Source: an uncultured Acidimicrobiaceae bacterium
GTDB taxonomy: Bacteria; Actinomycetota; Acidimicrobiia; Acidimicrobiales; RAAP-2
Direction: 5' to 3'
DNA: 41,414 nucleotides
Assembly: GCA_903894295.1 (NCBI GenBank)
Contig: CAITPI010000063.1
Location: forward strand, 1-41,414
Below, piece by piece: positions 1-41,414 of this stretch. The notes below the pieces were generated by a model that saw nothing but the letters and a program-made list of their open reading frames with translations, ran no database searches and was not told the origin of the DNA. Within the stretch, counting starts at the first letter, position 1, and every line of letters starts with the position of its first letter. The position numbers were made by a program, and so were the translations under genes.

Positions 1-39
1 GCCACCCGGGACATCCACCAGACAGCCACCCGGGACATC
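1..39. repeat. 15-bp direct repeat, 24-bp period, at window edge
   Basis: The 15-mer GCCACCCGGGACATC occurs at 1-15 and again at 25-39, so the period is 24 bp, a multiple of three. All that lies beyond is cut off by the window, so it may be the end of a longer repeat array or of a repetitive coding sequence. No reading frame here can be assigned with confidence. Confidence 0.6.
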
Positions 40-87
40 GAGGACCTTCGTCCGTCTCCGGATGGACAGCTTCGTCATACTGGTGAC

Positions 88-1188
88 ATGCCTGTCGCCC
101 GCAGAAGGACGTCGTCTTCCTGGCTCGGTCTCGTCGAGGAGGCGTTCCGCAGCCGTCAACGTCGGTTCCAGCCAACGCGATCGGTCGTGGGAGCGACGAC
201 CACCATCATCCCCCTCGCCGTTGGCCTCGCCGCCGGTCGACCCACCTTGGGTCTCTTTGCCAGTTTGGGCTCGCTCAACGTGGCGCTCGAACACGGATCG
301 GGAACCCGGCGGGACCGGCTGAGATGGGGCTGCTTCGTCCTCGTCGGCTCGAGCCTGTCGGTCCTTTTCGCCACGTGGGTCGAACCGTGGGCCTGGGCCA
401 GCGTGGTCGTCGCCTTCGCCTGGATCGCGTTGTGGACCATGTTCCGCAGCACCGGGTCCCTCGGAGCCGGCATCGCCTTCATCGTCAGTGCCGTCTTTGT
501 GATCGCCAACGGACAGCCCGGCGGCGCCTCGGAAGGGGTTGTCCGCACCATCGTCTTCGCCGCCGGAGGCCTGATGGCGCTGGTTGTCTTCGCGGCGCCA
601 CGGGGTTGGGGCTTTGAGAGGACCGACGATCCGGCCGCGTCCGGCCAACCCATCGTGCGCCAGGTGTGGAACGGCCTGGCGACGGCATGGACCACCCACC
701 GCCAGCTCGCCATCTACGCGCTCGCCTTGGGCGCCGTGGTCGCCACTTCGACCGGCCTCTACCGTCAGTTTTCCCATCTCGCCGAGGGCTACTGGATCCC
801 CCTTGCCGCCCTGGCGGTACTCCAACCCGACGAGCACGGCACCCGGCTGAAGGCCATCCAGCGGTCGTTCGGCACACTGGTCGGGATCGCCCTGGCCGCC
901 GGCCTCCTCCTGCTCAGCCACAACCAGGCTGTCCTCGTGGCCGGTGTCTTCGTGGCCGCCCTGGCGCTGTTCGGCGCCAAGGACATCGGGTACCACTGGT
1001 TCGTCGCATTCCTGACGCCCACCGTGATCATGATGTTGGCCGCCTCGGGAGCCAACGGGACGGCCCTGTTGGGCCCCCGGTTGTTCAACAACTTCTGTGG
1101 CATGGTTCTCGCCCTCCTTGCCGCCCTGCTGTTCGGGTTCGTGCGGAAGCTCGTCAGGCGCCACCGGACGGATCGGGCCAGACCCTGA
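88..1188 (+). CDS. FUSC-family membrane transporter (aromatic acid exporter-like)
   Basis: A 366-aa integral membrane protein. It has two blocks of hydrophobic helices, roughly residues 30-170 and 205-350, separated by a polar segment. This two-fold arrangement, and phrases such as AEGYWIPLAALAVLQPDEHGTRLKAIQRS-like residues around 235-260, match the FUSC/YccS/ArAE superfamily of putative exporters of aromatic acids or other organic anions; the substrate cannot be read from sequence. It is shorter than the 649-aa FUSC protein encoded at 6872-8821. The start ATG is 6 nt after a CATACT hexamer (76-81) and has no Shine-Dalgarno sequence, which suggests a leaderless mRNA. The frame is open to the window edge upstream, so a longer protein is not excluded. 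Confidence 0.8.
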   Translation: MPVARRRTSSSWLGLVEEAFRSRQRRFQPTRSVVGATTTIIPLAVGLAAGRPTLGLFASLGSLNVALEHGSGTRRDRLRWGCFVLVGSSLSVLFATWVEPWAWASVVVAFAWIALWTMFRSTGSLGAGIAFIVSAVFVIANGQPGGASEGVVRTIVFAAGGLMALVVFAAPRGWGFERTDDPAASGQPIVRQVWNGLATAWTTHRQLAIYALALGAVVATSTGLYRQFSHLAEGYWIPLAALAVLQPDEHGTRLKAIQRSFGTLVGIALAAGLLLLSHNQAVLVAGVFVAALALFGAKDIGYHWFVAFLTPTVIMMLAASGANGTALLGPRLFNNFCGMVLALLAALLFGFVRKLVRRHRTDRARP

Positions 1189-1206
1189 CCGGTGGGCATC
1201 ACCCTC

Positions 1207-1235
1207 TGGACAATCGAACATACGTTCGATACTGT
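1207..1235 (+). promoter_or_regulatory. SOS promoter with LexA box filling the -35/-10 spacer
   Basis: TGGACA (1207-1212) and TACTGT (1230-1235) are separated by 17 bp. The spacer holds TCGAACATACGTTCGA at 1214-1229, an exact match to the actinobacterial LexA box TCGAAC-N4-GTTCGA. LexA bound there would occlude both promoter elements. Only 7 nt separate the -10 element from the ATG at 1243, so the transcript should be leaderless. What is seen is the motif and spacing; LexA control is inferred from the known consensus. Confidence 0.85.
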
Positions 1236-1242
1236 CCCCTTC

Positions 1243-1491
1243 ATGCTCTACGAAGTCGACGTCACCCTCGCCAAACCCCTCGACGACGAGAACCGACGGT
1301 TCCTCGAGGCGGTCCAACGGTCGGCCAACCGGGTGGTGCGGTTCAGTGGCAGCGAACGGTCCATCCGGTTGACCATCAGCGTGGCCGGCCTGAGTCGGGA
1401 CGACGCCGTTCGGGCGGCCGCCCGGGAGGTGGCGTCCATCTTTCCGGCCAGCGACGACGAGAAGTACTCCGAACCGCGTCTCAGCGCCTGA
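1243..1491 (+). CDS. Small protein of unknown function, predicted SOS-induced
   Basis: An 82-aa soluble, mixed-charge protein beginning MLYEVDVTLAKPLDDENRRF. I do not recognise a family. The sequence suggests alternating beta strands and helices (a beta strand at residues 1-9, a helix about 14-28, a strand about 38-47, a helix about 51-65), as in a small ferredoxin-like alpha/beta fold. There are no cysteines and no membrane segment. The open frame extends 17 codons upstream to an ATG at 1192, but that stretch contains the promoter and LexA box, so the ATG at 1243 is chosen. It stands alone as a transcription unit. The upstream LexA box predicts induction by DNA damage; no function is claimed. 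Confidence 0.8.
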   Translation: MLYEVDVTLAKPLDDENRRFLEAVQRSANRVVRFSGSERSIRLTISVAGLSRDDAVRAAAREVASIFPASDDEKYSEPRLSA

Positions 1492-1519
1492 GGGGTCGCC
1501 GGAACCGGACCGATGGCCC

Positions 1520-1643
1520 TAGGATTTCCTCCATGCCTCCCTGGAGAACCCCCTTTGGCCGGGCGGCTTTCCGGTTCGACCGCACACTCCGGATGGGCCC
1601 CAATGCGGCCCGTCGCCGGCGAATGGCTCCGGGGCCCTCGTGA
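1520..1643 (+). CDS. 36-aa leaderless micro-ORF coupled to the sulfotransferase
   Basis: TAGGAT (1520-1525) is followed after 7 nt by ATG at 1533. The ORF runs 36 codons to a TGA at 1641-1643; the coding part is 1533-1643 and the listed span includes the -10-like hexamer. The product is very basic, starting MPPWRTPFGRAAFRFDRTLR and containing an RRRR run. Its stop overlaps the GTG of the next gene as GTGA, the typical geometry for translational coupling. It may be a leader peptide whose translation delivers ribosomes to the sulfotransferase start, which has no visible Shine-Dalgarno sequence. No known family; it could be chance. Confidence 0.45.
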
Positions 1644-2767
1644 CGCCGGCCGAAGTCGTTCCGCCGACTCCCGCCGGCGGGGAACCGTCTGCCGGTTTGC
1701 GGCCATGGCTGCTCGTCGCCGGTTGTCACCGCAGCGGCACGTCAGCGATCACCGGTGCGCTGGTGGCCCTCGGCCTGCAGGGGGTCGACGAAAGCGACCG
1801 GATTGACGCCCTGGAGTCGAACGCGGAGCACTGGGAGAGCCTGAGCGTTGCCCTGTTCAACGAATCGCTGCTGCTCGGCCATGACGGCACCTGGGATGCC
1901 CCACCGGACGACGGGGAACTTCCCCGTCAGGCATCCGGAGCCGAGCAGGGTCGTCTGGACACCATGCTCTCGAAGGCGTATCCCGGTCCGGAGCCCGGGG
2001 TCCTGAAGGACCCCCGGATCTCGCTGCTGCTCCCCTTCTGGCGGTCGGTTCTGGGTGGTCACCTCGCTGCGGTGTGGATCTGGCGTTCCCCCCAGGCCGT
2101 CGCACTCTCCCTCGAGCGCCGGGACTCCCTGCCCGTAGAGAACGGGCTGGCCCTCTGGGACCACTACGTCCGGTCCACCGCCCTCGGTCTCGATGGCCTG
2201 CCGGTCTACGTCCTGCGCTACGAAGACGTCATCGAGGAACCCGACGCGACCCTCGCCCTCCTGGCCCGATGGTTGGAGGACCAGACCGGTCTCTCCCCCG
2301 GGGCGACACCACGACTCGACGAGGCGGTGTCCTCCCTCGACCCCGGACTCCGCCACCAGCGGCCGCCGGCCGACCAACCCGTGCCCGAGACGATCCTCCA
2401 TACCGTCGCCTGGCTGGAGGACCACGGAGGTGCCCACGATGCGTGGTCGGCCCGGCCCCCTGATGCCGTCGACAGCCATCTGGCTTCGTTGATCTCCGCC
2501 CGACGGCAACTGGCGCCGCTCGTGCGCCGGCAACTGGCGCCGCTCGTGCGCCGGACAAACGAGCTCGAAGAAGAAGTGCGGGCGCTGCAACGTGAGCGGG
2601 CCGGATCGGCTGCCGAGATCGCCCGGTTGCACGAGGCGTTGGCTGAGTGTCGGCGCGACCTTGATGCCGAGCGTCGGGTCACCCGCCAAATGACCCGCTC
2701 GGCGAGTTGGAAGATCACCCGACCCCTGCGCGCTGCCGGGGCGTTTCGCCCACGCCGGCCGGGCTGA
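1640..2767 (+). CDS. PAPS-dependent sulfotransferase family protein with coiled-coil tail
   Basis: A 375-aa protein. Residues 24-35 (LLVAGCHRSGTS) form the 5'-phosphosulfate-binding loop of the sulfotransferase family. A second motif, IWRSPQAVALSL around residue 147, fits the 3'-phosphate-binding segment, and YVLRYEDVIEEP is the usual downstream signature. The enzyme should transfer sulfate from PAPS to a hydroxyl or amine of an unknown acceptor. After about residue 290 the protein becomes a charged heptad-like coiled coil (NELEEEVRALQRERAGSAAE), an unusual extension. The coiled coil is preceded by an exact in-frame octapeptide duplication, RQLAPLVR twice. GTG at 1640 is the only start that keeps the P-loop and overlaps the preceding micro-ORF by 4 nt. 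Confidence 0.8.
   Translation: MTPAEVVPPTPAGGEPSAGLRPWLLVAGCHRSGTSAITGALVALGLQGVDESDRIDALESNAEHWESLSVALFNESLLLGHDGTWDAPPDDGELPRQASGAEQGRLDTMLSKAYPGPEPGVLKDPRISLLLPFWRSVLGGHLAAVWIWRSPQAVALSLERRDSLPVENGLALWDHYVRSTALGLDGLPVYVLRYEDVIEEPDATLALLARWLEDQTGLSPGATPRLDEAVSSLDPGLRHQRPPADQPVPETILHTVAWLEDHGGAHDAWSARPPDAVDSHLASLISARRQLAPLVRRQLAPLVRRTNELEEEVRALQRERAGSAAEIARLHEALAECRRDLDAERRVTRQMTRSASWKITRPLRAAGAFRPRRPG
2504..2551 (+). repeat. Perfect 24-bp tandem duplication inside the sulfotransferase gene
   Basis: Two identical 24-bp units, 2504-2527 and 2528-2551, each encode RQLAPLVR; the first three bases of a third unit follow. The identity at synonymous positions points to a recent duplication or an actively variable tract at the junction of catalytic domain and coiled coil. 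Confidence 0.9.
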
Positions 2768-2898
2768 TCCCACGTCACTTCCCACAAGGGCGGCCGGGAC
2801 TTCCACCACGTTGATCTTCCAACCCTCTACGATCCCGGAGGTCGCCGGTCCCTGTTTCCGGGGCCGTCCGGCATCCGGCAAACCCCGAGGTCGATCCA

Positions 2899-3621
2899 GT
2901 GAGCCCTGACAGCCCTTCCAACCAACATCCCGACGCCAGGACCGTCTCTCCCGGTCCCGATGCTGCCGAAGAGTTGCCCGACGAGGCCCGGGGTCTCCAT
3001 CCCATCCGGCTCGTTCCCTTTGTCGCCGTTGTCATCGTCATCGATGTCGTCGACCTGGTCCTGACCTTCCGGCTCCACAAGGTCCTGAACGCCAACACCG
3101 CCCTCAATCACTCCGCCGACATCATCAGCTGGACCGCCAACATCGTCTTTGCCGCCCTGCTCATCTTCGCCGTCGGCACGGTGATCGCCTCCCGCCGCAA
3201 GACACCGCACATCGCCCTGCCGGTGATGGTTACCTACCTGTCCGTTGCCACCGTGAACGTCCTGATCAACATCGGCACCCTGGTGGTGGCGCCCAACCTC
3301 GGAAAGGTCAGCCAGAACGGGCTCATCCTGGATCTGGCTCTGTCGATCACGGCCATCACGCTCGTCTACTCGCTCTGGTACCAGATCGCCGACACCCATC
3401 TGAAGGGAGGCGCCCTCGACTTCCCGCCCAACATGGCCGATCCGGAGGCACCTCCCAACTGGTTCGACTACCTGGCGGTTTCGTTCTTCACCACCTCCAC
3501 GTTCGGACCCACCCTGGAGGGAGTTCGAACCCGGCCGGCCAAGGCCATCATGATGTCCCAGACCGGCCTGTCCCTCATCGTGCTGGTCGTGCTGGTCGCC
3601 CGGATCGTCAAGACCGGTTGA
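2899..3621 (+). CDS. Membrane protein with potassium-channel-like pore segment
   Basis: A 240-aa protein with a proline-rich cytoplasmic N terminus (residues 1-35) and about five hydrophobic helices. The C-terminal part reads as a pore helix, selectivity-loop-like segment and inner helix: YLAVSFFTTSTFGPT, then a basic linker and LSLIVLVVLVARIV. This resembles the two-TM ion channel/DUF1345 arrangement, with TTSTFGP where a K+ channel has TTVGYGD. Because the GYG filter is absent, potassium selectivity cannot be assumed. The start is GTG at 2899, with GAGG about 9 nt upstream. It probably belongs to the plus-strand run after the sulfotransferase, but 131 bp separate them. Confidence 0.65.
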   Translation: MSPDSPSNQHPDARTVSPGPDAAEELPDEARGLHPIRLVPFVAVVIVIDVVDLVLTFRLHKVLNANTALNHSADIISWTANIVFAALLIFAVGTVIASRRKTPHIALPVMVTYLSVATVNVLINIGTLVVAPNLGKVSQNGLILDLALSITAITLVYSLWYQIADTHLKGGALDFPPNMADPEAPPNWFDYLAVSFFTTSTFGPTLEGVRTRPAKAIMMSQTGLSLIVLVVLVARIVKTG

Positions 3622-3660
3622 CCACCGGTCTCCCGACCACGGATTTCCCCGACCGGGCCG

Positions 3661-3675
3661 GGGCCAAGGTGGCCC
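3661..3675 (+). terminator. Terminator-like hairpin after the pore-like gene
   Basis: GGGCCA / AGG / TGGCCC forms a 6-bp perfect stem about 40 bp after the stop at 3621. There is no T-run, as is common in high-GC actinobacteria, so this is only a candidate. Confidence 0.35.
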
Positions 3676-3880
3676 GTTCCACCGTCGCCGACGCCACGAC
3701 GGGCCAGGCGGTAGGGTGCCCGCCGGTACGGATTTGTCGGAGGAATCCAGGCCAGCCACCCAACCACCGGAACCGCGTTCCCTGAAGTCCCACCCGAGGC
3801 GGTTACCTCACCCGTGGACCAACCGGGGAACGGGTGGACCGAATACTCCGGGTAACCCTAAACACCGAGAAAGAGAAGCC

Positions 3881-5419
3881 ATGCACGTTCCGTTCAATGT
3901 CCGCGACTTCCTCGACCGGGCCACCTTCTCCTACGGCAACCGGACGGCTCTCGTCGACGAGCCCGTCCAGGTGGCCGAACCGTGGGAACCGCTCACCTTC
4001 TCCCAACTGGCCACCCGGGCCCGGGCCCAGGCGGCCGGCCTCGACCGGCTGGGCATCGCCCCCGGCGAGCGGGTGGCCATCGTGTCCCAGAACTCCGCCC
4101 GCCTGCTCACGTCCTTCTATGGTGTCAGTGGCTGGGGCCGGATTCTCGTCCCCATCAACTTCCGTCTGGCTCCGGCCGAAGTCGGATTCATCGTTGAACA
4201 CTCCGGAGCATCGGTGCTGCTGATCGACCCGGAACTCGAGGAGTCACTGGCCGGGATCGGACCGTCGCGCCGCTACGTCCTCGGAACCGACTCCGACGCC
4301 GAACTCTTTCCCCACGACGGGCCCGACCCGGCTCCCTGGGCCTCGGACGAGGACGCCACGGCCACCATCAACTACACCTCGGGCACCACGGCCCGGCCCA
4401 AGGGGGTGCAACTCACCCACCGCAACTGCTGGTTGAACGCCGCCCTGTTCGGCTGGCACCTCGGTGTCTCCGACCGGGACGTCTACCTCCACACCTTGCC
4501 CATGTTCCACGCCAACGGTTGGGGCATGCCGTGGGCCACGGTCGGCATGGCCGTGCCCCAGATCGTGCTGCGCAAGGTGGACGGGGCAGAGATCCTCCGT
4601 CGGGTGGAGCGTCACGGGGTGACGCTGATGTGTGCGGCACCGGCCGTCGTGAACTCCGTGCTCGATGCTGCCCAGGACTGGCCGGGCGAGATTCCCGGCC
4701 GGGGCACCACCCGCGTGGTGGTGGCCGGCGCCCCGCCGCCCAGTCGGACCATCGAACGCATCGAACGGGAGCTGGGCTGGCAGTTCAACCAGATCTACGG
4801 CCTGACCGAAACATCACCGTTGCTCACCGTGAACCGCACCCGACCGGAATGGGACGACCTGGGAGGCGACCAGCGGGCCCGGAAGCTGATGCGGGCCGGC
4901 GCCCCGGCCATCGGCACCGAGATCATCATCGACCCCGAAGGTGAGGTTCTGGCCCGCTCCAACACGGTCCTCGAGAGCTACTGGAACCAGCCTGAAGCCA
5001 CCGAGGCGGCGCTCGATGGTGGCTGGTTCCACACCGGGGACGGCGGGCTGCTGGACGACGAAGGTCACCTTTCCATCCTGGACCGGAAGAAGGACGTGAT
5101 CATCACCGGGGGTGAGAACGTGTCGTCCATCGAGGTCGAAGATGCCCTGTTCTCGATGCCCGGTGTCACCGAGGTGGCGGTCATCGGCGTTCCGGACGAC
5201 AAGTGGGGCGAAAAGGTTCTGGCGCTGGTGGTGGCGGACGAAGGCGCCGACCTGGACGAAGCGTCGGTCATCGCCTACTGCAAGACCCAGTTGGCCGGCT
5301 ACAAGTGCCCCAAGGCCGTCGAGTTCCGCTCGTCCCTCGCCCGGACCGCCACCGGCAAGCTCCAGAAGTTCGTGCTTCGTGCCCCCTACTGGGAGGGCCG
5401 GGAACGTCAGGTCAACTGA
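3881..5419 (+). CDS. Long-chain fatty-acid (acyl)-CoA synthetase, FadD-like
   Basis: A 512-aa ANL-superfamily adenylate-forming enzyme that activates a carboxylic acid with ATP and joins it to CoA. Motifs in order: YTSGTTARPKG near residue 165 (AMP/phosphate loop, with the usual second Gly replaced by Ala), GLTETSPL near 307, GDGGLLDDEGHLSILDRKKD near 387 (hinge region), and TATGKLQKF near the C terminus, which carries the catalytic Lys. The acid substrate is unknown; medium- or long-chain fatty acids are typical. The frame is open 55 codons further upstream, but the ATG at 3881 has a purine-rich GAGAAAGAGAAG sequence and begins exactly where family members do. The 259-bp gap upstream holds a weak hairpin and no recognised gene. 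Confidence 0.9.
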   Translation: MHVPFNVRDFLDRATFSYGNRTALVDEPVQVAEPWEPLTFSQLATRARAQAAGLDRLGIAPGERVAIVSQNSARLLTSFYGVSGWGRILVPINFRLAPAEVGFIVEHSGASVLLIDPELEESLAGIGPSRRYVLGTDSDAELFPHDGPDPAPWASDEDATATINYTSGTTARPKGVQLTHRNCWLNAALFGWHLGVSDRDVYLHTLPMFHANGWGMPWATVGMAVPQIVLRKVDGAEILRRVERHGVTLMCAAPAVVNSVLDAAQDWPGEIPGRGTTRVVVAGAPPPSRTIERIERELGWQFNQIYGLTETSPLLTVNRTRPEWDDLGGDQRARKLMRAGAPAIGTEIIIDPEGEVLARSNTVLESYWNQPEATEAALDGGWFHTGDGGLLDDEGHLSILDRKKDVIITGGENVSSIEVEDALFSMPGVTEVAVIGVPDDKWGEKVLALVVADEGADLDEASVIAYCKTQLAGYKCPKAVEFRSSLARTATGKLQKFVLRAPYWEGRERQVN

Positions 5420-5594
5420 CCGGACGGGCGCTGGGTGGGGTCAGTCACCCCTTCGGACGCTCCGGCCTGACATCGAGCCCGGGCCACCGGCAGTTCCACT
5501 AACGTCTCCCTCGAACTCCCGGCCGACCGGTCAGGTGTTCTTGTCCCCTTTTCGTGCGGCACCGACGGCCGCCCGACCGGCCAAGGAGAAAACC

Positions 5595-6563
5595 GTGCAC
5601 ACCCGACTGACCGAACTGCTGGAGATCGAGTACCCCATCATGCTGGCCGGCATGGGAGGCGTGAGCTACCACCAGCTGGCCGCCGCCGTGTCCAATGCCG
5701 GTGGCATCGGGACCCTGGGCGCGGCGTCGATGTCGGCCACCACCATGGACGACGAGATGGCGAAGATGTCCGAACTGACCGACAAGCCGTGGGGCGTCGA
5801 CCTCCTCACGGCCATGCCGGGCGACATGGCCGCCCAGGTCCGGCGCATCATCGACGCCGGCGCCCGGATCTTCGTCGGAGCGCTCGGCGTACCCCGCGAG
5901 GTGATTGCCATGTGCCATGACGCCAACGTCCTGGTGGTGAACATGTGCGGTCGGGTCCAGCACGCTGTGGCCGCGGTCGAGGCGGGCTGTGACCTCGTGG
6001 TCGCCCAGGGAACCGAGGCGGGAGGACACACCGGCAAGGTTGCCACCATGCCGCTGGTCCCCCAGATCGTCGACGCCGTGGGCGACCGGGTGCCCGTCGT
6101 TGCCGCCGGTGGACTGTTCGACGGCCGGGGCCTGGCCGCCGCCCTGGCCCTCGGAGCCGACGGGGTGTGGCTCGGCACCCGGTTCATTGCCACCCCGGAG
6201 GCCCGGGTCTCCCTCGGCTACCACGATGCCCTGCTGGCCGCCGACGAGAGTCGCACCACGGTCTCCCGGGCCTACAGCGGCAAGCCCATGCGGGTGCTCG
6301 CCAACGAGTACACCGACCACTTCGACCGCCATCCCGACGAGCTCGAACCCTTCCCCCAGCAGATGATGCGCTCCATCACCGACGGCGCCCTGCACCTGCC
6401 CACCGGACCCGACGATCCCAACGTGGATCCGGCCCGGGAGTGCTACCCGGTCGGCCAGGGCGTAGGCGGAATCGACGAACTCTTCCCGGCGGCCGACATC
6501 GTGGCCCGACTGATGGAAGAGGCCGAAGCAGCCCTGGCGCGGGTCGACAAGCTCCGGGGCTGA
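5595..6563 (+). CDS. Nitronate monooxygenase / FabK-like flavin enzyme
   Basis: A 322-aa TIM-barrel FMN enzyme of the NMO/2-nitropropane dioxygenase/FabK family. It starts MHTRLTELLEIEYPIMLAGM, typical of the family, and carries GGIGTLGAASMS (phosphate/FMN side), VAQGTEAGGHTGK near residue 140 (the conserved AGGH), and AAGGLFDGRGLAAALALGADGVWLGTRF (FMN phosphate binding). It may oxidise nitronates or reduce enoyl thioesters. Following fadD, a role near fatty-acid metabolism is plausible but inferred. GTG at 5595 is preceded by AAGGAGAA (5583-5590), one of the few strong Shine-Dalgarno sites in the window. TAACGT at 5500-5505 could be a -10 for its own leadered transcript. Confidence 0.85.
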   Translation: MHTRLTELLEIEYPIMLAGMGGVSYHQLAAAVSNAGGIGTLGAASMSATTMDDEMAKMSELTDKPWGVDLLTAMPGDMAAQVRRIIDAGARIFVGALGVPREVIAMCHDANVLVVNMCGRVQHAVAAVEAGCDLVVAQGTEAGGHTGKVATMPLVPQIVDAVGDRVPVVAAGGLFDGRGLAAALALGADGVWLGTRFIATPEARVSLGYHDALLAADESRTTVSRAYSGKPMRVLANEYTDHFDRHPDELEPFPQQMMRSITDGALHLPTGPDDPNVDPARECYPVGQGVGGIDELFPAADIVARLMEEAEAALARVDKLRG

Positions 6564-6631
6564 GCCGGAATACCGGGGTGGCCGCAGGGTCTCCCCTCTG
6601 GCGTGTTCCACCCGATGTCTACCGTAACGTC

Positions 6632-6823
6632 ATGCGCGCCTTTCTCGCCGGTTGCTACCTCGTCGGGCTGACCATCCTGGGTCTCGCCACCCTGGACAGC
6701 CTCGTCCACGCGGACTGGGGAGCGTTCGGATCCCTCATGTTGCTCTTCGGCATCTTCTTTCCCAATCTGGCCCGGCAACACAAGCGGCGGGCGGAGCAGG
6801 CCGAACGCCGCAAGGTCGCCTAG
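6632..6823 (+). CDS. 63-aa single-span membrane protein, unknown
   Basis: A 63-aa protein with one or two hydrophobic segments, LAGCYLVGLTILGLATL and GSLMLLFGIFFPNL, followed by a basic tail ending ARQHKRRAEQAERRKVA. I recognise no family. The ATG lies 6 nt after TACCGT (6620-6625), so a leaderless mRNA is likely. A strong hairpin follows immediately, which supports it as a separate short transcription unit. Confidence 0.6.
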   Translation: MRAFLAGCYLVGLTILGLATLDSLVHADWGAFGSLMLLFGIFFPNLARQHKRRAEQAERRKVA

Positions 6824-6824
6824 T

Positions 6825-6843
6825 CCGCCCGGGATCCGGGCGG
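6825..6843. terminator. Bidirectional terminator-like hairpin between convergent genes
   Basis: CCGCCCGG / GAT / CCGGGCGG is a perfect 8-bp GC stem with a 3-nt loop. It begins 2 nt after the stop of the 63-aa gene and ends 28 bp before the stop of the convergent FUSC gene. Confidence 0.7.
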
Positions 6844-6871
6844 CTCGAACGGACCCTGGCCCAGAATTCCT

Positions 6872-8821
6872 TCAGTGATAGGAGGCCATCAGACGGTGGG
6901 CCCGGTCCAGTGGATCCAGCAGCGATGTTCCCGGCTCCCCCGGTTCCGTTCCCTCCCGGGACGTGCCCAGATTCTCCAGGCGGAACGCCACGTCACGGAG
7001 ACCGGTCTGGATCTCCCGAAGTTCGCCGACCCCGGGACGACCGCCAGGGAGGATCGACACTTCCACCAACTGGGCCGCCAGTTCATTGAAACCCTGCAGG
7101 ATCTGACGGGCATCCTCGAAGTGCAGAACGTGGTGCCCGGGTTCGTGGGCGGCGATCGCCAACACCGTCGTCGCCCGGGCCCGGGCATCCGTCGCCACCC
7201 GCGACTCCTTGGTTGACAGGAGGTTGACCCCCGGCTGGTTGATCAACGGTTCGACGACGTCAGCCAGGGCCAACGCCACATCCGCCAGAGACGCACGAAC
7301 GTTGTACTTCTGACGGAAGGGCCACAGGAGGGAAGCCAGCAACACGATGATCCCGCCGATCAACGTGGCGAGCATGCGGGCCGGTGCGGTGGAGTCGACC
7401 GGATCACCCTGCAGCCAGAAGGCCACCAGAACGAACATCGTGAATCCGGCGATGCACCACGCATAGTTGGGCACCAGAAAGAAGACCGTCACCACCGCGG
7501 CAAACCCGAGGAGCACCAGAGACCAGGCGGCATCCGGACGGAACACGACGAAGACCAAAAGCGTGAGCAGCGCACCGAGGCAGGTGCCGGCCAGACGGGA
7601 TGCCACCTTCAGGTAGGTGTCTCCCGTCCCGGGTTTGGCGATCCACGCCACGGTCACCGCGATCCAGTAGTCGTGGGAGAAGTGCACCACGAGCGTGCTC
7701 ATGATGGCCACAAAGATGGCGATGGTCAGGCGGACTCCGTGCCGGAAGGAAGGATCCGACCAACGGAGATGGTCACGCCAGGAAAACCCGGTTGACCGGA
7801 GCGGGCCCCACACCCTCACGCCGAATCGTCGGCCAAGGGGCCACGGTCCTCCCACCAGCGCCACGGCGCCATCGATCGCCGAGACAACGGCCAGGACCAC
7901 CGTCGAATCCGACGGCCCGGCCAGAGACAGGTAGTGGTCCACTGCATTGGTGAGTCGGGTCTGCGCCCGGCCAAGACCCCGGTGCCGGATTGGCCAGACG
8001 AGGGTCCGGGCCACCCCCCGGGAGAGGTTGCTGACGGCGGAAACCACCTCGACGAGGGCGTCACGCTCTTCTCCGGTGCCGACCCGTGCCAACACTTCGG
8101 CCAACGCCGCCACCGAGGTGCGGAACGACTGGCTGGAAACCATCAGGTCAGAGAACCACTGCCGGGAGGCTCCTTCGTGGAGGTCGGTGTCGAGTCCGAC
8201 GCCCGCCATCCGCAACCGTTCGGCGTGGACGGTGGACCACATGGCTTCGGGACCACATCGCAAGGCAACGGCCTCGCCCCGGAAGAAGACCGCCAACTGG
8301 GCCCGGCTGCCCGAAGCCCGGTGCCAGATCCAGGGCAGGACGATCGCCGCCACCATCACCACCTCACCGGCCACCAGGGCGACCACCAACCCGCCGCCGG
8401 AGTCAACGGGCAAAGGTGCCCCGGAGTAGACCACCACGACCACCAGGGACAGGACGCCGGCCATGGCCCCGCGCGGCCCGAGCGCACAGAGAAGTCCCGA
8501 GCCGAACGCCCACAAGGTGACCACGGCCACGTGAAGCACCGGGTCGTTGGCCACCAGGACCCCGAGCGCCACCGCCAGTGAGGTCAGTGCGACCGCTCCG
8601 GACAGGCCCCGGATCCGGTGGCGGTAGGCGCCGGACGGATCGGAGAGCCCGATGAACAGGGATCCGACGGCGGCCGAGGTACCCCAGGCCGGGTGCCCGA
8701 GCCATCGTCCGCCGATCACGGCCACCACGACGAGCACCGCCACCCGGATGGCCGGGGTGATGGAAAGCGACGCCCGGTCGGTGGCCGCAACGTCGGTGAG
8801 AATGGCCCTCGGAAAACGCAC
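6872..8821 (-). CDS. FUSC-family transporter, full length
   Basis: A 649-aa membrane protein with two repeats of a helical bundle (about residues 20-165 and 345-490), a soluble middle region (165-340) and a C-terminal soluble helical region after about 500. This matches the YccS/AaeB-type FUSC layout, predicted to export aromatic carboxylates or similar anions. GTG at 8821 is 6 nt behind TAGCCT (8828-8833, minus strand), with no Shine-Dalgarno, so it is probably leaderless. It is the second FUSC protein in the window; the two are not adjacent and differ in length, so they are not a recent tandem duplication. Confidence 0.85.
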   Translation of the reverse strand: MRFPRAILTDVAATDRASLSITPAIRVAVLVVVAVIGGRWLGHPAWGTSAAVGSLFIGLSDPSGAYRHRIRGLSGAVALTSLAVALGVLVANDPVLHVAVVTLWAFGSGLLCALGPRGAMAGVLSLVVVVVYSGAPLPVDSGGGLVVALVAGEVVMVAAIVLPWIWHRASGSRAQLAVFFRGEAVALRCGPEAMWSTVHAERLRMAGVGLDTDLHEGASRQWFSDLMVSSQSFRTSVAALAEVLARVGTGEERDALVEVVSAVSNLSRGVARTLVWPIRHRGLGRAQTRLTNAVDHYLSLAGPSDSTVVLAVVSAIDGAVALVGGPWPLGRRFGVRVWGPLRSTGFSWRDHLRWSDPSFRHGVRLTIAIFVAIMSTLVVHFSHDYWIAVTVAWIAKPGTGDTYLKVASRLAGTCLGALLTLLVFVVFRPDAAWSLVLLGFAAVVTVFFLVPNYAWCIAGFTMFVLVAFWLQGDPVDSTAPARMLATLIGGIIVLLASLLWPFRQKYNVRASLADVALALADVVEPLINQPGVNLLSTKESRVATDARARATTVLAIAAHEPGHHVLHFEDARQILQGFNELAAQLVEVSILPGGRPGVGELREIQTGLRDVAFRLENLGTSREGTEPGEPGTSLLDPLDRAHRLMASYH

Positions 8822-8919
8822 GACGTCAGGCTAGCGATGTCCGAATGCGGCGGTGAACGGTCGGAGCAACTTCGCCGCCGGGCCGTCCCGGAATCCCGGT
8901 GGGACGGGCCCGAAAGGGT

Positions 8920-10212
8920 TCAGTGGGCCGACCGGGAACCGCGCCGGACCGGTTGGTCGGCAGGTTCGGGGTGAACCGTCGAATCCCACCAGGCCTTCCA
9001 CGCCAGGAAGGTGGCGGCCGGCATGCCCTTGGCCAGATGGAACCCCTGGGCGACGTCACAGCCGAGCGCCCGGAGCAGTTCCCACTCGGTGGCGTTCTCG
9101 AGGCCTTCGGCCACCACGGTCACGCCGAGGGCGTGGCCGAGGTCGATGCTCGAGGAGAGGATGACCTGGCCGACCTCGTCGTCCACCGCACCGTGCAGGA
9201 AGCTCCGGTCGATCTTCAACTCGGTGATCGGCAGATGCCGCAACGTACTGAGATGGGAGTAGCCCGTACCGAAGTCGTCGATCGAGATACCGAAGCCCTT
9301 CAGACGCAGGCGTCCGATGACCTCCAGACTGGCCGTCAGGTTCTCCATGAGGCGTCCTTCGGTGATCTCGAGCACCAGTTGGCCCGGATCCAGCCCGGCC
9401 GCCGTGGTGATCGACGTCAGGATCTCGGGCAGGTCGAGCGAGTTCAGGTTCTTGGTGGAGAGGTTCACCGCCATGGTGAGATCGTGTCCCCGGTTGTGCC
9501 ACAACGACAGGTTCCCGACCGCCAACTGGAAGACGCTGAGCGTCAGGGCGTCCATCAGTCCGGCCATCTCGGCGGTACGGACCACCTGCTCCGGGGGAAG
9601 GATGCCGTGCACCGGATCCCGCCACCGAAGCAGTGCCTCGACCCCGACCACCGAGCGGTCACGCAGGGAAATCTTCGGCTGCACGACAATGTCCACTGCA
9701 CCCCGGGCCAGGCCTTCCCGCAGCGCATCGGCGCTCAGTCCCACCGAACGACCGCGCGACGGTGCTCCCTCGCTACCTTCGACCAAACGGGAGCGGAGCA
9801 GTTGGACCAGATGACGGAGTTCTTCGGGATTCACCGGTTTGGCCAGGGTGCCCAGCAGGTCAAGATCGTGGGCCACCACGAGATCCCGGACCGACGAGAG
9901 AAGTTGGGCGCTGGAAGCCGAGACCACGACCACGGCACCCTCGAACTTCCGTTGGGCCAGATGCCGCATGCACTCGATGCCGTCCATGCCCTCCATCTCG
10001 AGGTCACAGAGGATCAGGTCGGGCCGGTGGGTGCTCTGGTCGAGGTGGACGAGGGCGGCGTCGCCGTCCCGCACCCGCTGGATGACGCCCACCCCAAGGC
10101 CGGCCAGCATCTCGGTGAGGATCTCCGAGATGAAGTCGTCATCGTCGACGATGAGCACCCCCACGTCATCGAGCCACGTCCGGTCCAACATTGAAGATCC
10201 GTCCATGCTCAT
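8920..10212 (-). CDS. REC-EAL response regulator, c-di-GMP phosphodiesterase
   Basis: A 430-aa protein. Residues 16-140 form a receiver domain: acidic cluster VDDDD, phosphoacceptor Asp70 in LILCDLEMEGMDG, and Lys125 in LAKPVNPEE. Residues 160-415 form an EAL domain with GVEALLRW (residues 190-197), VNLSTKNL, LEITEGRLM, SIDDFGTGYSHL, ELKIDRSF, VAEGLEN and a terminal AQGFHLAKG. All metal- and substrate-binding residues I can identify are present, so it should hydrolyse c-di-GMP when the receiver is phosphorylated. The chosen ATG at 10212 overlaps the stop of the hybrid kinase as ATGA, so the two are translationally coupled; the longer 5' extension of the frame lies inside the kinase gene. Confidence 0.92.
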   Translation of the reverse strand: MSMDGSSMLDRTWLDDVGVLIVDDDDFISEILTEMLAGLGVGVIQRVRDGDAALVHLDQSTHRPDLILCDLEMEGMDGIECMRHLAQRKFEGAVVVVSASSAQLLSSVRDLVVAHDLDLLGTLAKPVNPEELRHLVQLLRSRLVEGSEGAPSRGRSVGLSADALREGLARGAVDIVVQPKISLRDRSVVGVEALLRWRDPVHGILPPEQVVRTAEMAGLMDALTLSVFQLAVGNLSLWHNRGHDLTMAVNLSTKNLNSLDLPEILTSITTAAGLDPGQLVLEITEGRLMENLTASLEVIGRLRLKGFGISIDDFGTGYSHLSTLRHLPITELKIDRSFLHGAVDDEVGQVILSSSIDLGHALGVTVVAEGLENATEWELLRALGCDVAQGFHLAKGMPAATFLAWKAWWDSTVHPEPADQPVRRGSRSAH

Positions 10213-12617
10213 GGCGCCTCCCCTACCCGGCCTTGCGCCGTCAGTGCGGTCTGCACGTCGAGAAATCCCGTTTCGAGCCCACCAAGGAGGCCCGCGATGT
10301 CCATCCCACCCGAGCGCGAGGCATCTTCGATCTCCTGGCACTGCCCGGCCATGTTGTGGGCACCGACCGTGGCCGCCGATGCCTTCAACCGGTGGGCCAG
10401 CCGCCCGATCGCAGCCAGGTCACCCTGGTCTTTGGCCATGGCCATTTCGGCGAGGATCCCGGTGGTCGTGTCAACGAACCTGGTCCGGAATCTCTGGACC
10501 TTTTGGGGCTGGCCGGCAAACAGGTTGGCCAGCACCGTCGGGTCGAAGACGTCCCCATCCACGGTCGCCGCCGTCTGCTCCCGAACCGGCCCCAGCCACC
10601 GGGACATCGTGGCGAACAGCCGGTCCGGATTGACGGGCTTCGACTCGACGTCATCCATACCCGATTCCCGGCATTCGACCAGATCCTTGGCCAATGCGTT
10701 GGCGGTCATGGCAATGATCACCGGGTGGCCGAAGCGTTCGTCGGCCCGGATCCTCCGGGTCGCCTCCAGGCCGTCCATCTCGGGCATCTGGACGTCCATG
10801 AGAATGACGTCGTATGGGGGGTCGGCAGCCAGGCGGTCCAGAACCTCCTGGCCGGTGGAGGCCAACTCGACGGTCATGCCGACCTCGGCCAGCAACTCGA
10901 CCACGAGCTCCTGGCCGAAGAGACTGTCTTCGGCCAGAAGTACCCGTCGGCCGGCCAGTTCCGGCCAGTTCGACGCCTGCGAGGTCCAGCCCGGGCTGCT
11001 GATGCCGTCATCCGTCTGGTCCGAGGCATCGGCCGGTCCGAACACGGCCGTGAAGACGAACTCGCTCCCGACCCCGGGGGCGGTACGGACGTCGATGTCA
11101 CCCCCCATCAGTTCCACCAGACGTTTGGAGATGGTGAGGCCCAGTCCGGTGCCCCCATATTGGCGGGTCGTCGATTCGTCGGCCTGGGCAAAGGCGTGGA
11201 AGAGGCGGTCCACCTGGTCGGGCGTCATGCCGATCCCGGTGTCACGCACGGAAAACTCCAGAACGATGTCCCGACCCTGATGAGCAAGTAGGTCGACGGT
11301 GACGGCCACTTCGCCGTCGTGGGTGAATTTGTCGGCGTTCCCCACCAGGTTGAGCAGGACGTGTTCGAGGCGCAAGGCGTCCCCGGCCACATATTCGGGG
11401 ATCCCATCCGACACCTCGACCGAGAACGCGACACCGCGCGCCGCGATGAAATCCCCGACCACCGTCGTCACGTTGTCGAGCACGACCGACAGCCGGAACG
11501 GCCGGGATTCGAGGACAAGCGCCCCGGCCTCGATCTTGGAGAAGTCCAGGACGTCATTCACGGTGCTCATCAGGACTTCGGCGGCCCGCTGGCTCTTCAC
11601 CACAAACTCCTGCTGCCGTTCGTTCAGCCCGGTGTTGCGCAGCAGATGGGCAAAGCCCACGATGGCATTGAGCGGAGTCCGGATCTCGTGGCTCATGTTG
11701 GCCACAAAGGCGCTCTTGGCCTCGGTGGCCGCTTCGGCCAGTTCCTTGGCCCGCGCCAACTCGGCGGTGCGGAGGAGGACCCGTTCCTCCAGGACGGCCC
11801 GTTGGTGGTGCATCTCCTCCTCGTGGCGTTTGCGCTCGGTGGTGTCGGTCTGGATCGAGATGAAGCGTTCCAGCCGGCCCGTGGCGTCATGGACCGGGGT
11901 GATGTTCAGCGTGACCCAGTAGCTGTTTCCGTTCCGGTCGTAGTTGAGCAACTCCTCGGAGACCGATTCCTTCTGCCACAGCGCCTTGCCGATCCGTTCT
12001 ACGGTTACCCGGTCGGTGCCCCGACCCTGCAGGAACGATCCCGGGGTGCGCCCGGAGATCTCGGACAGCCGGTAGCCGGTCCGCCGTTCGAAGGCCGGAT
12101 TGACCCAGTCGATCCGGCCATGGCTGTCGGTGATGACGACCAGATTGTCCGTTGAGCTCGCCACAATCGAGAGCATGGAGAGTTCGTCCTGGATCTCCTT
12201 GTCCCTCGTGACATCCTGTAGGAGACCGACCTGACCCCCACTGGCCATCTGGGCCACCGACAGGCGGACCCAGACGGCGGTGCCGTTCCGATGGGCGATC
12301 CCGAGAAACGGCCGGGGTGCCACGTCCGGCTGGAGAAGGAACCGGTCGACCTCGTTCCGGTACTCGCTTGCGAAGTAGGTCGACAACGCGGTACCGAGGC
12401 ACGACGCCACCTCATAACCGGTCAGCCGCTCCCAGGCGTCGTTGAGGAACACCAGGAGGCCATCACCGTCGGTTTCGAAGATCACGTCGGCCAGCAACTC
12501 GATGCGGCGACGCATCCGGTTCTCCGCCTCGACCAGCGCCTCGGTCAGCCGGTGGGTGGCCTCCACGTGGAGGTCGGTGATGAGGGACGCCTGGGCCGCC
12601 TCGTCCTCATGGGCCAT
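10209..12617 (-). CDS. Hybrid sensor histidine kinase (PAS-PAS-HisKA-HATPase-REC-Hpt)
   Basis: An 802-aa soluble kinase with no membrane segment. Domains: N-terminal helix, PAS 1 (about 40-140), PAS 2 (about 145-265), a coiled-coil signalling helix (265-300), HisKA with [14 protein letters not shown] (His310), HATPase with N428, DTGIGM (459-464) and GGTGLGL (488-494), a receiver with Asp608 in [12 protein letters not shown], and a C-terminal Hpt domain with His742 in [11 protein letters not shown] full internal phosphorelay His-Asp-His is therefore present. The natural final Asp acceptor is the REC domain of the overlapping downstream EAL protein. PAS 2 resembles a LOV domain but lacks the photoactive cysteine. 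It is 13 bp downstream of the isochorismatase-like gene and probably co-transcribed. Confidence 0.92.
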
Positions 12618-12630
12618 GGATCAGCTCACG

Positions 12631-13242
12631 TCATACCGATGCCAGTGCCATCCCGGCGAGCACCTCGTCGCTGGTCATGGCCTGGCCGTAGAGGGGGAAG
12701 ACGTTCTCGCAGAAGAACTCGTGCTCGACCGCCGTCCGGGCCGAGGAGCAGTCGGAAAGGATGGTGACGTTGTATCCCCGCTCATACGCGGCCCGACCGG
12801 TCGAGTCGATGCACAACGAGGTCACCATGCCGGCCACCAACACATTCTCGATGCCCCGCTCGGTCAGGACTTCGCCGAGGGAGGTGTTCGAGAAGGCGTT
12901 GAATCCGACCTTGCCCGTCACAAAGAGGATGCGGTCGCCGAACTCGTCGAGTTCGGGAATGTTCTCCGCACCGGAACTGCCCTCCTTGAACGCACCAACT
13001 TCCTTCATGGTGTTCAGGATGCCCACCGGGCTGGCCATGGCCCGGTAGTCGGGAGCCAGCACGATCGGCGTCGAGATCACGGTGAGATCGGTGTCGGCCA
13101 CGGCCCGGATGAAACCCAGCGTGTTGTTCAGGACGTTGTCGACCGTGGCCGGATCCTCCACCACACCCCGCAGGATGCCATCCGGTGCGAAGTAGTCGTT
13201 CTGGTAGCCCACCAGGATCAGGGCCGTCGTTTCCGGGTTCAT
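12631..13242 (-). CDS. Isochorismatase-family cysteine hydrolase
   Basis: A 203-aa alpha/beta hydrolase of the isochorismatase/nicotinamidase family. The presumed catalytic triad is Asp16 (VGYQNDYF), a Lys in FVTGKVGFNAF, and Cys in VAGMVTSLCIDSTGR. Family members hydrolyse isochorismate, nicotinamide, ureides or carbamates; the substrate cannot be assigned here. The ATG at 13242 has GAGGAGC 5-6 nt upstream, which decides it over the upstream in-frame starts. It heads an operon with the hybrid kinase and the c-di-GMP phosphodiesterase, an odd partner that may act on a small signalling molecule (inference). Confidence 0.88.
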   Translation of the reverse strand: MNPETTALILVGYQNDYFAPDGILRGVVEDPATVDNVLNNTLGFIRAVADTDLTVISTPIVLAPDYRAMASPVGILNTMKEVGAFKEGSSGAENIPELDEFGDRILFVTGKVGFNAFSNTSLGEVLTERGIENVLVAGMVTSLCIDSTGRAAYERGYNVTILSDCSSARTAVEHEFFCENVFPLYGQAMTSDEVLAGMALASV

Positions 13243-13462
13243 GTTTGCTCCTCTGTTCGGTGGGACGTCCTGTCCATCCGGCTCCGCCATGCCGCGGGGA
13301 AGGTGGGTGGGTCGCCGCAATATTCCTTATCCCCAGGTCATCGGCGGAAGAAGCGGAAACCTGAAGAAGTTTCTTTGCCCCCGACCCGACCCGGTCGGGT
13401 GGTGGCATCCCGGTCAGACGAAGAACGACCGGGCCCACGCTGGCCGTCTAATGTCCCTCTCC

Positions 13463-15184
13463 ATGTCCATGGCACCCCATCTCCGCTCCGCACGTCACGC
13501 CACCCGTCACCGCCGGAACACGGCCCGGTTCTCCGGACGGGCCGCTGCCGCCGGCGCGTTCCTCGTGGCATCGCTGGCCCTGTCAGCCTGCTCGTCTTCT
13601 TCGTCGTCGTCGGAGACCACCACGGCGGCCTCGGCCTCGGCCTCCTCGTCAAAGGGTTGTCAACCGCCCTCGAACTGGCGATCCACGACCGCCACGGCGG
13701 TGGCCGGATCGGCTTACGCCTACCAGTTGACCTCGTTTGACGGCACCTCGATCCGGATCAACTGGTTCCCGAAGAACCCCGGTGGCCAGGGAGCCCCGGC
13801 TCCCACGGTGTTGATGGGTCCCGGATGGGGCCAACTCGGCGACACGGATGTCACGGGTGCCGGGATCCAGGGTGTGCTGAGCATCGGGCAGCTGCAGCAG
13901 GGTGGCTTCAACGTAGTGACCTGGGACCCCCGGGGTTTCGGTGCCTCCGGTGGACTGGCCGAAGTCGACAGTCCCGCCTACGAAGCCCGTGACGTCACGT
14001 CGATGATCAACTGGGTCGCACGGCAGAAGGGAGTCGCCCTCGTCAAGCCGGGTGATCCCCGCATCGGAATGGTCGGCGAATCCTATGGCGGAGGAATCCA
14101 GTTCGTGACCGCCGCCATCGACTGCCGGGTCGACGCCATCGCTCCGACCATCGCCTGGAACTCGCTGGTGACCAGCCTCGACAAGAACCAGACGCCCAAG
14201 GCGGGGTGGGACGGCATCCTGAGCGGGGTCTCGACCTCGGCCCATCTGGCTCCGGAGATTCTGGCCGGGGACGCCGACATCAAGGCCGACCGCCAGGTGG
14301 GTGCGGCCACGGACGCCTACTTCCGGCAGCGGGGGCCGGCCCAGTTGCTCTCCCGGGTCAGGATTCCGACCCTCATCCTCCAGGGAACCGTCGACAACCT
14401 CTTCACCCTCGACGAAGGCATTGCCAACTACGAGACCCTGAAGGCCCAGGGCAACACGGTGGCCATGGCCTGGTTCTGTGGCGGACACGGCGTCTGTCTC
14501 ACCAATCCGGGAACCGCGCTCGACATCAGCCAACTCTCGCTGGCCTGGATGCAGCACTATGTGGCTGGCCAGACGTCGGTGCCGGTGCTCACCGGGTTCG
14601 CCTACGTCGACCAGAACGGGACGACCTACTACGCACCGACCTACCCACTGACCGCCGGAGCGCCGTTCGTGGCCACCGGAACGGGCACCCTCCACCTGGA
14701 AGCCACGGGTGGCTCGGGACCGCCCACGGTCAAGCCCAACGCCCTGGCCGCCAACGCGGTTGACTCCGTGGCCTACGGCGTCACACCGGCCCCCGCCACA
14801 AACGCCGTCAACGTCACGGTTCCCCTGAACCGTCAGGCGTTTGTCGTCGGTCCGCCCCGTCTTGCCATCACCTACTCGGGGACAACGCCGTCAGCGGACC
14901 GTCCGACCCGGGTCTTCGTCCAACTGGTCGATCCGGCCACCGGCATCGTGGTGAACAACCAGATCACGCCGGTGCCCGTCGTGCTGGACGGGACGGTCCA
15001 CACCCTCAGCCTGCCACTGGAGACCATCAGCTACACCAGCCATCCCGGCCAGTCCCTGGAGCTTCAGCTGGTGGCCACCACCGTGGCCTATGAGGTGCCC
15101 CAGCTCGGTGGCTCGGTCAACTTCCGCACCATCCGCATCTCGCTGCCCACTGTGACCAACATGACCACCACCCCGGCGGGCTGA
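13463..15184 (+). CDS. Secreted CocE/NonD-type alpha/beta hydrolase lipoprotein
   Basis: A 573-aa exported hydrolase. Residues 1-43 are a basic N region, a hydrophobic core and lipobox LSAC (Cys43), followed by a Ser/Thr-rich linker. The catalytic domain (about 70-390) has GESYGGG with the nucleophile Ser, Asp in LQGTVDNLFT, and His in CGGHGVC. The C-terminal half (about 420-573) is beta-rich, as in X-Pro dipeptidyl-peptidase/cocaine esterase C-terminal domains. It probably cleaves an ester or amide at the cell surface. The ATG at 13463 lies 8 nt after TAATGT (13449-13454); an ATG at 13451 overlaps that hexamer and ATG 13469 is also possible. Confidence 0.85.
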   Translation: MSMAPHLRSARHATRHRRNTARFSGRAAAAGAFLVASLALSACSSSSSSSETTTAASASASSSKGCQPPSNWRSTTATAVAGSAYAYQLTSFDGTSIRINWFPKNPGGQGAPAPTVLMGPGWGQLGDTDVTGAGIQGVLSIGQLQQGGFNVVTWDPRGFGASGGLAEVDSPAYEARDVTSMINWVARQKGVALVKPGDPRIGMVGESYGGGIQFVTAAIDCRVDAIAPTIAWNSLVTSLDKNQTPKAGWDGILSGVSTSAHLAPEILAGDADIKADRQVGAATDAYFRQRGPAQLLSRVRIPTLILQGTVDNLFTLDEGIANYETLKAQGNTVAMAWFCGGHGVCLTNPGTALDISQLSLAWMQHYVAGQTSVPVLTGFAYVDQNGTTYYAPTYPLTAGAPFVATGTGTLHLEATGGSGPPTVKPNALAANAVDSVAYGVTPAPATNAVNVTVPLNRQAFVVGPPRLAITYSGTTPSADRPTRVFVQLVDPATGIVVNNQITPVPVVLDGTVHTLSLPLETISYTSHPGQSLELQLVATTVAYEVPQLGGSVNFRTIRISLPTVTNMTTTPAG

Positions 15185-15221
15185 ACCGACCGGCCCGGAA
15201 CGACCGGGTCACCTGGGGGAT

Positions 15222-15244
15222 GAGACGGCCGACGGGGCCGTCTC
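15222..15244 (+). terminator. Terminator-like hairpin after the hydrolase
   Basis: GAGACGGCC / GACGG / GGCCGTCTC, a perfect 9-bp stem with 5-nt loop, 37 bp after the hydrolase stop. No T-run. Confidence 0.65.
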
Positions 15245-15313
15245 CCGGTGCCGGTACCGTCGACCCGGGCCCGCCCGTCACCGGCCACCGCCTTCTTCTG
15301 CTCTACTGAAGGG

Positions 15314-16318
15314 ATGACTTCCACCTACCGTCGCATGCTGCTGGCCTCCCGACCCGAGGGTCTCGTCACTTCCGCCAACCTGAACCTTGACGACTCCGCG
15401 GCGATCCCGTCCCCCGGGGCGGGCGAAGCGCTGGTGAAGGTCCACTACCTCTCCATCGACCCGACCATCCGTGGCTGGATGAACGATGCCCCCGGCTACC
15501 TCCCGCCCATCGGGCTTGGTGAAGTCATCCGCAGCGGTGGCGTCGGCGAGGTGGTCGAGTCAAACAACGTTGACGTGCCAGCGGGATCCATGGTCTTTGG
15601 CATGTTGGGTTGGCAGGAGTACGTCATCATGACCGCCGACGCCCCGTTCACCGTGGTCCCCGACGGCGTGGATCCCACCTGGGTGCTCTCCGTCTTCGGC
15701 ATCACGGGACTGACCGCCTACTTCGGCCTGTTGGACATCGGCCAGCCCAAGGTCGGCGACACCGTCGTGGTGTCCGGTGCCGCTGGAGCCACCGGCTCGG
15801 TGGTCGGACAGATCGCCCGGCTCTCGGGGGCGTCCCGGGTGGTGGGTATCGCCGGCAGCGACGAGAAGTGCGCCTGGCTGACCGACGAGTTGGGCTTCGA
15901 TGCCGCCATCAACTACCGCAAACAGAACGTCTTGGCCGCCTTGGGCGAGACGTGCCCGGACGGCATCGACGTCTTCTTCGACAATGTCGGGGGTGAGATC
16001 CTCGATGCCGCCCTGGCCCATCTGGCCATGAAGGCCCGGGTGGTGATCTGTGGCGCCATCTCGCAGTACAACAGCGACACTCCGGAAGGGCCGAAGAACT
16101 ACCTCGCCCTCATCATGAAGCGGGCCCGGATGGAAGGCTTTCTTGTCCTCGACTACCTGGACCGGTTCCCCGAAGCCCAGTTGAAGATGTTCGAGTGGGT
16201 CCTCTCGGGATCCATCAAGCACAAGGAACACGTGGTCGAAGGGCTGGAACATGCCGGCGATGCCCTCAACCTCCTGTTCAGCGGTGAGAACGACGGCAAG
16301 GTCATCGTCAAGATCTGA
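15314..16318 (+). CDS. NADP-dependent MDR oxidoreductase (CurA / prostaglandin-reductase type)
   Basis: A 334-aa zinc-free medium-chain dehydrogenase/reductase. The N-terminal half carries LSIDPTIRGWMND, typical of the leukotriene B4 12-hydroxydehydrogenase/CurA group. The nucleotide-binding half has VVVSGAAGATGSVVGQIARL (Rossmann AxxGxxG), then VVGIAGSDEKCAWL and FFDNVGGEILD. It likely reduces an activated carbon-carbon double bond with NADPH. The ATG at 15314 is directly preceded by GAAGGG, too close for a normal Shine-Dalgarno. TCTACT ends 6 nt upstream, so a leaderless start is possible but weak. Confidence 0.88.
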   Translation: MTSTYRRMLLASRPEGLVTSANLNLDDSAAIPSPGAGEALVKVHYLSIDPTIRGWMNDAPGYLPPIGLGEVIRSGGVGEVVESNNVDVPAGSMVFGMLGWQEYVIMTADAPFTVVPDGVDPTWVLSVFGITGLTAYFGLLDIGQPKVGDTVVVSGAAGATGSVVGQIARLSGASRVVGIAGSDEKCAWLTDELGFDAAINYRKQNVLAALGETCPDGIDVFFDNVGGEILDAALAHLAMKARVVICGAISQYNSDTPEGPKNYLALIMKRARMEGFLVLDYLDRFPEAQLKMFEWVLSGSIKHKEHVVEGLEHAGDALNLLFSGENDGKVIVKI

Positions 16319-16328
16319 TCCCGGAACC

Positions 16329-16361
16329 GGTCGTCGGCCCTCGGGTCCGGGACCGACGACC
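16329..16361. terminator. Bidirectional terminator-like hairpin
   Basis: GGTCGTCGG (16329-16337) pairs with CCGACGACC (16353-16361) across a 15-nt loop. It lies between the convergent reductase (stop 16318) and kinase (stop 16368) genes. Confidence 0.6.
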
Positions 16362-16367
16362 CGGCCC

Positions 16368-18161
16368 CTACCGACGTTCCGGAAGGGCCAGGGAGATCTC
16401 CACCGTGGTTCCTCCCGGAACGGCGGACGTCAGTGACAACGCACCATGATGGGCCGCCACGGCGACCTGCACCGCCGAGAGGCCCAGCCCTCCGCCTCGA
16501 CGTTCGCCCTGCTGCAACCACGGCGAGATGGTGGAACCCTGCACGAAGCGGTCGAAGATCACTTCCCGCTCGTCATCGGGAATGCCGACCCCGGTGTCGG
16601 TCACACTCAGGACACAGGCCCGGCGGGCCTCGGCCAGCACCACCTCGACCGTTCCTTCCGACGGGGTGAAGTTGAGGGCGTTGCGCACCAGGTTTTTCAC
16701 GGCCACCACGAGCAGGGTCTCGTCGCCGGGCACCACCACCGGTTGGGGTGGCACATGCACCACCAGGCGCTGCTGCCGGGTTTCGGCCAGAGCGACAAAC
16801 CCGTCAGTCACCGAACGCACGATTCGGCCCAGATCCACCTTTTCCAGCACCACGCCGGTCGATCCCGGCGTGGCCCGGGAGATGGCCAGCACGTTCTCAA
16901 TCATCTGGTGCAGGCGCTCGGACTCGCCTTCGATGGCACCCAGCGCCAAGCGGTCGACACCTGAATGATGACCAAGGTACCGCCGAAGGTCCCGGGTCTC
17001 GGCGTTGATCGTGGCCAGGGAGTCGGAGAACTCCCGCGAGAAGGCCGTCATCAGGTCCTGCCGGCTGCGATCCAGTACGTGCAGTTGGTCCACCAGGGCG
17101 AGCTGCCGGCGCACGAGCTCGGCCTGCACCATGGTCCGGCCCACGTCCGCCACCGCCACGTCCACGAGGGTCAGCTCGTCGTCACTCCAGGTCCGGGGGC
17201 CGGACGTCATGCCCACGGCGAGGACCCCGAGCCTCCGGGAGTTGACCACGACCGGGGCGATGACCACGGCAGCCAGACGACTAAGCCGTGCCATCTGACG
17301 CCAGTGCGACTGCTTCAGCATCGGGCCCAACGAAGCGACGTCCGACAGGACCACGGTCTCACCGGTCTCGAGGACCGACTCGACGAAGTTGCGGGCCGGG
17401 CCCGAAAGCAGGGTCAACGCCTCGTCTTCTTCCGTCAGCCCGGTGGCCACCTGGGTGTCCATGAAGCCGTCGGTCCACAGGATCGGGGCTGACGCGAGTT
17501 GTCCCCGGTCGGCCACAAAGACAGCCACCACATCGGCCTCGAGGAGGGCTCCGAGCGACCGGACCGATTCGCCAAGGAGCAGGTCCGAATCCGGCGATCC
17601 CGAGGCATAGGGCCCGGGGCGCGTGGCGAGGAGCTGAAGGCGGCTCCGGAACAGGTGGTGGCGTTCGTGGGCCACCATGATCTCGCGGTGGGCGCGGGCG
17701 AGGGACCGCTCGAGCTCCTCGGTCCGGGCCGCCACCAACTCTGCGATCCTGGCCTCGTCCGGCACCGTCCCGTTGCCGGCCGACCGGTCGGCCGACGGAA
17801 AGACCCGTGGCCGATGTCGGGAGACCGGGTCGCCAATCTGGGGAAAGAACAGCCGGACCACCACGGCCAGAACCACCAGCAGGAGGAAGATGTCCCCCAA
17901 CGTACTTTCGAGAACCCGGCCCCCGGTCGCCACGTGGAAGTAGGCGAGCACGAAGCCGATGCCGTCGAGGCAGAGTGCAGCCCAGATGGCCCGGCGGACG
18001 AACATGGCCTCGCCCCGCTGGCGCTCGACGGAGTTGGGTGACGGGCGGGCCCCGGGCCCATCGGTCGGATCGGGACCGTCCGCCGGAGGAAGTGACGCAG
18101 CCGGGTGGTGTCCACTCGATTCCGAGGTCTCTTCTTCAGTCTCGGTGGCGTGGAAACTCAT
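16368..18161 (-). CDS. Histidine-kinase-like protein lacking the phosphoacceptor His
   Basis: A 597-aa protein with an acidic/proline-rich N terminus, two membrane helices (about 56-77 and 87-106), a short coiled coil (135-170), a GAF-like domain (about 190-345), a dimerisation helix pair (345-430) and a HATPase domain. The HATPase is intact: N490/N494 (KNLVRNALNFTP), DTGVGIP (522-528), FDRFVQGS, GGGLGLSAV (556-564). Where HisKA should read S-H-E-L-R-T-P-L it reads S-R-E-F-S-D-S-L (375-382), so His is replaced by Arg376 and the RTP turn is lost. Autophosphorylation at the usual place is impossible; it may be a pseudokinase or act on a partner. GAAGGG 4 nt before the ATG supports this start. 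No response regulator is adjacent. Confidence 0.85.
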   Translation of the reverse strand: MSFHATETEEETSESSGHHPAASLPPADGPDPTDGPGARPSPNSVERQRGEAMFVRRAIWAALCLDGIGFVLAYFHVATGGRVLESTLGDIFLLLVVLAVVVRLFFPQIGDPVSRHRPRVFPSADRSAGNGTVPDEARIAELVAARTEELERSLARAHREIMVAHERHHLFRSRLQLLATRPGPYASGSPDSDLLLGESVRSLGALLEADVVAVFVADRGQLASAPILWTDGFMDTQVATGLTEEDEALTLLSGPARNFVESVLETGETVVLSDVASLGPMLKQSHWRQMARLSRLAAVVIAPVVVNSRRLGVLAVGMTSGPRTWSDDELTLVDVAVADVGRTMVQAELVRRQLALVDQLHVLDRSRQDLMTAFSREFSDSLATINAETRDLRRYLGHHSGVDRLALGAIEGESERLHQMIENVLAISRATPGSTGVVLEKVDLGRIVRSVTDGFVALAETRQQRLVVHVPPQPVVVPGDETLLVVAVKNLVRNALNFTPSEGTVEVVLAEARRACVLSVTDTGVGIPDDEREVIFDRFVQGSTISPWLQQGERRGGGLGLSAVQVAVAAHHGALSLTSAVPGGTTVEISLALPERR

Positions 18162-18354
18162 CGGGCCCTTCGTCCTGCGAACTGGCGACTTCGACGCTCC
18201 GCTTCATCCGGGGCGATCTCCGGGCTCCGGAGGAACCGGAGATACGCAGCGACCGTGGAACCGGGCGTCGACGCACGATGACGTGCACCACTTCCATCGT
18301 CCCCTCGGGTCCGGAACTTGAGACCAAGGTCACCCTGGGAGCCGGCCGACGGGA

Positions 18355-19323
18355 TCAGGCCGGGTTGAGGACCCGGCCGCCCCTGTTGACCGATGCCTTG
18401 GTCACCGCCCCCGCCTGGGTGCCCCACTTGGCGAGAATGTGGTTGTAGACGCCGTCGCCGATCAGGACGTCGACGGCCGCCGCCGTGGGCCCTGCCATTC
18501 CGTTGCCCTTGGGCAGGGCCAGTCCGTAGGGGGCCAGATTGAACGGACTCCCGGAGAGCTCGAGTTGGCCGCTACGGGCCGAGACGATGTAGCCGGCCAC
18601 CGGCGAAGTGGTGAGACCGGCACCCACCTTGCCGCTGCTCACGGCCCCCACCAGGGCCGACAGGGAACCATAGGAGGTGATGTGGGCCGGACTGGTCTTC
18701 TCGGTCCGGCACCGAACCGCCTGGGCCCGGGCCTCGGCCGCCGACAAGGTGCCTGCCACCACGCCGACGCTTTGGCCGCAGACGGCGGCAATCCCGTTGA
18801 AGCCGAGCTTCGAGTTCTTCTTCACGAAGTAGGCCTGGCCACTCAGGAAGTAGTCGACGTAGTCGACCAGTTGCTCGCCCGCCCGGGAGTCCGGCAGCGA
18901 CGAGGCGGCCATGGCGTAGGTTCCGGCCCCAAGGCCACTCAGGACCGATCCAGCCGGAGCCTTCTCCACCATCGGCTTGAGGCCCATGACCTGGGCGGCG
19001 GCGACGGCAATATCGACGTCCATGCCGACCAGCGTGGCCCTGCCCGGGGCCACGAACCCGTTCGGTGGCAGGCCGGTGCCCACCGCGATGACAAACGAGG
19101 ACTTGGCCCTGACGGCGGCGGGCACCGTGGCGGCGATGCTCGCCACGGGCACCTGGGGCGGGATGGCTTCGGACGGCACCGGATAGACAACCGTGTCGTT
19201 GGTCACCGACGTCGACGTGGTCGACGACGAGGTTCCACCCGAACATGCGGCGGTGGCCAAGGCGATGACACCGGTCGCCACCATGGCCAGCCACGTTCGT
19301 GATCCACGTACCGAGACGTCCAT
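18355..19323 (-). CDS. ABC-type substrate-binding lipoprotein (polar amino-acid family 3-like)
   Basis: A 322-aa exported lipoprotein: signal peptide with lipobox ATAAC (Cys27), then a Ser/Thr-rich linker. The binding fold follows the family-3 pattern, with FVAPGRATLVGMDVDIAVAAAQVMG, SGLGAGTYAMAASSLPDSRAGEQLVDYVDYF, the AVCGQSVGVVAGTLSAAEA segment, and a C-terminal LAPYGLALPKGNG plus a HILAKWG motif. It would bind an amino acid or related solute outside the membrane. No permease or ATPase gene is nearby, so it is either an orphan binding protein or a ligand-sensing partner for the adjacent membrane kinase-like protein (inference). ATG 19323 follows GGGAGGTGGAG, a strong Shine-Dalgarno. Confidence 0.82.
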   Translation of the reverse strand: MDVSVRGSRTWLAMVATGVIALATAACSGGTSSSTTSTSVTNDTVVYPVPSEAIPPQVPVASIAATVPAAVRAKSSFVIAVGTGLPPNGFVAPGRATLVGMDVDIAVAAAQVMGLKPMVEKAPAGSVLSGLGAGTYAMAASSLPDSRAGEQLVDYVDYFLSGQAYFVKKNSKLGFNGIAAVCGQSVGVVAGTLSAAEARAQAVRCRTEKTSPAHITSYGSLSALVGAVSSGKVGAGLTTSPVAGYIVSARSGQLELSGSPFNLAPYGLALPKGNGMAGPTAAAVDVLIGDGVYNHILAKWGTQAGAVTKASVNRGGRVLNPA

Positions 19324-19530
19324 CTCCACCTCCCACTGCCCCGGACCCCGATCGGTCCGCACGAGGGCAGTCTGACATCCACCTTCTGATGCCCGGCGGA
19401 CTTCCGGACCATCGACGATGTGGCCCGACGTTCAGGCCTTCGATGTTCTTATCGGCACCGGGGTCGGGGAAACTGAGGGGAAAGTGGGGACCACCGGGTA
19501 CGCGTCACAACCGGCTGCCATCATCGGCGC

Positions 19531-20184
19531 ATGGCCTCAACCACCACGGGGAGCAGGACGCACGTCGGGTCGCTCACTCCCTACGATGTCCTCGGAATCT
19601 TTCCAGATGCCTCGGCCGCCGAGGTGCGTTCGGCCTACCGAAGGCTGGTGAAGGTCCTCCACCCTGACCATCGGCCCGGAGCCAGGGAACGCGACCACCT
19701 GGCTGAAGCCCGGTTCCGTCAGGTCCAGCAGGCCTACGAACTGTTGTCCGATCCCATCCGGCGTCGGGACCTGGACGAGGAACTTGTCCAGAGGACCAGC
19801 CTCCACTCCGATCACGTCGCCTTCACCGATGACCGGGTCGGAGACCATCAAGGTGCCGAGGACGACGGCAGGCAGCCGACGGCCAGCCTCGGTCGCCTGG
19901 GCACGGCCCACCTGGTGTTCGCCACCTATGCGGCCCTCGACCTTCTCGGCCACCGGCTCGGGTCGTGGAGCCTGCCCGGAGGGCCCATCGCCCTCTACAT
20001 CTGCATCATGGGGCCGGTGGTTCTCCTGCGCCGGGCGGCCCGGCGCTTCCACCGGCGGTCCCGCCCGGTCTTCCTCTGGGACGACCAGGTTCTCGCCGAG
20101 GCCGACTGGTACGAGGATCCCTTCGGGCGGTGGCGGTGGCGCTGGTGGGACGGCTGCCAGTGGACCGACCTCGTCTCGAACTGA
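19531..20184 (+). CDS. J-domain protein fused to membrane segment and DUF2510
   Basis: A 217-aa protein. Residues 16-80 are a J domain with YDVLG, HPD at 44-46 and FRQVQQAYELLSDPIRRRDLD, so it should stimulate an Hsp70 (DnaK). A hydrophobic region (about 125-168) probably makes two membrane passes. The C-terminal 27 residues, ADWYEDPFGRWRWRWWDGCQ and on to WTDLVSN, match the DUF2510 motif common in actinobacterial membrane proteins. It lacks the G/F and zinc-finger regions of DnaJ, so it is a membrane-anchored specialised co-chaperone. ATG 19531 is 6 nt after CATCAT, a weak -10; no Shine-Dalgarno. Confidence 0.82.
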   Translation: MASTTTGSRTHVGSLTPYDVLGIFPDASAAEVRSAYRRLVKVLHPDHRPGARERDHLAEARFRQVQQAYELLSDPIRRRDLDEELVQRTSLHSDHVAFTDDRVGDHQGAEDDGRQPTASLGRLGTAHLVFATYAALDLLGHRLGSWSLPGGPIALYICIMGPVVLLRRAARRFHRRSRPVFLWDDQVLAEADWYEDPFGRWRWRWWDGCQWTDLVSN

Positions 20185-20305
20185 CGACACAAGGGTTCCG
20201 TTGCTCCGGCCAACTGCTCGGAAGCCCCAGCGCACCGGTCCCATGCCGACGTGCCCATGCCGACGGCTTCCTGTCGGCAGGCCGGAGGATCGCTACCATC
20301 ACCAC

Positions 20306-20620
20306 GTGACCGATGACGATCTACTGGCCGCAACAACGCCCGTTTCCGCCCCCCTCTATACGGCACCAAGGAGGCGTGGCGACGTGACGTTCGTCGTCCA
20401 TGCCGACGGATTTGAGGTCTGGCTGTCCGACCGATTGGCCCGGGACTTCCCCGACCTCGTGGACGAGTGGGCCGACTGGCTCGAAGGTTTCGAGGGCGTG
20501 AGTGACCTCGGGCAGGTCGACCACGAGATGGTGGCGGCCGACGGACTTCTCACCGAAGACCTGAAGGCCGACATCCTCACCTGGTGGGCGGCCCGGGTTG
20601 ACGACCTCTCGGTTGACTGA
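20306..20620 (+). CDS. 104-aa acidic protein, unknown
   Basis: A soluble, acidic protein beginning MTDDDLLAATTPVSAPLYTA. It has a beta-hairpin-like segment (GDVTFVVHADGFEVWLSDRL) and a helical acidic C-terminal half rich in Trp (DEWADWLEGF, ILTWWAARVDDL). I recognise no family. GTG at 20306 lies 6 nt after TACCAT (20294-20299), indicating a leaderless transcript separate from the J-domain gene 121 bp upstream. No better start exists in frame. Confidence 0.65.
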   Translation: MTDDDLLAATTPVSAPLYTAPRRRGDVTFVVHADGFEVWLSDRLARDFPDLVDEWADWLEGFEGVSDLGQVDHEMVAADGLLTEDLKADILTWWAARVDDLSVD

Positions 20621-20753
20621 ACCTCCGGACGTCGGCCGGGGCCAGCACCTCCGGTGAGCGGGTGCGGGCCGCAACTTCCCTGGACCACGCCCCGATGTCG
20701 GCTTTCCACACCGGAGTTACCTTCGTTGTTCCCCGGGCCAACCCCACCGGGAC

Positions 20754-20769
20754 GTGGGCCGGGGCCCAC
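20754..20769. terminator. Terminator-like hairpin between convergent genes
   Basis: GTGGGCC / GG / GGCCCAC (or a 6-bp stem with a CGGG loop), 13 bp from the stop of the antiporter gene and 134 bp from the stop at 20620. Confidence 0.5.
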
Positions 20770-20781
20770 CAGAACCCGGGG

Positions 20782-21864
20782 CTACCCCCACCAGAACGTC
20801 GTGGCAATCACCACATACAGGGCCATGAGGGCGGCGCCTTCCGGCCAGGTGGACTCACCATCGATCACCACGACGGCCACCAGGACGGTAGCGAGGGCGA
20901 GGACGATCAGTAGCTGGGGTGACAGCACCAGGGTGAAGGCACCCAGGTGGAAGATCGTCGAGAGCAGGACAACGGCCGGAAACAGCACGTAGATGATCTG
21001 CAGCGGACTCTGGACGATCACCGACACAGCGGTGGAGGCCTTGTTCTGGGCGGCCATCTGGATTCCCACCACGTTTTCGACGGCGTTGCCGGCGATCGCC
21101 ACCACCACAAATCCGGCGAAGGCTTCCGACATGTGGAGAACGTGCAACGCCGGGGTCAGGGCAGAGACGAACCAGTCCGAAACGAACGCCGCCCCTACCG
21201 AGGCCGCGATGAGTACCGCCAGAACCCGTCCCAGGGGCCAGGACGCCTCGCCCCGACCTCGGGGCTCTTCGCTCAGGTCTCCGTCCCGGGCAGCCAGCAA
21301 GGTGATGACGTAGAGGACGAGCAGCACCACCGAGGCCACCAGTGACAGCTCGTGTTCATGGTTGGCGACGGGAAGGTGCAGGTTGGACGTCAACGAGGGG
21401 ACGGCGAGGACGGCCACGCCCAGGAGAAGCAGGATGGCCAGCTGATTGGGTCCGGCGTCGGGGAACTTCTGGGTCTTGTGCCTCAGTCCCCCCACCACGA
21501 ACGCGGCACCGAGCACGAGCAGGGCGTTGCCCAGCACCGATCCCACGAGGGCGGCCGCCACGACCGTGTCGAGCCCGGCCCGCAAGGCAAAGATCGCAAA
21601 GAACAACTCGGGCAGGTTGCCGAGGGCCGACTGGATGACACCGGTGGCCGATGGCGAGAAACGGTCGCCGAGGTGGTCGGTGGCCTCGCCGACCAGGCTG
21701 GCCATGATTCCGAGCGCCGCCGCCGAGACCCCGAAAGTCACGACCGCAGGTGCCTTGACCAGTTCGCAGCCCAGGGCGGAAACAAAGAGAACCACGCCCC
21801 CGATGAGAAGCCACCACTCCTTCTTCGTCACTGTGTGGGGCTTGCGGGTAGCGGACTCGCTCAC
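20782..21864 (-). CDS. CaCA-family cation antiporter (CaX, Ca2+/H+ type)
   Basis: A 360-aa protein with about eleven hydrophobic helices. The two alpha repeats are visible: GEATDHLGDRFSPSATGVIQ followed by SALGNLPELFFAIFAL in the first half, and AIAGNAVENVVGIQMAAQNK followed by ASTAVSVIVQSPLQI in the second. The acidic residue in GN.PE / GNAVEN is the usual ion ligand. It should exchange Ca2+ or another divalent cation for protons across the plasma membrane. GTG at 21864 is 6 nt behind TATCGT (21871-21876, minus strand), so the mRNA is predicted leaderless. It diverges from RNase D, with only 89 bp between the two start codons. Confidence 0.88.
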   Translation of the reverse strand: MSESATRKPHTVTKKEWWLLIGGVVLFVSALGCELVKAPAVVTFGVSAAALGIMASLVGEATDHLGDRFSPSATGVIQSALGNLPELFFAIFALRAGLDTVVAAALVGSVLGNALLVLGAAFVVGGLRHKTQKFPDAGPNQLAILLLLGVAVLAVPSLTSNLHLPVANHEHELSLVASVVLLVLYVITLLAARDGDLSEEPRGRGEASWPLGRVLAVLIAASVGAAFVSDWFVSALTPALHVLHMSEAFAGFVVVAIAGNAVENVVGIQMAAQNKASTAVSVIVQSPLQIIYVLFPAVVLLSTIFHLGAFTLVLSPQLLIVLALATVLVAVVVIDGESTWPEGAALMALYVVIATTFWWG

Positions 21865-21953
21865 GCCACCACGATACTTCCGGGCCCCGACCTGGGCCCA
21901 ATGGGGGCCGCAAGGCGATCGGTCCCCAGCCGGAGACGGCTACCGTGGCCAGC

Positions 21954-23111
21954 GTGACCACCCCGGGAAATGTCGAGTTCATCACCACGCCGGATCGCCT
22001 CGAGGCGCTCTGCGACACCCTGGTCAACGAGCCGTTTTATGCCATTGACACCGAGTTCCACCGGGAACGCACCTACTGGCCCAAGCTGGCCCTGCTCCAG
22101 TTCGGCTGGGCCGACCAGGTCGCCCTGGTCGACCCGTTGGCGGTTGATCCGGTCGGGCTGAGCCGGCTCTTCGCCTCGGACGCCGTGGCCGTGGCCCACG
22201 CCGCCGAGCAGGACCTCGGCATCCTGATGTCTGCCACCGGGGTGGTGCCAGCCACGGTTTTCGACACCCAGATCGCCGCCGGCTTCCTCGGCATGTCCTC
22301 CCCGTCCCTCTCCCGTCTGGTCGACGCCCTACTCGGCATCTCCCTGCCCAAGACCGACCAGCTCTCGGACTGGTTGGTGCGTCCGCTCCCGGCCAGCCAG
22401 CTCACCTACGCCGCCTCGGACGTCGAGCACCTCCTGACCCTGCGCAGCGTCATGGTCAGCCGACTGGAACAGCGGGGACGTCTGGCCTGGGCTCTCGAAG
22501 AGTGCGCCCGGGCCCGGCAGTCCACCCGCACGGAACTCATCCTCGACCAGTGCTGGTGGAAGGTGGGCGACGTCCGGCGGCTTTCCGGTCAGGCCCGGGG
22601 TGTGGCCCAGGCGGTGGCGGCCTGGCGCGAGGAACGGTCCATGGCCGTCGACCGGCCCCGTCGCAGCGTACTGCCCGATCTCGCCATCATCACCATCGCC
22701 CAGCGCCCACCCCGCAACCGCAACGATCTGGAGAAGCTCCGGGGTGTGGAGAGCCGCTACCTGGCCAAAGGGGCGGCCGAGGAGATTCTGGCTGCGGTCG
22801 AACGGGGCCGGAGCCTGGACCCCGAAGCGCTTCAGTTGCCACCGGACGTCAACGACCACCGGGCCAACCAGTCGGCGGTGGCCGTCTGCTCCGGTCTCGT
22901 CCGCCAACTGGCCGAGGAGAACGACCTCGATCAGGGTCTACTGGCCAACCGGGCCGAGATTGCCTCACTGGTCCTCGGAGAACCGAGCCGCCTCGATGAT
23001 GGATGGCGCAGGGAGATCGCCGGTGACCAGTTGCGGCGCTGGCTGAACGGCGACGCTACGGTCGCCTTCGAAAAGGGAAACCGCCTCGTCCTGGAGCCCC
23101 GTCGGAGCTGA
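21954..23111 (+). CDS. rnd: Ribonuclease D
   Basis: A 385-aa DEDD-type 3'-5' exoribonuclease that trims tRNA and other small RNAs. Exo I has FYAIDTEFHRE (Asp32, Glu34), Exo II AVAHAAEQDLGIL, and Exo III LTYAASDVEHLLTL (Tyr and Asp). HRDC-like helical domains follow (about 200-285 and 290-370), matching full-length RNase D. An in-frame GTG at 21945 lies inside the TACCGT hexamer (21941-21946), so GTG 21954, 7 nt after it, is preferred as a leaderless start; this choice rests on the -10 motif. Confidence 0.9.
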   Translation: MTTPGNVEFITTPDRLEALCDTLVNEPFYAIDTEFHRERTYWPKLALLQFGWADQVALVDPLAVDPVGLSRLFASDAVAVAHAAEQDLGILMSATGVVPATVFDTQIAAGFLGMSSPSLSRLVDALLGISLPKTDQLSDWLVRPLPASQLTYAASDVEHLLTLRSVMVSRLEQRGRLAWALEECARARQSTRTELILDQCWWKVGDVRRLSGQARGVAQAVAAWREERSMAVDRPRRSVLPDLAIITIAQRPPRNRNDLEKLRGVESRYLAKGAAEEILAAVERGRSLDPEALQLPPDVNDHRANQSAVAVCSGLVRQLAEENDLDQGLLANRAEIASLVLGEPSRLDDGWRREIAGDQLRRWLNGDATVAFEKGNRLVLEPRRS

Positions 23112-23156
23112 GCCAAACCGGAAACCGGGCGAAGTTGTGCCCGAAGTTGACGTTCC

Positions 23157-23239
23157 GGTGAACTTACGCAGCCCTTTAGGTGAAACTCTCCGATCTTTGG
23201 GTGAACCGGCCCGGGATGAACCGGTTGGATGGCTAGGGT
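23157..23239 (+). promoter_or_regulatory. GGTGAA direct repeats and -10 upstream of the lipoprotein
   Basis: GGTGAA occurs at 23157-23162, 23179-23184 and 23200-23205, spaced 22 and 21 bp (two helical turns), with a related GATGAA at 23215-23220. TAGGGT at 23234-23239 lies 7 nt before the ATG at 23247. The periodic repeats look like activator half-sites on one DNA face; the protein is unknown. Confidence 0.45.
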
Positions 23240-23246
23240 CGGCGGA

Positions 23247-23861
23247 ATGCCGAGCATGAGGAACCAATGTCGTCGTCCGTTCAGTGGTCTCGTCGCCGTG
23301 GTGGCCGCCCTCGCCCCACTTGGTCTTGCCGCCTGCTCCAACTCCACCTCGGGCACGCCAACCACTGCCAAGGCCCCTTCCGCCACCTCGAAGGCCACCA
23401 CGACCAAGGCACCCTCGACGATCTGCACCATCGTTCCGCCTTCGGAGATCAAGGCCACGCTGGGCCTTGACGTCTACGAGCCGCAGTACATCAACAATCC
23501 CGGCGCCACGACGTGCGCCTACACCGGCAAACCGGTGAAGAACACCACGTTCATCGTCTTCAAGGCCGGCGTGAACGCCAGCGAAGCCAGCGTCCAGAAG
23601 TCGACGGTCCAGAGCCAGTATGCGGTGAGCGACGTCTCGGGTCCCGGCTTTCTGGCCTACTACTACTCGGACGCCTCCAAGTTCGGCGAGGTGACGGCGC
23701 TCGTGACCGTGATCAACGAGTACGAGGTGGTGATCACCGCCCCGGCCAAGGTGGACCAACTCGAGTCACTGGCCAAACAGATCTACGCCAGCCTTGCGGC
23801 CGCCGGTCACCCGAACCCGACGGCTTCGACCACCACCACGGTGACCACCGCGGCCGGCTGA
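23247..23861 (+). CDS. Secreted lipoprotein, DUF3558-like
   Basis: A 204-aa lipoprotein with signal peptide and lipobox GLAAC (Cys30), then a Thr/Ser/Ala/Lys-rich linker. The folded part has CTIVPPSEIKATLGLDVYEP and TTCAYTGKPVKNTTFIVFKAG, two cysteines in positions typical of DUF3558/PknH-sensor-like lipoproteins of actinobacteria. The C terminus is a second Thr-rich tail. Function unknown; probably a cell-envelope binding or sensor protein. ATG 23247 follows TAGGGT by 7 nt; ATGs at 23229 and 23256 are alternatives. Confidence 0.75.
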   Translation: MPSMRNQCRRPFSGLVAVVAALAPLGLAACSNSTSGTPTTAKAPSATSKATTTKAPSTICTIVPPSEIKATLGLDVYEPQYINNPGATTCAYTGKPVKNTTFIVFKAGVNASEASVQKSTVQSQYAVSDVSGPGFLAYYYSDASKFGEVTALVTVINEYEVVITAPAKVDQLESLAKQIYASLAAAGHPNPTASTTTTVTTAAG

Positions 23862-24041
23862 CCGGCCCGGGATTCATCTATCGGGATTCGCCTGGAAGGA
23901 TCTTCTCGGACCGGAGAACCGGGCCGACCCGACTCCAACCCGTCCGGATCCCTGGCTCCCGGAAAGTTCTGCGATGTCTGACGGCCAGCCGTTGGCCATC
24001 GGGTGGTGTCCGGTGTCCCGACGTTGCCGGTCGTGGTGCCC

Positions 24042-26225
24042 TCAGGGAGCGAATGGATCCTTGGCGGTGCCGAGCGCCGGTGCCGGGCCACCTCCGGTGG
24101 CCCGGAACGAAAGATCGAGGGACTGACCCAACACCGGGGCCAGGGCCACCGAGAAGTGGCCGGTGACGTGGCCGGGATCCCAGTAGGGGAGGAACCGGCC
24201 GACCACGTCGGTACAGACCGTTGTGCAGAACCACGGCGTGGTGTTGACGTAGGTCGCACCCGTCGTCCGGGCCGCCTGCCACTCGGCCGAGTTGTACGGG
24301 GTGACGAAGCTGACCGGAAACGAGGTGCAGGACTGGACGTGGTCGGAGTGGAGCGCCAGGCAGCGTGGCCCGTGCACCTTCGCATAGGGGATGTTGCCGA
24401 GGACGACAACGCGCTCGGCGGGCACCGGTACTTCTCGGATCGTCCGGGCCAGGCCGGCCTGCCACTGCGCCGGCGTGTAGCTCCGGTTTCCGGGCGCCGC
24501 TTCAAGGAACTGGGTGACAATCACCAGGTCGGGATGGAGCTGGGCCATCCGCCGGAGGGCGAAGCGGTGAAAGGCCCCACAGGCGGCAAACGGCTGGCCG
24601 GAGGGCCCGTAGCCGGTCGGATTCCGGAACTCCAGGTCGTTGGCGGGACAGTCGCCCTTGCCCAGGTCGACGAGACGCCAGTGGGCGATGTTGGCGATGA
24701 GATTCAACGCATTGAACCACATCCAGGCGTGCGAATCGCCGTAGATGACCATGGTGTGGGTGCCATGGACATCGCCGAAGATGCAGTGTCGGGGAATGGT
24801 GCTCTCGGCAAAAGAGACGCTGCAATCCCCCGGGGGTTCCACCCAGTCGGCGGCCGACGTGGCCAGTGACGGCAACAGGTCGGCGGGAACCTGCCGGATG
24901 GACGGGGCCGCCGCCAACTCGGCCGACAGGTAGGCCGGGCTCCACAGTATCCCCAGGGACGAGGTGGATGAGCCTGCAGACTCGTTGGCCGACGATCCGC
25001 CGCCCCCGTTGAGGTCCAGGGCAACGGTGGCCACCACGAGCGAGGTGGCCACGAGGCCGGCTCCGAGCGCCAGGGTTCGGCCATGATGACCGACCAGGGA
25101 CCGGGCGTGGCGCAGGGGCTGTTCCACTCCGTGGTAGGAGATGACGGCCACCACCAGCGAGAGGGCCAGCCAGCCCAGGTTCGACCGGAACGGTAGCGAT
25201 GATGTTCCGGCCGCTTCCGCCGCCAGGATCAGGATGGGCCAGTGCCAGAGGTAGAGCGAGTACGACAGACGGCCGAACCACTGGGCCGGCCCCCGCTTCA
25301 ACAGCCATTCCGCCCCGGCAACCGGCTGTGGGGTTCCCGCCGCAATGACCAACGCCGTTCCCCCCACCGGCAGGACGGCGGCCAGGCCGGGGTACGCCGT
25401 GGCATTCGAGTACCAGTGGGCCGAGACGGCAATGGCCCCGAGACCGAGCCAGGTCATGGGTCCGGCCCACGACCGGGGCAGGCGCAACAGCCAGGGAGTG
25501 GCGACAGCCACCGACGCCCCGAGCGCCAACTCCCAGGCCCGGGTGAACGGGGAGAAGTAGGCATCGGCCGGAGCCGAAGTGGTACGGGCCAGGCAGTACA
25601 GCAACGACAAAGCGATCGTGAACACCAGCGCAAAGGCCAGTCGGGACCGGACCGGCAGGGAGAACCGCCGGGCCGAGAGCACCAGAAACGCCGTGGGAAA
25701 CACAAGGTAGAACTGCTCCTCGACGGCCAGACTCCAGAAGTTCTGCAACGGTGACGGAGGCTGGCTGGCGTTGAGGTAGTTGACCGCTTCGGCGTTGAAG
25801 TGGACGTTGGCCAGGAAGATGGCCGTCCAGCGGGCGTCGATGGCGGTGGGATTGCCCGAGACCGCCCCCAGCACCAGATAGGTGGCGACCACGGTGACAA
25901 CGATGGTCACGGTGGCCGCCGGCAGGATCCGACGGATGCGCCGGGCGTAGAAGTGGGCCAGCGAGGTCGCACCTTCGGCCGCCCGCTCCCGCAACAACAG
26001 GCCGGTGATCACGAAGCCCGAGATCACAAAGAAGACATCGACCCCCACAAACCCGCCGGAAAGTCCAGGCAGGTTGGCGTGATACAGAACCACAAGGAGC
26101 ACGGCAACAGCCCGGAGGCCCTCGACATCGGGGCGGAAGCGACGGTCGTCGGGCGCGGTCCCGGACTCCTCCCCGACCTCGGGTTCCAGGACCTCTTTGG
26201 GGCGGCTGTGGGCCACGTCGCTCAC
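24042..26225 (-). CDS. OafA/YrhL-type acyltransferase fused to SGNH domain
   Basis: A 727-aa membrane enzyme. After about 35 soluble residues come about ten membrane helices of the acyltransferase-3 domain, with RPDVEGLRAVAVLLVVLYHA at its start (the conserved catalytic His) and NFWSLAVEEQFYLVFP. The C-terminal periplasmic part (about 440-727) is an SGNH hydrolase/transferase with VIYGDSHAWMW and a late DPGHVTGHFS carrying the Asp-His pair. Such proteins O-acetylate surface polysaccharides or peptidoglycan. The frame is open to ATG 26294, but GTG 26225 is 7 nt after TACGCT (26233-26238, minus strand) and is chosen as leaderless start. Confidence 0.88.
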   Translation of the reverse strand: MSDVAHSRPKEVLEPEVGEESGTAPDDRRFRPDVEGLRAVAVLLVVLYHANLPGLSGGFVGVDVFFVISGFVITGLLLRERAAEGATSLAHFYARRIRRILPAATVTIVVTVVATYLVLGAVSGNPTAIDARWTAIFLANVHFNAEAVNYLNASQPPSPLQNFWSLAVEEQFYLVFPTAFLVLSARRFSLPVRSRLAFALVFTIALSLLYCLARTTSAPADAYFSPFTRAWELALGASVAVATPWLLRLPRSWAGPMTWLGLGAIAVSAHWYSNATAYPGLAAVLPVGGTALVIAAGTPQPVAGAEWLLKRGPAQWFGRLSYSLYLWHWPILILAAEAAGTSSLPFRSNLGWLALSLVVAVISYHGVEQPLRHARSLVGHHGRTLALGAGLVATSLVVATVALDLNGGGGSSANESAGSSTSSLGILWSPAYLSAELAAAPSIRQVPADLLPSLATSAADWVEPPGDCSVSFAESTIPRHCIFGDVHGTHTMVIYGDSHAWMWFNALNLIANIAHWRLVDLGKGDCPANDLEFRNPTGYGPSGQPFAACGAFHRFALRRMAQLHPDLVIVTQFLEAAPGNRSYTPAQWQAGLARTIREVPVPAERVVVLGNIPYAKVHGPRCLALHSDHVQSCTSFPVSFVTPYNSAEWQAARTTGATYVNTTPWFCTTVCTDVVGRFLPYWDPGHVTGHFSVALAPVLGQSLDLSFRATGGGPAPALGTAKDPFAP

Positions 26226-26352
26226 CAGACCAAGCGTACCGACGCCACGGGAGATTTGACACCCGTAACCGGAAAAACCGGCGGGAAACCCCACGACAGG
26301 AGAACCCTACGCCCCGGGGATCCGGGTCGGGCAGGTCGTTGTCCAGCCCCCC

Positions 26353-26381
26353 TTGACAGAACGGTCCAGCGCGTATAGACT
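26353..26381 (+). promoter_or_regulatory. Near-consensus housekeeping promoter, leaderless
   Basis: TTGACA (26353-26358), 17-bp spacer, TAGACT (26376-26381). The GTG start codon at 26390 lies 8 nt further, at or next to the expected transcription start. This is the best -35/-10 pair in the window and predicts strong, factor-independent transcription of the HTH-VWA pair. Confidence 0.8.
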
Positions 26382-26389
26382 CTCTGAAC

Positions 26390-26725
26390 GTGGAAGAGGA
26401 AAAACGTCCGAACCTGCGGCCCCGGGCCGCCGACAACGACCGATTCCTGTCGTGGCTCGATGGGGTGGCTGACCCCCGAGAGCGGTATCGGCACGCCACG
26501 GAGGAGTTGGAGAAGCACCAGCGGGCGGTCGTGCGGCTCTCGTCGATCCGGGCTTCGGCGGCGGCCGATGCCTACGGCGACGGAGTCTCGGTTCGCAAGC
26601 TGGCCGAGGCGTTGGGCGTGAGTCCTTCCCGCATCCACCAACTCCTGAAGGAAGCAGGGAAGGAGCAGTCAGCCCGAACCGGGGGAAGCATCGAATCGGG
26701 TCTCCCCGGCCCGGACGACCAGTAA
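26390..26725 (+). CDS. Small HTH DNA-binding protein
   Basis: A 111-aa basic/acidic protein: a helical N-terminal segment with a long amphipathic helix (RERYRHATEELEKHQRAVVR, residues 30-49) and a helix-turn-helix at 66-88, VSVRKLAEALGVSPSRIHQLLKEA. The HTH resembles sigma-region-4/MarR-like or resolvase-type HTHs, and the long helix may dimerise. It is probably a transcriptional regulator, of unrecognised family. GTG 26390 is predicted leaderless. The VWA gene follows after 42 bp in the same direction, so the two likely form an operon. Confidence 0.75.
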   Translation: MEEEKRPNLRPRAADNDRFLSWLDGVADPRERYRHATEELEKHQRAVVRLSSIRASAAADAYGDGVSVRKLAEALGVSPSRIHQLLKEAGKEQSARTGGSIESGLPGPDDQ

Positions 26726-26767
26726 GACCGACGACCGGAACGTCGTCAGAAAGGCAGTACCACCCAG

Positions 26768-27676
26768 ATGGGAACCAAACAGGCGGAATCACCGACAGCA
26801 GAAGAAACACAAACCAACGACGGAAAGAACAACAACATGGGGGAAGAACACGGGCGGCACGCAGGCGACCCGGAAGTGAGCCCGACAGGCCAGACAGAGG
26901 CGACGGGATCCGAGGCCAGGGGTGCTCACGCGCCATCTGCCAAGTCGCCGGCCGACGAGAACACCTTGCTGGTCCTCGTCGTCGACCGCAGCGGATCGAT
27001 GGTGTCCATCAAGGAGGACATGGAGGGCGGCATCAAGCACCTGCTGGCCGAACAGGCCGAGGCCGAAGGTCACTGCTCGGTCACCCTGGCCCAGTTCGAC
27101 AACGAGTACGAACTCTTCGCCGAGGGCGTGCCGATCGACGAGTTCCAGGCCTTCGAACTTTGTCCCCGGGGCGGGACCGCCCTGCTGGACGCCATCGGCC
27201 GGACCATCGAACTGGTGAAGTCGAAGCTCGGGAGACTGTCCGAAGACGATCAGCCGGACCACGTCATCTTCGCGGTGGTCACCGACGGACTGGAAAACTC
27301 GAGCCGCCTCTGGAGCCGCTTCCAGGTCCAGGACTCGGTCCGGGCCCGGATGGCCGAAGGATGGGAGTTCACTTTTCTCGGTGCCGACCAGGACGCCATC
27401 AAAGAAGGCGGCGACCTGGGATTTGATCCGGCGGCCAGCATGTCGTTCGGATCCACCAAGGACGCAACTGACGGTGCCTGGAAAGCGGCGTCACGGGCCA
27501 TCTACTCCATGCGCACCGGGTTGGCCCGGAAGGTGGAGTACCAGTTCGACGAGCGGATCATGGCCATGCCGGACGACCAGCTTGAGGCGATTGTTCGAGA
27601 CGAAACCAAGCAGGGTGGGCACGAACGGCACCTTGCGGCCAACGAACTGCTGCGCCGGCAGGCTTCCGGGCAGTAA
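26768..27676 (+). CDS. von Willebrand factor A domain protein (VWA)
   Basis: A 302-aa soluble protein. Residues 1-62 are disordered, rich in Glu, Thr, Asn and Lys, and visibly less GC-rich than the rest. A VWA domain (about 65-250) has an intact MIDAS: DRSGS (Asp73, Ser75, Ser77), the Thr in PRGGTALLDA and the Asp in VVTDGLEN. It should bind a divalent metal and a protein partner. The C-terminal MPDDQLEAIVRDE and HLAANELLRR segments are helical. ATG 26768 has only a weak AAGG upstream; ATG 26837 (GGAAAG before it) is an alternative that removes most of the disordered tail. Its HTH partner suggests a two-protein module of unknown role. Confidence 0.85.
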   Translation: MGTKQAESPTAEETQTNDGKNNNMGEEHGRHAGDPEVSPTGQTEATGSEARGAHAPSAKSPADENTLLVLVVDRSGSMVSIKEDMEGGIKHLLAEQAEAEGHCSVTLAQFDNEYELFAEGVPIDEFQAFELCPRGGTALLDAIGRTIELVKSKLGRLSEDDQPDHVIFAVVTDGLENSSRLWSRFQVQDSVRARMAEGWEFTFLGADQDAIKEGGDLGFDPAASMSFGSTKDATDGAWKAASRAIYSMRTGLARKVEYQFDERIMAMPDDQLEAIVRDETKQGGHERHLAANELLRRQASGQ

Positions 27677-27775
27677 GCCAGAGCGTTCACCGGTCGGTCG
27701 GACCATCGGGATGGCGCAACGACCACCGGGACCGGGGCATCTGCTTTGGTTTCCGGTGGTTGTTGACCCACCCGG

Positions 27776-27799
27776 ACGTTGGGCCTGATTGGCCAACGT
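27776..27799. terminator. Bidirectional terminator-like hairpin
   Basis: ACGTTGG (27776-27782) pairs with CCAACGT (27793-27799) around a 10-nt loop, between the convergent VWA and helicase genes. A second, looser stem, ACCACCGG/CCGGTGGT (27722-27729 with 27763-27770), lies just upstream. Confidence 0.65.
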
Positions 27800-27803
27800 T
27801 CCC

Positions 27804-29441
27804 CTAACGGCGGGCCATCCACTTGCGGGCGTGACCCAGGCGGCGTTCCAGTTGGGCGGCCGTGGCGTCGCCGATCCGCTGGAGGCCGGCCAGCCGGTTG
27901 AGTTCGGCGTTGACCTGGGCGTGCGTCATGCCGGTCCACCGGGCCAGATCCCGGGCCACCGACGCATTCGAGGCCCGCAGTCGGGCCTTCTGCTCCATCA
28001 GGGTCTCACCGGCCACCGTCGGATGGCCGGACGGGGCCTGGGCACCGGTCGGCAAGGGTGGCGCCGGCAGATCGAGTACCAGCGCCGGATCCGGGTCATG
28101 ATCGAGGGGATCGTCACGGCCATCGTCTTCGGGCATCACCACCTCGGTGGCCACCGAGGAGATCACCGAGAACAGCGACAACTGTTCGGTGTCTCCGGAC
28201 AGCTCGGCGGCCTCCATCCGGTCCCGGTCGTCCACGGCCGCACCATCGGGTGGGTCATCCATCCGGGCATCCCGGCGCAAGCTGTGTCGACGGTTCGTGG
28301 TGATGTCGAACGCGGCGGCCCGGAGCCGGGCATCGTCGGGAATGAACAGGTGGGCCGACTGGCGGCCGAGACCGGGCTGCCAACGCACGAACCGACCGAC
28401 CACCTGGCGGAAGAAGAGTTCGGTGGTGGTTGTGGTGGCAAAGACGCCGACCCGGAGTCGGGGGATGTCGACGCCTTCGGAGACCATGCGCACCGCCACC
28501 AGCCAGGGGTCGGACGAGTTCGCATACGCCACGATCTTGGCCGATGCGTCCGGGTCGTCCGACGTGGCCACCACCGCCCGGGTCCGGAACCGGGTTCTCA
28601 ACAGTTCGGCGATGCCGTGGGCGTGTTCCTGGTCGATGGCCACCACCAGTCCCCCGGCCTCGGGATGGTGCTCGCGCACCGCCTGCAGACGGGCATTGGC
28701 CGTACGCAGCACGTCGGGGAGCCACTCGCCCTCGAGCGAGAGTGCGGCCCGCAAGCGCTGGTTGGCCCGGGAGGTGGCAAGCGGATCGTCGAATCCGGCG
28801 GCGTGGATGGATCCGTCAGGGGCCGACCACTCCATCTCACCATTGGTCCGGGGGAAGTAGATGGCGCGCACCACCCGTCGGTCGGCGAGGGCCGGGCCGT
28901 ATCCGTACTCGAAGTCCGGGCTGGCTTCATCGAGTTCGTAGCGGACAAACGGGATCGACCGGGTATCGGACCGAAACGGCGTACCCGACAGTGACAGGCG
29001 GTGCCCGGCATCGGAGAACGCCGCCAGCAGCGCCGATCCCCACGCCCGGTCGTCCCCGGCGTGGTGGATTTCGTCCAGGATGACAAAGGCGTCCCTGGCC
29101 CGGGCGGCAAACGCCTCCGGAGACGACGCGACCTGCTGGTAGGTCGTCACCACACCGTGCATGTCGGAGGGGAACGAGCTGTCGGCCGTTGACCAATTGG
29201 CTTCGAGATGGAGGTCGAGCCCGGCCGCGGCCCGGGCCCACTGCACCTTCAGGTGGGCGGTCGGAACCACGACGATCAGCCGGGCCGGCCGTTTGGCGAG
29301 GGCCCGTCGGGCCGCCGTCAGGGCGAACGTGGTCTTCCCGGCGCCCGGGGTGGCCACAGCCAGGAAGTCCCGGTTCGATGAACCTTCAAGCTTCTTCAGG
29401 GCAGCCAGCTGCCACGGTCGGAGGCGGATGGACCTGGCCAT
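27804..29441 (-). CDS. SF2 DEAD/DEAH-box helicase
   Basis: A 545-aa superfamily 2 helicase. Motif I ATPGAGKT (30-37), motif II DEIHH (123-127), motif III LSGTPFRSD, motif V RMVSEGVDIPRLRVG, and motif VI RQVVGRFVRW are all present. A Q-like RPWQLAAL precedes motif I, as in type III restriction/UvrB-like helicases. The C-terminal third (after about 420) is acidic and disordered and ends in a small helical region with LARWTGMTHAQVNAELNRL. It should translocate on DNA or RNA with ATP; its precise role is unknown, and no nuclease or methylase gene is next to it, so a restriction system is not indicated. Confidence 0.88.
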   Translation of the reverse strand: MARSIRLRPWQLAALKKLEGSSNRDFLAVATPGAGKTTFALTAARRALAKRPARLIVVVPTAHLKVQWARAAAGLDLHLEANWSTADSSFPSDMHGVVTTYQQVASSPEAFAARARDAFVILDEIHHAGDDRAWGSALLAAFSDAGHRLSLSGTPFRSDTRSIPFVRYELDEASPDFEYGYGPALADRRVVRAIYFPRTNGEMEWSAPDGSIHAAGFDDPLATSRANQRLRAALSLEGEWLPDVLRTANARLQAVREHHPEAGGLVVAIDQEHAHGIAELLRTRFRTRAVVATSDDPDASAKIVAYANSSDPWLVAVRMVSEGVDIPRLRVGVFATTTTTELFFRQVVGRFVRWQPGLGRQSAHLFIPDDARLRAAAFDITTNRRHSLRRDARMDDPPDGAAVDDRDRMEAAELSGDTEQLSLFSVISSVATEVVMPEDDGRDDPLDHDPDPALVLDLPAPPLPTGAQAPSGHPTVAGETLMEQKARLRASNASVARDLARWTGMTHAQVNAELNRLAGLQRIGDATAAQLERRLGHARKWMARR

Positions 29442-29774
29442 TCAGACCGGCAATCTGGCTCGAATGATCGCCGGGCGGAGACGGGCAGCGGGGTGGACGG
29501 GGCGGGTGGTCTTCATGGCAGGCAAGGTCATTGCGGGCCAGACGACCCTACGGGTGCGACACTACCGACCCGCTGACACAGGCTGGCGGAACCCAGTCAG
29601 GACAAGGGATTCGCCGTCGACCATGAACCAGATCCACCCGGCGAACACCGGAAGGGCCCAACCCGAAGGGGCCCCCGGGGTACTTCGCCATCGATACCGG
29701 TGCCGAATGGGACCGCACCGGGACCCGTTGTCGGCCGGACCCGGGACACCGTCTGGTCGGCGTCCTTTGTGGTC
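29442..29774. other. 333-bp gene-free stretch
   Basis: Between the helicase start and the pirin stop. It holds the hairpin at 29697-29721 and two self-complementary GGGCCC blocks (29654-29659, 29669-29674). Open frames across it on both strands look like shadows: they lack start signals and family resemblance. No RNA gene or clear promoter for the helicase was found. Confidence 0.6.
29697..29721 (-). terminator. Terminator-like hairpin after the pirin gene
   Basis: CCGGTGC / 11-nt loop / GCACCGG, 53 bp past the pirin stop in its direction of transcription. Confidence 0.5.
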
Positions 29775-30542
29775 TCAGGCCGCCAGCGTGGCGTGCATCT
29801 CCCAAACGAGAATCTCGGCGTCGGTCACACCGGTCACCCGATGGCCCCCGGTGCCCGTGAACCGGACAGCGTCTCCTGCCGAGAGTCCACCCACGTCCTC
29901 GACACTCACGGCGCCGGACGGCACAAACAGGTGCAGGAACGGAGCATCGGGCAGGGTCACGGACTGCCCCGGGCCAAGACGGGCGCCATGGAGTGCCGCA
30001 TACCGGTTGGCGATCCGGATCGCCGTTTGGTCACCATGCCCCGCCATGCCGGAAGCGACCGTGACCAATCCGGAAGCCAGGCGCTCCGGTGGGATCTCGG
30101 CCTGTTCGTAGCCCGGGGTGATTCCCCCTTCATCAGGCACCACCCACATCTGGATGAAATGGACCGGATCGTCATGCACGGCTCCGGAGAGGTTCCACGA
30201 GTCGTTCTTCTCCGAATGGCGGATACCGGTGCCGGCACTCATACGCTGGGCCAGGCCGGGATAGATGATGCCGTTGTGGCCCATGGAGTCCTGGTGGACC
30301 AGTGAGCCCGAGAGCACCCAGGTGACAATCTCCATGTCCCGGTGGGGATGGGTGTCGAACCCGGTTCCCGGGGCCACCCGGTCATCGTTGTTGACCAGCA
30401 ACAGTCCGTGATGGACGTTGGTCGGACTCCGGTGGTGGCCAAAGGCAAACGAGTGCTTCGAATCCAGCCAGGAGAGATCCGTGACGAAGCGGGTACTCGC
30501 CCGCCGAACGTCGACGGTGGGCGGGCGGTCGGTGATGGACAT
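29775..30542 (-). CDS. Pirin-family bicupin protein
   Basis: A 255-aa bicupin. The N-terminal cupin has the metal-binding cluster FDTHPHRDMEIVTW and the later GTGIRHSEKN (His and Glu), as in YhaK/pirin quercetinase-like enzymes. The C-terminal cupin lacks these ligands, as usual. It may be a dioxygenase or a redox sensor; the substrate is unknown. AGGAGA 8 nt upstream of ATG 30542 supports the start. It is a single gene downstream of two tRNA genes on the same strand. Confidence 0.88.
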   Translation of the reverse strand: MSITDRPPTVDVRRASTRFVTDLSWLDSKHSFAFGHHRSPTNVHHGLLLVNNDDRVAPGTGFDTHPHRDMEIVTWVLSGSLVHQDSMGHNGIIYPGLAQRMSAGTGIRHSEKNDSWNLSGAVHDDPVHFIQMWVVPDEGGITPGYEQAEIPPERLASGLVTVASGMAGHGDQTAIRIANRYAALHGARLGPGQSVTLPDAPFLHLFVPSGAVSVEDVGGLSAGDAVRFTGTGGHRVTGVTDAEILVWEMHATLAA

Positions 30543-30661
30543 GGACCCATTCTCCTACATCGCCGCCCCTACAGCGCCGAAGGGACGACACCGGCGGCCG
30601 GGACCACATCGAAGCAGCGCGTTGCTCCCGGGTCCAGCCAGACCGGAGAGTGCGGACAGAG

Positions 30662-30734
30662 CAGTCCCAACGGGATTCGAACCCGTGTCGCCACCTTGAG
30701 AGGGTGGTGTCCTAGGCCTCTAGACGATGGGACC
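30662..30734 (-). tRNA. tRNA-Glu (anticodon CTC)
   Basis: 73 nt on the minus strand. Acceptor GGTCCCA pairs with TGGGACT (a G1:U72 wobble at the end), discriminator G. D arm begins T8-C9-GTCTAGAGG; anticodon loop is CCTCTCA with CTC; T arm GGGTTCGAATCCC. CCA is not encoded. The body is nearly identical to standard bacterial tRNA-Glu. Confidence 0.93.
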
Positions 30735-30740
30735 CTAGGT

Positions 30741-30757
30741 GCCGGTCAACGACCGGC
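30741..30757 (-). terminator. Hairpin between the two tRNA genes
   Basis: GCCGGTC / AAC / GACCGGC, a perfect 7-bp stem just upstream of tRNA-Glu on the minus strand. It could end the tRNA-Gln transcript or be a processing signal. Confidence 0.4.
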
Positions 30758-30822
30758 GGTGCAACATGATGCCACTCCTGACGGAGTGTGGTTTCCATCT
30801 CCGGATGGAGACTTCCACCGAG

Positions 30823-30895
30823 CTCGGGGGGGAGGGCTCGAACCTCCAACCTCATGAACCAGAATCACGCGCGCTGCCAGTTGCGCCACCCCCGA
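30823..30895 (-). tRNA. tRNA-Gln (anticodon CTG)
   Basis: 73 nt on the minus strand. Acceptor TCGGGGG pairs perfectly with CCCCCGA, discriminator G; D arm GGCGCAACTGGCAGCGC; anticodon stem-loop CGTGA-TTCTGGT-TCATG with CTG; T arm GGAGG-TTCGAGC-CCTCC. No encoded CCA. The U1:A72 end pair is the normal tRNA-Gln identity feature. Confidence 0.93.
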
Positions 30896-30959
30896 ATGGG
30901 CGAAGACCCAATTTAGCCCACCGGCAGGGTCGGCGGAACGGAGCACTACGATCGGCTCC

Positions 30960-32084
30960 ATGGACGCGCCCCGGGTGGTCATTGTGGGTGGTGGCATCAC
31001 CGGCACCATGCACGCCCTCTGGGCCGTGCACCGAGGCTGGGATGTCGTCCATCTCGAAGCCGATCCCGCTCCCCGTCGGGCCAGCGTGCGCAACTTCGGC
31101 CTCGTCTGGGTCAGTGGCCGGGCCGCCGGGAGGGAACTGGAGTTGGCCCTGCGGGCCCGGGAACTCTGGGCGTCGGTGGCCGAACAGGCGAACGGCACCG
31201 GATTCCGTCCGCACGGTTCGCTGACCATTGCCCGGGAGCCAGGCGAATGGGCGCTGATGGAGGAGGCCGCCTCCCGGCCCGACGCCTCCGCCCGGGGGTT
31301 CGAACTCCTCGGCGATGACGAGGTCCGGCGGGTGAATCCGGCGCTAAGGGGTGAGTTCCTTGGGGGGCTCTACTGCCGAAAGGACGCCATCGTGGAGCCG
31401 TCTTCGGTTCTCGGTGCCATCCGGGCCCATCTCGACCTGAGCGCCCACTACGAGTTCCATCCCTCGTCACATGTAGTTGAGGTCACCTCGTCCGGCGTTG
31501 TGGACCACCAGGGTCACAGCCACCCGGCCGACGTCGTGCTGCTCTGCATCGGCGACCGTCTGTCCGACCTTGGCGGGACGATCGGCCGGGAGCTGGCGAA
31601 CGCCCCCCTGCGCAAGTGCCGCCTCCACATGATGCAGACCGCCCCGGCCGCCGAGCGGTTGTCGACCTCGGTGGCCGACGGCGACTCACTTCGCTACTAC
31701 CCCGCTTTCGACCTGTCCGGCCGGTCCGCCTTGCCACCGCCCCGGGCCATCACCGAAGCGGCCGGCATGCAGTTGCTCCTCGTGCAGCGTCTCGACGGGG
31801 CGCTCACCATCGGCGACACCCACCACTACGACCAGCCCTTCGACTTCGCCGTCGACGAGACGCTCTATGACGACCTGCGGAGCCGGGCGGAAGGCATCCT
31901 TGGCTGGACGTTGCCGCCGGTGGTCCGCCGGTGGTCCGGCGTCTACACCGGCACCACCGACGGCTCCATCTGTTTCCGCCGGCAGGTCGAGAAGAACGTC
32001 TGGGTGGTCACCGGGCCCGCCGGTCGGGGCATGACCCTCTCCCCCGCCATCGCCGAGGAAACCTGGAAGGAAGTTGCTCCATGA
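30960..32084 (+). CDS. FAD-dependent amine oxidoreductase of phosphonate catabolism (TIGR03364-like)
   Basis: A 374-aa DAO-family flavoenzyme. Residues 5-34 form the FAD-binding Rossmann motif VVIVGGGITGTMHALWAVHR. The phrase ASVRNFGLVWVSGR (about 41-54) is a hallmark of the clade found beside PhnX-like hydrolases. The C terminus has the usual TGPAGRGMTLSPAIAE FAD-binding end. From family knowledge it probably oxidatively deaminates a 2-aminoethylphosphonate derivative (hydroxylated or N-methylated) to a phosphonoaldehyde plus ammonia or amine and H2O2. ATG 30960 lies 7 nt after TACGAT (30947-30952): leaderless. Its stop overlaps the start of the next gene as ATGA. Confidence 0.85.
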   Translation: MDAPRVVIVGGGITGTMHALWAVHRGWDVVHLEADPAPRRASVRNFGLVWVSGRAAGRELELALRARELWASVAEQANGTGFRPHGSLTIAREPGEWALMEEAASRPDASARGFELLGDDEVRRVNPALRGEFLGGLYCRKDAIVEPSSVLGAIRAHLDLSAHYEFHPSSHVVEVTSSGVVDHQGHSHPADVVLLCIGDRLSDLGGTIGRELANAPLRKCRLHMMQTAPAAERLSTSVADGDSLRYYPAFDLSGRSALPPPRAITEAAGMQLLLVQRLDGALTIGDTHHYDQPFDFAVDETLYDDLRSRAEGILGWTLPPVVRRWSGVYTGTTDGSICFRRQVEKNVWVVTGPAGRGMTLSPAIAEETWKEVAP

Positions 32085-32755
32085 CCCCCATCCGAATGGT
32101 GGCCCTCGACATGGCCGGCACCACGGTGGCCGACGACGGCGCCGTGGAAGAGGCGTTCCAACAGGCCCTCGACGCAGTGGGACTGACCGCCGGGGACCTG
32201 CGAGGCAGCGCCAACGAGTACGTGCGGCGCACCATGGGCCAGTCCAAGATCACCGTCTTCACCGAACTGCTGGGCGGCGACCACCACCGGGCGACCGAGG
32301 CGAACGCCGCCTTTGAGCGTGCGTTCGACCAGGCCGTCGAGCGAGGCGAGGTGGAAGCCATTCCCGGCGCGTTCGACACCCTCGTCGCCCTGCGGAAGGC
32401 CGGCCTGCGTATCTGTCTCACCACCGGGTTCTCCCCGGCTACCCGGGCGAAGATCATCGCTTCGCTCGACTGGGCCGGCGCCATCGACCTTGCCCTTTCG
32501 CCGGCCGATGCCGGCCGGGGCCGACCGTGGCCCGACATGATCCTGACCGCCCTGATGCGGCTCGGCATCGACGCCGTGGCCGACGTTGCCGTGGTCGGCG
32601 ACACCACCAGCGACCTCCTGGCCGGCACCCGGTCAGGAGCCTCGGTGGTGGCCGGAGTACTGACCGGCGCCCATTCCCGCCAGGAACTCGCCGAAGCACC
32701 CCACACCCACCTGCTTGACTCGGTGGTCGACCTCCCGGGAATCCTCGGGATCTGA
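32081..32755 (+). CDS. Phosphonatase-like HAD hydrolase (PhnX-like)
   Basis: A 224-aa HAD hydrolase. It begins IRMVALDMAGTTV: nucleophile Asp10 with Ala12 at the +2 position, as in phosphonoacetaldehyde hydrolase, where most HAD phosphatases have Asp. The cap carries MGQSKITVF with Lys56, matching the Schiff-base lysine of PhnX. Later motifs are LTTGFSPATRAKI (motif II) and VAVVGDTTSDLLAGTRSG (motif IV). It should cleave the C-P bond of the phosphonoaldehyde made by the upstream flavoenzyme, releasing phosphate. ATGA overlap with that gene indicates coupled translation. No phosphonate transporter or PhnW is nearby. Confidence 0.87.
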   Translation: MTPIRMVALDMAGTTVADDGAVEEAFQQALDAVGLTAGDLRGSANEYVRRTMGQSKITVFTELLGGDHHRATEANAAFERAFDQAVERGEVEAIPGAFDTLVALRKAGLRICLTTGFSPATRAKIIASLDWAGAIDLALSPADAGRGRPWPDMILTALMRLGIDAVADVAVVGDTTSDLLAGTRSGASVVAGVLTGAHSRQELAEAPHTHLLDSVVDLPGILGI

Positions 32756-32762
32756 CCCGGGA
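32733..32762. terminator. Terminator-like hairpin at the HAD stop
   Basis: TCCCGGG (32733-32739) pairs with CCCGGGA (32756-32762). It overlaps the stop codon of the HAD gene; the convergent YdcF gene ends only 21 bp away, so one structure may serve both. Confidence 0.4.
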
Positions 32763-32776
32763 CCGGCCCGCCGCGC

Positions 32777-33406
32777 TCAGCGCAGGATGATCGGTGAGTT
32801 GGGCAGGTGGGAGTAGCCGACGATCCGGCCCAGCGCCACCGCCACGGTCTCCTTGCCGTAGAAGGGGATGGCGGAGAACCGCTGGATCGGCGAACTCAGG
32901 GTGGGCGTCGGATACGGCATGAGGCCAACATCGCTGGCGATCGCCATCGAGCGGTCTTCATGGAACTTGTCGGTCACCATCAACACGGACGTCATCCCCC
33001 GGGGCACCAGTTCCGCCGCGGCATCGCTCAGGTTGGCCCACGAGTCGTTGCCCCCGGCCTCCAGGATGTCCCGGGCGGGCACGCCCCGGGCTTCGAGGAA
33101 GGCCGCGCCGGCTTCGGCTTCGGTGTACGCGTCCCCTTTCTCCTTGCCTCCGGTCACCATCACCGTCGTGGCGTCACCCTGGTCCCAGAGGAGTTTGGCC
33201 TCGTCGAGACGTGAAGCGAAGACGTTGGTGGGCGTCCCGTCATACTGAGCCGCTCCCATCACCACGATGGCGTCGGCCCGCCGGGGTTCATACTTCTGCC
33301 CGGTCAGCCAGACCTGCACGGCGGTGACGGCCAGATAGACCACGACGGCAACCAGCAGCCAGGTCAGAAGGCGCACGAGCCGGCGCAACAGACGCAGGGA
33401 GAACAC
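32777..33406 (-). CDS. YdcF/DUF218-family membrane-anchored protein
   Basis: A 209-aa protein: an N-terminal membrane anchor (LLTWLLVAVVVYLAVTAVQV) and a DUF218 domain with ADAIVVMGAAQYDGTPTNVF, SRLDEAKLLWDQG, VTGGKEKGDAYTEAEAGAAF and VTDKFHEDRSMAIASDVGL. Homologues (YdcF, ElyC, SanA) affect the cell envelope; the reaction is unknown. The frame continues upstream into gltX, so the GTG at 33406, 36 bp after the gltX stop and directly before the anchor, is preferred; no clear Shine-Dalgarno. Last gene of a ferredoxin-gltX-ydcF run. Confidence 0.8.
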   Translation of the reverse strand: MFSLRLLRRLVRLLTWLLVAVVVYLAVTAVQVWLTGQKYEPRRADAIVVMGAAQYDGTPTNVFASRLDEAKLLWDQGDATTVMVTGGKEKGDAYTEAEAGAAFLEARGVPARDILEAGGNDSWANLSDAAAELVPRGMTSVLMVTDKFHEDRSMAIASDVGLMPYPTPTLSSPIQRFSAIPFYGKETVAVALGRIVGYSHLPNSPIILR

Positions 33407-33441
33407 GGCCGAGGCCAGAACCGGGGCAGGCGGGACGGGAC

Positions 33442-34929
33442 TCAGCCCGACTCCGTCCTGTCCTCCGCCTGATGGACCCCAACCGAGTCCAGCGCCGACT
33501 TGAGACGGGCCAGGGTCTTCTCCTTCCCGAGAACCTCGAGCGCCTCGAAGAGTGGCGGTCCCACCTTGCGGCCGGTGATGGCCACCCGAATCGGAGCCTG
33601 GGCCTTGCCGAGCTTCTTCCCGGCCGTCTCGGCCACCTGCAGGGTGATCTCGTGCAACCGCGCCGCCGTCCACTCGGTGGTTCCGGCGTAGGCATCATGC
33701 GCCGCCTGAAGAATGGCGTCGGCTTCGGTGTCGGCGATCAGCACCTTGGTCCAGTCGGCTTCGTCCATCGGAGCCTCGTCGAGGAACAGGAAGTCGACCA
33801 TGCCCGGGACTTCGCTCAGGATGGCGACCCGCTCCTGCACGAGCGGTGCCATCCGGGCGAACACCGCCTCGTCGAACGCCTCCTCGCTCCACGGAACCGC
33901 ATCGCCGTGCAGCCAGGGTTGGGCGGCGGCGATGAACGCCTCGGAACCGAGCGACCGCAGGTACTCGCCGTTCATGTGGGTCAGCTTGGCCACATCGAAA
34001 AAGGCCGGCGAGTTGTTGACGTCTCCGAGCGCGAACGCCTCGACCATGTGGTCCATGGTGAAGGTCTCGTTGCCATCCGGCGGACTCCAGCCCAGGAGGC
34101 CGAGGTAGTTCACGAACGGCTCGGGCAAATACCCCTGGTCCCGGTAGAGCTCGACGGCCACCGGGTCCTTCCGCTTGGACAGCTTCTTCCTGGCCTCGTT
34201 GACCAGCATCGGCAGATGGGCAAAGACCGGCAGGTCGCCGACCGGTCCCCCGCCCATCGCCACCTGCCAACCGGTGGCGGCCAGGGCCCGCCACAACAGG
34301 ATCTGTTTGGGCGTGGTGGGCAGGAGGTCCTCACCCCGGATGATGTGGGTGATCGCCATGTCGATGTCGTCAACCACGTTGGCGAGGGCGAACAGCGGAG
34401 CCCCGGAACCCTTGACCACGACAAAGTCATCCATGGCCGAACAGGGAAACTCCACCTGGCCCCGCACCTGGTCGTCGACCACGACGGTGCCCTCGTCGGG
34501 GGTCCGAAAGCGCAGGGCCCGACCTTCGCCCCGCCCAAGGCCGAGATCGCGACAGTGGTTGTCGTACCCCGGGGTCTTGATGCCGTTGGCCGCATTGCGG
34601 GCCTGCACCTCGTCTCCGGTGCAGCCACAGGCATAGAGGTGGCCGGCCGCCCACAGGGCGTCGATGGCCTCGTCGTAGCGGGCGGTCCGCATGGACTGGC
34701 GATAGGGCCCTTCATCCGGCGCCATACCCAACCAGTCGAGAGCGGTGATGATGCCGTCCAGCCACTCTTCCCGGTTGCGCTCGGCGTCGGTGTCCTCGAT
34801 GCGGAGCACGAAGGTGCCACCCATCTGGCGGGCCACCAACCAGTTGAATAGGGCGGTCCTGGCGCTGCCGACGTGGAAGTAGCCCGTCGGAGACGGGGCG
34901 AATCGGACTCTCGGGGCCGGCCCGGACAC
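33442..34929 (-). CDS. gltX: Glutamyl-tRNA synthetase
   Basis: A 495-aa class I synthetase that charges tRNA-Glu with glutamate. RFAPSPTGYFHVGSARTALFNW carries the HIGH-type signature as HVGS; KLSKRKD is the KMSKS loop. The C-terminal helical anticodon-binding domain is complete. In actinobacteria GluRS is usually non-discriminating and also mischarges tRNA-Gln for the GatCAB amidotransferase; the neighbouring tRNA-Glu and tRNA-Gln genes fit this, but that is family knowledge. GTG 34929 lies 6 nt after the ferredoxin stop, so translation is probably coupled. Confidence 0.95.
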   Translation of the reverse strand: MSGPAPRVRFAPSPTGYFHVGSARTALFNWLVARQMGGTFVLRIEDTDAERNREEWLDGIITALDWLGMAPDEGPYRQSMRTARYDEAIDALWAAGHLYACGCTGDEVQARNAANGIKTPGYDNHCRDLGLGRGEGRALRFRTPDEGTVVVDDQVRGQVEFPCSAMDDFVVVKGSGAPLFALANVVDDIDMAITHIIRGEDLLPTTPKQILLWRALAATGWQVAMGGGPVGDLPVFAHLPMLVNEARKKLSKRKDPVAVELYRDQGYLPEPFVNYLGLLGWSPPDGNETFTMDHMVEAFALGDVNNSPAFFDVAKLTHMNGEYLRSLGSEAFIAAAQPWLHGDAVPWSEEAFDEAVFARMAPLVQERVAILSEVPGMVDFLFLDEAPMDEADWTKVLIADTEADAILQAAHDAYAGTTEWTAARLHEITLQVAETAGKKLGKAQAPIRVAITGRKVGPPLFEALEVLGKEKTLARLKSALDSVGVHQAEDRTESG

Positions 34930-34935
34930 GCCGGC

Positions 34936-35133
34936 TTACTCGTCTTCGACGATGCTGATGGCGCCCGTCGGGCAGCCGTTGGCGGCCTGGCGGGCAATCT
35001 CGCGCTGGTCCTCGGCGGGATGGTCGTTCAGGACGTAGAGGAATCCGTCGTCGCGGACCTCAAAGATGTCGGGCGCGATGCCCATGCAGACGGCATTGCT
35101 GGCACACTCGTCGTAGTCGACAACGATCTTCAT
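34936..35133 (-). CDS. [3Fe-4S]-type ferredoxin
   Basis: A 65-aa acidic ferredoxin with three cysteines: Cys10 and Cys16 in ECASNAVCMGIAPDIF and Cys54 in ANGCPTGAIS. The CX5C...CP spacing is that of actinobacterial [3Fe-4S] ferredoxins that pass electrons to cytochromes P450 or other oxygenases. No P450 gene is in the window. A GAGGAGG Shine-Dalgarno precedes ATG 35133; a GTG one codon upstream is possible. Placed directly before gltX. Confidence 0.9.
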   Translation of the reverse strand: MKIVVDYDECASNAVCMGIAPDIFEVRDDGFLYVLNDHPAEDQREIARQAANGCPTGAISIVEDE

Positions 35134-35184
35134 CACTTCAGCCTCCTCGGGCTCATCGGACCTTGGCAGTGTATCGGTCCGGCA

Positions 35185-36198
35185 TCAGCCGAGGCAGCAC
35201 ACGTGGGTGGTCATCGGACCCCCGTTGAAGGTCACGGCATCGAGGGCGGCCGCCATGACGTCCATCGGCCGGCCCTCGACGTCGGCGAAGACCCGATGGA
35301 GGTTCATCACCAGGCGTTCGGCATCCGGCCACTCGTCGAACTCCTCGAGATCGGCCTCGAACGCCGTCTCCAGGGGCGTCATGCCGGCAGCCCGGCCCAC
35401 CTCGGCCGTGGCCAGCACGAACCGGTAGTAGCGCTCGTGGTCGGCCAGCACCCGGGGCAGGTCCACTCCGGCCACAATCCGGCCGTGGCCGGGCACCACC
35501 ACGTCGGGGCCGAATCCGGCGATCCACTCCAGTGAACGGATCGCCCCGTCGAGGGAACCGGCAAAGACCAACGGGGTGAGACCCGAGAACAGCAGGTCGC
35601 CGGTGAACAGGACCCGCTCGCCGGGCAGCCAGGCCACGAGGTCACCCACGGTGTGGGCCCGGTAGCCGGGATGGATGACCTCGATGCGTCGGCCTCCCGA
35701 ATGCACCACGAGGTTGGTGCTGGTGGTGATCGATGGCAGTCTTCTGGTGACGTCCCCCCATTCGGGTACCGGATCCCAGGCCGGTGGACAGCCGTCGATG
35801 AGCCCGTCCTCGGCGAGGTTGGCCCGCATCTGGGGGTGACCGATCAGGGCGCAGGAGTCAGGCAGCAGTGAGTTGCCGTAGGTATGGTCTCCGTGCTCGT
35901 GGGTGTTCATGGCGAAGCGGACCGGGGCGTCGTCGGTCGCCCCGGCCAGCGAGTCCAGAAAGTTGCGGGTTCGCACCTCGGTGGCGCAGGTGTCCACCAC
36001 GAAGAGCTCGGGACCGCCGTGACCGTCCCCGAGGACGGCCCCGGTGTTGTTCACCCACCACGTACCGTCGGGCTGGATCCAGGCGAACACCCCGTCCGCC
36101 ACTTCCTCCAACGAGGCCCCACCGGCGGTCGGATGGTCGCCGGAGAGGTGCCTGGCGTGCGGAGCGTGGTCTCGACGGTCGGGGTCGACAGGAGTCAT
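35185..36198 (-). CDS. MBL-fold metallo-hydrolase
   Basis: A 337-aa metallo-beta-lactamase-fold hydrolase. The metal motif is NTHEHGDHTYGN (HxHxDH), followed by GYRAHTVGDLVAWLPGERVLFTGDLLFSG with the bridging Asp and VVPGHGRIV with the last His. Two zinc or iron ions and hydrolysis of a thioester, lactone or similar bond are likely. It ends in an unusual CCLG. ATG 36198 lies 6 nt after TAGTCT (36205-36210, minus strand), so it heads its own leaderless transcript. The ferredoxin gene starts 51 bp downstream. Confidence 0.88.
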   Translation of the reverse strand: MTPVDPDRRDHAPHARHLSGDHPTAGGASLEEVADGVFAWIQPDGTWWVNNTGAVLGDGHGGPELFVVDTCATEVRTRNFLDSLAGATDDAPVRFAMNTHEHGDHTYGNSLLPDSCALIGHPQMRANLAEDGLIDGCPPAWDPVPEWGDVTRRLPSITTSTNLVVHSGGRRIEVIHPGYRAHTVGDLVAWLPGERVLFTGDLLFSGLTPLVFAGSLDGAIRSLEWIAGFGPDVVVPGHGRIVAGVDLPRVLADHERYYRFVLATAEVGRAAGMTPLETAFEADLEEFDEWPDAERLVMNLHRVFADVEGRPMDVMAAALDAVTFNGGPMTTHVCCLG

Positions 36199-36279
36199 GA
36201 ACCGAGACTAGCGAGGGGACGCGCCACGACCGGGTTCTCCGTCCCCGACCCGGCCCGCCGGTGATTCCCGGTGTTCCGT

Positions 36280-36296
36280 GGAGGCCGGCGGCCTCC
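36280..36296 (-). terminator. Terminator-like hairpin after the thiolase operon
   Basis: GGAGGCC / GGC / GGCCTCC, a perfect 7-bp stem 30 bp past the stop of the last thiolase gene. Confidence 0.6.
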
Positions 36297-36325
36297 GGGA
36301 CCACCGGGTGGCCCGGCCGGTTGCG

Positions 36326-37480
36326 CTAGGGCTTTTCGCTCCCGACGACCCACATGGAGAAGAACTGGGATCCACCGCCGTAGGCCTGACCGAGGGCCAG
36401 TCGGGCTCCGTCGACCTGGTGCTCCCCGGCCTGGCCGCGGACCTGCATGGCCACTTCGAGGAAGCGGAGCATGCCCGAGGCGCCGATCGGGTTGGAGGAG
36501 AGAACGCCTCCCGAGGTGTTCCAGGGGATGTCACCGTCAAAGGCGGTGGCCCCGGACTCGGTGAGCTTCCAACCGTCCCCGAGGTCGCAGAATCCGAGAT
36601 TCTCCAGCCACATCGGCTCATACCAGCTGAACGGCACGTACACCTCGGCGACATCGAAGTCCTTGCGGGGATCGGTGACGCCGGCCTGGGCGTAGACATC
36701 GGCGGCACAGTCCCGGCCGGCCTGCGGATTGACCTGGTCCCGGCCGGCGAACATCGTCGGCTCGGATCGCATGGCCATACCGTGCACCCACGCGGGGGGA
36801 TACCTGCCCGAGATCGAGTCTTCGGCGGCGAGCACCATGGCCGCCGCTCCATCCGAGGACGGGCACGCTTCGAGGTAGCGCAGCGGATCCCACAGCATCA
36901 TCGACTCTTCGACCATCTCCATGGAGATGTCGGCCAGATGGAGATGGGCATAGGGGTTGCGCATGGCGTTTTGCCGGTCCTTCACGGCGACCATGCGACC
37001 GATGTGGTCGGGGGCGCCGCTGCGCCGCATGTAGGCCCGGATGTGCGGGGCGAAGTAGCCACCCGCTCCGGCGAGCAGTGGAGCGGCAAACGGCTGGGGC
37101 ACCGAGAGGGCCCACATGGCATCCGAGTCCGACTGCTTCTCGTAGGCGACCGTGAGCACCCGCTTGTGGGCGCCCGAGCGGATCAGGTGGGCCGCCACGA
37201 TCGAGGTGGATCCACCGACCGAGCCGGCGGTGTGGACACGGATCATCGGCTTGCCCACGGCTCCGAGGGCGGGTGCAAGGTAGATCTCGGGCATCATGTT
37301 GCCCTCGAACATGTCCGGGGCCTTTCCGATCACCACGGCATCGATGTCAGCCCAGGTCAGTTCGGCATCCTCCAGGGCCGCCTTGGCCGCCTCCCGGACC
37401 AGACCGGCGATCGAGATGTCGTCCCGCTTGGCCTTGTGGTGGGTCTGGCCCACCCCGATCACTGCGCAACGCTCGCTCAT
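36326..37480 (-). CDS. Thiolase-fold protein lacking the catalytic Cys (Ltp/SCP-x-like), subunit 2
   Basis: A 384-aa thiolase-superfamily protein. It starts CAVIGVGQTHHKAKRDD and has the full N- and C-terminal thiolase halves. Where thiolases have the nucleophilic Cys (CASG) it has VHTAGSVGGST (82-92), and the C-terminal GHP is SNP in WNTSGGVLSSNPIGASG, so both the Cys and the C-terminal His are missing. A Tyr-containing YVPFSWYEP segment sits near the active site. Such Cys-less proteins include Ltp2, an aldolase of steroid side-chain degradation. ATG 37480 has GGAGGGAGAAGC upstream and overlaps the previous stop as ATGA. It is the last gene of the operon. Confidence 0.85.
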   Translation of the reverse strand: MSERCAVIGVGQTHHKAKRDDISIAGLVREAAKAALEDAELTWADIDAVVIGKAPDMFEGNMMPEIYLAPALGAVGKPMIRVHTAGSVGGSTSIVAAHLIRSGAHKRVLTVAYEKQSDSDAMWALSVPQPFAAPLLAGAGGYFAPHIRAYMRRSGAPDHIGRMVAVKDRQNAMRNPYAHLHLADISMEMVEESMMLWDPLRYLEACPSSDGAAAMVLAAEDSISGRYPPAWVHGMAMRSEPTMFAGRDQVNPQAGRDCAADVYAQAGVTDPRKDFDVAEVYVPFSWYEPMWLENLGFCDLGDGWKLTESGATAFDGDIPWNTSGGVLSSNPIGASGMLRFLEVAMQVRGQAGEHQVDGARLALGQAYGGGSQFFSMWVVGSEKP

Positions 37481-38565
37481 GCTTCTCCCTCCAACACACA
37501 CACCAGGTTCTGCTGCAGACACGGACCCGAGGTGGCATGGGCCACCGCCCGACGGGCCCGGCCCGTGGCGATGGCCTCGGCGGCCTCGCCGATCCGGATC
37601 AGACCGGCCGACATCACACCGTTGGCCGCCAGCGGTCCACCCGACGGATTGATGGTCGTGTCTCCGCCCAGACCCAAAGCCTCGGCCACGATGACCTCCT
37701 GGCTAGCAAAGGGAGCGTGGATCTCGGCCACATCCACCGGGCCGCCTCCCACGCCCGCCATCTCGGCGGCCTTGGCGGTGGACGGTGACACCGTGAGGTC
37801 CCGGGCCCCCAAGGAATGGGTCTCCATCCGGTGGTCCATGCCGGTGATCCACACCGGCTTTCGGCCCCGCCGTCCGGCCCACTCGATGGCCTTGTCGCCC
37901 GCCGCCAGGACCACGGCCGCCACCGCATCAGTGATGGGCGGAAGGGCGTGACGGCGCAGCGGGGTCACGACGTAGGGGTCTTCGAGCAGGACCTCGGGGG
38001 CGATGTCGATGGCCACCTGGGCGTTGGGGTTTTCGAGGGCGGACTTCCGGCTGCGGGAGGCGATGGCGGCAAAGTCGGCTTCGGTGGCCTTGCCGGCGTC
38101 GATGAGGGCCTGGGCCTGGAGGGCGGCCAGACTGGTCGGATCCGGCCACAGCGGGGCCTCGTAGTAGGGGTCGAGCTGCAAGGCGAGGATCTCGTTCAGG
38201 TCCCCAAGCGAACTCCGGCCAAAGGCGTAAACCAGGGCAGCATCGATCTCGCCCTCCTGCAGGAGGGTCCACGCCTCATAGAGCGCCCAGGCGCCGTCCA
38301 TCTCGACATGGCTCTCGGACCGGGGTGGCCACACGCCAACGGCATCGAGGGCCATCACGAAACTGAACGGTCCACCGATCAGGTAGTCGGTCGATCCCGA
38401 GCAGATGAAATCGACGTCGTCCTTGGTGATGGAGATGTTGCCGAAGACCTCGGCCACGACCGGCATGAGCATCTCGACTTCGTTGTGCTCGTCGTCCCGA
38501 CGGACGTTCCTGGCCTGGGCGAACGAGGCGACCGAAACCGGCCGGATGGTGCGGGCGGGGCTCAC
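37477..38565 (-). CDS. Thiolase-fold protein lacking the catalytic Cys, subunit 1
   Basis: A 362-aa thiolase-like protein, shorter and more divergent than its neighbour. The position of the nucleophilic Cys reads HVEMDGAWAL (86-95), so Cys is absent. NPSGGPLAANGVMSAG replaces the C-terminal GHPxGxtG motif, so that His is missing too, while AEIHAPFASQE keeps a His. It probably pairs with the second thiolase-fold protein in a hetero-oligomer, as a structural or non-thiolytic catalytic subunit. GTG 38565 overlaps the upstream stop as GTGA. Confidence 0.85.
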   Translation of the reverse strand: MSPARTIRPVSVASFAQARNVRRDDEHNEVEMLMPVVAEVFGNISITKDDVDFICSGSTDYLIGGPFSFVMALDAVGVWPPRSESHVEMDGAWALYEAWTLLQEGEIDAALVYAFGRSSLGDLNEILALQLDPYYEAPLWPDPTSLAALQAQALIDAGKATEADFAAIASRSRKSALENPNAQVAIDIAPEVLLEDPYVVTPLRRHALPPITDAVAAVVLAAGDKAIEWAGRRGRKPVWITGMDHRMETHSLGARDLTVSPSTAKAAEMAGVGGGPVDVAEIHAPFASQEVIVAEALGLGGDTTINPSGGPLAANGVMSAGLIRIGEAAEAIATGRARRAVAHATSGPCLQQNLVCVLEGEA

Positions 38566-39062
38566 AGGTACTCCTTATACGTGTCGTACTCGGCGTCGGG
38601 CTCACCGGTGGGGCGGAAGTAACGGACCGAAGAGAGCGAGGGGGTAAGTTCGGCCTCGTCCACCCAGACCGCCTCGACCCGCATGCCCATGCGGATCTGG
38701 TCGGTGGGGATCTCCTGGAGGAGTCCCATGAAGGAGATGTTGGCCCCGTCAAGCAGGATCTGGGCGCAGATGTAGGGGATCTCGATGGACTGGCCGGCGA
38801 AGGGGACATTCACCACGCAGTAGGTGGTCACCACCCCGGTGTTCGGAAGTTCCACGTCGTCGGTGGTGGGTACGCCGTCGGTGGGGCAGCTTCCCCGACT
38901 CGGCACGTAGACCTTCCCGCAGACGCTGCAGCGCTGCCCCATGAACGTGGCCTTGGCCAGACCCTTCAGGAAGCGGGACTGCGCCACTCCGGGCGTGAAG
39001 TCGAAATCGAGGCGAATCGGCGTCGCCAGGGTGGTCACCGGCTCGTGTGCGGTCTCGGTCAT
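38562..39062 (-). CDS. DUF35 protein (zinc ribbon + OB fold)
   Basis: A 166-aa protein. Residues 25-45 form the N-terminal helix of DUF35, a rubredoxin-like zinc ribbon follows with Cys45, Cys48 and Cys59 (QRCSVCGKVYVP ... GSCPTDG), and the rest is an acyl-CoA-binding OB fold with VVTTYCVVNVPF. The usual fourth ribbon cysteine is replaced, so zinc binding may be weakened. DUF35 partners of Ltp2-type aldolases tether hydratase and aldolase. ATG 39062 overlaps the preceding stop as ATGA; longer starts lie inside that gene. Confidence 0.87.
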   Translation of the reverse strand: MTETAHEPVTTLATPIRLDFDFTPGVAQSRFLKGLAKATFMGQRCSVCGKVYVPSRGSCPTDGVPTTDDVELPNTGVVTTYCVVNVPFAGQSIEIPYICAQILLDGANISFMGLLQEIPTDQIRMGMRVEAVWVDEAELTPSLSSVRYFRPTGEPDAEYDTYKEYL

Positions 39063-39523
39063 CGGCCTTCTCCTCCACTCTCGGGCACGAAGCACTCGAT
39101 GTCGCTCATGGCGCCAATCCTCTCGCCGGGCAGACGGAACCGCACCGTGACCCGGTCACCGGTCGTGATCCCGTCGGCCGAGTCCACCTCCACCACATGC
39201 AGCAGCGACGTGGTGGCGCCGTCCAGCTTGATCAGGGCCCAGGCAAACGGCCGGTCCAGGGGGTGCTTGGGCCGGGGATGGGCCACAAACGCCCACGTCT
39301 CGACGACGCCGCCCGGACCGACTTCCACCATCTCTCCGGTGTCTTCACTCGTGATCGGGTCGTACTCGGTCGGAGGCACAATGACCGATCCGTTGGAGCC
39401 CTCCACTCCGAGGAGCCGACCATCCAAGAGGCCGGTCAGGAACGCTCCGATGACCGGTCCGGTCGAACGGGAGTAGGGATACTCCAGCCGGTGATCGGCG
39501 TGAAGTACTTCGTTGTCAGCCAT
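39059..39523 (-). CDS. DUF35-like OB-fold protein without zinc ribbon Cys pairs
   Basis: A 154-aa protein starting MADNEVLHADHRLEYPYSRS. It resembles the DUF35 OB-fold half (VVETWAFVAHPRPKHPLDRP, then WALIKLDGATTSLLHVVEV and GDRVTVRFRLPGERIG). The helix region is present, but no CxxC pair is visible, so the zinc ribbon is missing or degenerate. It is the first gene of a four-gene operon in which every junction is a 4-nt overlap. GAAGGT 6 nt before ATG 39523 is its Shine-Dalgarno. Confidence 0.82.
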   Translation of the reverse strand: MADNEVLHADHRLEYPYSRSTGPVIGAFLTGLLDGRLLGVEGSNGSVIVPPTEYDPITSEDTGEMVEVGPGGVVETWAFVAHPRPKHPLDRPFAWALIKLDGATTSLLHVVEVDSADGITTGDRVTVRFRLPGERIGAMSDIECFVPESGGEGR

Positions 39524-39564
39524 GGGAAACCTTCTTCGCGAACGAATCGGACGTAACGGCCAAA

Positions 39565-39582
39565 ATCTAGAACAGATTCCAG
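39565..39582 (-). promoter_or_regulatory. KstR-like operator over the putative -10 of the thiolase operon
   Basis: CTAGAACAGATTCCAG (39567-39582) is an inverted repeat with 6-bp arms, one mismatch and a 4-bp centre. TAGAACAGATTCCA (39568-39581) matches the published KstR pattern TnnAACnnGTTnnA at all specified positions but one. On the minus strand TAGATT (39565-39570) would serve as -10, so a bound repressor would block it. A TetR-type regulator is inferred; its gene is not in the window. Confidence 0.55.
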
Positions 39583-39721
39583 TTCCGCGCGAAGCGCCGT
39601 TTCACCGCCGGCCCGTCCACCGGTCCCCCCGACGGCAGATGACGGCCCGGCGAGGTCGGGGGGCGTGGTGGACCACCATGCGATCCGCACCGACCTTTCT
39701 CCGGACGCTACCGTCTGGGCC

Positions 39722-41278
39722 ATGACCGACCAACTGGCTGACACCGCCTTGTCGACCCCGGGGAAGCCAAAGCGCCCCAACATCCTCCTTGTCGTCTCCG
39801 ACCAGGAACGCCAGCGTTCATGGTTGCCGACCGGGGTATCGCTCCCCTGGCGCGACCGTCTCCGCTCCGAGGGACTCGAGTTCACCAACTACTTCACCCA
39901 CTCGTCCCCCTGCTCGCCCAGTCGGGCCACGCTCTTCACCGGGCGCTACCTGCCCGGCCACGGCGTCGTGGACAACGTGATCATGCCCGAGCATGCCGAA
40001 CTGCCCACGACGACGCCGACACTCGGATCACTGCTCGGCTCGGCCGGATACCGGTCGTCCTACATCGGCAAGTGGCACCTCTCCCATCCCGCCCAGCCCG
40101 ACATGGAGGCCTATGGCTTCGCCGACTGGGACGGAAACGACCGGCACTTCATGGGCTGGGCCGGCACCGGCGTCCACTTCGATCCCTTGATCGCGTCGAA
40201 TGCCGCCCACTGGCTGCGGGAGAACGCCGCTCCGGCCGAGGGAGCCCCGGACGAACCGTGGTTCCTGACCGTGGCCCTGGTCAATCCCCACGACGTCATG
40301 TGGTTCCCGGTCGACCAGCCCGGTTACAAGGAGACCCATCCCGACGAAGTCGCCATGATCCGCAAGGTCCTCGAGTCGGCGGCCTGGAAGGAAGACGACA
40401 CGCTACCCGTCTACTCCGAGCCCTATCCCGAGGTCTGCGACACCTTGCCGGCGAACTTCGACGACGATCTGCACACCAAGCCCGAATCCCATCGTCAGTG
40501 GCGCTGGGACCAGCAGCACGGTCTCTACGGCTACATCGACCCGGCCGACACCCGCTCGTGGCTCCGTCATCTCGACTACTACGTCCACCTCCACCATCTG
40601 GCCGACCAGAGCCTCGGGACGGTGCTTGGCGCCCTCGAGGCGTCCGGGGCATGGGACGACACCATCATCATCTTCACCTCGGACCACGGCGACATGTGCG
40701 GCTCCCACGGCCTCCGCTCCAAGGGTCCTTTCGTCTACGACGAGATCATGCGGGTTCCGCTCTACGTGAAGGTCCCCGGCACGACCGGGGCCGGCACGGT
40801 GACCAACGCCCTCGGCTCCCATGCCGACCTGGCCGCCACCATCTGCGCCCTGGCCGGAGTGGAGCCGTCCACGGTGGCCTCGACCGTCCAGGGGGTCGAC
40901 CTCTCGCCCGTCCTGGCCGATCCGGCCGCCCGCGTGCAGGAGCAGATCCTCTTTGCCCAGGACTCGGCCCAGACCACGAACCTCAACAACATCCGCTACG
41001 CCCTACGCGGCTTTTTCGACGGGATCACCAAGTACGCCCGCTACTACGGCGTCGGAGGCGGCAAGCCGTCCACCGGCCTGTGGGGCAAGTCACCCGGCCA
41101 GAAGCTCTTCGACGTGGACTGCGCCTTCGACGACAACGACCTCGAGTGGTACGACCACTCCGAGGATCCCCACGAGTTGGTCAACCTGGCCAACGACCGG
41201 TCCCGACGACAGGAGTCCCGCGACCTCTATGACCGCCTGGCCGCGCTCGAAGCCGAGTTCCTGATCACCATGCCCTAG
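39722..41278 (+). CDS. Cys-type sulfatase
   Basis: A 518-aa sulfatase of the alkaline-phosphatase superfamily. The signature CSPSRATLFTGRYL carries Cys64, the residue converted to formylglycine; Asp27 (VVSDQE) and the later TSDHGDMCG supply metal ligands, with KWHLSHP near residue 118. There is no signal peptide, so it is probably cytoplasmic, as are choline-sulfatase-like enzymes. The substrate is unknown. It needs a formylglycine-generating enzyme encoded elsewhere. ATG 39722 is 7 nt after TACCGT (39709-39714), so a leaderless transcript is predicted and an upstream GTG at 39665 is rejected. It diverges from the thiolase operon across 198 bp. Confidence 0.9.
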   Translation: MTDQLADTALSTPGKPKRPNILLVVSDQERQRSWLPTGVSLPWRDRLRSEGLEFTNYFTHSSPCSPSRATLFTGRYLPGHGVVDNVIMPEHAELPTTTPTLGSLLGSAGYRSSYIGKWHLSHPAQPDMEAYGFADWDGNDRHFMGWAGTGVHFDPLIASNAAHWLRENAAPAEGAPDEPWFLTVALVNPHDVMWFPVDQPGYKETHPDEVAMIRKVLESAAWKEDDTLPVYSEPYPEVCDTLPANFDDDLHTKPESHRQWRWDQQHGLYGYIDPADTRSWLRHLDYYVHLHHLADQSLGTVLGALEASGAWDDTIIIFTSDHGDMCGSHGLRSKGPFVYDEIMRVPLYVKVPGTTGAGTVTNALGSHADLAATICALAGVEPSTVASTVQGVDLSPVLADPAARVQEQILFAQDSAQTTNLNNIRYALRGFFDGITKYARYYGVGGGKPSTGLWGKSPGQKLFDVDCAFDDNDLEWYDHSEDPHELVNLANDRSRRQESRDLYDRLAALEAEFLITMP

Positions 41279-41298
41279 GTTCGGCAGCAAGGTGGGAT

Positions 41299-41321
41299 GG
41301 GTGTGCGTAAAACACACACCC
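41299..41321 (+). terminator. Terminator-like hairpin after the sulfatase
   Basis: GGGTGTG / CGTAAAACA / CACACCC, a perfect 7-bp stem beginning 20 bp after the sulfatase stop, with an A-rich loop and no T-run. Confidence 0.55.
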
Positions 41322-41414
41322 GCACCTGACCTCCGAACCGGATGCAACCACTCGCCGTTCAGCTGAGCGACCGCACCCCGTCCACGTCCTACACCACGAC
41401 AGTTGCGTGGCCGC

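What the first reader, a model, noticed from the sequence alone, without database searches (positions are those of the whole stretch)
1207..1491. Unknown 82-aa protein under a textbook LexA-controlled, leaderless promoter
A perfect TCGAAC-N4-GTTCGA box (1214-1229) occupies the 17-bp spacer between TGGACA and TACTGT, and the ATG follows after 7 nt. The gene is monocistronic and resembles no DNA-repair family I know. A single gene with so exact an SOS operator is a good candidate for an undescribed DNA-damage response protein.
Basis: partly seen in the sequence, partly recalled or inferred. Interest (0 to 1): 0.78.

Follow-up and report, generated by a model that had tools for sequence, protein, structure and literature searches.

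The report
Small SOS-controlled gene, protein unknown
An actinobacterium carries a small gene of unknown function that is very probably switched on by DNA damage; in the genomes searched only three close relatives have it, at other places in their genomes but with the same damage-response switch in front.

Summary
A perfect LexA operator (1214-1229) nearly fills the 17-bp spacer between TGGACA (1207-1212) and TACTGT (1230-1235); an 82-codon gene starts 7 nt later. It scores 26.97 against 11.08 for the next-best window site on a matrix built without it. In the host genome the same core precedes lexA, recA, ruvC, imuA' and an exonuclease/GIY-YIG gene. In one genome the operator also lies upstream of a divergent UvrD/PcrA-type helicase. 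DNA similarity around the gene stops at the promoter, whereas ruvC, lexA and exonuclease loci match into their flanks (recA in 1 of 3), so this looks like an accessory SOS gene that relocates with its promoter. No family matches. AlphaFold2 gives a ferredoxin-like topology (pLDDT 86-87), nearest ACT/Lrp-RAM, not significantly. DinI fails on sequence and charge. SOS control is strongly inferred; the molecular role is a guess.

The parts
1207..1212 (+). -35 element TGGACA (weakly conserved)
   Evidence: the homologues have TGGAAA, TTGCAC and TTGCCA at the same spacing
1214..1229 (.). LexA operator TCGAACATACGTTCGA, 16 of the 17 spacer bases
   Evidence: half-sites CGAAC and GTTCG the same in 4 of 4 loci
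1230..1235 (+). -10 element TACTGT (TANNNT type); the last three bases of the operator, CGA, give CGNTANNNT
   Evidence: TANNNT in 4 of 4 loci; promoter type from PMC3898074 (passages)
1243..1491 (+). 82-codon gene, predicted ferredoxin-like protein; stop included
   Evidence: homologues; fold; pS above pN in all six pairs

Best explanation
It is an accessory SOS gene. LexA bound at 1214-1229 blocks RNA polymerase by occupying the spacer; after DNA damage RecA-stimulated LexA cleavage frees the promoter, and a probably leaderless mRNA makes an 82-aa ferredoxin-like protein. Promoter, operator and gene form a self-contained unit found at four different places in one genus of Acidimicrobiia. My best guess for the protein is a small modulator that binds a repair or recombination protein (RecA filament or a UvrD-type helicase) through the invariant R26-S-A-N-R30 segment between helix 1 and strand 2. 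Shown by computation: operator, its conservation, the host SOS regulon, the limits of the shared DNA. Inferred: repression and induction, leaderless start, relocation. Guess: the protein's target. My odds: SOS control 0.93; regulatory or modulatory protein rather than enzyme or toxin 0.5; acts on RecA or UvrD in particular 0.2.
For: Perfect operator within the promoter. The host LexA is matched (TIGR00498) with two perfect-core boxes upstream of its own gene; recA, ruvC, imuA' and an RNase_T/GIY-YIG gene in the same genome also carry boxes. 3 of 3 homologues, found by protein without regard to the box, keep it with the same geometry; 10 of 10 half-site columns are invariant against 8 of 52 other upstream columns, hypergeometric p about 4e-7 (the script located the boxes by their core and ignores relatedness, so p is only indicative; the MAFFT alignment, made without the box, shows the same ten invariant columns). 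In L015 (G010) the operator also lies upstream of a divergent UvrD/PcrA-type helicase, and that helicase's relative in G008 has its own LexA box upstream. At the gene, DNA matches were found in 4 of 6 locus pairs, all limited to promoter plus gene, window-L015 spanning window 1207-1445; ruvC (3 of 3 pairs), lexA (1 of 1) and exonuclease (2 of 2) loci match into their flanks. The same order of strands and helices is predicted from two members.
Against: No expression or binding data exist here. Only four members are known, so the alignment is thin, two of the five models of the second structure job had pLDDT only 65-67, and no fold match reached E <= 0.001. The close helicase relative was found in only 2 of 4 carriers; the best in G000 and G011 are 37 and 36% identical, probably other helicases, so the link may be chance. 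The gene was found in 4 of 14 held genomes of the genus, so it seems dispensable; several assemblies are incomplete and some absences may be false. Loss of synteny is not unique to it: recA matches its upstream flank in 1 of 3 pairs only, and imuA' loci match downstream but not upstream. The members' charge differs (pI 5.4 to 9.5).
Confidence: 0.6

Rival explanations
1. A passenger or selfish unit: a small gene that spreads between genomic sites and is merely timed by SOS, as many mobile genes are, with a role in its own spread or in conflict with other mobile elements.
For: Four different neighbourhoods, DNA homology limited to promoter plus gene, presence in 4 of 14 genus genomes. In L017 a 16-nt direct repeat (88%) stands on either side of the unit (7933-7948 and 8417-8432), which may be chance.
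Against: No match of the window protein in phage or plasmid records, no relative in IMG/VR, none in PADLOC, one PHROG at E 0.021 for one member. No histidine in the window protein, so no HUH motif (motif recalled). Of 14 neighbouring ORFs scanned, 6 had a Pfam match and none was a transposase or integrase. No inverted repeats flank the unit in the four loci, beyond scattered short ones.
Confidence: 0.2
2. A DinI analogue: a small SOS protein that binds RecA filaments, evolved separately in this lineage.
For: Length 82 against 81 aa, LexA-type control, and a beta-alpha-beta-beta-alpha order (the DinI topology and its SOS control are recalled, not seen in a call; that DinI binds RecA filaments is stated in PMC3164682, passages).
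Against: BLASTP with E. coli DinI gives 14.2 bits over 7 residues; no DinI family among the Pfam hits listed for 4 members at E <= 1; the acidity of DinI (pI 4.7) is not shared; DinI is not among the 50 fold matches shown for either model (over 1,100 weaker ones were not shown).
Confidence: 0.12
3. An SOS cell-division checkpoint protein or growth inhibitor.
For: Such small, lineage-specific genes are common in SOS regulons (recalled: SulA, YneA, SidA; a cell-division inhibitor is part of the core Gram-positive regulon in PMC7739468, passages).
Against: Hydrophilic, mean hydropathy -0.37 to -0.55, so no sign of the membrane segment of the Gram-positive inhibitors (recalled); no family match.
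Confidence: 0.13
4. The box is a chance palindrome in a TCGA-rich genome and the ORF is spurious.
For: 9 of the 16 core matches in the genome lie inside long ORFs, and 52 loose matches in the window exceed all shuffles.
Against: Those nine score 11.5-18.6, this one 26.97; protein and box are conserved together in 3 of 3 homologues; third codon positions differ most in all six pairs.
Confidence: 0.02

Closest known systems
Actinobacterial/Firmicute LexA (SOS) regulon
   Same: CGAACNNNNGTTCG operator in the core promoter, with lexA, recA, ruvC, imuA' and an exonuclease gene under the same motif in this genome
   Different: the regulated protein matches no family in the libraries searched
DinI (E. 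coli)
   Same: 81 aa against 82 aa, SOS-type control, similar order of strands and helices (DinI topology recalled)
   Different: no sequence similarity, less acidic, different phylum
ACT domains (SpoT) and Lrp/AsnC RAM domains
   Same: ferredoxin-like beta-alpha-beta-beta-alpha-beta order; best Foldseek TM-scores about 0.6
   Different: stand-alone 82-aa protein, no E-value at or below 0.001, no Pfam match
IS200/IS605 Y1 transposases
   Different: no HUH motif, some 45-70 residues shorter, rmsd 5.6-9.4 A, not significant

Membership tests
LexA (SOS) regulon | operator of the clade's LexA type in the promoter | tested here: met
LexA (SOS) regulon | a LexA in the genome whose own gene carries the same motif | tested here: met
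LexA (SOS) regulon | operator conserved at homologues | tested here: met
   10-base core in 3 of 3 homologues
LexA (SOS) regulon | induction by DNA damage and LexA binding | not testable with these tools
   no expression or binding data
DinI family | sequence match to DinI or its Pfam family | tested here: not met
DinI family | strongly acidic protein | tested here: not met
   pI 5.4, 5.5, 6.4 and 9.5 against 4.7
DinI family | binds RecA filaments | not testable with these tools
   needs biochemistry
ACT / Lrp-RAM domains | ferredoxin-like fold of this type | tested here: inconclusive
   topology fits; Foldseek E 0.027 and above for these domains
ACT / Lrp-RAM domains | profile match | tested here: not met
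   no such Pfam hit in 4 members at E <= 1
IS200/IS605 transposases | HUH motif and catalytic tyrosine (recalled) | tested here: not met
   no histidine in the window protein

The most novel reading that the evidence does not exclude
A new family of SOS effector that has arisen within one genus of Acidimicrobiia, moves around genomes as a minimal unit of LexA operator, leaderless promoter and gene, and modulates RecA filaments or a co-regulated UvrD-type helicase: a separately evolved counterpart of DinI in Actinomycetota.
Probability: 0.15. Interest if true: 0.65.

Novelty: new member of a known kind. Interest (0 to 1): 0.45.

Why it matters
SOS regulons differ largely in small, lineage-specific genes whose functions are mostly unknown (general knowledge). 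This one comes with strong regulatory evidence, a fairly confident small fold and clear limits of homology, so it is easy to test. An operator-promoter-gene unit found at different places also suggests one way in which a regulon gains a gene with its control already attached.

Tried and rejected
Wider families: P0001 against phages and plasmids (tblastn, E limit 0.1, no match); IMG/VR (22 stretches, none related); genome contigs with P0001 alone found nothing, with the alignment three loci, whose contig lengths equal those of the genome-search hits. Profile searches of 397 order, 395 class and 396 phylum genomes (drawn samples, which overlap) gave no convincing member outside the genus; the class search listed 19 weak partial matches (E 0.0016-0.045) and the family search 2 (E 0.008-0.009), judged chance and not followed. 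PDB sequence profile: best E 0.097. Viral fold library: none at E <= 0.001. Pfam hits were all at E 0.048 or above (NapD in two members, KH_SLS1_2 and others); NCBIfam one at 0.056 (window protein only). DinI membership rejected. Dependence on the helicase weakened. The upstream FUSC_2 neighbour has a relative in 1 of 13 genus genomes, with no LexA-like site (up to 2 mismatches) in the fetched stretch. Transposon-like ends: one search looked only at inverted repeats up to 60 nt apart; one search looked without that limit in all four loci and found none that frame the unit, and one direct-repeat pair in L017. Papers: eight searches (two returned nothing) showed no account of this gene in their listings; of four papers I saw passages only; most papers of subscription journals are not in the library.

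Full report
Observation. The sequence at 1207-1491 is as described. The operator is a perfect TCGAAC-N4-GTTCGA and the only listed site in the window with at most one mismatch. In the whole genome (2,684,045 bases, 137 contigs) the 10-base core occurs at 16 places, against 2 for the reversed control pattern; across the 14 held genomes of the genus it occurs 8 to 21 times against 0 to 7. I looked at all 16. Seven lie in promoter positions: two upstream of lexA, one each at recA, ruvC, an imuA' gene, an RNase_T/GIY-YIG gene, and the gene in question. The other nine lie inside long ORFs, judged by ORF length only. Identities come (RecA, RuvC, LexA, RNase_T/GIY-YIG, ImuA' NF058630). Behind imuA' lies a DnaE-type polymerase; the ORF between them had no Pfam match, so ImuB is not confirmed. 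A matrix from 21 boxes of SOS genes of five genomes of the genus, without this gene's boxes, scores the window site 26.97, the training boxes 19.5-29.2, the nine coding matches 11.5-18.6 and the next-best window site 11.08. Genes of the other four genomes were recognised mostly by reading their translations, by DNA similarity, (helicase) and (AlkB-like).

Promoter. The spacer is 17 bp and the operator fills all but one base. The -10 is TANNNT, preceded by CGA from the operator, the CGNTANNNT form described as common in Mycobacterium tuberculosis (PMC3898074, passages). The -35 is weakly conserved. The start codon lies 7, 7, 6 and 6 nt after the -10 in the four loci, which suggests leaderless mRNAs. 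The exonuclease gene of the same genome has the same layout.

Homologues. A search of 61 genomes with the protein found the own gene and three others; with the alignment, 4 strong matches in 172 genomes of the family, all within the 14 held genomes of the genus. They correspond to MAGs named Acidimicrobiales bacterium Chersky_362 and Acidimicrobiaceae bacterium bog_575 and bog_763. Identity to the window protein is 56, 49 and 45%, with 31 invariant residues, among them R26-S-A-N-R30. Synonymous differences exceed nonsynonymous ones in all six pairs over 75 codons. The 10-base core is present in 3 of 3, with 2, 1 and 1 changes in the outermost bases; all ten half-site columns are invariant while 8 of 52 other upstream columns are (boxes located by their core; same columns in the MAFFT alignment).

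A relocating unit. BLASTN between the four loci (first 12 kb of the window; 10.6-13.2 kb of the others) gives, at the gene, matches in 4 of 6 pairs: window-L015 (1207-1445), window-L016 (1200-1344), L015-L016 and L016-L017, each beginning at or just before the promoter or inside the box and ending within or at the gene's end. Window-L017 gives none, and L015-L017 gives three matches elsewhere but none at the gene. At protein level (ORFs of 90 aa or more, E <= 1e-6; 9 kb of the window) no gene next to the unit is shared; L015 and L017 share an ORF some 2-4 kb away on different sides, and one window-L015 hit is the gene's own opposite strand. Controls, in shorter stretches: ruvC matches into both flanks in 3 of 3 pairs, lexA in 1 of 1, the exonuclease gene into its upstream flank in 2 of 2; recA in 1 of 3 (in the other two the contig ends inside recA and the upstream stretch does not match); imuA' matches towards the operon's downstream part in 4 of 4 but not upstream. 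So the gene moves, or its surroundings are rebuilt, with its promoter attached, more than for most but not all core SOS genes. No repeats framing the unit were found except a 16-nt, 88% direct repeat around the L017 copy.

Helicase. In L015 the gene and a UvrD/PcrA-type helicase are divergent, with the operator between them. A GTG of the helicase frame lies 6 nt after a TACGAT, as in other leaderless-looking genes here (inference). A 71-72% identical helicase in G008, found in two pieces, has its own LexA box upstream. G000 and G011 have only 37 and 36% matches. Co-regulation is plausible; dependence is not shown.

Fold. Two AlphaFold2 models from the four-member alignment (window protein; L016 protein) have mean pLDDT 86.1 and 87.3 and the same order E-H-E-E-H-E; of the second job two of five models were at 65-67. 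Foldseek gives ferredoxin-like domains, none at E <= 0.001: IS200/IS605 transposases and Lrp/AsnC RAM lead for the first, the SpoT ACT domain and PII-like proteins for the second (50 rows shown each). This supports the general fold, not a function.

Function. The window protein matches no Pfam or NCBIfam family and the four members none in Pfam, PADLOC or PHROGs beyond weak hits (one PHROG at E 0.021). I favour a small regulatory binder of repair proteins because of size, fold, the conserved polar/basic RSANR segment and, in one genome, the operator shared with a helicase. This is a guess at about even odds against enzyme, toxin or passenger roles; E. coli DinI is an analogy only and fails sequence and charge tests.

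Novelty. SOS control of small unknown genes is a known kind. I found no account of the protein family in the listings of eight paper searches (see Tried and rejected). Hence a new member of a known kind, with moderate interest.

Noticed in passing
L037:2029-2044 (G000 ruvC); also L059, L065, L071: ruvC appears to start inside its LexA box (ATG within CGAACGCATGTTCG) in four genomes of the genus; imuA' in several genomes may have the same layout.
   Followed up: partly
G011:C34 about 25717 (L070, L087): Another LexA box with a perfect core, TACCTT and an ATG 6 nt on, before a long ORF without a Pfam match: a second candidate unknown SOS gene.
   Followed up: partly
L069 (G011:C7 about 16976): LexA box upstream of an AlkB-like 2OG-Fe(II) oxygenase gene (PF13532).
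   Followed up: partly
L017:7453-7543: SAM riboswitch (RF00162) about 460 bases upstream of the homologue in bog_763; no evident connection.
   Followed up: no
L017:7933-7948 and 8417-8432: 16-nt direct repeat, 88% identical, on either side of the homologue; may be chance.
   Followed up: no
window 88-1188 and 1640-2767: Upstream neighbour is an FUSC_2 membrane protein; the downstream ORF of 375 aa has no Pfam match and reads like a sulfotransferase (impression only).
   Followed up: no
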